Positions 1 to 64,000 of a stretch of DNA of 64,000 nucleotides are shown here, piece by piece (the first letter of the stretch is position 1; the number at the start of each line of letters is the position of its first letter). A model generated the notes under the pieces. That model was not told where the DNA came from. It searched no databases and saw nothing but the letters and a program-made list of their open reading frames with translations. The position numbers were made by a program, and so were the translations under genes. Source of the DNA: Marinobacter fonticola (GTDB lineage: Bacteria > Pseudomonadota > Gammaproteobacteria > Pseudomonadales > Oleiphilaceae); assembly GCF_008122265.1 (NCBI RefSeq), contig NZ_CP043042.1, forward strand, positions 3,100,001 through 3,164,000. The letters are read 5' to 3'.

Positions 1-1
1 T

Positions 2-1471
2 GACCAGCTATCCGACCAGATTCAGCGCGCCCGCTCCGAGGCAAAGAACGCCTTCGGTGACGACGAACTGATCCTGGAGAAAGCGGTGGTCGAGCCGCGG
101 CATATCGAAATCCAGATTTTTGCCGATACCCACGGCAACGTCATCCACCTGGGCGAGCGGGATTGCTCTATCCAGCGCCGTCATCAGAAAGTCGTGGAGG
201 AAGCCCCCTCCCCGTTCATGACGCCGGACATGCGCGACGCCATGGGTGAAGCCGCCGTGAAGGCTGCCAAGGCTTGCCATTATGTGGGCGCGGGAACCGT
301 GGAATTCCTGGTAGACAAGGAGCGCAACTTCTACTTCCTGGAAATGAACACCCGTCTCCAGGTCGAGCACCCGGTCACCGAGCTGGTGACCGGCCACGAC
401 CTCGTGGAATGGCAATTCCGCGTCGCCGAAGGCGAACGGCTTCCGCTGGGCCAGCAAGACGTCCAACTTCGAGGACATGCCATCGAAGTGCGGCTCTACG
501 CCGAAGACCCGGCTGCGGAATTTATGCCCCAGACGGGCGTTCTGGTCGACTATACCCCGGCCCGGCTTCAGAACGTGCGTTACGACAGCGGTGTGCAAAC
601 CGGCGATATCATCTCGCCGTTCTACGACCCCATGCTGGCAAAAGTCGTGTCCTACGGCGTTTCTCGCAACGACGCCATCCGCCGCTTGAAGCGGGCACTG
701 GAAGACAGCCGGGTCTTCGGCGTCACCACCAACCAGAGCTTCCTCAGCCGGATCCTGGGCCACCCTCGATTTATCGCCGGCGAGGCTACCACGGCTTTTC
801 TCGAGACGGACTTCGCCGATGACCCGTCCTTGCGTCCGGCTCAACCCACCCTGCGGGATCTGGGCGTCGCCGGCATTCTTTTCAGTCATCCCAAAACCCA
901 TGCCACCGCCTTGGGCTGGAGCAACGGTCTGTCTACGCCACTTCCACTGAAGCTGTCATTCGATGAGAACCATTACGAGATCAGTCTTCAATGGTCGGGC
1001 AATCGCGTCACCGTTCACGATAATCAAGCCAGCCTGTCGCTTGAGGTGCTCACGGTTACGCCGCAAGCGGTGGACTATATCGACAACGGCATTCGTCAGC
1101 GTTGCCAATATCAGCGCTCGGGGGATCGCCTATATTTTCAGCTGCATGATCAACAGCTCAGCCGGACCCTCTGCGCCATCGACGTGACCCACGCGCCTAT
1201 GGCGGCGCTTGAGGGGAGCGGATCGGACCGGATACTGGCCTCCATGGATGGCGCCATCGTCGATGTGCGCGCAGAACCGGGCCAGACCGTTCAACGGGGT
1301 GATACGCTGGTGGTGCTTGAAGCCATGAAGATGGAGCATCCCCTGGTTGCCGAGCGGGACGGGCAGGTTGCCCGTATCCACGTGACGGCAGGCACCCAGG
1401 TCAAACGCCGCCAGGTTCTGGTGGAACTGACCAGTGAAGATACCGCATCCCATGAAGGAGCATCGGCATGA
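2..1471 (+). CDS. atuF: Biotin-dependent acyl-CoA carboxylase alpha subunit, probably geranyl-CoA carboxylase (5' truncated)
   Basis: The gene is open from the first bases of the window, so its N-terminus lies outside. The visible part starts in the biotin-carboxylase ATP-grasp region (ARSEAKNAF, then VVEPRHIEIQ), continues through the biotin-carboxylase C-terminal domain and ends in a biotinyl domain with the EAMKMEH motif; the biotin-carrying lysine codon is at 1328-1330. This subunit carboxylates biotin with ATP and bicarbonate for a separate beta subunit. The family includes methylcrotonyl-, propionyl- and geranyl-CoA carboxylases, which are hard to tell apart by eye. The two genes that follow match atuG and atuH, the same order as in the Pseudomonas acyclic-terpene cluster, so I infer geranyl-CoA carboxylase (AtuF). 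The gene overlaps the next one by 4 bp (ATGA). Confidence 0.8.
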   Translation, partial: DQLSDQIQRARSEAKNAFGDDELILEKAVVEPRHIEIQIFADTHGNVIHLGERDCSIQRRHQKVVEEAPSPFMTPDMRDAMGEAAVKAAKACHYVGAGTVEFLVDKERNFYFLEMNTRLQVEHPVTELVTGHDLVEWQFRVAEGERLPLGQQDVQLRGHAIEVRLYAEDPAAEFMPQTGVLVDYTPARLQNVRYDSGVQTGDIISPFYDPMLAKVVSYGVSRNDAIRRLKRALEDSRVFGVTTNQSFLSRILGHPRFIAGEATTAFLETDFADDPSLRPAQPTLRDLGVAGILFSHPKTHATALGWSNGLSTPLPLKLSFDENHYEISLQWSGNRVTVHDNQASLSLEVLTVTPQAVDYIDNGIRQRCQYQRSGDRLYFQLHDQQLSRTLCAIDVTHAPMAALEGSGSDRILASMDGAIVDVRAEPGQTVQRGDTLVVLEAMKMEHPLVAERDGQVARIHVTAGTQVKRRQVLVELTSEDTASHEGASA

Positions 1472-2292
1472 GCATGAAGGACAAAACCATTTTTATTACC
1501 GGCGCCAGCCGTGGCATTGGCCGAGCCATCGCCCTGGCTTGCGCTCGTGAGGGCGCCAATATCGTTATAGGCGCGAAATCGGACGAACCGCACCCGAAGC
1601 TGCCCGGCACCATCCACTCCGTAGCGGAGGAGGTGGAAGAAGCCGGCGGTAAGGCGCTCGCTCTGGTGCTGGACGTCCGCGACGACGCGATGGTCAAAGA
1701 GAAAATCGACAAGGCGGGCGAACACTTCGGCGGCATCGACGCCCTGGTCAACAACGCGGGCGCCATCCGTTTGCAAGGTGTGGAGAAGCTGCCGGTCAAA
1801 CGCTACGACCTGATGCACCAAGTCAATGCCCGGGCGGTTTTCACCTGTTCTCAAGCTGCGCTGCCCTGGCTGAAAAACTCCGGCAGCGGCCATATTCTGA
1901 GCCTTTCACCGCCCCTGAATATGGCGCCCAAGTGGTTCGCCCAATACGGCGCCTACACGACCACCAAGTACGGGATGTCCATGCTGACACTGGGCATGGC
2001 CGAAGAGTTCCGGCAGTACGGCATCGCCGTGAACTCTTTGTGGCCTAAGACACTCATCGCAACCGCTGCGATCGAATTCGAAGTGGGCGGAACGGAGATG
2101 ATGGCCCAGGGCCGCAAGCCGGACATTATGGCCGATGCTGCGGTGACCATCCTCGGCCACAGCCACGAAACCATGAGCGGTAAGCTGCTGATCGACGAAG
2201 ATGTCCTGCGCGATGCCGGTGTCACGGATTTCGAAGGCTATCGCTATTCGGCAGGCGACAAGCCGCTGTTGCCGGATCTATTTCTGGATTAG
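1468..2292 (+). CDS. atuG: Short-chain dehydrogenase/reductase, AtuG-like
   Basis: A 274-residue classical SDR. The N-terminus has the cofactor motif TGASRGIG (residues 11-18), followed by NNAG in the middle and a YTTTKYGMS segment in the place of the usual YxxxK active site. Length and the N-terminal region AKSDEPHPKLPGTI resemble the HSDL2-like branch of SDRs. The start ATG overlaps the stop of the carboxylase gene, and an AAGGAG sequence sits 8 bases upstream, so translational coupling is likely. Position between atuF and atuH homologues suggests a role in citronellol/geraniol degradation, where the exact step of AtuG is not settled. Family assignment is secure; the pathway is inferred from gene order. 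Confidence 0.8.
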   Translation: MSMKDKTIFITGASRGIGRAIALACAREGANIVIGAKSDEPHPKLPGTIHSVAEEVEEAGGKALALVLDVRDDAMVKEKIDKAGEHFGGIDALVNNAGAIRLQGVEKLPVKRYDLMHQVNARAVFTCSQAALPWLKNSGSGHILSLSPPLNMAPKWFAQYGAYTTTKYGMSMLTLGMAEEFRQYGIAVNSLWPKTLIATAAIEFEVGGTEMMAQGRKPDIMADAAVTILGHSHETMSGKLLIDEDVLRDAGVTDFEGYRYSAGDKPLLPDLFLD

Positions 2293-2376
2293 TGCTCTGG
2301 ACGTGCTGTTTAAGGGACTCCGAAGGGTTTCTCAGTCCGGGGCCAGGGCCATAAAACCGACAATACGGACGACAGC

Positions 2377-4209
2377 ATGACTCAAGACACCATCTCCGTA
2401 GGCGACCTAGTCCGCCAACTGCCCGGCGTCATGCGCCGGGCTCCGGCCATCGCCAAAGGCCTCTACTACTATTCCATCGAGAACGACCGCAAGGCGCTGA
2501 CTCTCGGCACGCTGATCGAACGCAACGCCGGGAAGTATGGTTCCCGTCCCGCGGTGATGTGTGACGATCGCCGTCTCACCTATACCGAATTCAACGCCTG
2601 GGCCAACCGCATTGCCCACTACCTCCGGGCTCAGGGCCTGAAGAAAGGGGACAGCATCGCCGTCCTTTTGGAAAATCGCCCCGAACTGCTGGCCATGGTC
2701 GCCGGCGCCGCCAAAATCGGTGTGGCCTGCGCCATGCTCAATACGTCGCAAAAGGGCAAGGTGCTGGAACACAGCATCAACCTGATTGCGCCGCAACTGA
2801 TTATCGTCGGCGAAGAGTTGCTGGATACATTCGAGAACGTGCGCGGCCACGTCGCGTTTGGCCATTCATCGCCCTACCACTTCGTGCCGGATACCGACTC
2901 CATTCACGATTTCGGCAGAACGCCCGAAGGCTATATCAACCTGGCACAGAAAATCAGCGGCTACCGTGGCGACAATCCGACCGTGAGAAACGGTCCGCGG
3001 TTGGGCGACACCGCCGTTTATATCTATACCTCCGGCACCACCGGGCTGCCCAAAGCGGCACCGGGCTCGCATCGCAAGTTCATCAAAGCTTACGGTGGTT
3101 TTGGCCTGATGACCCTGAATATGGGCCCTAGCGATGTGCTCTATTGCACCCTGCCCCTCTATCACGCCACGGCGCTTTTAGTGTGCTGGGGTTCGGTGCT
3201 CTCCGGCGGTTCGGCCATCGCCATGCGCCGCAAATTCTCGGCAACCGAATTCTGGAATGATGTCAGGCGTTATGGCGCAACGACCTTTGGCTACGTGGGC
3301 GAACTCTGCCGCTATTTGCTGAACCAGCCTCCGAGCCCGGACGACCGCAGCCACGGCCTAACCAAAATGATCGGCAACGGTCTACGCCCATCGATATGGC
3401 GACCGTTCAAAGAACGCTTCGGCGTCGAAACAGTGGCTGAACTCTATGCGTCCAGCGAAGGCAATATCGGCTTCAGCAACTTTTTCAACATGGACAATAC
3501 CGTGGGTTTCACCACCGCGCCTTACGCCTTGGTGAAATACCATGAAGGCACCCGCGATCCCATTCGCGGCGACAAGGGCCGTTTGGAGAAAGTAAAGCAG
3601 GGCCAGCCTGGTCTACTACTGGGCGAGATTACCGCCAAGTGGGCATTTGAGGGCTACACCCAGAAAGAAGCCACCGAACAGTCGATCCTGCGCGATGTGT
3701 TCAAAAAAGGCGATGCCTGGTTCAACCCCGGCGATGTGCTAAAGGAAATTGGCTGGCGCCACCTACAGTTTGTCGACCGCATGGGCGACACCTTCCGCTG
3801 GAAAGGCGAAAACGTCTCCACCACCGAAGTGGAAAACATCATCGACGAATCCGGTCTGGTGGAAGAAGCCATCGTCTACGGCGTGGAGATTCCCGGCACC
3901 AACGGCAAGGCGGGCATGGTGACGCTGGTGCCGCAACAAGGCGACATAGTCGCGTTCGATGCCCGGAAGTTGTTCAACTACTTACAGGAAAACCTGCCGC
4001 CCTATGCCATTCCCGTATTCGTGCGGGTGACCTCGGCTATCGAGAAGACGGGGACTTTCAAGTACAAGAAAGTGGATTTGAAGAAGGCGGGGCATTCGCT
4101 GGATCGCGAGGATGACGTGGTTTACGTCTGGTTACCGAAGACGCAGGAATATACGCGGCTGGACGCGGCGCTGGTGAAGCAGATTGGGGATGGAGAGATC
4201 AGTTTCTGA
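2377..4209 (+). CDS. atuH: Long-chain/very-long-chain acyl-CoA synthetase, FATP type (AtuH-like)
   Basis: A 610-residue AMP-forming acyl-CoA synthetase. It has the phosphate-binding motif YTSGTTGLPKAA (about residues 215-226), YASSEG in the A5 region, and the hinge region GDTFRWKGENVSTTEVE typical of the FATP/very-long-chain group. It activates a carboxylic acid to its CoA thioester using ATP. It lies 84 bp behind the SDR on the same strand and completes an atuF-atuG-atuH order, so the substrate may be an acyclic terpenoid acid such as citronellic acid; a general long-chain fatty acid is the alternative. No strong ribosome-binding site is seen before the ATG. Confidence 0.82.
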   Translation: MTQDTISVGDLVRQLPGVMRRAPAIAKGLYYYSIENDRKALTLGTLIERNAGKYGSRPAVMCDDRRLTYTEFNAWANRIAHYLRAQGLKKGDSIAVLLENRPELLAMVAGAAKIGVACAMLNTSQKGKVLEHSINLIAPQLIIVGEELLDTFENVRGHVAFGHSSPYHFVPDTDSIHDFGRTPEGYINLAQKISGYRGDNPTVRNGPRLGDTAVYIYTSGTTGLPKAAPGSHRKFIKAYGGFGLMTLNMGPSDVLYCTLPLYHATALLVCWGSVLSGGSAIAMRRKFSATEFWNDVRRYGATTFGYVGELCRYLLNQPPSPDDRSHGLTKMIGNGLRPSIWRPFKERFGVETVAELYASSEGNIGFSNFFNMDNTVGFTTAPYALVKYHEGTRDPIRGDKGRLEKVKQGQPGLLLGEITAKWAFEGYTQKEATEQSILRDVFKKGDAWFNPGDVLKEIGWRHLQFVDRMGDTFRWKGENVSTTEVENIIDESGLVEEAIVYGVEIPGTNGKAGMVTLVPQQGDIVAFDARKLFNYLQENLPPYAIPVFVRVTSAIEKTGTFKYKKVDLKKAGHSLDREDDVVYVWLPKTQEYTRLDAALVKQIGDGEISF

Positions 4210-4247
4210 CACAGAAGTCAGGTCGCCCATCGATGCTCGCGGCAGGG

Positions 4248-4340
4248 TGTAGCGGACGCTTCAGCTTCCGAGCAGACCGCCGGCCTGCCGATATATCCCG
4301 GGGCTCTGACGGACCCTCCGAAGCTAAAGCGTCGGCTACA
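4248..4340. repeat. REP-like inverted repeat between convergent genes (copy 1)
   Basis: The arm TGTAGCGGACGCTTCAGCTT at 4248 pairs with its near-perfect reverse complement ending at 4340 (AAGCTAAAGCGTCGGCTACA). The same arm sequence, TGTAGCCGACGCTTTAG, recurs at 24702. Both copies lie between the 3' ends of convergent genes, a typical place for REP elements and for hairpins that stop transcription from both sides. Confidence 0.7.
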
Positions 4341-4384
4341 TTACTGAGGCTGGCGGTGGGCCCGATAGACCCGCCGCATCCCAA

Positions 4385-5362
4385 TCAGCCGACTTTCAGA
4401 ACGACCTTGCCCGTCGCCGTGCGACCGGTCAGTGCATTCAGCGCGCTCACGTAATCTTCGAACGCAAAGGTCTCGCTGATTTTCGGCTTGATCTTGCCCT
4501 CGCTGTAGAGCTTGAGCAGGTCTTTCATGTTCTGGGCGCTGACGTCCGGTTCCATGCGGGTAAAGTTGCCCCAGAATACACCGATCAGCGCGCAGCCCTT
4601 GAGCAGAGTCAGGTTGGCGGGCACTTTGGGGATATCGCCGGCGGCGAAGCCGATGACCAAGTGGCGGCCGTTCCAGGCCATGGCGCGCAGAGCCTGCTCG
4701 GTGAAATCGCCACCTACGGGGTCGTAGATAACGTCCACGCCTTTGTTGTTGGTTAGCTTTTTCACGGTCTCTTTAAGGGGCTCTTCGGCGTAGTTCAGCA
4801 GCTCATCGGCGCCGGCTTCTTTTGCCACTTCCAGCTTCTCGGCACTGCTTGCGGCGGCAATGACATGCGCCCCCATGGCCTTGCCCAATTCCACCGTGGC
4901 CAGGCCAACGCCGCCGCTGGCGCCGAGCACCAATAGGGTTTCGCCCGGCTGGATGTTCGCCCGCTGCTTGAGCGCATGATAGGAGGTACCGTAAACCATG
5001 GTGAAAGCGGCTGCTTCCTCGTCGCTCATGTTATCGGGCACCGGCAGCAGATTGGCCTCGGCTGCGACGATCTCCTCGGCGAAGGCGCCAAAGCCCGTCA
5101 GTCCCATGACGCGGTCACCCGGCTTGAAGCGAGTCACCTTCTCGCCCACGTCCAATACTTCACCCGCCATTTCGCCACCGGGCGAAAAGGGCATGGAGGG
5201 CTTGAGCTGGTATTTGCCCTCGATAATCAGCGTGTCCGGGAAATTCAGGCCAGCCGCTTTGACGCGAACCTTGACGCCGCTACCTTTCGCATCCGGTGAA
5301 TTCACGTCTTCGATAACCAGCGTATCGGCCGGACCATATTCCTTACAGAGAATCGCGCGCAT
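4385..5362 (-). CDS. NADPH:quinone oxidoreductase family protein (medium-chain dehydrogenase/reductase)
   Basis: A 325-residue zinc-independent MDR protein. The N-terminal catalytic fold contains AAGLNFPDTLIIEGKYQ and PGGEMAGEV; the Rossmann part has the nucleotide motif LVLGASGGVGLATVELGKA (about residues 140-160). No structural zinc-binding cysteines are seen, as expected for quinone-reductase-like members. It would reduce quinones or other activated carbonyl or enoyl substrates with NADPH in the cytoplasm. It converges on the acyl-CoA synthetase gene, with the REP-like hairpin between them. An AAAGGGG stretch lies upstream of the ATG. Substrate cannot be told from sequence. Confidence 0.85.
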   Translation of the reverse strand: MRAILCKEYGPADTLVIEDVNSPDAKGSGVKVRVKAAGLNFPDTLIIEGKYQLKPSMPFSPGGEMAGEVLDVGEKVTRFKPGDRVMGLTGFGAFAEEIVAAEANLLPVPDNMSDEEAAAFTMVYGTSYHALKQRANIQPGETLLVLGASGGVGLATVELGKAMGAHVIAAASSAEKLEVAKEAGADELLNYAEEPLKETVKKLTNNKGVDVIYDPVGGDFTEQALRAMAWNGRHLVIGFAAGDIPKVPANLTLLKGCALIGVFWGNFTRMEPDVSAQNMKDLLKLYSEGKIKPKISETFAFEDYVSALNALTGRTATGKVVLKVG

Positions 5363-5576
5363 GGATGACGCCCCTTTGTTGTGTGCATGACAAATTGCCT
5401 TTAGTCATGTCGGGTTGACCAAACAATGAATGGCATCAAGCTAATGCGATTGTAAAAATGAGGCAAATCAATATCAGTTATGCTTCTCCATAAACAGCAG
5501 TCATAGTTAGAGAATAGAAACGACAATGGAATGGAACGATAGAAGAGAATGAGAGGTGTTGGATCGCTAGATGGCG

Positions 5577-6137
5577 TTACGCCAGGAAACCGCTCACAAC
5601 AACCGCTGCAACAACAGTAACGATGGCCGCCGCAAACAGACCGGCGCGTTCCCTTCCCAGCGTCACCGTACCTTCGGTGCTTTCCCCGACCGTGGCTATC
5701 GATGGTGCGCTGTCAGGCTCCTCGCTTAGCAAATCAATCATACCGCGGAGCATATCGGCATCGAAGGCGAATGGATCGAACCGCGCCTGACCAGCGCTTT
5801 TCAGAAAGTCGACAATCGCCGTCTCCACGGCGATGTATTTCATCGACCAGGCGTCAAAAGCGTACGCCTTGATGGGCTCCTCAAACAGCAGCGTTACCTT
5901 ACGGTGCCGATGGTCGCCACAAATACGATTGAAAAGCGCATGCACCTTGTCGGATTCGCCTTCCAAGCACTGAAAAAAATGGCCATCGCCGTAGTAGAGT
6001 CCGCCAACCAAACCGAGCTTCGGGTTACTGCGTCTCGATGCCATCAGGATTTGGGTAATGTCAGGCTCGATACCGCCATGCCCTACCTGTTCCTGAAAAT
6101 TGGCCTCGCTGGCGTAGGCCAGCCTGATCAATCCCAT
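5577..6137 (-). CDS. BLUF-domain blue-light sensor with C-terminal membrane segment
   Basis: A 186-residue protein from the ATG at 6137; a TTG 15 bases further out is the other possible start, but GGAG is well placed before the ATG. The N-terminal ~95 residues are a BLUF flavin-binding domain: LIRLAYAS carries the key tyrosine, RRSNPKLGLVGGLYY the asparagine, HFFQCLEG the glutamine, and FDAWSMKY the Trp/Met pair near the flavin. These residues make up the known light-switching hydrogen-bond network. After a linker comes a hydrophobic stretch of about 20 residues at the very C-terminus (AGLFAAAIVTVVAAVVVS), predicted to anchor the protein in the membrane. No EAL, GGDEF or other output domain is present. 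Partner unknown; the permease upstream is divergent. Confidence 0.85.
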   Translation of the reverse strand: MGLIRLAYASEANFQEQVGHGGIEPDITQILMASRRSNPKLGLVGGLYYGDGHFFQCLEGESDKVHALFNRICGDHRHRKVTLLFEEPIKAYAFDAWSMKYIAVETAIVDFLKSAGQARFDPFAFDADMLRGMIDLLSEEPDSAPSIATVGESTEGTVTLGRERAGLFAAAIVTVVAAVVVSGFLA

Positions 6138-6173
6138 GCCTGTACTCCACAACTCAGGTCCGGTTTGTCGTCA

Positions 6174-6199
6174 ATTGAAACGAGGCGCCCCCTTTCAAT
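6174..6199. promoter_or_regulatory. Inverted repeat upstream of the BLUF gene, possible operator
   Basis: ATTGAAA and TTTCAAT form a perfect 7-bp inverted repeat separated by 12 bases, about 37 bp upstream of the BLUF start. Position and symmetry fit a repressor or activator site. No regulator is identified. Confidence 0.3.
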
Positions 6200-6385
6200 C
6201 GCGTCGGCGTACATTCACCGTTTTTCGTTACGCCCGGTGGGCCGGCAAAGATGCACTTCCATGAAATGTTTTATGTTTTTTTGTGTGAGCGATCTGCCAC
6301 GAAGACGGAAAAGCGTAAAAACCTGCAATAACACCCCGGCTTCCTTGGCCTCAGCCCACGTGACCGCTAAGATTATTTCGCTTAT

Positions 6386-6652
6386 GGAACCTCTGATTAA
6401 GTCTATTGGCGATTCTGGATCTCCCTGAAAGCCGGAATCAAGGCGCGGCTTCGCAGGAAGGCTGGTTGCCTTTCAAGAAGTCGCAACGCAGCAGTCCGGC
6501 TTTCAGGGAGAGCCCCTTTGGGCAAGCCTTGTGGGCCTCTCTGGACTGCGTTGCGAATCTTGGCAAGGACTACGCCATTGCCGGCGATCCGCGCCTTGCC
6601 AGAAAAGCCCTCAAGGCTTGCAGAATCGCCAATAGACTTAATCAGAGGTTCC
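6386..6652. mobile_element. MITE-like fold-back element with 32-bp perfect terminal inverted repeats
   Basis: The ends are perfect inverted copies over 32 bp: the left end begins GGAACCTCTGATTAAGTC at 6386 and the right end finishes GACTTAATCAGAGGTTCC at 6652. Inside are further inverted pairs (CTGAAAGCCGG/CCGGCTTTCAG and CAAGGCGCGG/CCGCGCCTTG), so the 267-bp element can fold on itself almost end to end. It has no believable gene. No clean target-site duplication is visible. It lies 47 bp upstream of the permease start and may affect its expression. A shorter element with similar outer bases lies at 22953-23033. Confidence 0.75.
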
Positions 6653-6699
6653 CTATAAAAATCTCTAACCCTGTTGCTTCACACACTTAAGGCAGACCC

Positions 6700-7995
6700 A
6701 TGCTCGAAAAATTCTTCAAGCTGCACGCCCACGGCACGGATGTTCGGCGCGAGGTTATCGCAGGCATCACCACATTCCTCACAATGGCTTACATCATTGT
6801 GGTCAACCCCAGCATTCTGTCGGCGACGGGCATGGACTTCGGCGCGGTGTTCGTGGCGACCTGTCTGGCGGCCGCCATCGGCACGCTGATTATGGGTCTG
6901 CTGGCCAATTACCCCATCGCCCTAGCGCCGGGTATGGGGCTCAACGCCTTCTTCGCCTTCACGGTCGTCGGCAACATGGGCTATAGCTGGCAGGTGGCGC
7001 TGGGCGCCGTATTTCTGTCCGGTCTGATTTTTTTCCTGCTCAGCATATTCAAGGTGCGGGAATGGATTATTAACAGCATCCCCATGTCGCTACGATTCGG
7101 TATCTCGGCAGGTATTGGCTTCTTTCTGGCACTGATTGCTTTTAAAAATGCGGGCATCGTTGTCGATCACCCAGCAACACTGGTCAGCCTGGGTGAAGTG
7201 AAGACCGCCGAATCGCTACTCTTCTTCGGGGGTTTCGCCCTAATCTGCGCCCTGTCCTTTCGCCAGGTCACTGGCGCGGTAATGATCGGCATCATTGCCG
7301 TGACCGTGACGGCAATGCTACTCGGCCTAGTTCAGTACGAAGGCTTTGTTTCCGCACCGCCCAGCCTGGCACCCACCTTTATGCAGCTGGATCTCGCCGG
7401 CGCACTTAACGTAGGCATGATCAGCGTGGTGTTTGCCTTCCTTTTCGTCGACCTGTTCGATACTTCCGGCACCCTTATCGGCGCCGCTCAGCGCGGTGGT
7501 CTATTGGACAAGGACGGCAAGCTGCCACGTCTGGGTAAGGCGTTGATGTCGGATTCCGTCGCGACCATGTCCGGCGCGGCGCTGGGCACATCGACAACAA
7601 CCAGCTATATCGAATCCACAGCGGGTATCTCCGCCGGCGGCCGAACCGGTCTAACCGCTGTTGTCGTGGCCGTGCTGTTTCTGGCATGCCTAATGCTGTC
7701 GCCCATCGCCAGCATCATTCCCGCTTATGCCACCGCGCCCGCCCTCCTTTATGTTGCGGTGCTGATGGCCAGCGGCCTCAAGCTGGTTGACTGGGATGAC
7801 ATTACCGACGCTGCGCCGGCTGTCGTGACCGCCCTGATGATGCCGCTGACTTTCTCCATCGCTAACGGCATTGCCCTGGGTTTCATCACCTACGCCGCGC
7901 TCAAGGCACTCAGCGGCCGCTGGTCCCAGTTGAATGCGAGCGTGGTCATCATTGCGATTATCTTCATCCTCAAATTCATCTTTCTGAGCGAATAA
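6700..7995 (+). CDS. NCS2-family purine permease (AzgA/GhxP-like)
   Basis: A 431-residue integral membrane protein with many hydrophobic helices. The N-terminus has TDVRREVIAGITTFLTMAYI, followed by NPSIL and LAPGMGLNAFFAF, all typical of the AzgA-like branch of the NCS2 family, which carries adenine, guanine or hypoxanthine by proton symport. FDTSGTLIGAA and STTTSYIESTAGI are also family signatures. The adenine phosphoribosyltransferase gene lies 49 bp downstream, which supports adenine or hypoxanthine as substrate. A fold-back element lies directly upstream. Confidence 0.88.
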   Translation: MLEKFFKLHAHGTDVRREVIAGITTFLTMAYIIVVNPSILSATGMDFGAVFVATCLAAAIGTLIMGLLANYPIALAPGMGLNAFFAFTVVGNMGYSWQVALGAVFLSGLIFFLLSIFKVREWIINSIPMSLRFGISAGIGFFLALIAFKNAGIVVDHPATLVSLGEVKTAESLLFFGGFALICALSFRQVTGAVMIGIIAVTVTAMLLGLVQYEGFVSAPPSLAPTFMQLDLAGALNVGMISVVFAFLFVDLFDTSGTLIGAAQRGGLLDKDGKLPRLGKALMSDSVATMSGAALGTSTTTSYIESTAGISAGGRTGLTAVVVAVLFLACLMLSPIASIIPAYATAPALLYVAVLMASGLKLVDWDDITDAAPAVVTALMMPLTFSIANGIALGFITYAALKALSGRWSQLNASVVIIAIIFILKFIFLSE

Positions 7996-8044
7996 GCTGG
8001 AGGGCGCGGGCTGAGCCTGCGCCACCCGCCTGAGGCCCCGAACC

Positions 8045-8587
8045 ATGGACTACTTCTCCGAGAGCATCAAAAAAGCCATCCGCACCGTGCCCGACTGGCC
8101 CAAGCCGGGTGTGCAGTTCCGCGACATCACCACGGTACTGCAGGATCGTACCGCCTTCCGCAAGCTGATCGACGCCTTCGTCCATCGCTATCACAGCGAG
8201 GAAATCGACGCCGTCGCCGCAGTCGACGCGCGCGGCTTTATTATCGGTTCCGCCCTGGCCTACGAGCTGAACGCCGGCTTGGTGCTCGTGCGCAAGAAGG
8301 GCAAGCTGCCGTTCGACACCCTCGTGGAAGACTACGAGCTGGAATACGGCACCGCCTCCGTCGAATTACACAAAGATGCCTTCAAGTCCGGCGATAAAGT
8401 GGTGCTGGTAGACGATCTAATCGCCACCGGCGGGACGATGCTGGCCGCCAGTCGTCTGATCCGCCGCATCGGCGCTGACATCCTGGAGGTCGCAGCCATG
8501 ATCGACTTGCCCGACCTGGGTGGCTCGGCGCGTCTTCGCGAGGAAGGATTGAAGGTCTATACCGTCTGCGCCTTCGAAGGCGATTGA
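8045..8587 (+). CDS. apt: Adenine phosphoribosyltransferase
   Basis: A 180-residue cytoplasmic enzyme joining adenine and PRPP to form AMP. The PRPP-binding motif [14 protein letters not shown] lies at about residues 119-132, and the N-terminal [13 protein letters not shown] and the central [15 protein letters not shown] are strongly typical of Apt. Length equals the family norm. It follows a purine permease on the same strand at 49 bp, so the two form an uptake-and-salvage pair, probably one operon. Confidence 0.95.
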
Positions 8588-8648
8588 TTCCGGCGCCTAG
8601 CAGTGGCACTGTTTTGGTTCACCTTCGCACCCAAGGAAGACGCGTACC

Positions 8649-9314
8649 ATGCACGCCTACCAACACTTTTGGCATACCGGTAACCCGATAGAACTACCAT
8701 TGGGGAAAATTGTGTGCGTCGGCCGCAATTATGCGGCTCACGCCAAAGAGCTGAACAACCCGGTGTCCGACACCCCACTGCTGTTCATGAAACCGGCCAC
8801 CGCCGCCACCGTCATGGAGCAGCCGATACATTTGCCCCAGGGGCGCGGCGAGGTCCATTTTGAAACCGAGCTGGCCGTATTGATCGGCAAGCCATTGACC
8901 GACGCCACCGAAAAGGACGTCCGGGGGGCCATTCTGGGCTTCGGCCTGGCCCTGGACCTGACCCTGCGCGACGTGCAGAGTCAGCTCAAAGCCAAGGGGC
9001 AACCCTGGGAGCGCGCCAAGGCTTTCGACGGTGCTTGCCCGTTGTCACCGTTCGTACCGGCCGAGGCGCTGGATCCCAAAGAACCCATCACCTTCGCCCT
9101 GGATATCGACGGCCATCGCCATCAGCGCGGCACCACGCAGGAGATGCTGTTTCCGATTGTCCCGCTGATCGCCCATATCAGCGAACACTTCACGCTGATG
9201 CCTGGCGACGTGGTGCTCACCGGCACACCTGAGGGCGTAGGTGCGCTTCACCAGGGCCAGAAGCTCACCCTGCAGCTTGGCGAAGAGTTGCTGATCGACA
9301 CCCGGATCGCCTGA
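8649..9314 (+). CDS. Fumarylacetoacetate-hydrolase-family protein (YcgM-like)
   Basis: A 221-residue protein of the FAH C-terminal-domain fold. GKIVCVGRNYAAHAKEL at residues 19-35, HFETELAVLIGKPL with its metal-binding glutamates, LALDLTLRDVQ, and TGTPEGVG are all conserved in the family, which hydrolyses or decarboxylates acylpyruvates and related oxo-acids with a divalent metal. The length matches the YcgM/FAHD1 group. GGAAG lies before the ATG. It starts 61 bp behind apt, but a shared role is not evident. Confidence 0.88.
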   Translation: MHAYQHFWHTGNPIELPLGKIVCVGRNYAAHAKELNNPVSDTPLLFMKPATAATVMEQPIHLPQGRGEVHFETELAVLIGKPLTDATEKDVRGAILGFGLALDLTLRDVQSQLKAKGQPWERAKAFDGACPLSPFVPAEALDPKEPITFALDIDGHRHQRGTTQEMLFPIVPLIAHISEHFTLMPGDVVLTGTPEGVGALHQGQKLTLQLGEELLIDTRIA

Positions 9315-9396
9315 ACCGGTCAACTTGCGTTTGAACGGACTCGATGTTTTCTGAACCGGAAAGAAAAGGGTAACGTAACGCCCCTTCTTGATCGTA

Positions 9397-9423
9397 GGCT
9401 GACTCGTTAAACTCAAGTCAGCC
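9397..9423 (+). terminator. Stem-loop after the FAH-family gene
   Basis: GGCTGACT and AGTCAGCC form an 8-bp perfect stem with an 11-base loop, about 85 bp downstream of the stop codon. There is no clear T-run, so an intrinsic terminator is only possible. Confidence 0.3.
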
Positions 9424-9484
9424 CATCGCCCTATAAGAGATGGTTTGTCCACCACGCTTACGGGCTGCAACCCCAGGAACATCA

Positions 9485-10822
9485 ATGGCCAAGAAACCGG
9501 TAACTTCCCGTAGAGGTCGTTTTTTTAAACTCGCCGGCATGACCGCGTCGGTCGCCGGACAATACGCCGGCCAGCGCGCGCGCCGTTTCCTCGGCCGTGA
9601 AGAAGACGAAGCCGCCCGTAGTGAAAGCTACACCCGGATGGCTGGCCAGATTGCCGACACCCTGGGCGAACTCAAAGGGGCGGTAATGAAAGTGGGTCAG
9701 ATCGCGTCGCAGACCCAGGATTTTCTCCCCAAGGAGTTTTCCGACGCCCTGCAAAAATTGCAGAAAGAAGCCCCCCCGATGCCCTTTGAGGTCATCGTCG
9801 ACCAGATCGAGCGTGAACTGGGCAAGCCCCTCGGCGAAGCCTTCGAATACCTGCAGGAAAAGCCTTACGCCGCCGCCTCCATCGGCCAGGTGCATCGAGG
9901 CCGGCTGCATAGCGGCGAAGACGTCATCATTAAGGTTCAGTACCCGGGCGTGGACGAATCCTGCGACTCCGACCTGCGTCAGCTACGCACGGCGCTCAAG
10001 CTCGGCGGGCTACTGAAAATGCCCAAGGAAAGCGTAGACCAGCTCTTCGGCGAGATTCGCGAGAGACTGAAAGAAGAGTTGGACTACGAGAACGAAGCCC
10101 GCAACCTCAAGCTGTTCCGGAATTTCCATCAAGATGACGAAAAAGTCCTGATTCCCGACGTGATCGACAGCCACTCCGGCCGCCGTGTCCTGACCCTGGA
10201 ACTGGTCGAAGGCGACCACATCAGCGAGATCGCGCCAGAGCACTACGATCAGGATACGGTCAATGGGATTGGCACTCGCATCTTCACCACCATGGCAGAT
10301 CAGCTATTCCGCTTTCACTGCATTCACGGCGATCCCCATGCCGGTAACTTTGCCTTTCGTCCCGACGGCACACTGATCATGTACGACTTCGGCTGCGTCA
10401 AAAAGCTCAAACCGGACATCGTCGAAGCCTACCGCAAAGCCCTGATAGCGGCCCTGGACGAGGACTACGCGGCCCTGGACCGGCACCTGATTGACCTGGG
10501 CGCGCGCGTGGAGAACCAGCCTGCGGTCGACCAGGCCTACTACGCCATGTGGCGCGACATTCTGATCAAGCCCTTCAATACCGACGCGCCGTACAACTTT
10601 GCCGAGTCGGAGATCCATAAAGACGTCGCGGCAAAAACCAGCACCGTGTTCAAGTACCTGGATTACTTTAAACCGCCGGTGGAAAGCATCTTCATCGATC
10701 GCATGATCGCCGGGCATTATTGGATGATGAAGCGGCTGGGCGTCCACGCGGCGTTTGGACCGGAACTGGAACGCTATTTGGACGAAAGCCGATTGAAACA
10801 CACCAGCGCCGGCGGTGACTGA
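9485..10822 (+). CDS. ABC1/ADCK-family atypical kinase
   Basis: A 445-residue member of the UbiB/ABC1/ADCK family. The ATG at 9485 is preferred to one 45 bases upstream because AGGAA sits 6 bases before it and the protein then begins MAKKPVTSRRGRFFKL. Family motifs are present in order: the KxGQ motif in AVMKVGQIASQ, the alanine-rich loop AAASIGQVHRG, the catalytic HGDPHAGNF and the metal-binding YDFGC. These proteins are atypical ATPases or kinases tied to quinone or lipid metabolism. Unlike UbiB, no C-terminal membrane helices are seen, so this is probably not the ubiquinone-biosynthesis UbiB itself. Confidence 0.85.
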   Translation: MAKKPVTSRRGRFFKLAGMTASVAGQYAGQRARRFLGREEDEAARSESYTRMAGQIADTLGELKGAVMKVGQIASQTQDFLPKEFSDALQKLQKEAPPMPFEVIVDQIERELGKPLGEAFEYLQEKPYAAASIGQVHRGRLHSGEDVIIKVQYPGVDESCDSDLRQLRTALKLGGLLKMPKESVDQLFGEIRERLKEELDYENEARNLKLFRNFHQDDEKVLIPDVIDSHSGRRVLTLELVEGDHISEIAPEHYDQDTVNGIGTRIFTTMADQLFRFHCIHGDPHAGNFAFRPDGTLIMYDFGCVKKLKPDIVEAYRKALIAALDEDYAALDRHLIDLGARVENQPAVDQAYYAMWRDILIKPFNTDAPYNFAESEIHKDVAAKTSTVFKYLDYFKPPVESIFIDRMIAGHYWMMKRLGVHAAFGPELERYLDESRLKHTSAGGD

Positions 10823-10924
10823 TATAACGTAGACGCCAAATGCTTGTCACCGAGGTCATCCGGATGAGGCGAGTCAATGTGGATAGCAGCACTTTAGCTC
10901 GACTGCCGGTAGCAGACAAAAAAG

Positions 10925-10954
10925 GCCGGAACACGGCCTCAGCGCGGTTCCGGC
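10925..10954. terminator. Stem-loop between convergent ABC1-kinase and copper-storage genes
   Basis: GCCGGAAC and GTTCCGGC form an 8-bp GC-rich stem with a 14-base loop between two convergent genes. A run of A precedes it, giving a T-run when read on the minus strand, so it could terminate leftward transcription of the csp gene. Confidence 0.45.
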
Positions 10955-11052
10955 AAGGTCCTCACGATGAGAGTAGTGAGGTGGGGAACGTGTGGGTTAA
11001 AGGTCACTGAACGTTGGCATAGGCCGCTTCCAGAGTTTGCACAGCGGACATA

Positions 11053-11382
11053 TCAGGCCGCCATCTGAAAGCACGCCTCGGCACATCTACGGCATGCACT
11101 CGCGCATTCCTTACAGTGATCGTGATCGTGCTTTTCACACTCTTCAGCGCAGGCTTCGCAGATTTGCGCACAGAGTTGGCACATGGCGATTGCGTTTTCA
11201 CTTTCCCGGGCCATGGCGCTAGCGGTGATGCGGCATTGGGCGGCGCAGTCCATATCCAGACGGATGCAACGGGCCATCATCGCTACGTTTTCCTCATTCA
11301 GGCAAGATGCGGCGCAATAATCGCAGATATCGGCACAGCGATTACATTCCGCGATGCACTCGGCATATTTTAGCGTGGACAT
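11053..11382 (-). CDS. csp3: Four-helix-bundle copper-storage protein, Csp3-like
   Basis: A 109-residue protein with 19 cysteines, many in CxxxC or CxxC spacing (AECIAECNRCADICDYC). This pattern is that of the Csp family (formerly DUF326), whose cysteines line a four-helix bundle and bind many Cu(I) ions. No signal peptide or Tat motif is seen from the chosen start, so it is the cytosolic Csp3 type. The start at 11382 is supported by AAGGAGGTC just upstream. A longer reading from 11472 lacks this site. A His-rich stretch (CEKHDHDHC) lies near the C-terminus. It probably protects against copper toxicity or stores copper. Confidence 0.9.
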   Translation of the reverse strand: MSTLKYAECIAECNRCADICDYCAASCLNEENVAMMARCIRLDMDCAAQCRITASAMARESENAIAMCQLCAQICEACAEECEKHDHDHCKECASACRRCAEACFQMAA

Positions 11383-11600
11383 ATCGTTGACCTCCTTATC
11401 GATGTCTAAAGATTTTCTGACGTACCTAGCGAGCTTTCGTGTCGGTATACGCAAGCTTTTATCATCGTGCACTTATCTTGGAGGCCCTCCACTATCCCAG
11501 GTTAAGGATTTGGTTAAATTTCCATCTAAGTCTGAAAAGCCAACAAAGATAAGCATGGGGTGCGGCCGGCGCCGCCCCCCCAGAAAAGCTCGAAGCCAAA

Positions 11601-13691
11601 TCAGAATTGATCTACCGCGGGTTCGCGCTCCCAGTACCGGAGCTTCCTGCAAGCATTGATGAACGTCTTTGCTGAGCTCGGGTCGTCCACGGGAATACAC
11701 CCTTTGTCCAGCATCTTATCGAGGCCTGCGCTTGCGAAAAGCGCGTTTGCCTGGGAGACATAGCCGATGAACTTGCAGTGGGCGAAGGCATCGTTAACGA
11801 AGTCGCGCGCCGTAGCATCTTTCGCCAATGTCTCCACCTCATCATCGGAGGGAATAACCACCACAGCGTCGAACAACACCGATGGCCCACCGTCCAGTTT
11901 TTCATCCGCAGGAATATGACGGCCAACGCTGTCTTTGATGCCACCTATGGTGGGGGCGATCACGGCCATTATCGCGCCTTCGTCTTCGATGGCCTGCTTC
12001 ATGCCATCGATGATTCCGGAATCTGCGCCGTTGGTCAGAAGCAGCCCCACTTTGCGTCCCTTGAAGCTGTCCGGTCCGTTCAACAGGATGCTCAGCTTGG
12101 GCGACTCCTTGAGATCCTGGCGAGTCGGCATGGCCGCCTCTGCGGCCTCGGGCATGTCTTCGAGGCCGAGCCCTTTCGCCACTTGATTGGCCAGGCCCTC
12201 GTCGATGTTGAGTAGATGCGAAACCATGCGCTCGCGGATATCCAATCGCTCGCACTTACTCAGTTCAAAAATGAAGGCATTAGCAATGTGCCGCTGCTCG
12301 ATATCTGTCTGGCTCTTGTAGAACTGCCGTGCCTGACTGTAATGATCGGCAAAGGTCTCGGAACGCACCCGCTGCTTCTCCCCTTCGACATGGGACGGAT
12401 AGGTGGTGAAGCCCCCGTCCGGATTCTCCCTGGGCCCGCTGCCCTCGCCCCAACTATTGGGTTCGTAGTTGGCGCGCCCGGTGGGATTCTGCATCGCCAT
12501 ATGCCCATCCTGCTGGAAGTGGTGCATGGGGCACTTCGGCGCGTTAATCGGTATCTGGGTGAAGTTTGGCCCGCCAAGGCGCTTGAGCTGCGTATCCAGA
12601 TAGGAAAAGTTCCGGCCCTGGAGTAGCGGATCGTCCGACTGGTCGATGCCCGGTACGATATTCTGAGTGCAGAAGGCGACTTGTTCCGTCTCGGCGAAGA
12701 AGTTATCGACCACACGATTGAGTACCAGCTTGCCTACCTTGCGTACCGGTACGTCTTCCTCGGGAATGATCTTGGTGGCGTCAAGCACATCGAAATCGAA
12801 TTTCTCCGCAAACGCCTCGTCGAATATCTGCAGTCCCAGCTCCCACTCGGGATAGTCACCGCGCTGGATGGCGTCCCAGAGATCCCGGCGATGGAAGTCC
12901 GGGTCGGCACCATTGATTTTCAGAGCTTCGTTCCAAACCACGGACTGCAGTCCCTGTTTGGGTTTCCAATGAAACTTCACGAATTTCGCTTCGCCCTGGG
13001 CGTTAACAAAGCGGAAACTATGAACACCGAACCCCTCGATAAACCGGAAGGAACGGGGGATAGCCCGATCCGACATGGTCCACATCAGCATGTGCATACT
13101 TTCAGGCGTTAACGTCGCGAAATCCCAAAAGTTGTCATGCGCGGTCTGCGCCTGGGGAAAAGCCCGGTCCGGCTCCTGCTTCGCGGCGTGGACCAGGTCT
13201 GGAAACTTCATGGCATCCTGAATAAAGAACACCGGGATGTTGTTGCCCACCAAATCCCAATTGCCTTGTTTGGTGTAGAACTTGGTCGCGAAACCGCGTA
13301 CATCTCGCGGTAAATCGAACGACCCCTTGTTGCCCGCGACGGTCGAGAACCTCGTAAACACCGGCGTTTGTTCTCCAGGGCGCTGGAATAGGTCCGCCGA
13401 GGTTATGTCCGATAGGCACTCGTAGTTTTCGAAATAGCCATGGGCGCCATAACCCCGTGCATGGACCACGCGTTCGGGTATGCGCTCGTGATCGAAGTGG
13501 AAGATCTTTTCACGCATGACGTGATCTTCCATGATGGTCGGGCCACGGGCTCCCGCCCGCAGGGAGTTCTGGTCGTCGGATACCGGGCAACCCTGCTGGG
13601 TCGTCAAGGTATGTTTGTCGCCTGTGGCTTCCTGATGATATTCGCCGCCCTTGCCCGCGCGGCCGCCTTGGTATGTGAATCTTTCAGCCAT
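11601..13691 (-). CDS. katE: Catalase HPII, large-subunit clade with C-terminal class-I-amidotransferase-like domain
   Basis: A 696-residue haem catalase that disproportionates hydrogen peroxide. The catalytic histidine lies in ERVVHARG (His77), the distal asparagine in the HDNFWDF region, and the haem-ligand tyrosine in [10 protein letters not shown]. The extra C-terminal ~150 residues (from about [15 protein letters not shown]) are the flavodoxin-like domain specific to large clade-2 catalases. AAAGGAG sits before the ATG. HPII is usually a stationary-phase enzyme; here it stands next to the NHEJ operon and the copper-storage gene, suggesting a stress locus. Confidence 0.95.
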
Positions 13692-14135
13692 TAGTCTCGC
13701 TCCTTTGGACTTGGTTTCGGTTCACGCCAGACGACTTCAACGTGCGATTTGCCGCCAGATATCGACAGCGGCAACCGACAATGCCGGCCGCTCTCCCAGT
13801 GGGCGCACGCCTAAAAAGGATCATGGCAAGGTTCACACCGGGGACAGCCTGCATGTCACCATGCAGCAGCGGAGACTTCGAGATGCCAGCAGCCGATCCG
13901 TCGTCTAGCTGATTCTCGTTACTAAAAACAGCACGTGTTTGCCTGCATGACAGGCGCCGCACAAATACCCCAAATACCCTGTGCGGAAACCGGCCTTATC
14001 GGCCGGCTCGGACCTCTTAAAAAGTTAAAATAACAAGTTAAAAGGCCCTTGCGTCCTGGGTATCGATAGACAGGACGCCGACGACCTGCAGTATTAGAAC
14101 TGCAGTACTGCATTCGAGCTAAAGATGGTTTATTT
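13692..14135. other. Intergenic region between katE and the NHEJ operon, with two hairpins
   Basis: No gene is supported in this 444-bp stretch. It must hold the katE promoter. Near the end of the ku gene are two stem-loops: CCGCACA/TGTGCGG at 13957-13986, whose loop holds a double AAATACCC unit, and CCGGCC-TTAT-CGGCCGG at 13990-14006. They could mark the end of the leftward NHEJ transcript, but neither has a convincing T-run. Confidence 0.4.
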
Positions 14136-15233
14136 CTAGCCGGATTGTCCGAGTGCCTCGACCAACTCACGCTTGGACATTTGACTACGACCGGCAATCG
14201 ATTGAGCCTGGGCGCGCTCATAAAGCTCGTCGCGGGATAGCGCTGACAGATTTTCTTCATCCGTGCCGCCCGATTTACGCTTCCCGGACGGGCGGCTTGC
14301 GCTGCTACTACGCCCGTCGGATGCCTTGGCCCGACTACCGCGCTTGGACTGGGGCGCCTCGCTTTTGCCTTGCAGGCGCTCCTTGAGAACCTGCATCAAA
14401 TCCACGACCTGACTTTCGTCTTGATAGCCCTGCTCTCCTTCGGGCAGGCGCACGATGTCCTCGCCGGAGCGCAGTTTCTTGTCGATGCGCTTGAAGACGC
14501 GTTCGGTTTGCCGGTCTGCCAGCAACGCCCGGTCAAGGGTTTTACCCGAAAGCGATTTCATCGCGCGCGTCATCTTGTCGACCTGTTTCGAATCCGCTTG
14601 GGCCAACTCGGGTAGCCCGACATCGGCCGGCGAACGTATTTCGTCCTGGAAGCGCAAAGTCTCCGCCCGGAGCAAGCCTTTTTCGGAGATGATCGCCACG
14701 ATGTATTCCTTGCCGCGCATCACGAACGTGGCCACGCCAGCCCGTTTTTTCTGCGCCATGCTACGAGCCAGCAGGCGGTAAGGTTTGGTTGCGCCGGAGT
14801 TGGGCGTGAGGTAATAACCTCGCTCGAAGAAAACCGGGTTAATGTCGTCTAGCGGCACAAAACGGCTTAAGTCGATCTCGCGAGTTTTTTCCGGTGCTAC
14901 AGCCTCAAGATCGCTGTCTTCGACAATGACGTATTTATCCTTGTCGATGGGATAACCCCGGACCAGGTCCTCGTTTTCGACGACACGCGATTCCTTCTCA
15001 CAGAAATAGCGCCGCCGTAGGGGCGTGCCGTCGCGATCGACCATGTGTAAGGACAGGGGCTTGCTGCGGTTGGCGGGGAACAGGCTGACCGGCAGACTCA
15101 CCAGACCAAAGGCGATGACCCCAGACCAGAACGGGCTAGGTTGGATAGGCCCCGTATCGTTGTCGGCCTTTTTGTCTGTAGTCTTCTCGTCTTTAGCCTC
15201 GTTAGCTTTCCCCTTTCTGCGACTACCGGTCAT
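14136..15233 (-). CDS. ku: Ku DNA-end-binding protein with C-terminal SAP/Rho-N-like domain
   Basis: A 365-residue bacterial Ku. The Ku core starts near residue 33 (SPFWSGVIAFGLVSLPVSLF) and includes GYYLTPNSGATKPYRLLARSM. Ku dimers ring DNA ends and recruit LigD for non-homologous end joining. The basic, Ser/Arg/Lys-rich tail is followed by LSALSRDELYERAQAQSIAG and MSKRELVEALGQS, which resembles a SAP or Rho N-terminal DNA-binding helix pair. The N-terminal ~30 residues are charged and low-complexity. It is the last gene of a four-gene overlapping operon; its ATG overlaps the previous ku stop by 4 bp. Confidence 0.92.
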   Translation of the reverse strand: MTGSRRKGKANEAKDEKTTDKKADNDTGPIQPSPFWSGVIAFGLVSLPVSLFPANRSKPLSLHMVDRDGTPLRRRYFCEKESRVVENEDLVRGYPIDKDKYVIVEDSDLEAVAPEKTREIDLSRFVPLDDINPVFFERGYYLTPNSGATKPYRLLARSMAQKKRAGVATFVMRGKEYIVAIISEKGLLRAETLRFQDEIRSPADVGLPELAQADSKQVDKMTRAMKSLSGKTLDRALLADRQTERVFKRIDKKLRSGEDIVRLPEGEQGYQDESQVVDLMQVLKERLQGKSEAPQSKRGSRAKASDGRSSSASRPSGKRKSGGTDEENLSALSRDELYERAQAQSIAGRSQMSKRELVEALGQSG

Positions 15234-16000
15234 TTTTTCATCCTCTTGAGGCTGGCTTCCAAGGCGCTGGACAGGTCCTCGGAAGGTTCCTTCTTGCGCG
15301 CCGGGGGCTTTTTAACTTTCCCGCCCTTGCGTTTCCGTTCGATCATTTCCAATACCCGCTCACGGTACTCATCGTGATAATCATCGGGCTCGAAAGACGC
15401 ATCCAGCATTCCGATCAGTTCCTTCGCCATATCAAGTTCCCGGCCATCAAGCGTCTTCCCCTCCGGCGCCTTGAGCTGATCGGCAGAAATCACCCGGTCG
15501 GCATAGCGTAAAGTCATCAGCATGGGGTAGCCCTCGTAGAGTTGCAGGGCGCCTACATATTCCTTTTTGCGCATGACCCAGCGGGCCAGCCCTTCTCGAT
15601 CGGCCTTCGATAAGGCTTCGCCCAGTGCCGCGTATGCCTCGTCGTCGCCATCCGGCCCCAGATAGTAAGGGCGGTCGTACCAGCGATGATCGATGACCTT
15701 GGGTGGGTAGAAGCGCACTATTTCAATGTCCCTCGAGGCCTCCGGTTGCAACTCATCCAGCTCGTCGGGATTAAGTAGCACTTCATCACCCTCATCGGTT
15801 CGATAGGCCCGCAGCATGCTATCGCGCTCGACGACATCGCCTGATTCCGCGTTAACCATGGCCTGACGCACAGGCTGATGATCCTTACCGTGCAGCAGCC
15901 GAAAATGGATATTGCGGTCGGATACGGCAGAGTAGAGCTTGACCGGAACCGCAATATCCTTGAACCGCACAGTCCCTTTCCAGATTGCACGTGCGGCCAT
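15230..16000 (-). CDS. ku: Second Ku protein, short form
   Basis: A 256-residue Ku homologue beginning directly with the core (AIWKGTVRFKDIAVPVKLYSA). The family pattern RPYYLGPD and ARWVMRKKEYVGALQ is present. It has a short lysine-rich tail (KRKGGKVKKPPARKKEPS) and lacks the SAP-like domain of the neighbour. The two Ku proteins differ enough that a heterodimer, or division of labour, is possible; bacteria with several ku genes are known. Its start codon shares one base with the stop of the zinc-protein gene upstream (TGATG). Confidence 0.93.
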   Translation of the reverse strand: MAARAIWKGTVRFKDIAVPVKLYSAVSDRNIHFRLLHGKDHQPVRQAMVNAESGDVVERDSMLRAYRTDEGDEVLLNPDELDELQPEASRDIEIVRFYPPKVIDHRWYDRPYYLGPDGDDEAYAALGEALSKADREGLARWVMRKKEYVGALQLYEGYPMLMTLRYADRVISADQLKAPEGKTLDGRELDMAKELIGMLDASFEPDDYHDEYRERVLEMIERKRKGGKVKKPPARKKEPSEDLSSALEASLKRMKK

Positions 16001-16230
16001 CAGCCCTCCTCGGTGCGCGAGCTACGGGACTCGGCGGCACACTCGGGACAAAGCAGGTCGGACGACTGCACCTCGTCAATCACGCAGGTATGGCACACCG
16101 GCCGATCGCAGGCTATGCAGTAGGCCAAGGCCTCGGCATGCCAACTGCCTTCGCAAAAAGGGCAGTACTCGCCACCGGGCGAAAGCCACCAACGCTCATC
16201 TTGGGGGCGTTCTCCTGATTCGGATGTCAT
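16000..16230 (-). CDS. Small eight-cysteine cross-brace zinc protein in the NHEJ operon
   Basis: A 76-residue protein with the pattern C-x2-C-x11-C-x2-C-x4-C-x2-C-x11-C-x2-C (Cys 23, 26, 38, 41, 46, 49, 61, 64). The symmetric spacing fits two interleaved zinc sites, as in RING, FYVE or B-box fingers. A tryptophan pair (WWLSPGGEYC) precedes the first knuckle, and the tails are acidic and polar. It is locked into the operon: the start overlaps the ligD stop by 4 bp and its stop overlaps the ku start by 1 bp. That arrangement argues for a real, translated gene working with Ku and LigD, perhaps as an adaptor. I do not recognise a named family, and function is unknown. Confidence 0.85.
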   Translation of the reverse strand: MTSESGERPQDERWWLSPGGEYCPFCEGSWHAEALAYCIACDRPVCHTCVIDEVQSSDLLCPECAAESRSSRTEEG

Positions 16231-18830
16231 CTGTTCGACTCCAGTTTTTCCAGTGTATTTACCGTCAACGGACGCCGGGCCTGCTCAAAACCCTCCCAGG
16301 GATCGTCTTTCAGTGAACGCAGCCTACGGAACAGGTTTTTGACGGTATAGCGATCCCCGCGCTCTACGCGGGTCACTTCGTCCCATCGCAGAGGCGTCGC
16401 TACCGGCGCGCCCTCCCGGGCGCGGATCGAGTACGACGCTACGCTGGTGGCGCCGCGGCCATTACGTAGGTAGTCGATAAAAATACGCCCCTTGCGGCGG
16501 GCCTTGGCCATGTGGGTGGTCAACAACTGGGGCTGTTCCTGGGCATGGATGTTGGCCACCACGCGGGCGAACTGTTTGATAACCTCCCAATCCGCCTCGG
16601 GTTCGATGGGAACCACCACATGCAACCCCTTGCCGCCGGTGGTTCGCGGGAAACCCGTCAGCCCTGCCCTAGCCAGCCTTTGGCCGAGGTGGTGCACAGT
16701 CTCGGCCAATACGGACCAAGGCACCGAGGGGTCAGGATCGAAGTCGAAGGTCACCGTATCGGGGGTTTCCACGTCCTCTATGCGACTGCCCCATGGGTGC
16801 AGTTCGAGCACCCCGGTTTGCGCCAGGTAGACGAGATCGCGGGCCGTCTCGACGTAAACGAAATCGGAGTCATCACCGGAATTCCCGGCGATGGTGACTT
16901 GCGGCAGCTGGCCGGCCAGTGCACGGCCGGGCCGCTTCTGGAAAAAGCAGTCGCCAGTCCAGCCATCGGGACAACGAACCATGGCAAGCGGACGACGCCC
17001 TACATGGGGCAGCATCCACTCCGCAACGGCGTCCAAATACTGCGCAATCGCCCGTTTGGTCAGACCAACCTCGGGAAAGACGACGCGATCCGCGTGACTC
17101 ACGGCAACACCGGCAATGCGCACGCCCCGAGGGCCGGGAGAGTTCCGGGTTGGCCCTTCAGCCGTCGTCCGGCGTGTGGAGCCTTCGGCTGATTTAGCTT
17201 GCTCGGTGTCTGCGCTATCAACCGAAGGCGCGGTGTCTTGAGTTGTTATTTCGTCTGCAGTCTTGTCGTCGCGCAGCCCACGAAAGACCGGCTGGCGCAA
17301 CACTCCGCGAGCGGAGCGCTGGGCATACTCCACATCAACGACGAGCTCAGGCTGAACCCATTGAGCGCCCTTGCTATCCGGTACCTGTTGCGCAAAAGGG
17401 CGGCGTTCGATACTCAGGCTTTGCAGCCGTTCGCGGAGCATTCCGATCTGGTGTGAGGAGAAACCTGCGCCCACCCGGCCCTGGTATTCAAATCCGGACG
17501 ATCCGAAGGCGCCCAGCAACAGTGAACCGAAACCGGTTCGCGCTCCGGAAGGTGGGGTATAGCCGCCCACGACGAACTCATCCTGCAGCGTGCATTTAGA
17601 CTTTACCCAGCTTTCCTGGCGACCCGGGCGGTAGCGGGCATCGACCTGTTTGGAAATAATGCCTTCAAGGCGCATGTCACAGACTTCGCGCAGGAATCCG
17701 GCGCCGTGCCCCAGAATATGGTCAGAGTAGCGCACGGCGCCGCCCGCTAAATCGGGGCGCGCTTCCAGCACCGCTTTCAGCGCGGCCTTGCGCTCCGTCA
17801 ACGGCGTGCGCATCAGGTTATAGCCATCCAGGTGGAGCAAATCGAACACCTGCAGTACCAGGCCAGCGTCATGCACGGTGCCTCCAACGCCGCCGACCCG
17901 GTCCTGAAGTTTACGGAAACTGGTTGTGCCGTCCTGATCGAAGATCACGATTTCGCCATCAATGATCGCTTCGTCGACGGGTAGCCGGCCAAGCGCGTCG
18001 ACCAATTCGGGAAAGCGATGGGTCCAGTCCTTGCCATTGCGGGTTAACAAGGCGACGTCGCCGAGATCCAGACGCGCCATAAGACGATAACCATCGAACT
18101 TGAGTTCATGCAGCCACTGATCGCCCTTCGGGGGCCGAGGTTTGAGGACCGCCAACTGCGGGGCTGGACGATCAATCAGGGCCTGCTTCCGGGTATCCGG
18201 CAACGCAGCAGGATCGACGGCGGGTTCTTGAAGCTGTGCAGTCCAGACTCGGTTTTTATCGGCTGCAATCTCGTCCATGGAGCGGCCAGACACAATGCTC
18301 AGATCGTCCGGGTCCAGCGGTTGCCTCGCAGGATCAGTGCGTTTGATGAGCAGCCATTGCCGGCGATCCTGGCGGCCCTCACGCGACTTTCCAGCCGACG
18401 ACCCAGCCGACGACGTGCGTACCAGCGACCAGCGGCCGGTCAGTTTGGAACCGTGCAGCTCCAGGTCAATCCGGTCAGCGCTGGGCTTGCCGAGCGGACG
18501 CCAGGTGCCTGTATCCCAAAGCATGACAGTGCCGCCCCCATACTCCTGGCGCGGGATCACACCTTCAAAGTCGCCGTACGCCAGTGGATGGTCTTCAACC
18601 TCAACCGCCAGGCGCTTCTCGCCCCTGGCTAGACTCGGCCCCTTCGGCAGGGCCCAGCTGCGTAAAACACCGGCTTGCTCCAACCGCAAGTCAAAGTGCT
18701 CGTGGCTGGCAGCATGCTTATGCATGACGTAGCGAGCATTCCCTTTCCGGCTTTGCGCAGGCTGGCCCTGCGGCTCCGGCGACCGCTCGAAGTTACGCTT
18801 ATCTCGGTAGGCTTTGAGGGAGTCGGGCAT
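16227..18830 (-). CDS. ligD: Multidomain NHEJ DNA ligase/polymerase LigD (PE-LIG-POL)
   Basis: An 867-residue LigD. Residues ~1-165 are the 3'-phosphoesterase domain, with His39, His45, Asp47, Arg49, His81 and Tyr85 matching the known Pseudomonas active-site set at a constant offset. Residues ~225-530 are the ATP-dependent ligase, with Lys244 in ELKFDGYR as the AMP-accepting residue and EGIISK as motif IV. Residues ~572-860 are the primase-type polymerase with the metal-binding pair Asp696/Asp698 in DFDPDP. The domain order is that of Pseudomonas rather than Mycobacterium. It cleans, fills and seals double-strand breaks with Ku. It is the first gene of the operon ligD - zinc protein - ku - ku. 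Confidence 0.95.
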   Translation of the reverse strand: MPDSLKAYRDKRNFERSPEPQGQPAQSRKGNARYVMHKHAASHEHFDLRLEQAGVLRSWALPKGPSLARGEKRLAVEVEDHPLAYGDFEGVIPRQEYGGGTVMLWDTGTWRPLGKPSADRIDLELHGSKLTGRWSLVRTSSAGSSAGKSREGRQDRRQWLLIKRTDPARQPLDPDDLSIVSGRSMDEIAADKNRVWTAQLQEPAVDPAALPDTRKQALIDRPAPQLAVLKPRPPKGDQWLHELKFDGYRLMARLDLGDVALLTRNGKDWTHRFPELVDALGRLPVDEAIIDGEIVIFDQDGTTSFRKLQDRVGGVGGTVHDAGLVLQVFDLLHLDGYNLMRTPLTERKAALKAVLEARPDLAGGAVRYSDHILGHGAGFLREVCDMRLEGIISKQVDARYRPGRQESWVKSKCTLQDEFVVGGYTPPSGARTGFGSLLLGAFGSSGFEYQGRVGAGFSSHQIGMLRERLQSLSIERRPFAQQVPDSKGAQWVQPELVVDVEYAQRSARGVLRQPVFRGLRDDKTADEITTQDTAPSVDSADTEQAKSAEGSTRRTTAEGPTRNSPGPRGVRIAGVAVSHADRVVFPEVGLTKRAIAQYLDAVAEWMLPHVGRRPLAMVRCPDGWTGDCFFQKRPGRALAGQLPQVTIAGNSGDDSDFVYVETARDLVYLAQTGVLELHPWGSRIEDVETPDTVTFDFDPDPSVPWSVLAETVHHLGQRLARAGLTGFPRTTGGKGLHVVVPIEPEADWEVIKQFARVVANIHAQEQPQLLTTHMAKARRKGRIFIDYLRNGRGATSVASYSIRAREGAPVATPLRWDEVTRVERGDRYTVKNLFRRLRSLKDDPWEGFEQARRPLTVNTLEKLESNR

Positions 18831-19367
18831 CCTGGCGCCTCAATCGTTAGTCTATCCATACGACAACAACCCTAATAGAGCCAGCCTGATACACCTTCAG
18901 CCAAGGTGACAATGACATACATCAATCATTTTGAGCCTGCGCCCCTATTTAGCTAATACATTAATCGACTAGCACATTAATTAACCGTCACCAAAAACGA
19001 CCCTCTGGCCAGCGCAGTTAATTGGTTTGAGCACGCCATCGGCGTTACGCTGAAAATCAGTCTCGCCCATCGATCCAGCAGCCTGGGATTGGGTTCGAAC
19101 CTACTGGCATCGCTTTTAAGCCGTCCAGCAATACCAAGGTCAATCAGGTAACGCTTCACGAAATCAGTCGCGCTCCGTTAGAAAACGACCGCGGCGGGCC
19201 AGGAGGCGTACCGAAGAAGTTAGGATAGGAGGAATACCAAGAGTTAGGAGGCGTACCAAGAGTCAACGGTTTAAAACAGGGAAAGCTCAACACGGCAGTT
19301 CTTTCCTGATCAGGTTCGCAAACGCAACGCTTGCAGGACATCTCGATCAGACAATGGAGGATCCCGA
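18831..19367. other. Intergenic region between divergent ligD and thiolase genes
   Basis: No gene is supported in 537 bp. A 60-codon minus-strand reading frame near 18977-19159 has no recognisable features and no good start site. The region must contain promoters for both the NHEJ operon and the thiolase gene. Degenerate tandem repeats occupy 19199-19268. Confidence 0.4.
19199..19268. repeat. Three degenerate direct repeats of about 22-26 bp
   Basis: AGGAGGCGTACCGAAGAAGT (from 19201), AGGAGGAATACCAAGAGTTA (from 19227) and GAGGCGTACCAAGAGTCAAC (from 19247) line up as three imperfect copies. They lie about 100-170 bp upstream of the thiolase start. Purpose unknown: replication slippage or binding-site iterons are possible. 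Confidence 0.55.
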
Positions 19368-20708
19368 ATGGCACGGAGCTCTTCAACATCATCAAACAGT
19401 CCAACCGCAGATAACCGCAAAGATACGCACCGGCCGGTGTATATCGTCGACGGTTCCAGAACCCCCTTTATTAAAGCGCGTGGCCAACCTGGCCCCTTTA
19501 CCCCAGTCGACCTTGCGGTCCAGTGCGGTCGCCCGCTACTACTGCGGCAACCGATGGCGCCGGACGCCTTCGATCAGGTCATTCTGGGTTGCGTAAACGT
19601 GTTGCCCGAGGAGATGAACCCCGCTCGGATTGCCGCGCTGCGTTTGGGCATGGGCGAGGCCATGACGGCTTTCACGGTGCAGATCAACTGCGGCTCCGGC
19701 ATGCAATCCATCGATACCGCCTATAAATACATCCGCGACGGCGACAGCGATCTGATTCTCGCCGGCGGCACCGAAGCGCTGAGTAAAGCGCCGATGATGC
19801 TGACCGAAGACGCGGCCCGTTGGCTGGCTGGTCTCAACTCAGCCTCCTCGGCTCAGGACTATGCGCGTCAGCTTGCGCAGTTCAGCCCCTCGCAATTCAA
19901 ACCCGAGATCAGTTTGGTCAAGGGGCTGACCGATCCCATCGTAGGGCTGAGCATGGGCCAGACGGCCGAAGTGATCGCGCAGCAATTCAACATCACGCGG
20001 AGAATGGCGGACGAGTACGCCGTAACCAGTCATCAGCGACTGGCCAAAGCGCAGGAAGAAGGCTGGCTCGACGGCGAGGTGGTTCCGGCCATCGCCCCGG
20101 ACGGCACACTTTACAAGCATGACGATGGCGTCCGTGCGGATACGTCCGTGGAAGCGCTGGCCAAACTCAAGGCCGCCTTCGAACCGCCGTATGGGCAGGT
20201 GACGCCGGGCAACAGTTCCCAGGTCACCGACGGTGCCTCCTGGCTCATCCTGTCATCGGAAGAGGCGGTGAAAAAGCACGGCCTGGAACCCATCGCCGTG
20301 ATCAAGGACAGCGAGTGGTCCGCCCTGGACCCGAAGATCATGGGGCTTGGCCCCACCCTGAGTTCGACCGAGATCCTCAAACGCCAGAAAGCCGGCCTCA
20401 ACGACATCGACCTGTGGGAAATCAACGAAGCCTTCGCCGCCCAGGTATTGGCCTGCACCGCCGCCTGGGACGACCCGGAGTTTTGCCGGGTCGCCCTGGG
20501 CCTGGATGAGCCCATGGGACGGCTCGATCCGGAGCGATTGAATGTCGACGGCGGCGCTGTGGCTATTGGCCATCCCGTCGGCACCAGCGGCAACCGGATC
20601 GTGCTGCATTTGGTAAATGCGCTGCGCCGCAAGCAGCTTAAGCGCGGCATCGCTACCGAGTGTATCGGCGGCGGCCAATCCGGCGCCATGCTGATCGAGA
20701 CGGTCTAG
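19368..20708 (+). CDS. Acetyl-CoA C-acyltransferase (thiolase), FadI-like
   Basis: A 446-residue thiolase. The nucleophilic cysteine lies in INCGSGMQS, the catalytic histidine in GHPVGTSG, and the second cysteine in ECIGGGQSGAM, so all active-site residues are present. An extended insert (NSASSAQDYARQLAQFSPSQ) is longer than in the AtoB type and fits the FadI/trifunctional type. It cleaves 3-oxoacyl-CoA in beta-oxidation. The multifunctional hydratase/dehydrogenase gene starts 24 bp downstream, so the pair forms a fatty-acid oxidation operon. The polar N-terminal ~20 residues are an extension of uncertain reality. Confidence 0.9.
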   Translation: MARSSSTSSNSPTADNRKDTHRPVYIVDGSRTPFIKARGQPGPFTPVDLAVQCGRPLLLRQPMAPDAFDQVILGCVNVLPEEMNPARIAALRLGMGEAMTAFTVQINCGSGMQSIDTAYKYIRDGDSDLILAGGTEALSKAPMMLTEDAARWLAGLNSASSAQDYARQLAQFSPSQFKPEISLVKGLTDPIVGLSMGQTAEVIAQQFNITRRMADEYAVTSHQRLAKAQEEGWLDGEVVPAIAPDGTLYKHDDGVRADTSVEALAKLKAAFEPPYGQVTPGNSSQVTDGASWLILSSEEAVKKHGLEPIAVIKDSEWSALDPKIMGLGPTLSSTEILKRQKAGLNDIDLWEINEAFAAQVLACTAAWDDPEFCRVALGLDEPMGRLDPERLNVDGGAVAIGHPVGTSGNRIVLHLVNALRRKQLKRGIATECIGGGQSGAMLIETV

Positions 20709-20731
20709 GACGCTCAAGGAGGAACAACACC

Positions 20732-22840
20732 ATGACAGGTCACATTCTCAAGACATTGAGTACCCGTGAAATGGCGCTGGGTCCGTTCGATACCGGCGAG
20801 CGCCCTTACCAACCGATCAAAGACGGCGACTGGAAGCACTGGCACCTGAGCCGCGATGCAAACGATATCGCCTGGCTGCTCTTCGATAAGCAGGACGCCA
20901 GCGCCAACGTACTTTCCGCTGACGTGCTCGAAGAGCTGGACGCGGTGGTCAGCCAACTGGAAAGCGATAAACCCCGAGCCCTGGCGCTGCGTTCTATCAA
21001 GGCCTCCGGCTTTTGCATGGGCGCGGACATTTCCGAATTCAAAGAGCTGACCTCCGAAGAAGACGTCGTCGAGAAGCTGACACGCGCCCACGAGGTGGTG
21101 GATCGCTTCGAGGCCTTGCCGTTTACCAAGGTCGCCATTGTCCATGGCGCTTGTCTCGGCGGTGGTTTGGAACTCGCCCTGTGCTGCGACCACCGGCTGG
21201 CTATCGCCGGCGCCAAACTGGGCTTTCCCGAAGTGCAACTGGGATTGCATCCGGGGTTGGGTGGTACGGACCGGCTGACGCGCCTGATAGATCCGATAGA
21301 AGCCATGACCATGATGCTGACGGGCAAGAACGCCCACGACAGCAAGGCCAAGAAGCTCGGCCTGGTGGATGACGTCATCCAGGAGCGCCACGTGGAAGCC
21401 GCTGTACGCATGGCGGCCGAAGGCGAACTCAAGCAAAACGGTAACGGTTTCCGTGAGCGGTTGCTGACCACGCGCCCGGCGCGCCAGCTGGAAGTCCGTC
21501 AAATGCGGTCGAAAACCTTTAGCAAGGCGCCGCCCAAGCATTACCCGGCACCGCAGGCGCTGATCGAGCTTTGGGAGGAGCATGGTGGACAAGAAAAGGC
21601 CATGCGCGAAGCCGAGGTTAAGTCCTTTGCCCATCTGCTGACCACTGAAGCCTCGCGTAATCTGGTTCGCGTGTTCTTCCTGCGGGAGAAGATGAAAGGC
21701 ATGACCCGGGCCGATGCCGAGCCTGTACGTCACGTCCACGTGGTGGGCGCTGGTGAAATGGGCGGCGACATCGCCGGCTGGTGCGCTTTCCAGGGGCTAC
21801 GCGTCAGCCTGTTCGACATGGAGCCGGACAAAATCGCCAAGGCCGTTAAAAAGCTCGGCGACCTATGCGAGAAAAAACACCGCTCGAAGGGCGAAACACG
21901 CACTATCCTCGACAACCTGATCCCGGATTTCGAGAACCGGGGTGTCAGCCATGCGGATCTGGTCATCGAGGCGGTTCCGGAAGAAGCCGAGATCAAGCAT
22001 AAGGTCTACGCCGAAGCCGAACCCAAGCTCAAGAAAGGCGCTATCCTGGCCACCAATACCTCGAGCATTCCCCTGGAAAGCCTCCAGGAAGGCCTGAAGA
22101 ATCCAGAGCGCTTGGTGGGGCTTCACTTCTTCAACCCGGTCGCCAGCATGCCCCTGGTTGAAGTGGTTAAACACGATGCCATTGACGAGAAGACTTACGA
22201 CCGGGCTCGCGCCTTCGTGGGGCAGATCGACCGCCTACCGGCGCCTGTCGCTACCGCGCCAGGCTTTCTGGTGAACCGGGCGTTGACGCCTTACCTGGTC
22301 GAAGCCATGGTGATGTTGGATGAGGGCATCCAGGCGGAAGCCATCGACAAAGTGGCTGAGGATTTCGGCATGCCGATGGGGCCGATCGAACTGGCCGATC
22401 AAGTCGGTTTGGATATTTGCCTGAGTGTCTCGGACATGCTGCGCGAACGTCTGGATACGGATATGCCCGACTCCCCCGCATGGCTCAAGCAAAAGGTGGA
22501 AGAAGGCAAACTGGGCAAGAAGTCCGGTGAAGGACTGTACACGTGGAAAGACGGCAAGGCCGACAAGAAGGATGGGGTTTCCTCGCCGCCGGACGATACC
22601 TTGGACCGGATGCTGCTACCCATGCTCAATGCCTGCATGGCCTGCATTCGAGAAGGTGTGGTGGCCGACGAAGAGACCGCCGATGGGGCAATGATCTTCG
22701 GTACCGGCTTCGCACCGTTCCGCGGTGGACCGATGAAGTATGCCCACGACCGCGGCTTCGACGCTATCCGGGAGACCCTGGCCACACTGACCGATCGTTA
22801 CGGCCGGCGTTTCCAGCCCGATCCGGGATGGCAGGGTTAA
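20732..22840 (+). CDS. Enoyl-CoA hydratase / 3-hydroxyacyl-CoA dehydrogenase, FadJ-like
   Basis: A 702-residue bifunctional beta-oxidation enzyme. The N-terminal ~200 residues are a crotonase domain (MGADISEFKEL, HGACLGGGLELALCCDHRLA, FPEVQLGLHPGLGGTDRL). From about residue 330 is the NAD-dependent dehydrogenase domain with VVGAGEMGGDIAGWCAFQG and the catalytic LHFFNPVASMPLVEVV, then the C-terminal domain. The ATG at 20732 has AAGGAGGAAC just upstream and is preferred to an earlier in-frame ATG inside the thiolase gene. The thiolase directly upstream supplies the last step of the cycle. A strong terminator follows. Confidence 0.92.
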   Translation: MTGHILKTLSTREMALGPFDTGERPYQPIKDGDWKHWHLSRDANDIAWLLFDKQDASANVLSADVLEELDAVVSQLESDKPRALALRSIKASGFCMGADISEFKELTSEEDVVEKLTRAHEVVDRFEALPFTKVAIVHGACLGGGLELALCCDHRLAIAGAKLGFPEVQLGLHPGLGGTDRLTRLIDPIEAMTMMLTGKNAHDSKAKKLGLVDDVIQERHVEAAVRMAAEGELKQNGNGFRERLLTTRPARQLEVRQMRSKTFSKAPPKHYPAPQALIELWEEHGGQEKAMREAEVKSFAHLLTTEASRNLVRVFFLREKMKGMTRADAEPVRHVHVVGAGEMGGDIAGWCAFQGLRVSLFDMEPDKIAKAVKKLGDLCEKKHRSKGETRTILDNLIPDFENRGVSHADLVIEAVPEEAEIKHKVYAEAEPKLKKGAILATNTSSIPLESLQEGLKNPERLVGLHFFNPVASMPLVEVVKHDAIDEKTYDRARAFVGQIDRLPAPVATAPGFLVNRALTPYLVEAMVMLDEGIQAEAIDKVAEDFGMPMGPIELADQVGLDICLSVSDMLRERLDTDMPDSPAWLKQKVEEGKLGKKSGEGLYTWKDGKADKKDGVSSPPDDTLDRMLLPMLNACMACIREGVVADEETADGAMIFGTGFAPFRGGPMKYAHDRGFDAIRETLATLTDRYGRRFQPDPGWQG

Positions 22841-22862
22841 AGCTGGCACTCGCCCCATGACG

Positions 22863-22886
22863 AAGAGCCCCAAACGGGGCTCTTTT
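22863..22886 (+). terminator. Rho-independent terminator after the thiolase/FadJ-like operon
   Basis: AGAGCCCC and GGGGCTCT pair around a 4-base loop and are followed by TTTTC, 23 bp after the stop codon. Confidence 0.9.
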
Positions 22887-22952
22887 CTATTGTCCCGATA
22901 GGCGGCCAATTCAGATAAACTCATGTAGGCTAAGGGCATTCAGCGAGAGCAT

Positions 22953-23033
22953 GGAACCTCTGGAAAAGTCCTGAATCGCTTTGGTGGCCCGGTTTTGCAA
23001 TCGAAATGGGGCCAAACCGTCTCCAGAGGCTCC
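22953..23033. repeat. 81-bp fold-back element related to the 6386 MITE ends
   Basis: GGAACCTCTGGAAAAGTCCT at the left end is partly mirrored by CCAGAGGCTCC at the right end. An inner pair, TTTGGTGGCCC and GGGGCCAAA, deepens the hairpin. The first ten bases and the downstream AAGTC match the terminal repeat at 6386. It lies in the leader of the ankyrin gene. It may be a decayed or related non-autonomous element. Confidence 0.5.
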
Positions 23034-23059
23034 CGACACGTCAGTTTAAGGAGTACCTG

Positions 23060-23587
23060 ATGAGCGACAACAACCAGCCCCAGCAGCCGGGCAATCAACT
23101 GGACGAAGATGCCATTGCCTTTGCCCAGGGTATTTTTGATCTGGCCCGTAACGGTGGCACCGATATACTGGGACCTTTGCTCGATGCCGGTGTACCGGCG
23201 GACATTCGCACCAGTAGCGGTGACAGCCTGTTGATGCTGGCCAGCTACAACGGGCATCTGGAAACCTCACGCCTGCTTTTGGAGAAAGGCGCCGATCCCA
23301 ACCTACCCAACGACCGCCAGCAAACACCGTTGGCCGGTGTCGTCTATAAAGGCGAAATGGCGATCGTCAACCTGCTGCTGGAAAACGGTGCCGACGCAGA
23401 TAGCCGGCCCGAAGGGGCGAAAACACCGCTGATGTACGCAGCGATGTTCAATAAAACCGATATGATCGAGCGCCTCTTGGAGGCTGGGGCCGACCCGGAA
23501 GCGGTGGATGCCGATGGCAATTCCGCGCTAACGCTGGCCAAGGCCATGGGCGCCGAGGACGCGATGGCGCTGCTTGAGTCCCGGTAA
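23060..23587 (+). CDS. Ankyrin-repeat protein
   Basis: A 175-residue soluble protein with about four ankyrin repeats: TSSGDSLLMLASYNGHLETSRLLLEKGADPN, RQQTPLAGVVYKGEMAIVNLLLENGADAD and two more in the C-terminal half show the TPL-A and LLL-GAD consensus. No signal peptide. The ATG at 23060 has AAGGAG upstream and is preferred to one 54 bases earlier. Ankyrin repeats bind other proteins; in bacteria small proteins like this often stand near catalase genes, but here the nearest catalase is 9 kb away. The partner is unknown. A fold-back element occupies its leader. Confidence 0.85.
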   Translation: MSDNNQPQQPGNQLDEDAIAFAQGIFDLARNGGTDILGPLLDAGVPADIRTSSGDSLLMLASYNGHLETSRLLLEKGADPNLPNDRQQTPLAGVVYKGEMAIVNLLLENGADADSRPEGAKTPLMYAAMFNKTDMIERLLEAGADPEAVDADGNSALTLAKAMGAEDAMALLESR

Positions 23588-23680
23588 CGGCCTAAGCCGA
23601 TGCGGTCCACGTCCCGCCGGCCTCTTACGCGGGTGCTTTTCAAATACCCATACTGAGTCGCCTTGTTCTTTGCAGGCCCA

Positions 23681-24685
23681 ATGAAAAACCTGACATTCTC
23701 CTCCCACTATGCGCGGGCCGCTCTCCACGGACTGGAAAAGCAACGCGGCAACTGCGATGCCCTACTGCGCAGCCGGGATATCGACCCCGAACTGATCCGC
23801 GAGCCCAAGGCCCGGGTGCCGCGAGAACAGTTCATTCGCCTGTTCCGGCTGGTGTGGAAGGAATTGGACGACGAGTTTATGGGACGCACCACGCACCCGT
23901 GCCGTGTCGGCCATTTTCATCTGATGGGCTCGCTGGTGGTCCACAGCAGCAACCTGGAAGACGTGCTGCGCCAGAGTATCCGCTGCTATCGGCTATTCTC
24001 AGATGACATCCGTATCGAGCTGGATCTTGAGGGGGACGAAGCCAGGCTTTCCCTCACCCATCGCCATCCCGAACTGGATCCGGACCATTTCCTGGTGGAG
24101 TGGCTGCTAATGGTCTGGCATCGCTTGGTAGGCTGGCTGATCGGCCGCAAGATCGTACTTAGCCAAGCCACCTTCACCCAAGCGCTGCCCCACCACTTCG
24201 ACGAATACCGGTTCATCTTTCCGTGCCGCTGCCATTTCGAGCGTGAGAGCAACAGCCTGTTCTTCAGCAAGCAATACCTGACCATGCCGGTAGTCCGCTC
24301 CGTCCGCGAGCTAGACGAATTCATCCTCGGCTCGCCGCGGCATCTGATGATTTGGACCGTGGACGACGACAGCGTCACCACCCAGGTCCGCCGCCTGCTG
24401 GAATCCTGCGACGAAAGCCGCCTGCCTAACCTAGACTGGGTGTCCGGGCAGTTGCACACGACCTCCTATACCCTCAGCCGCAAACTCAAAGCCGAAGGCA
24501 GCGCCTACCAGAAGATCAAGGATAATTTACGACGGGACCAGGCGGTCACCCTGCTCACCCGGCAGAACCTAAGCGTGGCGGAGATTTCGGCGCAATTGGG
24601 ATTCACCGAGCCGGGCGCCTTTTCGCGGGCATTCAAGCACTGGACGGGGGTCAGCCCGCTGGCTTATCGGCAGCAGGATCAGTAA
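23681..24685 (+). CDS. AraC-family transcriptional regulator
   Basis: A 334-residue regulator. The N-terminal ~200 residues are of the AraC arabinose-binding-like type found in OruR/ArgR-like and lipid-catabolism regulators (ATG at 23681; a TTG 18 bases upstream is the alternative). The C-terminal ~100 residues hold two helix-turn-helix motifs, ending in NLSVAEISAQLGFTEPGAFSRAFKHWTGVSPLAYRQ, the classic AraC signature. It converges on the SDR/acyl-CoA dehydrogenase/thiolase operon, which is a plausible but unproven target. Confidence 0.9.
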   Translation: MKNLTFSSHYARAALHGLEKQRGNCDALLRSRDIDPELIREPKARVPREQFIRLFRLVWKELDDEFMGRTTHPCRVGHFHLMGSLVVHSSNLEDVLRQSIRCYRLFSDDIRIELDLEGDEARLSLTHRHPELDPDHFLVEWLLMVWHRLVGWLIGRKIVLSQATFTQALPHHFDEYRFIFPCRCHFERESNSLFFSKQYLTMPVVRSVRELDEFILGSPRHLMIWTVDDDSVTTQVRRLLESCDESRLPNLDWVSGQLHTTSYTLSRKLKAEGSAYQKIKDNLRRDQAVTLLTRQNLSVAEISAQLGFTEPGAFSRAFKHWTGVSPLAYRQQDQ

Positions 24686-24701
24686 GAGCGAAGGCCGGAA
24701 A

Positions 24702-24770
24702 TGTAGCCGACGCTTTAGAGGGTGTAAAAGGCTGCTTTAAAGCCTCTCTCCCCTAAAGCATCTGCTACAT
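24702..24770. repeat. REP-like inverted repeat between convergent genes (copy 2)
   Basis: TGTAGCCGACGCTTTAG at 24702 pairs with CTAAAGCATCTGCTACA ending near 24770. An inner pair, AAAGGCTGCTTTAAAGCCT, forms a second small stem. The arm matches the repeat at 4248-4340, and again the element sits between convergent gene ends. Confidence 0.7.
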
Positions 24771-24792
24771 TGGCCTGAGAAATTTGTAAGCG

Positions 24793-25974
24793 TCAGAGAA
24801 TTTCTATAGCTACAGCGGTCCCTTCACCACCACCGATACACAGCGAGGCCACGCCGCGCTTCAGGCCGCGACGCTTCAACGCGTTGATCAACGTCACAAG
24901 AATCCGCGAACCCGACGAACCGATGGGATGGCCCAGGGCGCAGGCGCCGCCAAAGACATTGACCTTATCGGGATCCAGGCCCAGTTCGTTGATCGCCAGC
25001 AACGCCACGACGGCAAAGGCCTCGTTGACCTCGAACAGATCCACGTCGTCCTTGGTCCACCCGGCCTTGTCGAGCACCTTCTGAATGGCCCCTATCGGCG
25101 CCAGGGTGAACTCGGCGGGCAAGCGTGCATGGGTGGCATGCGCCACGATTCGGGCCAGCGGTTTCAAGCCTCGCTGACTGACTTCGTCGGCATGGGCCAG
25201 CACCAGCGCTGAAGCACCATCGCTGATGGAACTGGCGTTGGCTGCGGTCACGCTGCCCTCTTTGGCGAAAGCGGGCTTCAACGTCGGAATCTTGTCGGGA
25301 TTGGCTTTGCCGGGTTGTTCGTCAATTTCCACCAGCGTCTCGCCATGACGATCCTTAACCGGAACCGGCACGATTTCGTCATCGAAATCGCCGCTCTCCG
25401 CCGCCGCCAGCGACCGCCGCAACGACTCGATGGCATAACTGTCCATCGCCTCGCGACTGATCTTGTATTCATCCGCTACGCGCTGGGCAAACACGCCCAT
25501 CAGGCCACCTTCGTAGGCGTCTTCCAGGCCATCCAGAAACATGGAGTCCATGACTTGGCCATGCCCCATCCGCAGCCCCTGGCGAGCCTTGGGCAGCAGG
25601 TACGGTGCCTGACTCATGTTCTCCATGCCGCCGGCAATCATGATGCGGTTGGTGCCGGCCTTGATCTGGTCGTGCGCCATGATGACGGCCTGCATGCCCG
25701 ACCCGCACATCTTGTTCACCGTGGTACAGCCCGAACTGTCGGGAATACCCGCCGAGCGGGAGGCCTGCCGCGCCGGCGCCTGACCGAGACCCGCCGGTAA
25801 AACGCAGCCCATCACCACTTCATTGATATCCGCCGGCGTCAGCTTGGCCCGCTCAATGGCTGCCTTGATGGAAATAGCGCCCAACTCCGGCGAGCGCACG
25901 CTGCTCAGCGCGCCCATCATGCCGCCCATGGGCGTGCGGGCCCCGCCTGCAATCACAACATCGTTATCTGCCAT
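24793..25974 (-). CDS. Acetyl-CoA C-acetyltransferase (thiolase), AtoB/PhaA-like
   Basis: A 393-residue thiolase of the usual acetoacetyl-CoA type length. The nucleophilic cysteine lies in NKMCGSGMQAV, the histidine in ALGHPIGSSG and the second cysteine in LCIGGGEG. It is the third gene of a leftward set: SDR, acyl-CoA dehydrogenase, thiolase, with 27 bp to the gene before. Together these could oxidise a branched or short acyl-CoA. A purely biosynthetic role (ketone body or polyhydroxyalkanoate precursor) is less likely in this context. Confidence 0.9.
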   Translation of the reverse strand: MADNDVVIAGGARTPMGGMMGALSSVRSPELGAISIKAAIERAKLTPADINEVVMGCVLPAGLGQAPARQASRSAGIPDSSGCTTVNKMCGSGMQAVIMAHDQIKAGTNRIMIAGGMENMSQAPYLLPKARQGLRMGHGQVMDSMFLDGLEDAYEGGLMGVFAQRVADEYKISREAMDSYAIESLRRSLAAAESGDFDDEIVPVPVKDRHGETLVEIDEQPGKANPDKIPTLKPAFAKEGSVTAANASSISDGASALVLAHADEVSQRGLKPLARIVAHATHARLPAEFTLAPIGAIQKVLDKAGWTKDDVDLFEVNEAFAVVALLAINELGLDPDKVNVFGGACALGHPIGSSGSRILVTLINALKRRGLKRGVASLCIGGGEGTAVAIEIL

Positions 25975-26001
25975 AACTCACCTCAAGTCTGTTGAAGATA
26001 C

Positions 26002-27150
26002 TCACTTGCCCAAGACGGCGCGAGCGATGACTTCTTTCATTACTTCGGATGTCCCACCGTAGATGCGCTGTACACGGGCATCGGTAAAGGCGCGGGAAAT
26101 CGGGTATTCGGTGGTGTATCCATAGCCGCCGAACAACTGCAGACAGCCATCGGCCACCCGGCACTGCATTTCCGTGGCGCTGTACTTCGCCATGGAGGCG
26201 GTGGCGGCATCCAGCTCGCCCTGGCTGTACAGATCGATGCATTCGTTGATGAACGCCTGGTTGACCCGGTAGTCGGTTTCCATTTCGGCGATACGGAACC
26301 GGGTGTTTTGCAGTTGCTTGAGCTTCTGGCCGAAGAGCTCGCGCTCGTCGGCATAGGCAATGGTCAAATCCAGCGCACCGCGGGCGGCGGCGCAGCCCAG
26401 GGCGCCAATGACCAGGCGCTCGCGGGGAAGTTCGGTCATCAGGTAGACGAAGCCCTTACCTTCCTCACCCAGTAGCGCCGAGCGCGGTACTTTCAAGTCT
26501 TCGAAGAACATTTCCGAGGTGTCGCCGCAATGCTGGCCAATCTTGTCCATGTTGCGGCCCCGGCTGAACCCGGGCAGCGTGGTATCCACCAGAAACAGGC
26601 TGATGCCCTTGGCGCCCGCCGCCGGATCGGTTTTGGCGGCGACGATCACCATATCGGCATGCTGGCCATTGGTGATGAAGGTCTTGGATCCGTTCAGCAC
26701 ATAGTCGTCGCCGTCACGCTTGGCGCTGGTGCGCATGGCCTGCAGATCGCTGCCGGCGCCCGGCTCGGTCATGGCGATAGCGCCCACGGCTTCGCCGCTG
26801 ACCATCTTAGGCAGCCATTGCTGTTTCTGCTCGTCGCTGGCGATGTTCGTCAAATAAGGCGCAACAATGTCCGAGTGAACCATGACGTTGGTGGCCAAGG
26901 CGCCAAAGCCCATGCGGGCGAGCTCTGCGCCCACGACAATGGAGTAGTCGAAGGTGACGCCTACCCCGCCGAAGTCCTCGGGTACATCCACGCACAGCAT
27001 GCCGGCCTCGCCGAAGGTGCGCCACACGTCACGGGGCACGATACCGGCCGCATCCCAATCCTCGTAGTGTGGCTTGACCTGGCTTTCAAGGACCTTCACT
27101 ACCATGTCACGGAACATGGCGCGCTCTTCGGGTTCTTTCCTGTCGTTCAT
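26002..27150 (-). CDS. Acyl-CoA dehydrogenase
   Basis: A 382-residue FAD-dependent acyl-CoA dehydrogenase. Signatures are AIAMTEPGAGSDLQAMRT, GSKTFITNGQHADMVIVAAKT and the C-terminal QLFGGYGYTTEYPISRAFTDARVQRIYGGTSEVMKEVIAR; the catalytic glutamate is expected in YGGTSEV. It introduces the double bond in beta-oxidation and passes electrons to ETF. The start at 27150 is preferred because the family begins near FRDMVVKVL; the extra 30 codons to 27240 run into the preceding gene. The initiation region is tandemly duplicated (GGTGCTTGTATGAAC twice). Confidence 0.92.
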   Translation of the reverse strand: MNDRKEPEERAMFRDMVVKVLESQVKPHYEDWDAAGIVPRDVWRTFGEAGMLCVDVPEDFGGVGVTFDYSIVVGAELARMGFGALATNVMVHSDIVAPYLTNIASDEQKQQWLPKMVSGEAVGAIAMTEPGAGSDLQAMRTSAKRDGDDYVLNGSKTFITNGQHADMVIVAAKTDPAAGAKGISLFLVDTTLPGFSRGRNMDKIGQHCGDTSEMFFEDLKVPRSALLGEEGKGFVYLMTELPRERLVIGALGCAAARGALDLTIAYADERELFGQKLKQLQNTRFRIAEMETDYRVNQAFINECIDLYSQGELDAATASMAKYSATEMQCRVADGCLQLFGGYGYTTEYPISRAFTDARVQRIYGGTSEVMKEVIARAVLGK

Positions 27151-27193
27151 ACAAGCACCTTGTTGTTCATACAAGCACCGCGTAAAGCCGAAT

Positions 27194-27955
27194 CTATTTC
27201 GGCGCCATGCGAAGCGCACAATCCAGGCGGACAACCTCACCGTTCAGGACCGGATTTTTCACCATCTGTTCGACCATCATGCCAAACTCTTCCGGCTTGC
27301 CCAGCCGCTGCGGGAACGGCAATGTCGCCGCGAGACTTTCCTGCACGTTCTCGGGCATCGCCGCCATCATCGGCGTCATAAAAATCCCCGGTGCGATGGT
27401 ATTAACGCGAATCCCGCTACGCGCCAGCTCTCTCGCAGCCTGAAGCGTCATCGCCACCACGCCGCCCTTGGAGGCGCTGTAGGCCACCTGGCCAATCTGG
27501 CCTTCGTAGGCGGCCACCGATGCAGTGGAAATAATGACGCCACGCTCGCCGTCGGCATTCGGTTCCCGTTCGGCCATCTGCGCTGCCGCCAGCCGCATGA
27601 TGTTGAACGACCCCACCAGGTTGACCTGAATAACCTTGTTGAAATCATCCAGCGGCATCGGGCCGTCCTTGCCCACGATCTTCGCCGCGGGCGCGATGCC
27701 GGCACAACTCACCGCCACGCCGCAGGGGCCGTGCGCTTCACGGGCCGTTTTCAGGGCGGCTTCGGCACTCTCGGCGGAGGCGACATCGCAACGGACAAAA
27801 ATACCGCCGATTTCCGCCGCCACGGCATTGCCTCTCTCTTCCTGTAGATCCAGGATCGCCACCTTACAGCCTTCCGCGGCGAGCGCCCGTGCTGCGCCCT
27901 CGCCCAGGCCGGAGGCGCCTCCGGTTACGATTGCGGGTACGTCTTTAAAATCCAT
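27194..27955 (-). CDS. SDR-family 3-hydroxyacyl-CoA dehydrogenase-like protein (HSD17B10 type)
   Basis: A 253-residue SDR. It has TGGASGLGEGAARAL at the cofactor site, SCAGIAPAAKI in place of NNAG, and the active site STASVAAYEGQIGQVAYSASK with Ser/Tyr/Lys. The C-terminal IAPGIFMTPMMAAMPENVQESL and FPQRLGKPEEF are typical of type-2 3-hydroxyacyl-CoA dehydrogenases. It is first in a leftward set with an acyl-CoA dehydrogenase and a thiolase, so the operon covers dehydrogenation, hydroxyacyl oxidation and thiolysis; a dedicated hydratase is not in the set. Confidence 0.9.
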   Translation of the reverse strand: MDFKDVPAIVTGGASGLGEGAARALAAEGCKVAILDLQEERGNAVAAEIGGIFVRCDVASAESAEAALKTAREAHGPCGVAVSCAGIAPAAKIVGKDGPMPLDDFNKVIQVNLVGSFNIMRLAAAQMAEREPNADGERGVIISTASVAAYEGQIGQVAYSASKGGVVAMTLQAARELARSGIRVNTIAPGIFMTPMMAAMPENVQESLAATLPFPQRLGKPEEFGMMVEQMVKNPVLNGEVVRLDCALRMAPK

Positions 27956-28172
27956 CGTTATGTCCTGTGTTCTGAATAAGTCGTTGGGATGAACGTTGCG
28001 GCTGTGACAGCGGGTATCTATCGGAATTCAGTACCCGCCAGCAGCGCCCACTAGATACATCCAGTGTGAATCACCTGCCCTTGCCGGGCCATGACATCTT
28101 TATGCAGGAAATTTGATAAAAAGCGGCGAGCGGAACCCTTTATGTTGCATAAATGATTCAGAAGTCGCCCAG

Positions 28173-28658
28173 TCAGAAATAGCCCAGTAATCGACCCAGA
28201 ACCAAAGCCGTTACCCAGGCGCAGAGAGAAACCAGCGCGCCAAGCCGTATGGTCACAGGCATAGACGCGCCGAGGGGAAGATTCCAGATAGCCTGCCGGG
28301 TTAGCGCGCGCCCCATGACCAGGGCATTCACGACCCCGCCTACAACGACGGCCATCTTGCTCAGAAACAAAAAAGAGCCCGCGTAGTCCGCGGCCGCCGT
28401 GGCAAAAAGCAGCAGGCCGCACGCGACGGCCAAACCCAGTCCGCATGCCGATGTCAGCCTCAGAACCCGCAGGAAGGGCGCGACCGGATAGCCGCGCCAC
28501 GCCCCCAGCAAGCGCAGGTCAAGCGGAACAATCCCGCCCACCAGCAGGGCAACGCCCAAAATGTGTCCGGCGTTAACCAACGGATAGAGCCATGTGGACT
28601 GACGCAGCGCGGCCACTGGCGCAGCGCTCTCGATAAAGCCCAGAGCCTGCTCCATCAT
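28173..28658 (-). CDS. Small integral membrane protein, third gene of the sugar-dehydrogenase operon
   Basis: A 161-residue protein with about four hydrophobic helices, including YPLVNAGHILGVALLVGGIV with a histidine inside the membrane segment. This resembles small DUF-type membrane proteins with possible haem ligands, but I cannot name a family with certainty. It overlaps the stop of the preceding lipoprotein gene by 4 bp, so it is translated with it. An electron-transfer role beside the dehydrogenase is possible and unproven. Confidence 0.7.
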   Translation of the reverse strand: MMEQALGFIESAAPVAALRQSTWLYPLVNAGHILGVALLVGGIVPLDLRLLGAWRGYPVAPFLRVLRLTSACGLGLAVACGLLLFATAAADYAGSFLFLSKMAVVVGGVVNALVMGRALTRQAIWNLPLGASMPVTIRLGALVSLCAWVTALVLGRLLGYF

Positions 28659-29953
28659 TCCTTCGGCGCTATCCTCCAGATCGTATGGGAAAGATCGTCC
28701 GCGACGATGAGGGCACCGCTTGGGTCCACGGTCACGCCGACCGGCCGTCCTCGCGTTTTATTGTCTCCTGAGAGAAATCCGGTCACAAAGTCAACAGGTT
28801 GACCGGCCGGGCGTCCGTCGCTGAAAGGTATAAAAACCACCTTGTAGCCCACAGGATTCGCGCGGTTCCAGCTGCCATGCTCGCCGACGAACACCCCTTC
28901 CGCGAACTCGTCACCCATTTCGGGGATTGAAAAATCGACGCCGAGTGCAGCCACATGCGATCCGAGGCTGTAATCGGGCACAATCGCCGATTCTACTTTT
29001 TCAGGCTTCTGCGGCCGGACCCGCTGATCGACATTCTGCCCCCAATAACTGTAGGGCCAGCCATAAAAGCCGCCTTCCTGCACAGACGTCAGGTAGTCGG
29101 GAACCAGGTTGGGCCCGAGTTCATCCCGCTCGTTCACCACGGCCCATAGCTGATCTGTGTCTGGCTGAATCGTAAGCGCGGTGGGGTTACGCAGCCCCGT
29201 CGCATACGGTTTATGTGCACCGGTCTCGGCATCGATCTGCCAGATCTCCGCCCGGTTGACTTCCGCCGCCATACCACGCTCGGTGATATTGCTGTTGGAG
29301 CCAATACCCACGTAGAGAAAACGCCCATCAGCGCTGGCCGTCAGCGCCTTGGTCCAGTGATGGTTAATCTCAGAGGGTAGCTTCGTAACCTCTTCAGGCC
29401 GCCCGCTGGCCTGGGTCTGGCCTTCCTCGTAATCAAACCGTACGAGCGCATCCTGATTGGCAACGTAGAGATTGTTATCAACCAAAGCCAGTCCATAAGG
29501 CGCGTTGAGGTTCTCGGCGAAAACAGTTTGCTCCTCATAGCTGCCGTCTCCGTCGCTATCGCGCAGCAGAGTCAAGCGGTCGCCACCCTTAACCGAGGTG
29601 CTCCCCTGCGACTTTATATAACCGGCAATCACACCTTTCGGCTTCGATAGCGGTGCGTCACCGCCGCCACTACCTTCGGCAACCAGGATATCGCCGTTGG
29701 GCAACACCAGCGTTTGGCGCGGTATCTTGAGGCCGGTGGCGATGGCTGTGATGGTGTAGTTGTCGGGCACCGTCGGTTGCTGATCGCCCCACTCGGCAGG
29801 CTCGGGAACCGTCATGCCAGGCAAGAGCCCTCGTTGCGGTTCTGGAAGTGTCGGATTGGGGCCGTATTGTTGTTCCGAATCTGGAGCGCCATCTCCGCAG
29901 GCACTTAGAAAAACCGAGAGCGTACTGACGTAAAAGATGCTGGAAAACCTCAT
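28655..29953 (-). CDS. PQQ-type glucose/sorbosone dehydrogenase-like lipoprotein
   Basis: A 432-residue protein. It starts with a lipoprotein signal (STLSVFLSAC, cleavage before Cys19), so it is anchored in the cell envelope. The body is a beta-propeller of the sorbosone/glucose-dehydrogenase family: GLKIPRQTLVLPNGDILVAEG, NAPYGLALVDNNLYVANQD, GLRNPTALTIQPDT, WPYSYWGQNVDQR and FVGEHGSWNRANPVGYKV. Members may bind PQQ and oxidise sugars or aldehydes, though many have unproven substrates. It sits between a DUF2231-type and another small membrane protein, each overlapping by 4 bp, a layout that suggests a membrane-linked redox unit. Confidence 0.88.
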   Translation of the reverse strand: MRFSSIFYVSTLSVFLSACGDGAPDSEQQYGPNPTLPEPQRGLLPGMTVPEPAEWGDQQPTVPDNYTITAIATGLKIPRQTLVLPNGDILVAEGSGGGDAPLSKPKGVIAGYIKSQGSTSVKGGDRLTLLRDSDGDGSYEEQTVFAENLNAPYGLALVDNNLYVANQDALVRFDYEEGQTQASGRPEEVTKLPSEINHHWTKALTASADGRFLYVGIGSNSNITERGMAAEVNRAEIWQIDAETGAHKPYATGLRNPTALTIQPDTDQLWAVVNERDELGPNLVPDYLTSVQEGGFYGWPYSYWGQNVDQRVRPQKPEKVESAIVPDYSLGSHVAALGVDFSIPEMGDEFAEGVFVGEHGSWNRANPVGYKVVFIPFSDGRPAGQPVDFVTGFLSGDNKTRGRPVGVTVDPSGALIVADDLSHTIWRIAPKE

Positions 29954-30378
29954 TCCCTACCTCCTGCGCTGAGACTGGAGAGCCCGATCCAAGTCGCCGC
30001 GCAAGCCAGCACGGTAACAATTATCGATAGAATAAAGCCGGTGGGCATCATGCCCCAGGCGTCTTTGGCGTGGACCAGCGCATTGAAGAAGCCCACAACC
30101 CACACGGCCAGCAGCAGAAAAAAATAAGCGAGGAAAAGTCCGCGACGGCGGTCAGCACGGAACAGGCCGATGATCGCGCATAACAGCGCCAATCCAGCGA
30201 AGACAAGACCGCCGGCAATCAGCCAGGAAGCGAACATGCTCCAGAGTATGTGGTAGGTCGACGAGTAGGCATAGTCGCTCAACGTGGCCCCAAGAAACAA
30301 CGGAATGGTGCCAGCGAGCAATATAGCGTGAAGCGGATGCAGCGCACTTCGATACGTTCGATGGGCAGTCGCCATCAT
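29950..30378 (-). CDS. DUF2231-like membrane protein
   Basis: A 142-residue protein with four hydrophobic helices. The opening ALHPLHAILLAGTIPLFLGATLSD matches the LHP motif at the first helix of DUF2231 proteins; LVHAKDAWGMMPTGFIL lies later. The ATG at 30378 is chosen because AAGGAGGAGC lies just upstream; an in-frame start at 30435 has no such site. It is first in the operon with the sugar-dehydrogenase-like lipoprotein. DUF2231 function is unknown; the membrane histidines could hold haem. Confidence 0.8.
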   Translation of the reverse strand: MMATAHRTYRSALHPLHAILLAGTIPLFLGATLSDYAYSSTYHILWSMFASWLIAGGLVFAGLALLCAIIGLFRADRRRGLFLAYFFLLLAVWVVGFFNALVHAKDAWGMMPTGFILSIIVTVLACAATWIGLSSLSAGGRE

Positions 30379-30497
30379 GGCAAGCTCCTCCTTGCTGAGT
30401 AAGCAAAGATTCTGCGCCTGGATCGGCCCGGGCACTGCATCGAGCTCTATTCCAAGAGCAAAATCGTGAGCATTCGGGTGGAGTATAGCTCATCCGT

Positions 30498-30677
30498 ATG
30501 CCCCTTACAGGCCCCCTTGGACCGGCCCACGAATTCAGTTCCGAGAAAGCCCGCAAGGCTGGCGAGAAAGGCGGGAAAGTAGCTCACGAAACGGGCAATG
30601 CTCACGAGTTCGATTTGGAAGAAGCCCGCAAGGCCGGTCAAAAGGGCGGACGCCAGAGTCAGGGTGGTTGCAGCTAA
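30498..30677 (+). CDS. Small KGG-motif stress protein (con-10 type)
   Basis: A 59-residue hydrophilic protein. It carries two copies of the unit HEF-x3-E-x-A-R-K-A-G-x-K-G-G: HEFSSEKARKAGEKGGK and HEFDLEEARKAGQKGGR. This is the KGG repeat of general-stress proteins related to fungal con-10, which are linked to desiccation and stationary phase. Family members usually have one more repeat at the N-terminus; here an in-frame stop lies 9 bases before the ATG, so this copy is shorter. The ribosome-binding site (GGTGGAG) is rather far away. A hairpin follows. It stands near a cardiolipin synthase and the sugar-dehydrogenase operon. Confidence 0.8.
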   Translation: MPLTGPLGPAHEFSSEKARKAGEKGGKVAHETGNAHEFDLEEARKAGQKGGRQSQGGCS

Positions 30678-30700
30678 CTCATCCTTTCTTAAGCGTCGAT

Positions 30701-30735
30701 AGCACGCCGGTTCGCTCCGGGGTGCTCTTCATTTT
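30701..30735 (+). terminator. Probable terminator after the KGG gene
   Basis: AGCACGCCGG and CCGGGGTGCT pair with one or two mismatches around a short loop, followed by CTTCATTTT, 24 bp after the stop. Confidence 0.6.
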
Positions 30736-30902
30736 AAATTTGATCTGTCCCGCCACAATCCCTAGCCTTTAAGACTTAATGAAGAAAAGCCAGTCGATGC
30801 CGACCGTAATGTTCCGACAATTTATCGATGTGCCTGCACAACTCCGGGCCTCTTACTCCAATTCAATAAGATTTCTACAGCTTGTAGATTCAGGGTCGCT
30901 GA

Positions 30903-32021
30903 ATGCAAAAGCCATGGCGCAGCAATAATCGTTTTCAGGTTTTTCCCGGAAGCGATTGCTATGTGCCTGAACTACTCTCTAGCATCGATTCAGCCACCGA
31001 TCTCATCATTCTTGAGCAGTATCTGGTCGAGTCTGGACGCTTTGCCGACAGGTTCATCGATGCTTTGAGAAACGCAGCGAATCGCGGCGTGAAGGTTTTC
31101 CTGCTTTTCGATAGTTACGGTTCTCAAGGTCTGGAAGCGATGGACCGGCAACGATTGGATTATCCCGGAATTGCTCTGGCTTATTTCAACCCCGTTTCTT
31201 TACCTCGGCTTTGTCGAAGTATTACGCGAGACCATCGTAAGTTGCTGCTTGTGGACCGAAAGGTCGCTTTCACAGGGGGTTTCTGTCTTACCGACGAGTT
31301 CCTTAATTGTTGGTATGATCTCGCCATACGCATCGAGGGACCTGTGGTCGAGGATTGGTTCGACTCGTTTTACCGATTGTGGTCGTCACGGCTCGTTTGT
31401 GGCGCCAGAGAATGGCCTTTGCCTTTAGTTCTACGTAACCGTTCCGAAGTTGAACATAAGACGGGTAAAAGCGAAGGACGGATGACACGGACCCAGGGCC
31501 GGCGGCGACCTATTCGGCACTCTCTTCAAAGTCACATTGAAGAGGCCCGTAAGCGCGTCTGGATGTACACGCCTTATTTTCTGCCCACTCGAAACCTACT
31601 CCGACAATTACAAGCGAGCGCCCGGCGTGGTGTCGATGTTCGGATCATCGTTGCCGGCAATAACCACGATCATCCGGCCGTACAATATGCCGGGAGGAGT
31701 TACTATGGGCGGCTCCTACGCGCAGGTGTGCGTGTGTACGAATATCAGGCCTCTTTCACGCACGCAAAATTCTGTCTTGCCGACGACTGGTGCACAGTGG
31801 GCTCATGCAACTTTGACCACTGGAGCTTTCGGTGGAACCTGGAAGCCAATCAGGAAGTAAAAGACGGCGCATTCGCTGAAGATATCGCTGAACTCTATCG
31901 ATCACACTTATTTGAATGTAAATCGATAAGTCTTGATACCCGGTCTCGCCAAAGCGTCGGGCAACGGTTGCGGCAGCGAGTATTGGGCGCGCTGAGCGCT
32001 GCGGTAAAGTTTCTGTACTGA
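30903..32021 (+). CDS. Phospholipase-D-family cardiolipin synthase (ClsB-like)
   Basis: A 372-residue protein with two HKD motifs: RDHRKLLLVDRKVAFTGGF in the N-terminal half and THAKFCLADDWCTVGSCNFD in the C-terminal half. This double motif and the length fit bacterial cardiolipin synthases of the ClsB type, which join phospholipid head groups at the inner membrane. No N-terminal transmembrane helices are seen, as in ClsB. A cationic insert (HKTGKSEGRMTRTQGRRR) lies between the two halves. It may act in membrane remodelling under stress. Confidence 0.85.
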   Translation: MQKPWRSNNRFQVFPGSDCYVPELLSSIDSATDLIILEQYLVESGRFADRFIDALRNAANRGVKVFLLFDSYGSQGLEAMDRQRLDYPGIALAYFNPVSLPRLCRSITRDHRKLLLVDRKVAFTGGFCLTDEFLNCWYDLAIRIEGPVVEDWFDSFYRLWSSRLVCGAREWPLPLVLRNRSEVEHKTGKSEGRMTRTQGRRRPIRHSLQSHIEEARKRVWMYTPYFLPTRNLLRQLQASARRGVDVRIIVAGNNHDHPAVQYAGRSYYGRLLRAGVRVYEYQASFTHAKFCLADDWCTVGSCNFDHWSFRWNLEANQEVKDGAFAEDIAELYRSHLFECKSISLDTRSRQSVGQRLRQRVLGALSAAVKFLY

Positions 32022-32378
32022 AAGCGATTGATATTCCGCTTCGCTGCCCAGGATCTCTCAATTGTCGGTTAGATCTGGTTCCCCTGTTTGAGTGGCGCAA
32101 ACGTCTCTATTGCCGATAACCCACTAATAAGCATCGTCCATACCAATCAATGTGAGAGCCTGCTAGAAGTGCACTCTGGTTTGATCCGGATAACGGGGTG
32201 GCACCGGCTAGCCGACCAATTTAGTTTTGACAGCGGTTACTTGACTCGCTATGACATCGGCGCCAAACAACCGATGCCAAGGTCATTCGGATAATTCGCA
32301 ACTGCGGCTGCACGCCAAGTAACCACTTTATGCGACGCTGATGGCCTACAATCTTTTCACGGTATCGTCGCTCTGTTC
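32022..32378. other. Intergenic stretch with no visible feature
   Basis: This 357-bp stretch lies between two convergent gene ends. I see no coding region with a good start, no strong hairpin and no repeat. Confidence 0.5.
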
Positions 32379-32759
32379 TCAGGAATCGCGGTCCGGGTAG
32401 AGATCGTATTCTTTGCCCTCGATAACCACCCGTTCGGCCTTGACCAGACGTTCATTCTCGTCGGCCGAGCGGTGACCGTGCACGCTGATTTCCTGCCCCT
32501 GGCTCAACTGGTCTTTGGACAGCCCCACCCGATCATTACGCCAGGGCTGGCCCACCTCTATGACCCAGGCCTCGCCCTCGACCTCAATGGTCACTTCGCC
32601 GTGGGGATTGCCCAGCCGGGTTTCGGTCACCGATCCACTGATCTCGAATTCCTCGTCCGTGGCCCAGGCCCAGCCGTGGTGGGCCGAGACCGTTTGAGCA
32701 AAGACGGTGCACAGAAGCGGCATCAAGATTGTGAGTAACCTACGGTGGATCGTTGACAT
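32379..32759 (-). CDS. Exported DUF6152-like protein
   Basis: A 126-residue protein. The first ~26 residues are a signal peptide ending VSA|HHGWAW. The mature part is a small beta-rich domain with HHGW, the segment GNPHGEVTIEVEG and GQEISVHGHRS, which fits the DUF6152 pattern (HH near the N-terminus, NPH in the middle). AAAGGGAG lies upstream of the ATG. Periplasmic, function unknown; the histidines could bind metal. Confidence 0.75.
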   Translation of the reverse strand: MSTIHRRLLTILMPLLCTVFAQTVSAHHGWAWATDEEFEISGSVTETRLGNPHGEVTIEVEGEAWVIEVGQPWRNDRVGLSKDQLSQGQEISVHGHRSADENERLVKAERVVIEGKEYDLYPDRDS

Positions 32760-32945
32760 GATAAAACTCCCTTTGGTTCCGTTTCGCTTCCCCGAAAGCA
32801 GACTGAGGGATGGACAAATACATTGGCACCGACGCTAGGCGACACCGGCATTCACAGTAGATGACCGGCTAACCGGTTAAAAATTCCCTACCGGACGCCC
32901 GGCTGATGCCACAGACGAAGCAATTCAACATGCGCTCAGAAACAC

Positions 32946-33371
32946 TTAATTCTTAAGTTCGTAACTGAAGTTCAGAACCCACGTTTCTGCAGCTTTGGCG
33001 GTGGTCTTCCAGGTAAAGCAGTACTCCTGATCGTCAGAAGCGAGAAGCGAGGCCTGATGCTGGTCTATATTGTCAATCAGCACCGGAAACAGAGTCTCAG
33101 TTTCGGTATGGACGTGCACGTTGAAGTTTACCGCATACGGTGAGTTGAACCTGTATAAAATTTCCGCGCCTTCGTTCACCGGCAAACATTTTTCGGTAAA
33201 GTAGCCCGGTGCGCGGCCCATCTTAAACGAGAAATCGTGTTTGGTGGCAGCGTGCTGCCCGTCACCATGGTCGTTGTGAGCATATCCGTTGCCTGACAGC
33301 GCCAGGAGCGCAGTAGCAAGCCATGCGTAACCTGTTTTGCCAATACTCACTTTAGGCCTTTCCGCGAACAT
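32946..33371 (-). CDS. Exported protein of unknown function, His-rich N-terminus
   Basis: A 141-residue protein with a signal peptide (YAWLATALLALSGNGYA) and a mature N-terminus rich in His and Asp (HNDHGDGQHAATKHDF). Two cysteines (EKCLPV and EYCFTW) could form a disulfide. A GTG at 33350 with AAAGG upstream is an alternative start that would give a more normal signal peptide length. I do not recognise a family. It lies between the DUF6152-like gene and the giant surface protein gene, all on the same strand. Confidence 0.65.
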   Translation of the reverse strand: MFAERPKVSIGKTGYAWLATALLALSGNGYAHNDHGDGQHAATKHDFSFKMGRAPGYFTEKCLPVNEGAEILYRFNSPYAVNFNVHVHTETETLFPVLIDNIDQHQASLLASDDQEYCFTWKTTAKAAETWVLNFSYELKN

Positions 33372-33479
33372 ATAGATTTCATACCAACTGTAGCTGCGAA
33401 ACCATAGGGTGTGGGGATACCAGCATCCGTTGAGTAGTGTGGCAACCGGCCCAAGTATGGAACCGGCTGCCCTTTATTT

Positions 33480-36400
33480 CTATTTCAACAACTCGGGGAA
33501 ATTGAATTCAAACCCTGCCGAAACAAAATGACTCGGGTCCCTGCTGAATTCAAATCGCTGCACTTCCGCCGTAAGGAAAATCAGGCGGCTCACGCGATAA
33601 TCTATCCCCACTCCATAAAAGAAGTCGGTACCACTCTCCTCGTCATCGGTGATGGCGACCTCTCCCTGGGTCGTGCTGTAGTCCCTATCCCAGAAGAGAA
33701 CGCCGCCGCGAGCACGGAGTCCCAGCCGATCAGTTATGGCATAGCGATATATGGCGGATGCTGCCGGCCCTTGCCCGGATTCGGGATGCACAGCCGCAAT
33801 GTCCCGATTGACAGGTGTTGAGCTAAAAGTAATCTCAGTGTCCCCTAAATCTACCCAGGCGATCTCCAATGCCAGACTCTCGGTCAAGCGGTAGCCCGCC
33901 CCGATCGTGCCCGCCAGGCGACCGCCGTCGGAGGAATGGACGGTCGCCTGGTATCCGCGATCAGCAAACCGGCCTTCAATATCGCTATGACTGATGTCGG
34001 TAAAGGCATAGCCAAGGCTCCCTGTGAGGTATATCGGTGGGGCTCTTTCCCCGGTCACCCCGCGATTGGCAGCCTGGGCCTGCACAATATCAAGCGAGGA
34101 AGCCAATACGCACACTGCGATCACAGGCAAAGCTAATGCCTTAAGCTTCGCTCCTAGAGCCGCGCGCAAGCGCGCGGCCCTTGCGGCGATACCCGCGGCA
34201 ATCAACAAACCCAGACCGAAGGGGCCGAAGGCACCACCGCCGCCCGATGTTTTCAGAGTGCCACTATTCTCCAAGCCGGCAATCACTGCGACACCACCCG
34301 GGTCAACGACCACGCCGTTTGCTTTACCATCATCGTCGTTTTCTCCTCCATCCGTCATGGTTAACTGCACACACCAGTCGCCCGGGTTTAGGCCTGCCCG
34401 GTACTCACCACTCCCTGCCGTCGGGCAGAACCCTGGCTCACCGGGAGCAGAGGCCAGCGAATTGCCTGCGTTTTCACGGAAGTCCACCCAGCCGCCTTCT
34501 GCCGAATACTTCCGATAAACCGCGTTCTGCGGAATGGCCGCGCGTTGCGGAACCACCACGCGGACGCTTTGCCCCGCGGAAGCCAGGTTTTCCACCGTGA
34601 AGTCAAAGATACCACCCACATTGGTCGTTTCGGGATCTTCCGGTAACTGCGTGATGCTGGTTGCACCAATGTCGCTTTCCTCCAGCAGGCGGCTACCTCC
34701 GCGAGTGGCAAAACGTGAATACTGGCCCAATTTGATGCACGTACCGGGGTCGCTCTCCATCAGGAAACGCTGGTAGTCCTCGACTTCTTCGGGCACCACA
34801 CTGCAGTCATACAGTGAACTATCCAGGTAATCGGGAATACCGTCTTGGTCCGCGTCCCCATGACCTTCGTTTGCATCCGGCACCCCATCGCCATCGCTGT
34901 CCTGTACCGAAGATAGTGCCGGCAAGACGTCGACGACTTTCAAGTGAACTGTCGTCGAATCCTCAGCCGCAGGGCGACCGTTGTCAGTGACCACGACCGT
35001 TAGCGGATAATCTCGTCCCGGCTCCATGACACTGGGATCGAGGGTTACGCTGGCCGAGGCACTGTCGCGGTCAATCAAGATACCGGTGTTCCAGTTGAAC
35101 TGATGGCTATCGTTCCGATTTCCGTCGGTCACCAAAGCGCTTAGCACAACAGGACCTCCGTCGCGAGTTACTACCAAGCGCTCTTCACCATCCTGGCGAA
35201 CCACGACGTCGACCTCCGGTGAGATATTTCTTTCACTGACCGTCAGAACATGGCGCGACGATGGACTACGATTGACGCCTTCCCCCAGGGTTACGACGAT
35301 CGTTTCGTCAGCCTCCGGAATTGCATCGTTGGTCAGGCTAAACGAGAGGGTCGTTTGCAGGCCTTTATCGATCACTGCGATACCGCCCGCAAGGTTGTGG
35401 TCTGCCGGATTGGTTGCACTACCCGACACGCTATAGGGCACCTCGACCGGATAGAAAGGCGATGGGCCATTCAGCACAACCTTGATCTGCACGTCCGCAC
35501 CTTCGGGCTTAACCTGATCTTTGCTCAGGCTGACCAGCGGCTTCACGTTCAGGACCTGGTTGGCCGTACCCACGTTGCCCTTATCATCTTCCGCGGCCCA
35601 GACGATTTCATGTCGGCCCGGCGGGAAGAAGGGCTCATTGTCGACGAGCGACTTGGGATAAGGCGAACAGCAATTGGCTCCGTCATTCGAGTCCGATGCC
35701 GAGGCCAGGCCCAACGCTTCAAGTTGCGCGCGACTGATCTTGGTATAAAGTCCCGTCGCATTGACAGTGACCTCAGGCGGCGCCGATACCGTAGGTGGAG
35801 AACTGTCGCCCAGCGGATCTGTACCGTCTACATACACCTCAACAAAATCGGGTGTACCGTCGCGGTCACTATCCAGGAAGAGCGAACCATCCGCAGGATT
35901 AGTGCCGTCGACCTGGTTCTCAATGAAGTCGGGTACGCCGTCACCGTCCGTATCCCGTACGCTCTCCGCGATACTGGCGTTCGACCCGTCAAAATAGAGT
36001 TCACCATAGTCCGGCACCCCATCGCCATCGGCGTCCAGGAACCTCGAACCGTTGTCCGGATCCGTCAGGTCGACACGGAGTTCCACGTGGGTGGGTACAC
36101 CATCCCCGTCGGCGTCAGCGTAGCTGCGCTTATCCATTTCATCCGTGCCATCGATAATTTCGACATAGTCCGGCACGCGGTCGCTGTCCGTATCGACATA
36201 GCTGGCGGCATCGTTGGGATCGCTGCCTGTTACCGTTTCCTGGTAGTCCGGCACACCATCGCCATCCGTGTCGCGGAAGGACTGCTGATTGTTGGCGTCG
36301 GTGCCGTCGACGACAGTTTCCACATAGTCGGGTACGCCATCGGCGTCCGCATCCCGATAGTCAGCGTCGTCGTTGATATTGGTGCTTTCGGTCTGCTCTA

Positions 36401-39386
36401 CCTGATCAGGTACCTGATCGGCGTCGGTATCCCGGTAGGAGGTCTTGTCATTGGGGTCCGTGCCCTGCTCGGTCTCCAGCCGATCGGACACGCGGTCACC
36501 GTCGGAATCGCGGAAATCGCTGCCGTCATTGGGATCGGTGCTGTCGAGGCTACTCTCCACATAGTCCGCGGTACCGTCGTTGTCGGTGTCACGGTAGTCA
36601 GTACCGTCGTTGGCGCTCGTGCCCTGCGCCGTCTCGACGCGATCCGGCACGCCATCGCCATCGACGTCCTTGTAGGACGTCTTATCGCCCGGGCTCGTGC
36701 CATCCCGACTTTCCTGATCGTCAGGAATGCGATCGCCGTCCGTATCCTGGACGTCCGAAGTATTACCGGGATCGGTGCCGGCCTGGCCTTCCGAATAGTC
36801 AGAGGCGCCATCACCGTCGGTATCCAGATAATCAGCAGCTAGGCCAGGATCAGTGCCCTCCTGCATTTCAACGACCCCCGGCACACCATCCCCATCGTTA
36901 TCCCGATAGGACGTCCTGTCGTTCAAATCCGTCTCATCACGGGTTTCCTCATCGTCAGGAACGCGATCCCCATCGGTATCCCGCACATCACTGGCATTGT
37001 TTGGATCGGTTCCATCTCGCGCTTCGGAATAATCGGAAGCGTTGTCACCGTCTGAATCCAAGAAGTCGCTTTTGTTGTTTATGGCAGTGCCGTCCCGGGT
37101 TTCCACATGATCGGGCACGCCGTCGGCATCTCCATCCTTATAGCTCGCCGCATCACTCGGATCGGTGCCATCCGTATTTTCGGTACTATCAGGCACGCCG
37201 TCGCCATCGCTGTCCTGAAAGACCCAGATGTCGAACGCGGGCAGACTGGAGGCGGCGCCGTCGCTGTCCGTCACCGTGATTCCGATGGAGGCATAGGTGC
37301 CCCGATCGGCGTTCCCCGGGGTACCGGAAAGCTCACCGGTTGACGCATCGAACGTTGTCCAGGACGGCTGATTGGTGACACTGAAGGTTAATACGTCGCC
37401 GACGTCCTCATCGGAGGCGGTCGGCCGGAACTGGTATGGTGTATCAACCTTAACCTCAGTGTCGGGTGTTCCGCTGATAACCGGTGCATTGTCATTGATA
37501 TGGGAGAATCGCACGTCGCCCGCAGAGGGTGCGGTCGAGGTCGTGCCGTCCGAGGCGCTCAGGCTGTATGTGGGCGCGACCTCACTGTCATCATGGACAA
37601 AGGTGACCTGGCCGAGGTCGACACTTTCCTGGGTAAAGGAGGTAATGGCAACGCCAGGGTTGCCTGAGTTCTCAAACTGCCCATTCGATACTTCCGTGAC
37701 ACTAATCGCGATCTGGCCGCGATCGGTATCCGGATCCGAGAAGTTGATGTTTTCAGTTCCCAAAGCAACGGCGCTGCCTTCGGCAACGATCATGCCGTTC
37801 GCGGAACCTACCGGCCCGCCACTGGCCGGTCTTGAGGGGTGATCCTGCACATCGACATAGAAGTTATAGGAGTTGCTCTTACCTTCCTTGTCCTTGATGA
37901 ACAGCGACAGATTGCGGTCGCCCGGCGCACGCAGGGTAAAGGTATCCTGGTAAGTAAGGTTGCGGACGAGTGCCGTGACCGCGGCGGGCGTAGCATTGGC
38001 CCCTGCGAAGTTGATCCGTAACGCGCGGCCCTGACCATTATCATTGGCGTCTATGGTGCCAATGGGATTGCCTTCGTAGAGAACGGTATCTCCGGACAGT
38101 CCAATCTGGCCCGCGCCCGTTCCCTGATTCCGAACACTGAGATTTTCCTCCAGGCCGTCGGTGAAAGTAACGTTCACCTTCAGCTCGCCGCCGTCGAAAT
38201 CAACGTTATTGCGATCAGTCACCAGGGCATCTTCACCGGCATCGATAATCTGGCGGTCTGTGGTGCCATACACGGTCCGGTCCGCCTCCAAATTTACGAT
38301 TTTCGGCGCATCCGGATCCGGAACAATGAAATTGAGAACCAGGTAGTTCTTAATCGTCGTATTGGTCGTATCGCGTACTTCGAAAGTAATGGGATATGCG
38401 GCAGGCGCCAGGTTAACCGGGTCAAATGTATATTGGCTTTCAACGCTCGCATCTTCGGTCAGCGCGCCCTGGATATTCCCGAGACTGGTGGTTTCGATTG
38501 CCGTGCCGTTAACATTGAAAGTATAAGTCGAACCCTTTTCTACAATGACGTTACGGGTTTCAGGTACATTGGCCGACTCATTGAATTGAGTTGCCTTGTT
38601 GTTTTGCAGGTACAGAATGAAATCCACATGGGATTTCGACTTTTCGATACCGTTGTCGTCCTGGTCTTCCGCCACGATACCGGCACTGTATAACCCGGGC
38701 GCTAAGCTGCCTGAACCCGACCAGGTAATCACGCCTGTGTTCGGGTTAATTGAAAAACCATCCGGCTGCACGGCATCACTCGCGCCCAGCTCATCGAGGT
38801 TGGCCAGGCGGAACTTCAGCTTATCGGCATTAGGATCGGTGGAACCGGTGTTGAATGTCCAGTTTTCCAACCGGGTGCCGTCCTGCCTGATCTGGGGTAC
38901 TTCAAAGATGATAGGCAGCTCAATCTTGGGTGCCAGGTTACCGCCCGCTAGATTAATAACCGTCTGAATTTTCCATGCTTTCCCGGCATTGTTAACCAAC
39001 TCGTTGATGCGGCAACACGAGGTGTAATACACCTCATACGAGGTACTTATATCGAGGTTCCGGGCCTCGAAAATGTTCGTACTCAGTGCATATTGGCCAT
39101 TCGCGTCCGGACTTCCGGACAACGTGGTGACGTTACCCGTGCCCACTTCAGCGAACGTGATCGCGGGTTCGGAAACGAAGGAATTTGCGGTTGGCGACTC
39201 GACAAAATCTGTCCGCCAAGCGGTCTTGACCGTGAGTCGTACATCATTCACTTGGCCATCATTGTCCAGGTCCAATGCCTGCCAGGTTATTGACCCACCG
39301 CGAAAGTGGCTGGCTTGGGCCAGAGCCGGCGCCAGGATTGCAACGATCAATAACACGCCACTGAGAGTACGAGGGAATCGAAACAT
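33480..39386 (-). CDS. Giant calcium-repeat surface protein with internal sorting signal and C-terminal outer-membrane barrel
   Basis: A 1968-residue exported protein. After a signal peptide (cleaved near QAS, residue ~25) come beta-sandwich regions, including a putative Ig domain near residues 640-715. Residues ~722-1193 hold 18 thrombospondin-3-like repeats of 26-27 residues (DTDGDGVPDYxE-x5-DP). Then follow a HYR-like region, a Calx-beta-like domain, another Ig-like part and a domain like the 'choice-of-anchor U' type (LNPGDWCVQL, DPGGVAVIAGL). Residues 1715-1742 read as a GlyGly-CTERM sorting tail: GGGG, a hydrophobic helix, then arginines. It is not the end: a second signal-like stretch (ALALPVIAVCVLASS to QAQA) and a 196-residue OmpA/OmpW-like barrel ending in Lys follow. 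Likely an adhesin or surface matrix protein. Confidence 0.85.
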   Translation of the reverse strand: MFRFPRTLSGVLLIVAILAPALAQASHFRGGSITWQALDLDNDGQVNDVRLTVKTAWRTDFVESPTANSFVSEPAITFAEVGTGNVTTLSGSPDANGQYALSTNIFEARNLDISTSYEVYYTSCCRINELVNNAGKAWKIQTVINLAGGNLAPKIELPIIFEVPQIRQDGTRLENWTFNTGSTDPNADKLKFRLANLDELGASDAVQPDGFSINPNTGVITWSGSGSLAPGLYSAGIVAEDQDDNGIEKSKSHVDFILYLQNNKATQFNESANVPETRNVIVEKGSTYTFNVNGTAIETTSLGNIQGALTEDASVESQYTFDPVNLAPAAYPITFEVRDTTNTTIKNYLVLNFIVPDPDAPKIVNLEADRTVYGTTDRQIIDAGEDALVTDRNNVDFDGGELKVNVTFTDGLEENLSVRNQGTGAGQIGLSGDTVLYEGNPIGTIDANDNGQGRALRINFAGANATPAAVTALVRNLTYQDTFTLRAPGDRNLSLFIKDKEGKSNSYNFYVDVQDHPSRPASGGPVGSANGMIVAEGSAVALGTENINFSDPDTDRGQIAISVTEVSNGQFENSGNPGVAITSFTQESVDLGQVTFVHDDSEVAPTYSLSASDGTTSTAPSAGDVRFSHINDNAPVISGTPDTEVKVDTPYQFRPTASDEDVGDVLTFSVTNQPSWTTFDASTGELSGTPGNADRGTYASIGITVTDSDGAASSLPAFDIWVFQDSDGDGVPDSTENTDGTDPSDAASYKDGDADGVPDHVETRDGTAINNKSDFLDSDGDNASDYSEARDGTDPNNASDVRDTDGDRVPDDEETRDETDLNDRTSYRDNDGDGVPGVVEMQEGTDPGLAADYLDTDGDGASDYSEGQAGTDPGNTSDVQDTDGDRIPDDQESRDGTSPGDKTSYKDVDGDGVPDRVETAQGTSANDGTDYRDTDNDGTADYVESSLDSTDPNDGSDFRDSDGDRVSDRLETEQGTDPNDKTSYRDTDADQVPDQVEQTESTNINDDADYRDADADGVPDYVETVVDGTDANNQQSFRDTDGDGVPDYQETVTGSDPNDAASYVDTDSDRVPDYVEIIDGTDEMDKRSYADADGDGVPTHVELRVDLTDPDNGSRFLDADGDGVPDYGELYFDGSNASIAESVRDTDGDGVPDFIENQVDGTNPADGSLFLDSDRDGTPDFVEVYVDGTDPLGDSSPPTVSAPPEVTVNATGLYTKISRAQLEALGLASASDSNDGANCCSPYPKSLVDNEPFFPPGRHEIVWAAEDDKGNVGTANQVLNVKPLVSLSKDQVKPEGADVQIKVVLNGPSPFYPVEVPYSVSGSATNPADHNLAGGIAVIDKGLQTTLSFSLTNDAIPEADETIVVTLGEGVNRSPSSRHVLTVSERNISPEVDVVVRQDGEERLVVTRDGGPVVLSALVTDGNRNDSHQFNWNTGILIDRDSASASVTLDPSVMEPGRDYPLTVVVTDNGRPAAEDSTTVHLKVVDVLPALSSVQDSDGDGVPDANEGHGDADQDGIPDYLDSSLYDCSVVPEEVEDYQRFLMESDPGTCIKLGQYSRFATRGGSRLLEESDIGATSITQLPEDPETTNVGGIFDFTVENLASAGQSVRVVVPQRAAIPQNAVYRKYSAEGGWVDFRENAGNSLASAPGEPGFCPTAGSGEYRAGLNPGDWCVQLTMTDGGENDDDGKANGVVVDPGGVAVIAGLENSGTLKTSGGGGAFGPFGLGLLIAAGIAARAARLRAALGAKLKALALPVIAVCVLASSLDIVQAQAANRGVTGERAPPIYLTGSLGYAFTDISHSDIEGRFADRGYQATVHSSDGGRLAGTIGAGYRLTESLALEIAWVDLGDTEITFSSTPVNRDIAAVHPESGQGPAASAIYRYAITDRLGLRARGGVLFWDRDYSTTQGEVAITDDEESGTDFFYGVGIDYRVSRLIFLTAEVQRFEFSRDPSHFVSAGFEFNFPELLK
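35805..37222. repeat. Coding tandem repeat: 18 thrombospondin-3-like units of about 79 bp
   Basis: Minus-strand units encode DxDGDxxPDxxE followed by a variable part with DP and ending in aromatic plus basic or hydrophobic residues. Units are 26 or 27 codons. Units 3 and 6 share the rare SDYSE form, and units 4 and 7 share DRxPDD, which suggests duplication of a three-unit block. The Asp-rich loops are known calcium ligands. Confidence 0.85.
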
Positions 39387-39857
39387 TTAAGTGCCTATAT
39401 CTTTTTTTTGGGTCGCACTTGTGTGCATCTATAGAATACTCGGTTGGGATAATTAAACAGCCCGTCCACACGATTCATTACAATTGCACATAAAACGATC
39501 ATTTATGAATACGGATGGTTAAAGATTTTGGAGTCAGCCATCTCAAAAAACTTACATTATTTATTATTTCGTTACATATAATTACGAAGTAATATATAAA
39601 TATGGGGAGCAATTTCTTATTTATTGAGTGGCCAGACAAATCGAAAACACGCCGCAGTTCCCACGACGTATTGTTTGCTTTATCTCTTCTCATAGCCCTT
39701 TGGACAGCCCAGCCATCTTACGTCTCTGTAATCTCACGGCACTATTCGCCTTTTCCAGGCTGAGCTAGCATGAGTCCAAAGCCCTTGATGGAGCAGTCAA
39801 CCGGATCCAAAGCATTCAAAAACGTCCCGGTTGTCCGTCTAACATGGAGGTTACCTG
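39387..39857. other. AT-rich intergenic region between divergent surface-protein and formate-dehydrogenase genes
   Basis: The 471 bp include a strongly AT-rich core at about 39480-39620, unlike the surrounding GC-rich DNA, with an ATTAC-GAA-GTAAT palindrome inside. A 64-codon minus-strand frame at 39499-39693 has no recognisable features. The region must hold promoters for both neighbours; GGAGG precedes the formate-dehydrogenase ATG. Confidence 0.55.
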
Positions 39858-42827
39858 ATGCCAGAGAGCCAACTGTGCACCCTCACGTGTGACGGCAAGA
39901 AGCTGATCGGGCCTGCCGGCACCCCGTTGATCGATTTCCTTGCCCGCTACGATATCGACCTGCCCCACATCTGCTACGACAAGACGCTCGGCGCACTACA
40001 GACCTGCGATACCTGCTGGGTACGCGTCGACGGCGAACTGCAGCGGGGCTGCACGGTCCAGGCCGAAGATGGGTTGAATGTCGAACTGGACAATGAAGAC
40101 GCCCGCCAGGCCCGGCATGAAGGCGCCGACCGCATCGTCGCCCGGCATGAACTCTATTGTTCGGTGTGCGAGAACAATAACGGCGACTGCAAGGTCCATA
40201 ACGTCATCAACGCGATGGATGTCAGTCACCAGCGCTACCCCTACCGCACCAAACCCTATGAAACCGACGATAGTCATCCGTTCTACCGTTACGACCCGGA
40301 TCAATGCATCCTCTGCGGGCGCTGCGTGGAGGCCTGCCAGAACGTCCAGGTCACCGAGACCCTGACCATCGACTGGGAGCGAGAGGACCCCCGCGTCATG
40401 TGGGATGGCGGCGAGTCCGCCAATGACTCCAGCTGCGTGTCCTGCGGCCACTGTGTCACCGTCTGCCCCTGCAATGCGCTGATGGAGAAAACCATGCTCG
40501 GCGAGGCCGGGCCGCTCACCTCGCTTCCCACAGCGGTGAAGCGCCCGGCCATCGACTTCGTGAAGAAGATCGAGCCGACGCTGGGCTTCCAGCCCATTTT
40601 TGCCATGTCGGAAATGGACGAAGCCTGGCGTAAATCGGAGATCAAGAAGACCAAGACCGTATGCACCTATTGTGGCGTGGGTTGCGCCTTCGATATGTGG
40701 ACCCGTGATCGTAAGATTCTGAAGGTCCAACCGGTGGAAGAGGCGCCGGTAAACGGGATATCTACCTGCATCAAGGGCAAATTCGGCTGGGACTTCGTCG
40801 ATTCCGACGACCGCCTGACGACACCGCTGATTCGCGAGGAAGGCCGTTTTCGCGAAGCCAGTTGGGACGAAGCCTATCGGCTGGTCGCCAAACGGTTCAA
40901 CGAAATCAGGGACGAGCACGGTCCCGATGCCCTGGCCTTCGTGGCCTCGAGCAAATGCACCAACGAAGAATCCTACCTGATGCAGAAACTGGCCCGCGCC
41001 GTTATCGGGACCAACAATATCGACAATTGCTCACGCTACTGTCAGTCGCCGGCCACCCAGGGCCTCTGGCGGACGATGGGCTACGGCGGCGATGGCGGCT
41101 CGATATCGGATCTGGAACAGGCGGACCTGATTTTCTTTGTTGGCTCCAACACCGCCGAAAGCCACCCTGTGTTGGCCACCCGGCTTAAGCAGGCGCAGAA
41201 ACACCGCGGCCAGAAGCACCTGGTGTTCGACCTGCGCAGACATGAGATGGCAGAGCGGGCCGACGAATTCATCCGGCCCAAACCAGGCACCGATCTGGTC
41301 TGGCTCTGCGCCATCAGCAAGTTCATCCTGGACAACGGGCTGGAGGACAAGACGTTCCTTGAGGAGCGGGTTATCCAACTGGACGAGTACCGTGAGAGCC
41401 TGGCGCCCTTCACGCTGGAATACGCTGAATCCGTCACCGGCATCGACGCTTCACGACTGGAATCTCTCGCCAGGATGATCGTCAGCGCCGGTAAGGTTTG
41501 CGGTGTCTGGGCTATGGGTGTGACCCAGCATATCGCCGGCTCGGATACCTCGACGGCCATCGCCAATCTGCTCCTGGTCACCGGCAATGCCGGGCGCCCA
41601 GGCACTGGCGCGTATCCCATGCGCGGACACAACAACGTTCAGGGCTGCAGCGACTTTGGCTCGATGCCCGGCCGGCTTCCCGGCTACGAGTTCGTCACAG
41701 ACGATGACGCCCGCAAGCGCTATGAGGATGCCTGGGGTGTCAAACTCTCCACCAATAAGGGGCTCAACAACCACACGGTGGTGGAAGCCATTCACAAAGG
41801 TCAGGTTCGCTCGCTTTATGTGGTGGGCGAAGAGATGGCTGTGGTGGATTCAAACGCGCATTACGTCCAGGAGGCTTTCGACAAGCTCGATTTCATGGTG
41901 GTACAGGACATCTTCTTCACCCGCACCTGCGAGCATGCGGATGTGGTGTTCCCCGCAGCACCCAGCGTCGAGAAAGAAGGCACGTTCGTTAATACCGAAC
42001 GTCGCATCCAGCGCCTTTATCAAGTGCTGGAACCCAAGGGCAACAGTAAACCCGACTGGTTGATCCAGACTGAACTCGCACGCCACCTCGGGGCAACCTG
42101 GAATTACCCGTCCCCGGCCGACATCATGGCGGAAGCCGCCTCGCTTTCCCCCATGTTTGCGGGCGTCACCTATGAACGTCTCGAAGGGTATAAATCCCAG
42201 CAATGGCCCATCGCTGCCGATGGTACGGACACCCCTCACCTGTACCTTAACGGTTTTGCGTTCCCGGACGGTAAGGCGCGACTGTATCCGCTCGAGTATA
42301 CCGAGCCGACCCAGCAGACCGATGAAATGTACGACCTGCACGTTAACAACGGGCGGCTGCTGGAGACCTTTCACGAAGGCAACCTCACCCACCAGTCAGC
42401 AGGCATTCGCAGCCAGGTGCCCACCAAGTTCGTGGAAGTCTCGCCGGAACTGGCGAAAGAGCGGAATATCGAAAGCGGCCGCTGGGTTCAGCTCACCTCG
42501 CGGCATGGGTCAATCCGCTTGCAGGCGCTGGTCACCGACCGGGTGACCGGCAATGAGCTGTTCGTGACCGAGAACGCCACGCGCAACGACCACGCCATTA
42601 ATATTCTGACCTCCTTCGACGCCGACAAGGACAGCGATACCCCCACCTTCAAGGAGATCGCCGTTTATATGGAGCGCCTCGATGTTCAGGATGATCCGCC
42701 GCTACCGGCAAACAATTTCCGTTTTGGCAAACCGACGCCTCGGCGGGGAGTTGAAGCTGAACTGAAGTGGAACCGGGCAGACTACACCCTGCCGCCGGCC
42801 AAAGCCCGCTACCCGGAGAAATTCTGA
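39858..42827 (+). CDS. fdhA: Formate-dehydrogenase-like molybdoenzyme, catalytic subunit (YrhE/YjgC/ForC type)
   Basis: A 989-residue protein. The N-terminus binds a [2Fe-2S] cluster (Cys39, 50, 53, 65), then a His/Cys motif near 101-111, two ferredoxin [4Fe-4S] sets (Cys150-160 and 193-203), and a further [4Fe-4S] site at Cys269, 272, 276 and 304 before the bis-MGD molybdopterin domain. The active-site segment is NCSRYCQSPA: Cys395 (codon TGT, not TGA) is the metal ligand, and Gln396 replaces the His of classical formate dehydrogenases. This form is known from Bacillus YrhE/YjgC, which also come with a DUF1641 partner, as here. Formate oxidation feeding quinone is the likely job. No Tat signal, so cytoplasmic. 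Confidence 0.88.
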   Translation: MPESQLCTLTCDGKKLIGPAGTPLIDFLARYDIDLPHICYDKTLGALQTCDTCWVRVDGELQRGCTVQAEDGLNVELDNEDARQARHEGADRIVARHELYCSVCENNNGDCKVHNVINAMDVSHQRYPYRTKPYETDDSHPFYRYDPDQCILCGRCVEACQNVQVTETLTIDWEREDPRVMWDGGESANDSSCVSCGHCVTVCPCNALMEKTMLGEAGPLTSLPTAVKRPAIDFVKKIEPTLGFQPIFAMSEMDEAWRKSEIKKTKTVCTYCGVGCAFDMWTRDRKILKVQPVEEAPVNGISTCIKGKFGWDFVDSDDRLTTPLIREEGRFREASWDEAYRLVAKRFNEIRDEHGPDALAFVASSKCTNEESYLMQKLARAVIGTNNIDNCSRYCQSPATQGLWRTMGYGGDGGSISDLEQADLIFFVGSNTAESHPVLATRLKQAQKHRGQKHLVFDLRRHEMAERADEFIRPKPGTDLVWLCAISKFILDNGLEDKTFLEERVIQLDEYRESLAPFTLEYAESVTGIDASRLESLARMIVSAGKVCGVWAMGVTQHIAGSDTSTAIANLLLVTGNAGRPGTGAYPMRGHNNVQGCSDFGSMPGRLPGYEFVTDDDARKRYEDAWGVKLSTNKGLNNHTVVEAIHKGQVRSLYVVGEEMAVVDSNAHYVQEAFDKLDFMVVQDIFFTRTCEHADVVFPAAPSVEKEGTFVNTERRIQRLYQVLEPKGNSKPDWLIQTELARHLGATWNYPSPADIMAEAASLSPMFAGVTYERLEGYKSQQWPIAADGTDTPHLYLNGFAFPDGKARLYPLEYTEPTQQTDEMYDLHVNNGRLLETFHEGNLTHQSAGIRSQVPTKFVEVSPELAKERNIESGRWVQLTSRHGSIRLQALVTDRVTGNELFVTENATRNDHAINILTSFDADKDSDTPTFKEIAVYMERLDVQDDPPLPANNFRFGKPTPRRGVEAELKWNRADYTLPPAKARYPEKF

Positions 42828-43309
42828 TGGCCAAACGCATACTGTACGAGGTGCCCGAGCCGCCCAAGCCCGATACAGCGCGAGAAGAGCTGGACCAGCT
42901 CGTCGAAAATCTTAGCAATACCGGCGTTCTGCGCTTTGCCAACGACGTGCTGAAAGCCTCGCCGGAGGTCTCCGAAATCCTGCTCAAAGGTCTCAATACT
43001 GAACAGAGCCGCAACGCAGTTCAGAACCTTTCCCTGCTGCTGATGGCCCTGGGGCGCCTGCCACCGGAGCGCATGGCTGCGATTACCCGAGCCTTCACCG
43101 AAGGGCTGGATAGCATGGAAGAGGCGGCCAGCGAAGCGTCGAACGAAAAAGCGCCCGGGATACTGGGCTTCTACCGGTTGCTGCACGACAACGAGCTATG
43201 GCAAGGGCTCAGGCCGATGCTGGCCGGTATAAAAGGCTTCTCCGACCGGATTCACGAACCCCCGGAAAAGCCTGCCGCCAAGCGCGAAGCCGAGCGCAAG
43301 TCGGAGTAA
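42827..43309 (+). CDS. DUF1641 protein, probable partner subunit of the formate dehydrogenase (ForE-like)
   Basis: A 160-residue, helix-rich protein without signal peptide. The C-terminal part GILGFYRLLHDNELWQGLRPMLAGIKGF carries the DUF1641 consensus (G-x4-L-x5-D-xE-x2-x-GL). Its ATG shares one base with the formate-dehydrogenase stop (TGATG), so translation is coupled. In Bacillus the same gene pair occurs (yrhE-yrhD, yjgC-yjgD), and as I recall DUF1641 proteins have been reported to link this enzyme to the quinone pool. The extreme C-terminus is a charged Lys/Glu/Arg tail. Confidence 0.82.
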   Translation: MAKRILYEVPEPPKPDTAREELDQLVENLSNTGVLRFANDVLKASPEVSEILLKGLNTEQSRNAVQNLSLLLMALGRLPPERMAAITRAFTEGLDSMEEAASEASNEKAPGILGFYRLLHDNELWQGLRPMLAGIKGFSDRIHEPPEKPAAKREAERKSE

Positions 43310-43387
43310 TGTCCCTGGGCTGCGAGCGCGTCATACGCTAGTCTGGAACCAAAGGCGTTTTTCGCGAGAAGGTCCGGACTGAGCCCG

Positions 43388-43984
43388 ATGTACACATCGC
43401 CCTACATTATTTGCGAATACTGCGATTCGGTATACCACCGTCCGCAACTATCGTTGCACCAGAAGGCGCTGTGCCAGCGTTGCGGCGCGGTGGTTGCCCG
43501 GCACAACCTGTTATCCATCGACCAGTCGCTGGCGCTGAGTGTCGCCGCCGGCATGCTTTTGCTGTTTATCTGCTTCTATCCGGTGTTGATGCTCAAAGCT
43601 CAGGACCAAATCAATTCTGCCAGCCTGTTCGACACCGTGTTGGCCCTGGCTGAAGGTCCGATCAGCCTCATGGCCCTCATGTCCGCCTTCGCTATCGTCT
43701 TTGTACCGGCCCTGCAGGTGGTATTGATGATATGGCTGCTGGTTCATGCGCGGGGCGGTGTCCGGGCGCCGGCATTCCGTGGTTGTATGCGAGCGCTGGC
43801 CGCCTTACGGCCCTGGGGCATGCTGGAGGTTTTTCTTCTCGGTTGCCTGGTCGCTGTGGTGAAGCTGAAGGGTCCACTGGACGCGGCGCCGACGCTGGGG
43901 CTGTTCGCACTGGGGTTTCTCAGCCTGCTGATGATCGGCATGGCCGGCCGCGATGTCCACCTGTTGTGGGAGAAACTGCCATGA
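43388..43984 (+). CDS. pqiA: PqiA-family membrane protein, first half
   Basis: A 198-residue protein. A zinc-ribbon-like start, ICEYCDSVYH with LCQRCGAVV, is followed by about four membrane helices, with DQSLALSVAAGMLLLFICFYP as the first. This is one half of the double-domain PqiA of E. coli. PqiA works with the MCE protein PqiB in lipid movement between inner and outer membranes. It opens a four-gene operon (pqiA-pqiA-pqiB-pqiC), and its stop overlaps the next start by 4 bp. Confidence 0.88.
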   Translation: MYTSPYIICEYCDSVYHRPQLSLHQKALCQRCGAVVARHNLLSIDQSLALSVAAGMLLLFICFYPVLMLKAQDQINSASLFDTVLALAEGPISLMALMSAFAIVFVPALQVVLMIWLLVHARGGVRAPAFRGCMRALAALRPWGMLEVFLLGCLVAVVKLKGPLDAAPTLGLFALGFLSLLMIGMAGRDVHLLWEKLP

Positions 43985-44598
43985 CGCCGCCCTTTGCCGA
44001 GCAACTCAATCTGCGGCTCTGCCATTGCTGCCGCTTGGCCTGCCCAGCCGATGAATCCGCCGCTAATTGTCCCCGCTGCGGGTCCCCGCTGCACATGCGC
44101 AAACCCAATGCGATTGCCCGCACCTGGGCTCTGATGCTGGCGGCGTTGGTTTTCTATATCCCTGCCAACGTGCTGCCAATCATGCATACTGATGCGCTTT
44201 ACCGAGAGTCGTCCACAACCATACTCGGCAGCGTCGTCACCCTTTGGCAGGGGGGCGCCTGGGATATTGCAGCGATTATTTTTATCGCCAGCGTCGGCGT
44301 GCCGGTCACCAAGTTTCTGGTACTGGGGCTGCTGCTGATCACCGTACAAAGGGGCAGTTTGCGGTCTCGCCGGGAACGCACCGTGCTATACCGCGCCCTT
44401 GAGCTCATAGGCTACTGGTCTATGCTCGATGTATTCGTCGCCGCCCTACTGGTGTCGCTGGTGCAGTTCGGCGTGTTTGGTACTATCGAACCGCGGCTCG
44501 GCATTCTTTTTTTCGGCTTGGTGGTGGTACTCACGATGTTGGCCGCCCAAAGCTTCGATCCACGACTGATATGGGACACAGAACCACGCAATGAGTGA
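43981..44598 (+). CDS. pqiA: PqiA-family membrane protein, second half
   Basis: A 205-residue protein with the same layout: a four-cysteine zinc ribbon (LCHCCRLAC, CPRCGSPLH) and about four membrane helices (LMLAALVFYIPANVLPIMHT is a typical PqiA segment). Start at 43981 is fixed by the ATGA overlap with the gene before. E. coli has both halves fused in one ~417-residue PqiA; here they are separate. The 3' end overlaps the pqiB start by 8 bp. Confidence 0.88.
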   Translation: MTPPFAEQLNLRLCHCCRLACPADESAANCPRCGSPLHMRKPNAIARTWALMLAALVFYIPANVLPIMHTDALYRESSTTILGSVVTLWQGGAWDIAAIIFIASVGVPVTKFLVLGLLLITVQRGSLRSRRERTVLYRALELIGYWSMLDVFVAALLVSLVQFGVFGTIEPRLGILFFGLVVVLTMLAAQSFDPRLIWDTEPRNE

Positions 44599-46240
44599 TG
44601 ACCAGATGTACAGAGAGCCGGGCGAAGCAGAGGTAAAGTCCCGGCGCTGGGGATTGTCGCTGGTGTGGCTGGTTCCGCTGGTCGCTGTGCTGGTCGGGCT
44701 GTCGATGTTGATTCAGGCCTGGCACGATGCCGGCCCGACGGTCCGCATCACATTCGAAACCGCGGGCAGCCTGGCAGCGGAGAAATCGCCGGTGAAGTAC
44801 CGCAACGTGGTAATCGGCGAGGTCACTTCGGTTCAGCTCAGCGAGGACCATGAAAAAGTCATCGTCACCGCCCAGCTAAACCGCGAGGCTTCTTCCTTCA
44901 CCCGGGAGGATTCACGCTATTGGGTAGTCCGTCCCCGGGTGGGTACCGAGGGCATTTCCGGACTGGATACTCTGCTCTCCGGCGATTTCATTGCCGCCGA
45001 CCCCGGCACCTCGGAACAACGCTCGGAAACGTTCAAAGGACTTGAGTCACCGCCGCCGGTCACCTATGGCGAGCCTGGCAAGCGCTTCCAACTGAAGGCC
45101 CAGAATTTGGGTTCGCTGGATATCGGATCTCCGATCTATTACCGCAAGGTACGGGTGGGACAGGTGGTCTCCTATAACCTGGACGACTCCGGCGACGGCG
45201 TGAACGTCGCTATTTTCGTGACCGCACCCAACGATCGCTTCGTCACCAGCGGCACCCGGTTCTGGAACGCAAGCGGGATCGATGTTGGCGTCAGCGCCAA
45301 CGGCGTGGATATCGACGCCCAGTCGCTGATTTCAGTCGTCGCCGGCGGGATTGCTTTTGGCTCGCCACCGGGCGCAGATCCACCCACGCCCGTAAAAGCC
45401 GGCGCCGAGTTCCAGCTATTCGACGAGCGGGAGACCGCCCTGGCGCCCAGCAAAGGGCCCGCGCAACGCATTCGCATGCGGTTCACCCAGTCGCTGCGTG
45501 GTCTATCGGAAGGGGCTGCGGTGGACTTCATGGGCAAGCGGATCGGCGAAGTGACGAGCGTCTCCCTGGATTACGATGCGCAGAATAAGACATTCCCGGT
45601 CATTGTCGATGCCCGGGTGTACCCGCAGTTGATGGGGCGCGCTTACGACAAATTGCTGGCAACCGTAGACGCGGGCTCCCGGGAGCAAGAGGTCATTCCG
45701 AAGCTGTTCAACCGTTTTGTCGCCCAAGGCCTACGTGCGGAGGCACGGACCGGCAACCTGCTGACCGGCCAGCTCTACCTCGCCCTTGAGTTCTATCCCG
45801 ATGCGGGACCGGCGACCGTCGATGCCAATCGCCGGCCAATACTTATTCCCACCCGCCCCACCAGTCTGGACCAATTGCAGGACCAGCTCATGGCTCTCGT
45901 CAACAAGTTCAGCGAGATCCCGCTCGAAAGCATTGCCGGGAACATGGACGGCAGCCTGGCGGAATTGAGGCAGACCATGGAACAAATCAACGACGACTTA
46001 CTACCGGCGACCGACGGCGCCCTGCAAGGCATCAACGACACCATGAAAAACATGCAGCAGACGCTGGCTTCGGCCGCCGAAACCCTGGACCCCAGCTCGC
46101 CGGAACGCCAGCGGCTGGGCCTGGCGCTGGACGAGGTCGAACGCATGTCCCGCTCGGTCAGGGAATTGGCGGATTACTTGCGCCGCCATCCCGAAGCGCT
46201 GATTCAGGGACGGCCGGAAGCAGCACGGGGTAATCGGTAA
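44591..46240 (+). CDS. pqiB: Intermembrane lipid-transport MCE protein PqiB
   Basis: A 549-residue protein, the usual PqiB length. One N-terminal helix (LSLVWLVPLVAVLVGLSMLI) anchors it in the inner membrane. Three MCE domains follow, each starting with a segment like PTVRITFETAGSLAAEKSPVKYRNVVIGEVTSV, GKRFQLKAQNLGSLDIGSPIYYRKVRVGQV and QRIRMRFTQSLRGLSEGAAVDFMGKRIGEVTSV. The C-terminal ~130 residues are helical coiled coil, expected to form the needle across the periplasm. It works with the two PqiA halves and the PqiC lipoprotein encoded next to it. Confidence 0.93.
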   Translation: MSDDQMYREPGEAEVKSRRWGLSLVWLVPLVAVLVGLSMLIQAWHDAGPTVRITFETAGSLAAEKSPVKYRNVVIGEVTSVQLSEDHEKVIVTAQLNREASSFTREDSRYWVVRPRVGTEGISGLDTLLSGDFIAADPGTSEQRSETFKGLESPPPVTYGEPGKRFQLKAQNLGSLDIGSPIYYRKVRVGQVVSYNLDDSGDGVNVAIFVTAPNDRFVTSGTRFWNASGIDVGVSANGVDIDAQSLISVVAGGIAFGSPPGADPPTPVKAGAEFQLFDERETALAPSKGPAQRIRMRFTQSLRGLSEGAAVDFMGKRIGEVTSVSLDYDAQNKTFPVIVDARVYPQLMGRAYDKLLATVDAGSREQEVIPKLFNRFVAQGLRAEARTGNLLTGQLYLALEFYPDAGPATVDANRRPILIPTRPTSLDQLQDQLMALVNKFSEIPLESIAGNMDGSLAELRQTMEQINDDLLPATDGALQGINDTMKNMQQTLASAAETLDPSSPERQRLGLALDEVERMSRSVRELADYLRRHPEALIQGRPEAARGNR

Positions 46241-46265
46241 CCATGAAAAGAGGTCATCGGTAGCC

Positions 46266-46832
46266 ATGAACCAGTTCAAGTACTACAAGCAATGGGGAGG
46301 GGTCTGGCTTTGCCTGGCATTTCTCGCCGGCTGCAGCAGCACACCGATACAGTTTCATACGCTGATGCCGTTGCCCACCGACACGCCCTCCGATCAGCAG
46401 GAAAAGGTTGTGGTGGAGAGTGTCAGCGTGCCGCCCCAGGTCAACCGGACCGAACTGGTGGTCCGCGAGGACGCCAGCGGCCTGCTCATCCTGGAGTCGG
46501 AATGGTGGGGGTCGTCATTGCCTGAAGAGATCCAGAGCGCACTTACCGCCCGCCTCGATGGCCCGAGAACCCCACACCCGGTCAGGGCGTGGGTAACCGT
46601 GTCTCGTTTCGACACCATTGTGGGCCAGGCGGCCTGGCTGGAAGCGGAGTTCCGGCTGAGCGTCACCCAGGATCAGAACGGGCGTATGACCTGCAGCTTC
46701 CGCCAGAAAAGCACCGCCGGCGACAGCGTCACCTCGCTGGTACTGGCTCACCAGGATAATGTGGAAACTCTGGCCCAACGCATCGCCGAAGCCGCACGCC
46801 AACTTAAACAGGGACAGACGCACTGTCCCTGA
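46266..46832 (+). CDS. pqiC: PqiC-like outer-membrane lipoprotein (DUF330/ABC-auxiliary type)
   Basis: A 188-residue protein with a lipoprotein signal peptide: FLAGC places the lipidated cysteine at about residue 23. The mature part begins IQFHTLMPLP and includes LPEEIQSALTARL, which fits the PqiC/ABC-type-auxiliary fold. It is expected to anchor the PqiB needle at the outer membrane. It lies 25 bp behind pqiB. The initiation region is duplicated: ATCGGTAACCATGAA and ATCGGTAGCCATGAA lie 23 bp apart, and the first copy starts a six-codon frame. Confidence 0.85.
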   Translation: MNQFKYYKQWGGVWLCLAFLAGCSSTPIQFHTLMPLPTDTPSDQQEKVVVESVSVPPQVNRTELVVREDASGLLILESEWWGSSLPEEIQSALTARLDGPRTPHPVRAWVTVSRFDTIVGQAAWLEAEFRLSVTQDQNGRMTCSFRQKSTAGDSVTSLVLAHQDNVETLAQRIAEAARQLKQGQTHCP

Positions 46833-46850
46833 GGATTCCGCGGCAATGAA

Positions 46851-47834
46851 TCAGGCATGCCCGGCGATGGCGTGCGGCACGTACGCCTCCTCTAACAGGT
46901 CCATTTCCCTGCGACTCAAGGTAATGTTCAGCGCGGCGATGGCATCGTCCAGATGTTTTTCTTTGCTGGCGCCGACAATGGGGGCTGTCACCACGGGATT
47001 GGCCGCCACCCACGCGAGCGCGATCTGCGCCATGGACGCATCATGCTCGGTCGAAAGCTCGCGCAGGGCCTCAATCACGGGCGCGTCCTGATCGCTGCCC
47101 AGGTTCCACTTGCGCGTCGCTGCATCAGTCCGGGCGCGGGTACTCTCGCCCCCTTCGCCTTGGGTGGTCTTGCCGGCCAATACGCCGCGCGCCAGCGGAC
47201 TCCAGGGAATAACGCCTACGCCCTGATCCGCGCATAGCGGAAACATCTCACGCTCTTCTTCGCGGTAAATCAGGTTGTACATAGGCTGCATGGTGACAAA
47301 GCGGGTCCACCCATTTTTCTCCGCCACGTGCTGGGCCTTGGCGAACTGCCAGGCGAACATGGATGAAGCACCGATATAGCGCGCCTTGCCGGCTTTCACC
47401 ACGTCGTGCAGTGCTTCCATGGTTTCTTCGATGGGCGTGTCGTAATCCCAGCGATGGATCTGGTAGAGATCGACGTAATCCGTCCCTAGCCGCTGCAGGG
47501 AATCGTCGACGGCTTGCATGATGTGTTTGCGCGACAGCCCGCGGTCATTGGGCTTGTCGCTCATGGGGTTGTATACCTTGGTGGCGAGAACCACATCGTC
47601 ACGCTTGGCGTAATCCAACAGCGCCTTACCGACCACCCGCTCGGACTCGCCCAGTGAGTACATGTCGGCGGTATCGAAGAAATTAATGCCTGCATCCAGC
47701 GCTTTTTTGATGAATGGCCGGCTTGCTTGTTCGTCCAGTACCCAGTCACGCCACTCCGGCGTGCCGTAGGTCATGGTGCCCAGGCAAAGGGGAGAAACCT
47801 TCATACCGGTGGTGCCTAAACGACGGTATTCCAT
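46851..47834 (-). CDS. Aldo/keto reductase
   Basis: A 327-residue NADPH-dependent reductase. FDTADMYSLGESERVVG carries the catalytic Asp and Tyr, LATKVYN the lysine and YQIHRWDYDTPIEETM the histidine, so the AKR tetrad is complete. Length and the opening MEYRRLGTTGMKVSPLCLGTMTYG place it in the YajO/voltage-channel-beta-like group. It would reduce aldehydes or ketones. AAAAGGAG precedes the ATG. It converges on pqiC with an 18-bp gap. A 14-bp palindrome lies 80 bp upstream of the start. Confidence 0.9.
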   Translation of the reverse strand: MEYRRLGTTGMKVSPLCLGTMTYGTPEWRDWVLDEQASRPFIKKALDAGINFFDTADMYSLGESERVVGKALLDYAKRDDVVLATKVYNPMSDKPNDRGLSRKHIMQAVDDSLQRLGTDYVDLYQIHRWDYDTPIEETMEALHDVVKAGKARYIGASSMFAWQFAKAQHVAEKNGWTRFVTMQPMYNLIYREEEREMFPLCADQGVGVIPWSPLARGVLAGKTTQGEGGESTRARTDAATRKWNLGSDQDAPVIEALRELSTEHDASMAQIALAWVAANPVVTAPIVGASKEKHLDDAIAALNITLSRREMDLLEEAYVPHAIAGHA

Positions 47835-47913
47835 GGCGAGCTCCTTTTAATTTCACGTCGCAACTAATTTCAGGTTGGCTAATACAGCAACTTCAGGGAA
47901 CGGCAATGCCGAA

Positions 47914-47927
47914 CGTTCGATCGAACG
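47914..47927. promoter_or_regulatory. Perfect 14-bp palindrome upstream of the aldo/keto reductase gene
   Basis: CGTTCGATCGAACG is self-complementary and lies about 80 bp before the reductase start and 63 bp after the cupin stop. It could be an operator. No regulator gene is adjacent. Confidence 0.35.
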
Positions 47928-47989
47928 GTATCGGGAAGAGAGGGGGATTTATGCTGGACCTTGGTATAGGGTTTTGCAAACAGCAAAGT

Positions 47990-48382
47990 TTAGCGGGGCG
48001 GCTCGGGGTCCACATCCCGGTAATCCTCGGGCCGAAATCGGGGCGTACATAGCGCGAGGAAAATCAGGTGGCTCTCACCGGTATTCCGGATGCGCTGCGG
48101 ATGGCCGGGCGGGATGATCACCACATCGCCCACCGTGACAGTTTCAGCGAGCGCATCGCCTATCTCCACAAGCCCTTCCCCATCGAGGATCACATAGCGT
48201 TCCACTTGTTCCGCCAAGGTGTGCAACCGCGTAACGCGCCCGGGCTCGACCCGGGCACGGGCAATGGATAGCGCAGGATCGTCAGCGCTATTGGCCATCT
48301 CCAGGATGTAGCAGCCCTCCTCGAAGAAGTACTCCTTCGCCGGATCGAAACGATTGATCGCTGGCTTGATCGTAGGCTTCAT
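47990..48382 (-). CDS. Cupin-domain protein
   Basis: A 130-residue single-domain cupin. The first motif region is RVEPGRVTRLHTLAEQVERYVILDGEG, and the second, VGDVVIIPPGHPQRIRNTG, carries the second-motif histidine. The first motif has H-x5-E spacing, so a metal site is possible. EYFFEEGCYILEM at the N-terminus resembles the group of small cupins fused to or near sugar and redox genes. Enzymatic role cannot be told. Same strand as the aldo/keto reductase, 155 bp apart. Confidence 0.85.
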   Translation of the reverse strand: MKPTIKPAINRFDPAKEYFFEEGCYILEMANSADDPALSIARARVEPGRVTRLHTLAEQVERYVILDGEGLVEIGDALAETVTVGDVVIIPPGHPQRIRNTGESHLIFLALCTPRFRPEDYRDVDPEPPR

Positions 48383-48468
48383 TCTGTACTCTCGTTTTAT
48401 CGATTATCTCATCAATGCAGCGCCCTGCTTCCGGGAGCTCGCCTATGAAATGGGCTATTCCGGCATCA

Positions 48469-49455
48469 TCACCCTGAAGCTGGACGATTAAGCACCGTTC
48501 TGATTTTGGTGGCGCTATCTTCAACGTCGGCACTTTGGTCTTCGTACCAACGCGCGACCATTTCATGGCCTCCGTCTAACGCACTCTTAGTCATACGTTT
48601 TAGCAGGTTGGCCCTTTCTTCCAAAGCCCGCAGTGTCATCCACAACGAACGCTCGAGCTCTTCGTTCTGCCCGGCCAGCAGCGACAGGGCGGTAAATGAA
48701 TGTCCAACATGGCAGCGGAAGCGCTGCAGTTTGCCCTCATCGTGTTGCCATAGCGCACCGCCACAATCCGGGCAGGCAATCGGCACCAGCGTACCCGTCT
48801 TCTGCTCATCTTCGATGGTTGCTGCTTTCTCAGCCATTTTGACCTCAAGTTCGATGTCCTTGGGTATGGGTACGTACTGTCCGACGGGCTCGTCAACGAG
48901 CCGAGTCAAGATACGGCCCATCTCAGCAACAGCAACCTGGTAGTCAACGGGCTCGGCCACCATCAATGCATTGAGGGGCATTTCATTGCAGACAGCATCA
49001 TCCGGTTCCTGCACCACCGTTTTGCCGTTGCAACGTTTAATGGCTCGCAAACCGGAGCTGCCATCATCCAATGCACCCGTCAGAATGACTCCGATGACGC
49101 GGGGACCGAAATAGGTAGCGGCTGAGCGCAATAAAGGGTCGATTGCCGGTCGACTACGGTTCTCCTTAGGCCCATGAACGACACCGATCCGGTCCTGTTG
49201 CACCAGCATATGCCGATCCCGTGGCGCCAAATAGACTCGCCCTTTTTCGATGGGCTCATTGTGTTCCGGAACGATGACGGGCAAGGCACTGGCCTTTCCG
49301 ATGATGGCCGGCAACATCCCCGGGCCTTCGGGCGCCATATGCTGAACCACAAACACTGAAGCCTCCAAGTCCGCCGGTAACTGAGCCAGCAACTTGGGCA
49401 ACGTTTCGACTCCGCCCAGCGATGCGCCGATGACAATAATCTTGTGGTCGCCCAT
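48469..49455 (-). CDS. Orphan CheB-type methylesterase with C-terminal zinc-ribbon extension
   Basis: A 328-residue protein from the ATG at 49455, chosen because CGGAGAG lies just before it. Residues ~1-190 are the CheB catalytic domain with Ser12 (GASLGG), His39 (VVQHM) and Asp131 (TGALDDG). There is no receiver domain at the N-terminus, which in classical CheB controls activity. The C-terminal ~110 residues contain CPDCGGALW and RCHVGHSF, a likely zinc-ribbon, followed by a helical segment (ERSLWMTLRALEERANLLKRM). No cheR, receptor or cheA is adjacent. It may act in a stand-alone signalling path rather than chemotaxis. Confidence 0.87.
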   Translation of the reverse strand: MGDHKIIVIGASLGGVETLPKLLAQLPADLEASVFVVQHMAPEGPGMLPAIIGKASALPVIVPEHNEPIEKGRVYLAPRDRHMLVQQDRIGVVHGPKENRSRPAIDPLLRSAATYFGPRVIGVILTGALDDGSSGLRAIKRCNGKTVVQEPDDAVCNEMPLNALMVAEPVDYQVAVAEMGRILTRLVDEPVGQYVPIPKDIELEVKMAEKAATIEDEQKTGTLVPIACPDCGGALWQHDEGKLQRFRCHVGHSFTALSLLAGQNEELERSLWMTLRALEERANLLKRMTKSALDGGHEMVARWYEDQSADVEDSATKIRTVLNRPASG

Positions 49456-49885
49456 TATCTCTCCGTTTTTCAGATGCAATCCTTGTCACAGCCGCTACCC
49501 CAGGCCCCTAACAACCTTTTAGTTGCCATGATATTGGTACGAATGCTCTACATTCGCAACATTCTGGATGATTCGATACGGCTACCGTAAACCAGAAGGG
49601 ATGCGCAACTATTGACGGGCACGAGGACGCTATCCTCTATAGGGAATGGGGTGGCGTTGCCAAACTGCGCCGCGCCCGGAAGCGCCGCAGCAGTGCCGCC
49701 GCTGCCGGGAAAACCCCCATAAAACAGGCCTGGATGTTTGACTTGCTCCCGGCAAACTGTATGTCTTGCCTGAAGACGCTTTTATTACGCAGCCATTGTC
49801 ATTAAATCTATAAGTAGACGTGACGAGGTGAAGGTAGATAGAGAGGTTCAATCAACAGGGACACGTTTCGAACGGAGAACCGACA
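49456..49885. other. Intergenic region between divergent cheB-like and split-ligase genes
   Basis: No gene is supported in 430 bp. One plus-strand open stretch (about 49590-49804) encodes an Arg/Ala-rich sequence but lacks a start codon. The region must hold promoters of both neighbours. ACGGAGAACC lies just before the ligase ATG. Confidence 0.4.
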
Positions 49886-50899
49886 ATGCCCAAATGGCTC
49901 GACCAGCTCGCCAGCGATGTCCGCGGCAAGGTTAGCAAGGCCCCGCTGCCTGACGACGTCAACCCGATGCTCGCCACACTGACCGACAACCACTTCTCCC
50001 ACCCGGACTGGCTGTTCGAGCGCAAACTCGACGGCGAGCGCTGCCTGGCCTTTCACGATGGCACGTCAACCCGCCTCTATTCGCGTAAACCCAAGTCCCT
50101 CGACGCCACCTATCCGGACATCCGCGACCCCCTGGCCACCCATGAGCGGTCTTTTGTCGTCGATGGTGAAATTGTCGCCTTCGAGGGCAAGACCACCAGC
50201 TTCTCACGCCTGCAGAAACGGATGCAGATCAAGAACGAAGCAGAGGCGCGGCAGTCCGGCATCAAGGTTTACTACTACGTCTTTGATTTGCTCTATCTGG
50301 ATGGCTACGACATCACCGCCCTGCCCCTGCGGGAACGCAAGCGGCTGCTTGAAGAGTCACTCCGTTTCGAGGCACCTCTGCGTTACACCCAGCATCGCAA
50401 CGAAACCGGCGAAGACTACCTTAAAGAGGCCTGTCAGAAAGGTTGGGAAGGCTTGATCGCCAAGGATGCTCAGGCGGGATACCGCAAAGGCCGTTCGAAA
50501 AAGTGGCTTAAGTTCAAATGCGTCAATCAGCAGGAAATGGTGGTCGTCGGCTACACCGACCCGGAAGGGGAGCGTACCGGTTTCGGCGCCCTGCTGCTGG
50601 GTTTCTACGAAGGCAAGCAGTTGCACTACGCCGGCCGTGTGGGTACGGGTTTCGATGAGCGTGAACTTAAAGACTTGCATGAACGGCTGCGCGCATTAGA
50701 GCAGGATGAGCCACCCGTCGTCGATGCGGCCAAGGCAAAAAGCAAAGGTGTCCACTGGGTCGAACCCACGCTGGTCGCCGAAATCGGTTTTACCGAATGG
50801 ACCGACGATAACCGTCTGCGTCATCCGCGGTACCTGGGCCTGCGGGACGACAAATCACCCAAGGACGTCATCAAAGAAGAGCCGGGAGCACGCACATGA
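49886..50899 (+). CDS. Stand-alone ATP-dependent NHEJ DNA ligase (LIG domain only)
   Basis: A 337-residue ligase. Lys47 in FERKLDGERC is the adenylated residue (KxDG); VVDGEIVAF is motif III, EGLIAKD motif IV and KKWLKFKC motif V. The C-terminal part with RTGFGALLLGFYEGKQLHYAGRVGTGF and HWVEPTLVAEIGFTEWT is the OB domain of LigD-type ligases. It lacks phosphoesterase and polymerase domains; the polymerase is the next gene, overlapping by 4 bp (ATGA). This is therefore a split LigD, separate from the fused LigD at 16227-18830. No ku gene accompanies it. Confidence 0.93.
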   Translation: MPKWLDQLASDVRGKVSKAPLPDDVNPMLATLTDNHFSHPDWLFERKLDGERCLAFHDGTSTRLYSRKPKSLDATYPDIRDPLATHERSFVVDGEIVAFEGKTTSFSRLQKRMQIKNEAEARQSGIKVYYYVFDLLYLDGYDITALPLRERKRLLEESLRFEAPLRYTQHRNETGEDYLKEACQKGWEGLIAKDAQAGYRKGRSKKWLKFKCVNQQEMVVVGYTDPEGERTGFGALLLGFYEGKQLHYAGRVGTGFDERELKDLHERLRALEQDEPPVVDAAKAKSKGVHWVEPTLVAEIGFTEWTDDNRLRHPRYLGLRDDKSPKDVIKEEPGART

Positions 50900-51807
50900 C
50901 AGAACGCAAATTCGGCAAACACACCATCGATCTATCCAATCAGGATAAAGTCTTTTTCCCCGACGACAAGATCACCAAGGGGAGCGTTGTGGCGTATTAC
51001 GATCAGGTCGCCGACTTCATGCTGCCGCACATCAAAGGCCGGCCATTGACCCTGCACCGGTTTCCCGACGGCATCGGCAAGAGCGGCTTCTTCCAGCAGA
51101 ACCGGGCCGACCACTACCCCGGGTTTGTGGATGAATATGCAGTTGACCACGGGGGAAATACCGGTCAGGTCCGGCACATACTCGCCGATCATCGCGCCGC
51201 CCTGGTTTACCTGGCGGATCAGGGCGCCATCACCCTTCACCGCTGGCTCAGCCAACAGGATCACATCGGCAACCCGGACACGCTGATATTCGATCTGGAC
51301 CCGCCCGGCGACGACTTCGGACCCGTGCGCCAAGCTGGCCTATGGGTGGCCGACGCCATGCGGGAATTGGGGTTGACGCCTTACGTGATGAGCACCGGGT
51401 CCAAAGGCATCCATGTCGTCGCGCCGCTACGGCCGGAAGCGGACTTCGACCGTGTACGCGAGATCGCCCAGGGGCTTGCCCGCTGGCTGGCCGACGAACA
51501 TTCGGACGAACTCACCACTGAACAACGCAAGAATAAGCGCAAGGGACGCATTTACCTGGATGTCATGCGTAATGCCTTTGGCCAAACCGCCGTCGCGCCC
51601 TACGCCATTCGCGCGAAGGCCGGAGCGCCGGTAGCCATGCCCCTGGAATGGGACGAACTGGAAGACAAAAGCATCACCCCGCAAAGCTTCGACCTGAACA
51701 ACGCCACCAAGCACCTCAACAATCGGCACGATCCATGGGCCGATATGCACCGGCACGCTATCAAACCCGATAACATGGCGAAAAAACTGGAAAAACTTCT
51801 GACTTAG
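50896..51807 (+). CDS. Stand-alone LigD-type primase/polymerase (POL domain only)
   Basis: A 303-residue archaeo-eukaryotic-primase-like polymerase of the LigD group. The metal-binding aspartates are Asp133 and Asp135 in IFDLDPPGDD; STGSKGIHVVAPL and RIYLDVMRNAFGQTAVAPYAIRA are conserved catalytic regions, the latter with the third acidic residue. It adds nucleotides, often ribonucleotides, to fill gaps in NHEJ. It overlaps the ligase gene by 4 bp and is certainly co-translated with it. Together the two reproduce LIG-POL of LigD without the phosphoesterase. Confidence 0.93.
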   Translation: MTERKFGKHTIDLSNQDKVFFPDDKITKGSVVAYYDQVADFMLPHIKGRPLTLHRFPDGIGKSGFFQQNRADHYPGFVDEYAVDHGGNTGQVRHILADHRAALVYLADQGAITLHRWLSQQDHIGNPDTLIFDLDPPGDDFGPVRQAGLWVADAMRELGLTPYVMSTGSKGIHVVAPLRPEADFDRVREIAQGLARWLADEHSDELTTEQRKNKRKGRIYLDVMRNAFGQTAVAPYAIRAKAGAPVAMPLEWDELEDKSITPQSFDLNNATKHLNNRHDPWADMHRHAIKPDNMAKKLEKLLT

Positions 51808-52036
51808 ATTTACTTGGATTAAAGTTAAATATGTAGCCACTTATCCTATGTTATGGTCATTATCCGACGAATTGCTTTCTAGTAGCGGTTGGTTTTCCCA
51901 TGTGCAAATATCGGGTTAACGTAGCGATGCGCACCCCATGGCGTGTAGTTGTGTTATCGCCAAACGGAAAGCAATGCCTTTTGTAAGACAATAAATACTG
52001 AACTGCTTATGCAGCCTTAACCGAGAACCAAAGTTA

Positions 52037-52196
52037 TAGAGGGTGTTGCAAAACGTAGCGAGCGAAGGCCAGGCAAGGCGAAAATCCGCGAAAAAGCGCA
52101 GTTTACTAGTAGTAAATGAGCATTTTGATCGGACTCGCGCACGAGCGGATTTTCAACGCCGCATGGCCGAGCACAGTAGTTTTGCAACACCCTCTA
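52037..52196. mobile_element. MITE-like element flanked by TA, 16-bp perfect terminal inverted repeats
   Basis: GAGGGTGTTGCAAAAC at 52039 is mirrored perfectly by GTTTTGCAACACCCTC ending at 52194, and each end is bordered by TA, as left by IS630/Tc1-mariner-type transposition. Inner pairs (AAAATCCGC/GCGGATTTT) and the central TTTACTAGTAGTAAA palindrome allow the 156-bp body to fold. No gene inside. It lies in the 434-bp gap between the split polymerase and kaiC-like genes, of which the remainder (51808-52036) shows nothing else. Confidence 0.78.
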
Positions 52197-52241
52197 CAGG
52201 TTAGGTGCTCGCAGCTGCCAGTAGTGTAGGAGAAAACCTGC

Positions 52242-53702
52242 TTGGTTGAACGTATATCCACCGGCATTGCCGGTCTCGATGAAATTAGTGAGGGTGGGCT
52301 ACTAAGCCAGAAAACCTACATGATCAACGGAGGGCCCGGCAGCGGCAAAACGACGCTCTGCCTGCACTTCCTCGCTCAGAATCCGGAAGAAGACGCGCTC
52401 TACGTCACTTTCGACAAAAATACCCGCGTCATTCGCTGGTTTGCCGAAAGCCTCGGCTTGATGACCTCAAACCTGCATTTCGAAGACCTTTCGCCACGCG
52501 ATATCGATGAAGAGCTGCAATCGTCCTTTGATGTGATACCCAGCTCAGAGCTTGGCCTGGGTCCGATGCTCAAGAAAATCTGTGAGGCGGTCGATCGACA
52601 CAAGCCGCGGCGCGTCGTCATCGAGCCTATGTCCACCCTTCTCTATCTTTCGCCCGACAGCTACCAGTTCCGGCGGCAGTGCCAAGCGCTTTTCAACTAC
52701 ATTACCGACGCCGGGGCAACAGTAATATTTACCTCCGAAGCCGGATCGGCCTCCCAGCAAAACAATACCGGTGGCGATCTCCAGTTCATTTGCGACGGTG
52801 TTATCGAATTGCAGAACATGCGTGAAGGCCGGAGTATCAGCGTGACCAAATTCCGTGGCTCGGGCTACTCGGAAGGGGCGCACTTCATGCGACTGACTTC
52901 ACACGGCATGGCCGTATATCCCCGTCTCATCCCTGAAGATCACGTCCGCGAGTTCCGGCGGGAGACCGTTTCCAGCGAGATCGACGAGATCGACAAGCTG
53001 CTCCACGGTGGCATTGACCGCGGTACAGTGACGATTCTCTCCGGCCCGTCCGGTGTCGGTAAGACGACACTCGGCATGCAATTCGTCCGGGCTGCGGCGA
53101 GGCGCGACGAACGCAGTGTGGTTTATAGTTTCGAGGAAAGCTCGCAAACCATGTTGCACCGCTGCCGAGCCATAAAGATGCCGGTTGACGACATGATCGA
53201 CGATGGCGCCCTGAAGATCAGAAATATCGAACCCATGCTCTATTCGCCGGATGAGCTCGCGCTTTCAGTGCGACGCGAGGTGGAAGAGCGCGGGGTAAAG
53301 ACCGTCATGCTGGACAGTTCATCCGGATATCGCCTCTCGGTTTCAAAACTTTCCGTGGCCGGCGAAGATATTGTTGAACGACTGCATGCGCTGTGCCGGT
53401 ACTTGGTGGGCGTGGGCGTTACGGTCATCATCGTCAATGAAACACACACGATCTCCTCCGATAACGTGCAGCCTACGGAACTGGGCATCAGCCATCTCGG
53501 AGATACACTCATTCTCATGCGCTATCTCGAAGTTGAAGGCGAAGTCAGGAAGACAATCGGCGTTCTTAAGAAGCGAACCGGCAATTTCGAAAAAAGCCTG
53601 CGCGAGTTCGAGATCAGCGACGACGGCATTAAGGTCGGCGCTCCCTTACGTCACTTGCAAGGTATTTTGCGCGGCTTGCCCTCGAACTACTCCACGAAGT
53701 AG
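52242..53702 (+). CDS. KaiC-like double-domain RecA-family ATPase
   Basis: A 486-residue protein with two KaiC/Rad55-like domains. Walker A motifs are GGPGSGKT (residues 30-37) and GPSGVGKT (about 268-275). In the first domain the catalytic glutamate pair of KaiC is replaced (YVTFDKNTRV), while the second keeps it (YSFEESS). In the C-terminal region ELGISHLGDTLILMRY aligns by eye with the KaiC phosphorylation segment: the Ser431 equivalent is kept, the Thr432 equivalent is His. Start is TTG at 52242, with AGGAG nine bases upstream. No kaiA or kaiB is adjacent; a c-di-GMP protein gene follows after 35 bp. A clock role is not implied; KaiC homologues in other bacteria act in stress and biofilm control. 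Confidence 0.88.
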   Translation: MVERISTGIAGLDEISEGGLLSQKTYMINGGPGSGKTTLCLHFLAQNPEEDALYVTFDKNTRVIRWFAESLGLMTSNLHFEDLSPRDIDEELQSSFDVIPSSELGLGPMLKKICEAVDRHKPRRVVIEPMSTLLYLSPDSYQFRRQCQALFNYITDAGATVIFTSEAGSASQQNNTGGDLQFICDGVIELQNMREGRSISVTKFRGSGYSEGAHFMRLTSHGMAVYPRLIPEDHVREFRRETVSSEIDEIDKLLHGGIDRGTVTILSGPSGVGKTTLGMQFVRAAARRDERSVVYSFEESSQTMLHRCRAIKMPVDDMIDDGALKIRNIEPMLYSPDELALSVRREVEERGVKTVMLDSSSGYRLSVSKLSVAGEDIVERLHALCRYLVGVGVTVIIVNETHTISSDNVQPTELGISHLGDTLILMRYLEVEGEVRKTIGVLKKRTGNFEKSLREFEISDDGIKVGAPLRHLQGILRGLPSNYSTK

Positions 53703-53737
53703 GAAGTCGTTGCGACATACTGATTAAGGAGCGCTTT

Positions 53738-56023
53738 TTGGCAAGGCTATTCGTCTCAGTTGGCCATACGGGCAACGAACGCATCTTCCGGGATGTGCTT
53801 CCCGACTACGCGTTGGATTTCTCAAAATCGGGCCGGCTGCCCGAGACGCCTTTCGATATAGCCGTTCTGGACCTGAACGCCTTCAGCCGTTTGCGCCAAG
53901 ACCTAAGTGCCCTTCGCCGTCTCAACGCCCCAATCGTACTCCCCGTACTCCTCATCTTGCGCGAGAGCCAGATGGCTCAGGTCCGCCATTTGCTCGGTAG
54001 CGAAGTCGACGAGGTGCTATTAAAGCCCCTAAGCAGCGCCAACCTGGCGGCCAGAGTCGACAATCTTGTGCGCGCGCGGGCGCTCTCCGAAAAACAGCAA
54101 ACCGAGCTGGATTCTGCGCGCCAAGATCGCCTTCGCACCCATAGAGCGTACAAGGTATTGGCGGCTTGTAACGAGACCGTGCTACGCGGCGATACCGAGG
54201 GCCAGCTCATCGGTGCCGTCCTGCAGAATGTAATCGAGCTCAGCGACTACAATCTGGCCTGGGTGGGCGTCGCCCGTCACGACGAGCAACACAGCATCGA
54301 GGTCCTGGCCCATGCGGGCCATCTGGAACCGTTCATGAAGCAGCTCATCGTCCGCTGGCAGGACGATGCCTACAGTTATGGCCCCTCTGGCCGGGCCATC
54401 AAGGAGCAGCGAGCTATCGTTTGCCAGAACGTGGAAACCGATCCCGACTATGCGCCCTGGCGCGAAGCCGCCCAGGCCCACGGCATCGCGGCCACCCTGG
54501 CGCTGCCCATGGCGTTCGACGCCGGCGAAAATGGCGTGCTGGCGATCTACAGCGCGCTTCCCAATGCCTTCAACGCCGATGAGATCATGCTATTGGAGCG
54601 ACTCGCCGCCAATCTATCCTACGGGGTCAGCGCTTTGCGCACGCGTACCGATTTGAAGGAGCAACGTAGTCTGGCGTGGGACCGTGCTTATCGGGACGCC
54701 CTCACCCACCTGCCGAACCGGCATTGGGTAATGGAAGAGCTGAACAAATTGGATATCGAAGTCGCCCGCCACAAGCGCTATGCGGCCGTCCTTTTTATCG
54801 ACCTCGACGGCTTCAAACGCATTAACGATAGCCTGGGCCATGAAGTAGGCGACCGCCTGCTCCATCGTGTAGCCGAGCGCCTCAGGAGCATTGCCCGGGA
54901 AGAAGATTTTGTCGCCCGGTTGGGCGGTGACGAGTTCCTGATACTGATGCGTTTCGACCCATCCGATGACGCTATCGCCGCTGCTGAAGTCCCGCGCGAT
55001 GCGGTTGCCGAAGCAGCGGCGCAACTGGCCCGACGCCTGGTGGACGGACTGAGTCAGTCGTTCGAGGATGCCGAAATGGAACACCACCTGGGTAGTAGCA
55101 TCGGCATCAGCCTGTATCCGGACGACACCGATCAGGCTCGCAGCCTGGTCAACTGCGCCGATATTGCCATGTACGAAGCTAAATCCGCTGGCGGCGGCGA
55201 TTTTCGCTTTTACTACAACGATCTGTCCGTGCGCCAGCGAGATAAGCTCACGCTCAAGAACGACCTTTACAAAGCAGTCAACGACCGCGCCTTCACCGCC
55301 TATTTCCAGCCCATCGTCAACATCGAGACTGGCCAAACGGAGTATGTCGAGGCGCTGATGAGGCTCAATCGTCCGGACGGCACCGTGGTCTCCCCGATGG
55401 AGTTCCTGCAAACCCTGGAGGAAACCGGACTCATCGCGCGCACCGGACAGCTGATGCTGGACGAAGCCGGGCACACCCTGGCTCACTGCCGGGAAATCGA
55501 GCCCGACTTGTGCCTGGCATTGAACCTTTCGGTGAATCAACTTTGGCAGGCGGACTTGGTGGAGCAGCTTGAGCACATGCTTGAGAAATACAAACTGCCA
55601 CCGGCCGCATTGATGCTGGAACTCACCGAAGGCTCGATGATTTCGGACGTGCGCAAAATGGAAGCCTTTCTCCAGCAGCTGCATGCGCAAGGCTACGAAA
55701 TTGCTATCGACGATTTCGGCACCGGCTATTCCTCTCTAAGCCGGCTCAGGGCGCTGCCCGTGAGCAAACTCAAACTCGATAAGTCGTTTCTTACCCAAGT
55801 GCCGCAAAACCGGGAAAGCCTGGACATGGTCAAGGCCGTGCTGCAGATGAGCAACAGCTTGAACATCACGATGGTCGCGGAAGGTATCGAAACCGAAGAG
55901 CAGCTCGAAGCGCTGCGCCAGCTCCGCTGTCCCTTGGGACAAGGCTACCTGTTCGCCCGGCCGATGCCCGCCGCCGAGTTGTTGAACTACCTTCTAGCCA
56001 ACAAAAAGCAGAACACTATTTAA
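53738..56023 (+). CDS. Receiver-like / GAF / GGDEF / EAL c-di-GMP signalling protein
   Basis: A 761-residue protein. An N-terminal receiver-like fold (~1-115; no clear phosphoryl-Asp signature could be assigned) is followed by a GAF domain (~150-300), a GGDEF domain with RLGGDEF near residue 394 and the inhibitory-site RxxD (REED) five residues before it, and an EAL domain with YVEALMR near 537, DDFGTGYSS, KLDKSF and EGIETEE. Both catalytic motifs look intact, so it may make and break c-di-GMP, or one activity may be regulatory. The start is TTG, as in the KaiC-like gene 35 bp upstream, which implies a joint operon. Its 3' end lies inside a tandem repeat. Confidence 0.9.
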   Translation: MARLFVSVGHTGNERIFRDVLPDYALDFSKSGRLPETPFDIAVLDLNAFSRLRQDLSALRRLNAPIVLPVLLILRESQMAQVRHLLGSEVDEVLLKPLSSANLAARVDNLVRARALSEKQQTELDSARQDRLRTHRAYKVLAACNETVLRGDTEGQLIGAVLQNVIELSDYNLAWVGVARHDEQHSIEVLAHAGHLEPFMKQLIVRWQDDAYSYGPSGRAIKEQRAIVCQNVETDPDYAPWREAAQAHGIAATLALPMAFDAGENGVLAIYSALPNAFNADEIMLLERLAANLSYGVSALRTRTDLKEQRSLAWDRAYRDALTHLPNRHWVMEELNKLDIEVARHKRYAAVLFIDLDGFKRINDSLGHEVGDRLLHRVAERLRSIAREEDFVARLGGDEFLILMRFDPSDDAIAAAEVPRDAVAEAAAQLARRLVDGLSQSFEDAEMEHHLGSSIGISLYPDDTDQARSLVNCADIAMYEAKSAGGGDFRFYYNDLSVRQRDKLTLKNDLYKAVNDRAFTAYFQPIVNIETGQTEYVEALMRLNRPDGTVVSPMEFLQTLEETGLIARTGQLMLDEAGHTLAHCREIEPDLCLALNLSVNQLWQADLVEQLEHMLEKYKLPPAALMLELTEGSMISDVRKMEAFLQQLHAQGYEIAIDDFGTGYSSLSRLRALPVSKLKLDKSFLTQVPQNRESLDMVKAVLQMSNSLNITMVAEGIETEEQLEALRQLRCPLGQGYLFARPMPAAELLNYLLANKKQNTI

Positions 56024-56135
56024 TCAACAATCATCCTCTAATCAACAACCACCCTATAATCAACAATGACCCTCTAGCCAACAATCACTATCCAGTCCCC
56101 AATTGCTATCCAGTCCACAAAAAGCGGAACACTAC
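55993..56135. repeat. 18-bp tandem repeats and a duplicated gene end
   Basis: Six consecutive 18-bp units run from 56019 to about 56126, such as TCTAATCAACAACCACCC and TATAATCAACAATGACCC. The outer parts are also related: CAACAAAAAGCAGAACACTA at the end of the GGDEF-EAL gene reappears as CCACAAAAAGCGGAACACTA at about 56116-56135. The repeat separates the c-di-GMP gene from the convergent phosphatase gene. Confidence 0.7.
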
Positions 56136-56455
56136 AGGCGGATAGCCTGAACCACCCGTGCCTTCAGTAGCTCCACCAGTTCGGGGTCCATGAAGGGAAA
56201 GCGATCCGGTATATCCAGGCAGACCAAAGTCTTGTCTTCGAATTGCAACGGGAAGGCATTTCGCAGCCATTCTTGGTGGAAGGGCTCCATAACCACCACC
56301 GTATCGGCCCATTCGATCAGATCCGCCGACACCGGCCGGTTAGCTTCGGGGCTAATGCCGGCACTCAGAGGTTCGACATCGGGATAGGTTGAAAAAATCG
56401 CCTCGGCCGTCGGGCTGCGAAGCCGGTTCTCGCTACAGACGAAAAGCAGTTTCAT
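56132..56455 (-). CDS. Low-molecular-weight protein-tyrosine-phosphatase-like protein
   Basis: A 107-residue protein, shorter than typical LMW phosphatases (~150). The opening MKLLFVCSENRLRSPTAE contains CX5R (Cys7 to Arg13), the phosphate-binding loop, followed by the SPTAE helix. The usual aspartate general acid in a DP motif near the C-terminus may be DIPDRFPFMDP. This short group is widespread in proteobacteria with unknown substrate. Its start overlaps the stop of the TetR gene by 4 bp, so the two form an operon. Its stop codon touches the duplicated repeat. Confidence 0.82.
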   Translation of the reverse strand: MKLLFVCSENRLRSPTAEAIFSTYPDVEPLSAGISPEANRPVSADLIEWADTVVVMEPFHQEWLRNAFPLQFEDKTLVCLDIPDRFPFMDPELVELLKARVVQAIRL

Positions 56456-57045
56456 GAGATAGCTCCTCCAGGGTTCGCCATCGCGTCCAACAGCCGTTCC
56501 GCGGCTGCACGAGCCTTAACCCCCGCCTTGAGATCACCCATTACGTGGGCCTGGACGATAGCCCCCTCCTTCAACATGATCACTGCCTCAGAGACTGACT
56601 CGACGCTGCGGGGATCGTCAATGACCTGTGCAACGTGCCGACGGATCAATTCGGCAATCGACTGTTTGTGATGCGCGCATTGACGATGGATCGGGTGTTC
56701 CAAGTCGCCAAACTCGGCACTGACATTGATGAAGAAGCAGCCATGGAACGGCTGCATTTCCTCGTCTCGTTGGTTGAACCAGTCATCGAGTGCTTCGAAT
56801 AGGGCCACCAGCGCAGCCCGGCCGGACCTCGCGTTATCGACCCGAGCGGTTAACCAAGCGGTAAACCGGCGGTCCCGGTAGTCCACCGTAGCGGCAACCA
56901 GATCCTCCTTGCTGGCGAAATGGTGGTATAGCGTTTTCTTCGCCACGCCGGAAACCTCCAGCACGCGATTGATGCCGACCGCATGCACCCCGTGCCGGTA
57001 GAACAAGTCAAAAGCAACGCTGACCAAGTGCTCCCGTTTACTCAC
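56452..57045 (-). CDS. TetR-family transcriptional regulator
   Basis: A 197-residue repressor. The N-terminal helix-turn-helix is clear: LFYRHGVHAVGINRVLEVSGVAKKTLYHHFASKEDLVAATV. The C-terminal domain is a ligand-binding type like that of NemR/AcuR-like regulators (WLTARVDNARSGRAALVALFEALDDWF). It is divergent from the HPP gene, with two overlapping palindromes of TGTCTAC/GTAGAC type in between, which probably are its operators. It is co-transcribed with the small phosphatase. Confidence 0.92.
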   Translation of the reverse strand: MSKREHLVSVAFDLFYRHGVHAVGINRVLEVSGVAKKTLYHHFASKEDLVAATVDYRDRRFTAWLTARVDNARSGRAALVALFEALDDWFNQRDEEMQPFHGCFFINVSAEFGDLEHPIHRQCAHHKQSIAELIRRHVAQVIDDPRSVESVSEAVIMLKEGAIVQAHVMGDLKAGVKARAAAERLLDAMANPGGAIS

Positions 57046-57110
57046 ACGACGACTCTCCGCTATTCGATGCCGTTATTCGATGCCGCCATATTGACACTGG
57101 CAGACAAAAC

Positions 57111-57140
57111 TGTCTACCGTAAGTAGACAAACCGGTCTAC
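57111..57140. promoter_or_regulatory. Overlapping operator palindromes for the TetR regulator
   Basis: TGTCTAC-CGTAA-GTAGACA (57111-57129) and GTAGAC-AAACCG-GTCTAC (57123-57140) are perfect inverted repeats that share their middle half-site. They lie between the divergent TetR and HPP genes, 16 bp before the HPP start. The half-site resembles that known for NemR-type regulators (TAGAC/GTCTA). Confidence 0.75.
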
Positions 57141-57155
57141 CACAACGAGGTCGTC

Positions 57156-57635
57156 ATGAAATATCCGCTCAACCTGACACAGTACAAAGCAGCCCTGCTA
57201 GCTGGCCTAGGCGCGGCTACCTGTATCACCGCGCTCAGCCTCCTCGGTACGCTCAACAGCGCCATAGCGCTGATGGCGCCCTTCGGGGCCACCATGGTGA
57301 TCCTGTTCGGTCTACCCGAAAGTCCTCTCGCACAGCCTCGCAATATCGTAATGGGTCATGTGCTGACCGCTGCGGTGGGGCTCGCCGTCGCGATGTTGCT
57401 CGGTGTGCATGCCTGGTCCCTCGGGTTGGCCGTGGGCTTGGCTGTAACGTTGATGCTGGTCACCCACACAACACATCCCCCGGCAGGCGCGAATCCTCTG
57501 TTAATCATGCTTACCGGCGAGGACTGGCATTTCCTGCTGATGCCCGTGGCTGCCGGCGCACTCGCTATCGTTGCGTTTGGCTACCTGTATCACCGGATCG
57601 TCTCGGGACAGACTTATCCGACAAGATGGTTATGA
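57156..57635 (+). CDS. HPP-family membrane protein
   Basis: A 159-residue protein with four membrane helices. The family signatures APFGATMVILFGLPESPLAQPRN and THPPAGANP are both present. HPP proteins of cyanobacteria and plants have been linked to nitrite transport across membranes, but bacterial members are mostly uncharacterised. It is probably controlled by the divergent TetR regulator via palindromes in the shared promoter region. Confidence 0.88.
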   Translation: MKYPLNLTQYKAALLAGLGAATCITALSLLGTLNSAIALMAPFGATMVILFGLPESPLAQPRNIVMGHVLTAAVGLAVAMLLGVHAWSLGLAVGLAVTLMLVTHTTHPPAGANPLLIMLTGEDWHFLLMPVAAGALAIVAFGYLYHRIVSGQTYPTRWL

Positions 57636-57666
57636 ATAGTGCGCCAGCGGTTCTGCGCTACACTTT

Positions 57667-57703
57667 CCCCGCTAGCCATCGACTTTCTCGCTGGCTAGCG
57701 GGG
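57667..57703 (+). terminator. Perfect 11-bp stem-loop between HPP and ABC-transporter genes
   Basis: CCCCGCTAGCC and GGCTAGCGGGG pair perfectly around a 15-base loop, 31 bp after the HPP stop and 34 bp before the ABC ATPase start. There is no T-run. A rho-independent terminator or processing hairpin is possible. Confidence 0.5.
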
Positions 57704-57737
57704 CACCCACTACTCATCGATAAACCAAGAACCCGCC

Positions 57738-58346
57738 ATGCCTGCATCTTCCAGCTGTCTCCATCTGGACACCGTCGCCGTCGGCAGTATTAGCGGCGTC
57801 ACGCTGACCGTGAATCCGGGCGAAGTCGTCTGCATTTCGGGTCCGTCAGGTGGCGGTAAAAGCCGCTTGCTGCGGGCCATCGCCGATATCGAAGCCCATG
57901 GCGGGCGCATTCGGCTCGATGGTCAGGATCAGCAGTCGCTGGCCGGGCACGCCTGGCGCCGCCGAGTCTTGATGATTCCGGCAGATAACCCGTGGTGGTT
58001 CGATCAGGTGGGCGACCACTTCCTCGGATCGATGCCACGCAGCGACTTGGAAGCCCTGGGTTTCGACAGCGATGTCTCGACTTGGCCGGTCAGCCGTCTG
58101 TCCACTGGAGAGCGCCAGCGGCTGGCGCTGTTGCGCGCTCTGGTGCTCGAACCCGACGTCCTGCTATTGGACGAACCCACCAGCAACCTGGACCCCGATC
58201 GCGTGGTTGCGACGGAAACGTGGTTACTACAGCAGATTCGTTCCCGCCGGATGCCGACGCTCTGGGTCGCTCACGATCCCGAACAGATCGCCCGCATCGC
58301 TGATCGCCATTTCCGCCTGCGATCCAACGGACTGGAGGCCGTGTAA
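57738..58346 (+). CDS. fetA: ABC-transporter ATPase, FetA-like
   Basis: A 202-residue ATPase. GPSGGGKS is Walker A (~35-42), LSTGERQRLALLRAL the signature motif, and VLLLDEPTSNLD Walker B. The short length and the next gene, a FetB-type permease, identify it with E. coli FetA (YbbL). FetAB is reported to export iron and raise resistance to oxidative stress. Its stop overlaps the permease ATG by one base (TAATG), so they are coupled. Confidence 0.88.
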   Translation: MPASSSCLHLDTVAVGSISGVTLTVNPGEVVCISGPSGGGKSRLLRAIADIEAHGGRIRLDGQDQQSLAGHAWRRRVLMIPADNPWWFDQVGDHFLGSMPRSDLEALGFDSDVSTWPVSRLSTGERQRLALLRALVLEPDVLLLDEPTSNLDPDRVVATETWLLQQIRSRRMPTLWVAHDPEQIARIADRHFRLRSNGLEAV

Positions 58347-59152
58347 TGGAAGTAATCGATATTGCCTGGTGGAAGCTGGCGTTAGCGTCGGGGCTGGTGA
58401 TGCTGCTCGCGGGCTTCACCTACGCGGGCCGGCTTGGGATGACGCGCAGCCTGTTGATCGCGGCACTGCGAACCGTCATACAGCTTGCACTTATCGGGCT
58501 GGTGCTCGAAGCGTTGTTCGCCAGCGCCGGTTTACTTTGGGTGCTGTTGCTCGCCGTCGTCATGCTGCTGGTCGCCGGTCGGGAGGTGATGGCGCGGCAA
58601 AGCCGGCGCTTAACGGGCTTCTGGGCTTTCGGTCTGGGTACCGGGGCTATGTTCGTGTCGTCCTTTACGGTGACCGTGTTTATGCTGGTCGTGATTATCG
58701 GGCCCGAGCCGTGGTATGCGCCCCAGTACGCTATTCCCCTGCTGGGCATGATCCTCGGTAACGCCATGACCGGCATCGCACTCAGTCTGGACCGCCTGAC
58801 AGAGTCTGTCTGGCACCAGCGCACCGTGATCGAAGCGCGACTGATGCTGGGACAGACCTGGCGTGAAGCGGTGGGCGATGTCCGCCGCGACGCCATGCGC
58901 AGCGGCATGATTCCCTCCATCAACGCCATGGCCGCCGCCGGTATCGTCAGCCTGCCCGGCATGATGACGGGCCAGATCCTGGCCGGCAGCCCGCCGGGGG
59001 TGGCGGTGAAGTATCAAATTCTGGTGATGTTCGCGATCAACGTGGGGGCGGGCTTCGGCTCGGTCATCGCAGTGACCTGGGGGAGCCGCCGACTCTTCGA
59101 CGAGCGGGAACGCTTGAGACTGGATAGGCTGGAAAAGCGCTCAGGCGGCTGA
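58346..59152 (+). CDS. fetB: ABC-transporter permease, FetB-like
   Basis: A 268-residue membrane protein with about seven helices and family segments RLGMTRSLLIAALRTVIQLALIGLVLE, ALSLDRLTESVWHQRTVIEARLMLGQTWREA and INAMAAAGIVSLPGMMTGQILAGSPP (UPF0014/FetB pattern). The last is a conserved cytoplasmic loop. With the ATPase before it, it would export iron or another metal, which fits the oxidative-stress genes elsewhere in the window. Confidence 0.92.
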   Translation: MEVIDIAWWKLALASGLVMLLAGFTYAGRLGMTRSLLIAALRTVIQLALIGLVLEALFASAGLLWVLLLAVVMLLVAGREVMARQSRRLTGFWAFGLGTGAMFVSSFTVTVFMLVVIIGPEPWYAPQYAIPLLGMILGNAMTGIALSLDRLTESVWHQRTVIEARLMLGQTWREAVGDVRRDAMRSGMIPSINAMAAAGIVSLPGMMTGQILAGSPPGVAVKYQILVMFAINVGAGFGSVIAVTWGSRRLFDERERLRLDRLEKRSGG

Positions 59153-59161
59153 TGCTGTCGA

Positions 59162-60130
59162 CTAACCTCGGTAACGGCCTTCCCGGATATCGCGCCAGGA
59201 CACGTCCCAGGGCGATCTTATCCAGAGCCACAATGCGCGCAGCAAACCCGGCGGTACGGCCTTGCGCGTTCCCCCTGCCGTTGCATCCTTCAAAACCGGG
59301 GAATTCCGGTGTGCAGGTTGTGGTGGCGCTTGTTTTCGTGGTGGCGGTTGTTCCGGCTGACCCGCTGACTCCGAGAAAGGCGCTTCGACCTCCTGCGGTT
59401 CCGACCCTTCTGGCAAGGGTTCGATGAATGAGGCGGTCTCAATCGGCAGAGGGAGTTCGGCAACGCTGTGGCCGGCTTTCAGATGTTCGAGGTTTGCCAG
59501 CAAGCCCGCCTGCATCTGGTCCAGCAGGTGCCGCATCGCCACCGGCAGATCCGGTCGCTGTAACAGTTTACGAATATCGCTGCCCATGACTCTCACTTGC
59601 TGAATCACTTCGCGGCGCGCACGCTGCTCTTCGCGAGCAATCGCCAGTAGCTGCGTCTGCAGACGCTCCCGGTCCAGAGGTAAGCGGAAATCGGCAAAGG
59701 CCACACCGCGTCGCGTGAGCATGCCCCGGACCGCCAACGCTGTCCGCGACAGCCGCTTCAACGCGTCGATGTCGTTGCTGGCACCCACCAGCTTTGCCTC
59801 GTCAACGGGCGCGTCGCCCGAACTGATCTGCTCGATCAACGGCACGAGCCGGGAGAACAATCCGCCAATGCGACGATCCAGCTTCTCTAGGCGCAGGCGA
59901 ACTTCCGCATCTGAAAGGTTACGCACCTTACGCCCAAGGCCTTCGATAAAACGGGCCATATGGGGCTGGTCGTCCGATGCCACCGCCCCTTGCGCCAGCA
60001 TATCTTCGACGCTATGTTTTAGCCCCTCGATAGCACTGGCTGCAACGATCAGACGCTGCAGAAAAGTCCGGCTTTCCTCCAACTGCTGCAACGCACGGGT
60101 CGGTGTAAGTTCGGCTACGCCGTCTGCCAC
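59162..60130 (-). CDS. Hypothetical alpha-helical protein
   Basis: A 322-residue soluble protein without signal peptide. The first ~220 residues are mainly helical with many charged heptad-like stretches (FIEGLGRKVRNLSDAEVRLRLEKLDRRIGGL, LQTQLLAIAREEQRARREVIQQVRVM). A Pro/Gln-rich linker follows (~residues 240-290), then a Trp-rich C-terminus (ALWLWIRSPWDVSWRDIREGRY) that may be membrane-active or a peptide for binding a partner. I do not recognise a family. It converges on fetB, with a 9-bp gap. Confidence 0.75.
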   Translation of the reverse strand: MADGVAELTPTRALQQLEESRTFLQRLIVAASAIEGLKHSVEDMLAQGAVASDDQPHMARFIEGLGRKVRNLSDAEVRLRLEKLDRRIGGLFSRLVPLIEQISSGDAPVDEAKLVGASNDIDALKRLSRTALAVRGMLTRRGVAFADFRLPLDRERLQTQLLAIAREEQRARREVIQQVRVMGSDIRKLLQRPDLPVAMRHLLDQMQAGLLANLEHLKAGHSVAELPLPIETASFIEPLPEGSEPQEVEAPFSESAGQPEQPPPRKQAPPQPAHRNSPVLKDATAGGTRKAVPPGLLRALWLWIRSPWDVSWRDIREGRYRG

Positions 60131-60321
60131 TCTTGCCTCCAGTTTGTCCTACTTTTATACCGGGGTCCTACTTCTCTCCCGGGTTAGGGCTTCTCCCCAT
60201 CCCAGTTTAAGGATTGTCGCCCGCCATTCCAGCTATACCGGCTCACCAAGACGGATACGTGAAAGATCTAATGGGACAGAGATCACAACGTGATCCATCA
60301 CCACCGACCCGGCATCCTCCA

Positions 60322-61902
60322 TCACACGGTATCAGACGGGACCTTGATGACCCGGAACTTTACCCGGTTCCGGCCTTCGCTTTTCGCCTCGTATAGCGCG
60401 GCATCGGTCTGACGCATCAGGTCTACAACGGATGTATCGGCATCGTCACCACTGGGGGATACGATGTAGACCACGCCAACGCTCAACGTCAGCACAGAGC
60501 TGACCTGGGACCTGGGGTGATGGATACCCAACTGCTCGACGGCCTGGCGCAGCTCTTCCACCCACCTACGGGCCTCGCTTTCCGAAAGCCCCAGTACGAC
60601 AACGGCGAACTCCTCGCCGCCCAGACGAGCGCAAAAATCGCCTGAACGCCGGGAAAAAGACGTTAACGTTTGCGCAACGAGCCTTAACGCTCGGTCTCCC
60701 TCCGGGTGTCCTAACGCGTCGTTGAATTCCTTGAAATAGTCCAGATCAAGCAACACGAGCATGAAGGTTTGTTCCAGACGCATGGCCTGGCGCCAGAGAC
60801 TGTCGGCAGTCCAATCGAAGGCGCGGCGGTTGGGAATATCCGTGAGCGCATCCGTCATCGAGAGCTGGGTCAAATGGGCCTGCTGAGTCTGAACGTGCTG
60901 AACCAGCCGGTTGAAGGCTCCGCGAATCTGCTCTAGCTCGTAAACCGGCGTTTCCTGCGGCAAGAGTTCAAGGGCTTCGCAACGAACCATCGACTCGATG
61001 CGTGAGGCGTTGCGACGCAAGGGCCGCACCAGCACACGGTCGGTTATGGTCAGGGTCAAAACCGGCACCATCATCAAACCCAGCAGCAAGAAGACCTGGT
61101 CCGCACCGATGGCCTTCGGCGTCGCTATGGGGTCGTGCTCGATGGAAAGCACGGCGACCGGGGCGTTGTCGGGATCCGTCAACAGACGCTGGCGGGCCGC
61201 CTGAAAGCCTTCCTCAAGTTCACTCTCAGCCAGGAGCGGCACCGTGTCTGGTGTGTCCTGTTGGTTGGCCGGGCGCATGTCGACAGTCAGCCGCGTAATG
61301 GCTTGCAGGCCACTCAACTGGTCTTGGGAAATCTGCCGTACGAACAAGAGGTACCCTGCTGGCGGCCGGTCTTCCTCCGACGTGGTAATGTATTCCAGCG
61401 CGAACTCTGCCGGACCCTGATCCGTCAGAATCCAGCCCGTGACGGATAGCTCGGGGTCCCCGGCCGGGATGGCGCCGACAAGCCCCGCCAGCGATTGCGG
61501 CATGACCTGTTCGAACGGAGCCCACTCGTTGTTCTCAAGATTAAAACCCCGGCGCAGCACAGGTCGAAGGTTCGTATCGTAGTAGCCGATAGCCACAAGA
61601 TTGAAGAGGCGAAACGTTTCACCAACGATGTTGCCTGTCACGTAATCGTCGTGGTCTGCCGGCGCTTGGATGAACGCGTAGGTGTCGTCCCAGTGCGCCC
61701 AATCCCGGGCAACGGCGAGCAAGTTCTCGCGATTCTGCTGCAATCCCTGTCTCAGACTTTCAAGTTCACGCTGCTGATGGGCCTCGACCGCCGCCAATTC
61801 GCGGGGGTACTCACTCCAGAAACGATAGGCAAGAAAGATGGCTGCAATCGATGCGCAGGCGAACAGCACAAACTGAAGCGAATAGGTCTTAACTGAGCGC
61901 AT
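60322..61902 (-). CDS. Membrane-bound diguanylate cyclase with CHASE4-like sensor domain
   Basis: A 526-residue protein from the ATG at 61902; an earlier in-frame ATG at 61980 would add 26 residues before the first membrane helix and is less likely. A helix (LQFVLFACASIAAIFLAYRFW) is followed by a periplasmic domain with the CHASE4 mark ARDWAHWDDTYAF, a second helix near VFLLLGLMMVPVLTLTI, a HAMP-like or linker region and a C-terminal GGDEF domain. The catalytic motif is GGEEF, with the inhibitory site RSGD five residues before, so it should make c-di-GMP and be product-inhibited. The periplasmic signal is unknown. Confidence 0.92.
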   Translation of the reverse strand: MRSVKTYSLQFVLFACASIAAIFLAYRFWSEYPRELAAVEAHQQRELESLRQGLQQNRENLLAVARDWAHWDDTYAFIQAPADHDDYVTGNIVGETFRLFNLVAIGYYDTNLRPVLRRGFNLENNEWAPFEQVMPQSLAGLVGAIPAGDPELSVTGWILTDQGPAEFALEYITTSEEDRPPAGYLLFVRQISQDQLSGLQAITRLTVDMRPANQQDTPDTVPLLAESELEEGFQAARQRLLTDPDNAPVAVLSIEHDPIATPKAIGADQVFLLLGLMMVPVLTLTITDRVLVRPLRRNASRIESMVRCEALELLPQETPVYELEQIRGAFNRLVQHVQTQQAHLTQLSMTDALTDIPNRRAFDWTADSLWRQAMRLEQTFMLVLLDLDYFKEFNDALGHPEGDRALRLVAQTLTSFSRRSGDFCARLGGEEFAVVVLGLSESEARRWVEELRQAVEQLGIHHPRSQVSSVLTLSVGVVYIVSPSGDDADTSVVDLMRQTDAALYEAKSEGRNRVKFRVIKVPSDTV

Positions 61903-62428
61903 GTCGTGTAAATCGTCTACGGGAAGAAGCCTGGGGAGGACATCGGGCGGGACAGGCACGACTGGAGCTTGCCAGGCCACCTCTCAAGACGAGAGTGTGG
62001 CTCAATTCTGAAGAAAATCGAGCACAAGGCTGTAATAAAGGGTGAAACAACTGCAATAAGAGGTGAAATGACTGCGCCTCGCACGACGTGTCGCCTGACC
62101 ATAGCGAAACAACAAGCCTGCCTCGGTGCGGCGAGCTGAAACACACCTAAGACGGAAAGCCGTGTTATAAACATGAAGCCTAGAAGGCCAGCTAAAAATA
62201 AATAATCGTTATAGCCGAGGTACATCTGTTTACTATCAAATCCCGTAGCATGAGGCGTGGCTTGCCTACAAATCCACGTATTGAGGCGCCGCATTCAAAG
62301 GAGTGATTATTAGGTAAAAATGCCTGCAGTAATGATCTCCATGACATGTGTTGGGGATCGCCGGACACGCACGACCCAGTTTCTCTTGCTCGTGCCAGCG
62401 CGATCCCCGTCCAAAAAGGAGAATCACA
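61903..62428. other. Intergenic region between divergent diguanylate-cyclase and CHRD/PEP-CTERM genes
   Basis: No gene is supported in 526 bp. The stretch 62180-62330 is more AT-rich than its surroundings and likely holds promoters. I looked for a sigma-54 promoter, common before PEP-CTERM genes, and saw no convincing one. Confidence 0.4.
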
Positions 62429-63148
62429 GTGACAGTACGTCAAAACCTTGTCAGAAAGATCCTTGTTACGAGCATCGCTTTATCTCCCGCAGCAGCCTTG
62501 GCTGCTCCAATGGAATATACTGCCACACTCGATTCCCTGAACGGCTCGGGGGTCACTGGCGAGGCCAACCTATCTCTCGATGGCAGTGAACTCACAGTTC
62601 AGATTCAGGCCGAAGGTCTGGTGCCCGGCCAGCCACACCCACAGCATATTCACGGTCGCTTTGGCGACGACGGCGAACCGATGGATTCGGTAAACCCGAC
62701 GCCAGCGGTGGATGCCGACGGTGACGGCTTTATCGAAGTGCCCGAAGGTGCAAATACCTACGGCGCGATTCTGTTGCCCTTAACCTCGCCTCCCGGCGGT
62801 GCCGTGGCGGACTTCCCTACCGCGGATGACGGCACGTTGGACTTCATGCAGGTCTATAATCTCGACAATGACGAGATTTTCAACGGCGACTTCTCTTCCG
62901 AGGATCTGTTTTCCCTGGATTTGCGTGAGATCGTGCTTCACGGCATGACCGTTCCCGAAGGCGTGGGCGCGGGTACGCCCAACGAAGTCAACGGCGAAGG
63001 CGGTTACAATCCCCTCGTGCCTGCAGCTTCTGGTGAAATCCGCGAAGTGGCCCAAGTACCGGAGCCTGCGTCAATCGCCTTGCTCACCGGCGGCTTGATG
63101 GCCTTTGGTGGTCGTCGCCTGGCTAAACGGAGACATACAACGGGTTGA
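62429..63148 (+). CDS. CHRD-domain exported protein with PEP-CTERM sorting signal
   Basis: A 239-residue protein. Start is the GTG at 62429, with AAAAAGGAG seven bases upstream; an in-frame ATG at 62348 gives no signal peptide. The N-terminus is a signal peptide ending LAA|APMEYTA. A CHRD domain follows (MEYTATLDSLNGSGVTGEANL, LVPGQPHPQHIHGRFG, a His-rich core). The end is a PEP-CTERM tail: VPEPAS, a hydrophobic stretch, and RRLAKRRH. Such tails are processed by an exosortase during export with exopolysaccharide. No exosortase is in this window. A strong terminator follows. Confidence 0.9.
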   Translation: MTVRQNLVRKILVTSIALSPAAALAAPMEYTATLDSLNGSGVTGEANLSLDGSELTVQIQAEGLVPGQPHPQHIHGRFGDDGEPMDSVNPTPAVDADGDGFIEVPEGANTYGAILLPLTSPPGGAVADFPTADDGTLDFMQVYNLDNDEIFNGDFSSEDLFSLDLREIVLHGMTVPEGVGAGTPNEVNGEGGYNPLVPAASGEIREVAQVPEPASIALLTGGLMAFGGRRLAKRRHTTG

Positions 63149-63198
63149 GCTGTCGTCTAAGCTGCTTCATTAGCCGCTAAAATTTACCCGCAAATCGT

Positions 63199-63229
63199 AA
63201 AGCCCTTACGCCCCGTAAGGGCTTTTCTT
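63199..63229 (+). terminator. Rho-independent terminator after the CHRD/PEP-CTERM gene
   Basis: AAGCCCTTACG and CGTAAGGGCTT pair around a CCC loop and are followed by TTCTTG, about 50 bp after the stop codon. Confidence 0.88.
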
Positions 63230-63300
63230 GTATGGAGCCAGTGCCGCAATAGCAGCAAGAACAACCAGCGCCGACAAACGGAGCACGAACACAGCAGCCG

Positions 63301-63783
63301 TCAACGGTCGAAACGTTTGGCCGCCTCCACGTATCGGTGCAGGATAAACGGCCAGCCATAGTCCGACGACAAGGCGGCTTGGTACTCGTCCGCTCCCTGG
63401 CCATGGCGTTCAATGTTGCGGTGCTCCAGCGTCACGCTGCAGGTGTCCGAGGTCTCGGGCCGGAAATCGATGATCACAGTACTGGCCTGTTCAGGGTCCG
63501 GCTGAGGCTCTCGATTCAAGCCGATTTGCCACGTAATCACCAGTTTCTCCGGGGCCGACCACTCCAGCACACGCCCCCAGTCGCACTCGAAGCCATAGGG
63601 ACCCTGTTCGGTACAGCGGCCACTCTTGCGTGGCTCGATCCTTAGGTCCACCAGCGTACCCTGGGACCAGGTATACTCAGCCGGCCACCAGGAAGCGAGG
63701 CCGTCGGTAAACAGGCGGAATGCGTCGGACTGAATAAGGGGAACAACCACTGAATGTCGAATAGCGTTGTCGGGAATCGCCAT
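63301..63783 (-). CDS. SRPBCC/AHSA1-type START-fold protein
   Basis: A 160-residue protein from the ATG at 63783, which has AAGGA at ten bases; a longer reading to 63897 has a poor start and adds non-conserved residues. The fold is recognisable from IRHSVVVPLIQSDAFRLFTDGLASWWP near the N-terminus, DWGRVLEWSAPEKLVITWQIG in the middle and the C-terminal helix DYGWPFILHRYVEAAKRF. AHSA1-type SRPBCC proteins bind hydrophobic ligands or activate Hsp90; small bacterial ones are often regulators in ArsR operons, but none is seen here. Confidence 0.85.
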   Translation of the reverse strand: MAIPDNAIRHSVVVPLIQSDAFRLFTDGLASWWPAEYTWSQGTLVDLRIEPRKSGRCTEQGPYGFECDWGRVLEWSAPEKLVITWQIGLNREPQPDPEQASTVIIDFRPETSDTCSVTLEHRNIERHGQGADEYQAALSSDYGWPFILHRYVEAAKRFDR

Positions 63784-64000
63784 GGCGTTATCGTCCTTTG
63801 AATTGAAGCCTGCAGGTAAACGAGGCTGGACCGGAGCCTGTTCATGCCTCCACACGTCCCCGAAAGGCCAAGAGCCCCACAGCGTTTTTCCCATCATTCA
63901 TTGTTGGCGAGTCAGGCGTTAAAAACAATGCTCCTTAGATAAGTACGCTCTTGCTCGAGCATATTTTGTTTTCCCGATGCGTGATTATTCCTCACTCAAC

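What the first reader, a model, noticed from the sequence alone, without database searches (positions are those of the whole stretch)
16000..16230. An eight-cysteine RING/FYVE-like protein locked inside an NHEJ operon
Seen: a 76-residue reading frame with C-x2-C-x11-C-x2-C-x4-C-x2-C-x11-C-x2-C overlaps ligD by 4 bp and ku by 1 bp. The symmetric spacing fits a two-zinc cross-brace. Established: bacterial NHEJ is normally described as needing only Ku and LigD. Inferred: this may be a third component, an adaptor between LigD and the two Ku proteins or a regulator.
Basis: partly seen in the sequence, partly recalled or inferred. Interest (0 to 1): 0.75.

Follow-up and report, generated by a model that had tools for sequence, protein, structure and literature searches.

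The report
Small zinc-type protein in NHEJ operon
A tiny, acidic, eight-cysteine protein of unknown function is encoded between the DNA ligase and Ku genes of a bacterial break-repair operon, and the close relatives that could be placed on genomes sit at the same spot, which suggests an undescribed third part of the repair system.

Summary
In detail: a 76-codon gene (16000-16230, minus strand) with the stated eight-cysteine spacing overlaps ligD by 4 nt and ku1 by 1 nt; ku2 follows. It is a real gene (dN about 0.21, dS 1.4-1.9 against its nearest genome relative) of a family of small acidic proteins; the window protein matches no Pfam or NCBIfam model above cut-off. I found it in 33 distinct genomes of three families of the window's order. 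In 33 of 33 it lies directly upstream of ku1 (or its remnant), in 31 of 33 between ligD and ku1; in the other two ligD has moved and the gene stayed with ku1. It was absent from 20 single-Ku genomes of the order sample and from 9 two-Ku genomes that look like one loss. Fold predictions of moderate confidence point to a FYVE/PHD-type two-zinc cross-brace, but defining residues of RING, FYVE and PHD are not met. Acidity argues against DNA binding. Best reading: a dedicated protein-binding accessory of two-Ku NHEJ, made together with Ku1. Which partner it binds is unresolved: two distance tests pointed different ways. Function and zinc content are untested.

The parts
16000..16230 (-). 76-aa acidic eight-cysteine protein (called zf here)
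16227..18830 (-). ligD: 3'-phosphoesterase, ATP-dependent ligase and primase-polymerase domains, 867 aa
   Evidence: TIGR02776, 626 bits
15230..16000 (-). ku1, 256 aa, basic C-terminal tail
   Evidence: (TIGR02772, 257 bits)
14136..15233 (-). ku2, 365 aa, basic tail ending in a weak Rho_N-like match (E 0.06, under cut-off)
   Evidence: (TIGR02772, 238 bits)

Best explanation
zf is a dedicated accessory protein of a two-Ku bacterial NHEJ system. Shown: a conserved gene under purifying selection, fixed directly 5' of ku1, most often with overlapping stop and start (TGATG), eight conserved cysteines, strongly negative charge. Inferred: the cysteines hold two zinc ions in a FYVE/PHD-type cross-brace; the protein is made together with Ku1 by coupled translation; it binds protein rather than DNA, most likely the Ku1-Ku2 ring or the basic Ku tails, and helps to assemble or stabilise the Ku pair or its hand-over to LigD.
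For: 33 of 33 genome copies directly 5' of ku1 or its remnant, 31 of 33 between ligD and ku1. zf was seen only in Ku-bearing genomes: 6 of 6 in the set of 163, 24 of 24 in 221, 5 of 5 in 390 (Fisher p 1e-9, 2e-24, 9e-7; not corrected for kinship, and the sets share a few genomes). In G494 and G608 ligD lies elsewhere and zf stays with ku1. 21 of 30 scored loci have the 1-nt stop/start overlap with ku1. 57 of 57 distinct homologues in hand are acidic (net -4 to -17), 56 have all eight Cys. The window's flanking genes are shared only with G152 among ten loci tested, while the block itself is kept. FYVE/PHD-like matches. In the lineage lacking zf, Ku1 shows the highest relative rate: 1.40 (1.18-1.62) against POL 1.13 (1.03-1.22).
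Against: Nine two-Ku genomes keep ligD-ku1-ku2 without zf, so it is not needed for every two-Ku system. The rates of all five parts are raised in that lineage and most intervals overlap. Mirror-tree correlation on 31 genomes favours LigD (POL 0.94, LIG 0.93) over Ku1 (0.88) and Ku2 (0.58), partial correlations likewise (0.37, 0.26, 0.11, 0.09). In G608 zf keeps all eight cysteines although ku1 and ku2 are collapsed. Zinc, binding and function are untested; the models reach only mean pLDDT 71-73.
Confidence: 0.5

Rival explanations
1. zf is a brake or switch: an acidic protein that holds Ku off DNA, or keeps the operon's products inactive until zinc or thiol state changes, for example in oxidative stress.
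For: Net charge of -4 to -17 in 57 of 57 against basic Ku tails and LigD (pI 9.5, 9.7 and 8.9); eight thiols; a catalase gene directly downstream in the window and in G152.
Against: The catalase was not found in the fetched stretches around the 9 other loci tested (flanks of only a few kb). Nothing here separates a brake from a helper.
Confidence: 0.27
2. zf is a passenger: its product acts elsewhere, or the reading frame mainly serves translation of ku1.
For: Position and coupled start codons alone would be explained; 9 two-Ku genomes do without it; zf outlives the collapse of ku1 and ku2 in G608.
Against: Purifying selection on the protein sequence (dN/dS about 0.11-0.15) and cysteines and WW kept down to about 30-40% identity; no copy away from ku1 in 33 genomes.
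Confidence: 0.14
3. zf is a DNA-binding zinc finger that recognises break ends.
For: NHEJ context; zinc-finger-like sequence.
Against: All 57 distinct homologues are acidic, 30 of 57 without any lysine.
Confidence: 0.05
4. zf is a RING-type ubiquitin-ligase-like protein.
For: Weak RING-family profile matches.
Against: Ligand spacing is not RING; all matches below Pfam cut-off for the window protein. A ubiquitin-like pathway was not looked for.
Confidence: 0.01

Closest known systems
Two-component bacterial NHEJ (Ku + LigD), operonic form
   Same: LigD with PE, LIG and POL domains and Ku proteins, one operon
   Different: Two Ku paralogues and a further small gene between ligD and ku1
FYVE / FYVE_2 (PF02318) and PHD zinc fingers of eukaryotes
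   Same: C-x2-C-x(n)-C-x2-C-x4-C-x2-C-x(n)-C-x2-C order (FYVE; recalled); best structural matches of the two models
   Different: FYVE lipid-binding residues and the PHD His ligand missing; profile scores of the window protein under cut-off; bacterial, single-domain, acidic
Cysteine module inside large sensor-kinase-type proteins (S. meliloti pSymB, S. fredii, and frames in G410, G495, G446, G785, G1110)
   Same: 32 columns alignable to the zf profile, hhalign probability 92%, pairwise E 5e-7
   Different: Embedded in frames of about 1,050-1,190 aa; the one run on Pfam (L107) is a hybrid histidine kinase (the transporter-like N-terminal half is my reading, no Pfam hit); no ligD or ku in these loci of 3-14 kb; different C-terminal half
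Small eukaryotic NHEJ accessory factors (APLF, XLF, PAXX, CYREN; recalled)
   Same: Small extra proteins that join Ku-ligase systems; a PBZ zinc finger is fused to Ku70 in amoebozoa (passage of PMC11936186)
   Different: No sequence relation tested or claimed

Membership tests
FYVE domain | Eight ligands C-x2-C-x(9-39)-C-x2-C-x4-C-x2-C-x(4-75)-C-x2-C (definition recalled) | tested here: met
   51 of 57 distinct homologues are 2-11-2-4-2-11-2, 5 more differ only in the sixth gap, 1 (decayed locus G037) lacks one Cys
FYVE domain | WxxD, R(R/K)HHCR and RVC motifs for phosphoinositide binding (recalled) | tested here: not met
   Alignment A4, by eye: WWLxxG-type start, no basic HHCR stretch before the third Cys
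FYVE domain | Pfam model score over cut-off | tested here: not met
   FYVE_2 14.3 bits against 27.2 for the window protein
RING finger | C3HC4/C3H2C3 with 2-3 residues between ligands 4 and 5 (recalled) | tested here: not met
   All-Cys, x4 in all 56 scored
PHD finger | C4HC3 with His as ligand 5 (recalled) | tested here: not met
   Cys invariant at that column
Two-zinc cross-brace fold in general | Structure resembling solved cross-brace domains | tested here: inconclusive
Two-zinc cross-brace fold in general | Binds two Zn2+ | not testable with these tools
   needs purified protein
Bacterial NHEJ operon | ku and three-domain ligD adjacent, same strand | tested here: met
Bacterial NHEJ operon | Only ku and ligD as its genes | tested here: not met
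   zf between ligD and ku1 in 31 of 33 zf-bearing genomes

The most novel reading that the evidence does not exclude
zf is a third core subunit of a heterodimeric-Ku bacterial NHEJ machine: a zinc cross-brace protein that binds the Ku1-Ku2 ring and gates LigD recruitment, a bacterial counterpart in role to the small accessory factors of eukaryotic NHEJ, lost once in a lineage whose Ku1 then changed quickly.
Probability: 0.35. Interest if true: 0.82.

Novelty: new variant of a known kind. Interest (0 to 1): 0.6.

Why it matters
The papers seen describe bacterial NHEJ as a two-protein system (abstract openings). A dedicated third gene, fixed beside ku1 in three families of bacteria, gives a small, directly testable handle on how two different bacterial Ku proteins are assembled and controlled, and could matter for moving such NHEJ systems into other hosts.

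Tried and rejected
Families: the window protein has no Pfam match above cut-off and no NCBIfam match; scans of P0001, P0013 and the G445 protein gave no PADLOC match and one weak PHROG match (E 0.055). For the other 35 members of A4, Pfam was run only with E-values, best 6e-5 for B-box in one member; cut-offs were not shown for them.

Viral, phage and plasmid collections: no true relative. The 20 Sinorhizobium plasmid hits (2 of 20 inspected) lie in a sensor-kinase-type protein and were dropped.

Weak genome hits dropped before the counts: 9 (E 1e-3 to 7e-3; one search found no ligD or ku in those loci); 6, of which 3 are the kinase-type module, 2 an N-terminal B-box-like stretch of ~450-aa proteins and G248 a zinc ribbon in a 163-aa frame that looks like PhnA (recalled); G785 and G1110, both the kinase-type module (the script had missed them). 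None of 11 such loci tested carries ligD or ku (loci of 3-14 kb).

Partner inference from distances was tried two ways and gave conflicting hints. Fusions of zf to ku or ligD: none noticed, not searched for systematically. The contexts of 29 of the 33 protein clusters P0001-P0033 could not be seen; only P0001, P0003, P0006 and P0007 match genomes examined. L080 and L081 are the same contigs as G041 and G054 and were not counted again; L082 of that call is not a relative. That genome-contig scan used only the PGSDRQWW stretch, so it could not reach most members.

Papers: searches listed no description of this gene, but long lists were capped (20 of 45, 20 of 52, 12 of 45, 15 of 6,057 shown). 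PMC7719229, PMC10576340 and PMC11936186 were seen only as passages, the others as search listings; the library is open-licence only.

Full report
Observation. The window carries, on the minus strand, ligD (16227-18830), a 76-codon gene here called zf (16000-16230), ku1 (15230-16000) and ku2 (14136-15233), each overlapping the next by 4, 1 and 4 nt. It occurs once in the six frames of the window and in none of 60 mononucleotide shuffles. LigD has the PE, ligase and polymerase domains, and both Ku proteins score far over the Ku_bact cut-off. zf itself has no family above a cut-off: its best Pfam matches (zf-UDP, Dynactin_p62, B-box types, Siva, FYVE_2) score 14-18 bits, and NCBIfam has none.

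Real gene, real family. The window's genome has one copy. A sequence search found 4 proteins (one being the query) and a profile search 31, all 68-83 aa, called hypothetical where named; two more came. Of 57 distinct homologues in hand, 56 keep all eight cysteines, 51 with the identical spacing; all 57 have the WW pair and an Asp after the fourth cysteine; all are acidic (net -4 to -17, pI 4.05-5.24) (start codons of some genome copies are my choice). Between G000 and G152 dN is 0.21 and dS 1.4 to 1.9. G152 shares its contig length and protein with Marinobacter nanhaiticus D15-8W and is in the window's genus, so the window is probably from a relative of that species.

Place in the genome. In the window's family 163 genomes were searched: 6 have zf (E below 1e-9) and 8 have Ku, the 6 being all among the 8. 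In the sample of the order (390 genomes) 5 have zf (E below 1e-15) and 26 have Ku, again all 5 inside. In the family of G445, 221 genomes: 24 zf, 34 Ku, all 24 inside. In the family of G467, 46 genomes: 3 zf, each beside ku1; Ku was not counted over that whole set. Class (203 genomes) and phylum (190) samples added no new bearer; their two extra weak hits are a kinase-type module. Together 33 distinct genomes bear zf. In 33 of 33 zf lies directly upstream of ku1 or, in G037 and G608, its remnant; in 31 of 33 ligD (in G037 its remains) lies directly upstream of zf. The two exceptions, G494 and G608, are of one genus and have ligD elsewhere, in G608 broken; zf stayed with ku1. In the 30 of 31 loci where it could be scored, the zf stop and the ku1 start overlap by 1 nt in 21, the rest being -4 (2), 0 (1), +2 (2), +4 (1), +14 (2) and +30 (1). 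Of five genes flanking the operon in the window, four are found together beside it only in G152 among ten loci tested; a relative of the fifth, cysteine-rich gene lies near it in four others. So the block is kept while its surroundings change.

Absences. In the order sample 20 Ku-bearing genomes without zf have a single Ku match, and one, G390, has ligD-ku1-ku2 without zf. In the family of G445 ten Ku-bearing genomes lack zf: one single-Ku (G548) and nine two-Ku (G390 and eight of genus g100), in which ku1 follows ligD with no zf between. In trees of Ku and of the LigD polymerase domain these nine form one clade with a long stem (0.73 for Ku1, 0.73 for Ku2, 0.58 for the polymerase domain), compatible with a single loss; a gain of zf in the other lineages is not excluded. 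In the window's family the other two Ku genomes are uninformative: in G088 the contig ends inside ku1, and G018 has a different single Ku. In G037 the locus is decaying: ku1 lacks its start, ligD is in pieces, and zf has lost its seventh cysteine. In G608 ku1 and ku2 are collapsed but zf keeps all eight cysteines, a result against strict shared fate.

Mechanism. The charge argues against DNA binding. Fixed association with ku1, coupled start codons and the movement of ligD alone in one genus favour Ku as partner. A relative-rate comparison of the zf-less clade with the zf-bearing genomes of the same family gives Ku1 1.40 (1.18-1.62), PE 1.26 (1.07-1.47; one f43 row only), Ku2 1.25 (1.08-1.43), LIG 1.15 (1.06-1.26), POL 1.13 (1.03-1.22): all raised, Ku1 most, most intervals overlapping. 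Residues conserved in zf-bearing and lost in all zf-less genomes number 6 of 87 (Ku1 core), 8 of 60 (Ku2 core), 5 of 76 (PE), 5 of 100 (LIG) and 3 of 93 (POL). A mirror-tree on 31 genomes instead correlates zf best with POL (0.94) and LIG (0.93), then Ku1 (0.88) and Ku2 (0.58). I therefore commit to 'protein-binding NHEJ accessory, probably acting on Ku' at 0.5 and leave the partner open.

Literature. The papers seen describe bacterial NHEJ as Ku plus LigD (abstract openings). Searches listed no report of this gene; several lists were capped and most subscription papers are not held. A Sir2-like protein has been reported in mycobacterial NHEJ (abstract opening of PMC3102665), so extra factors are not unheard of, but none was seen there as a gene inside the operon.

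Noticed in passing
window 11053-11472 (-) and 11601-13691 (-): A cysteine-rich small protein and a large catalase follow the NHEJ operon; a relative of the cysteine-rich gene also lies within the fetched stretch around the Ku locus in G041, G054, G037 and G018.
   Followed up: partly
L107 5528-8908, L108, L043, L045, L047, L137, L189: A cysteine module resembling zf lies inside large sensor-kinase-type proteins, before the kinase part where that was checked.
   Followed up: partly
L148 (G608) about 4969-5435: The start of ku1 appears joined by deletion to the end of ku2 while zf upstream is still open.
   Followed up: partly
G650 contig C29, 483514-484215: A further Ku-like gene about 35 kb from the operon, whose own ku2 gives only a short match.
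   Followed up: no
L030 (G152): The fad genes, ligD-zf-ku1-ku2, catalase and an UbiB-like gene are in the same order as in the window, at about 89-93% protein identity for the flanks.
   Followed up: yes
L042, L046: About 450-aa proteins with an N-terminal B-box-like cysteine/histidine stretch.
   Followed up: no
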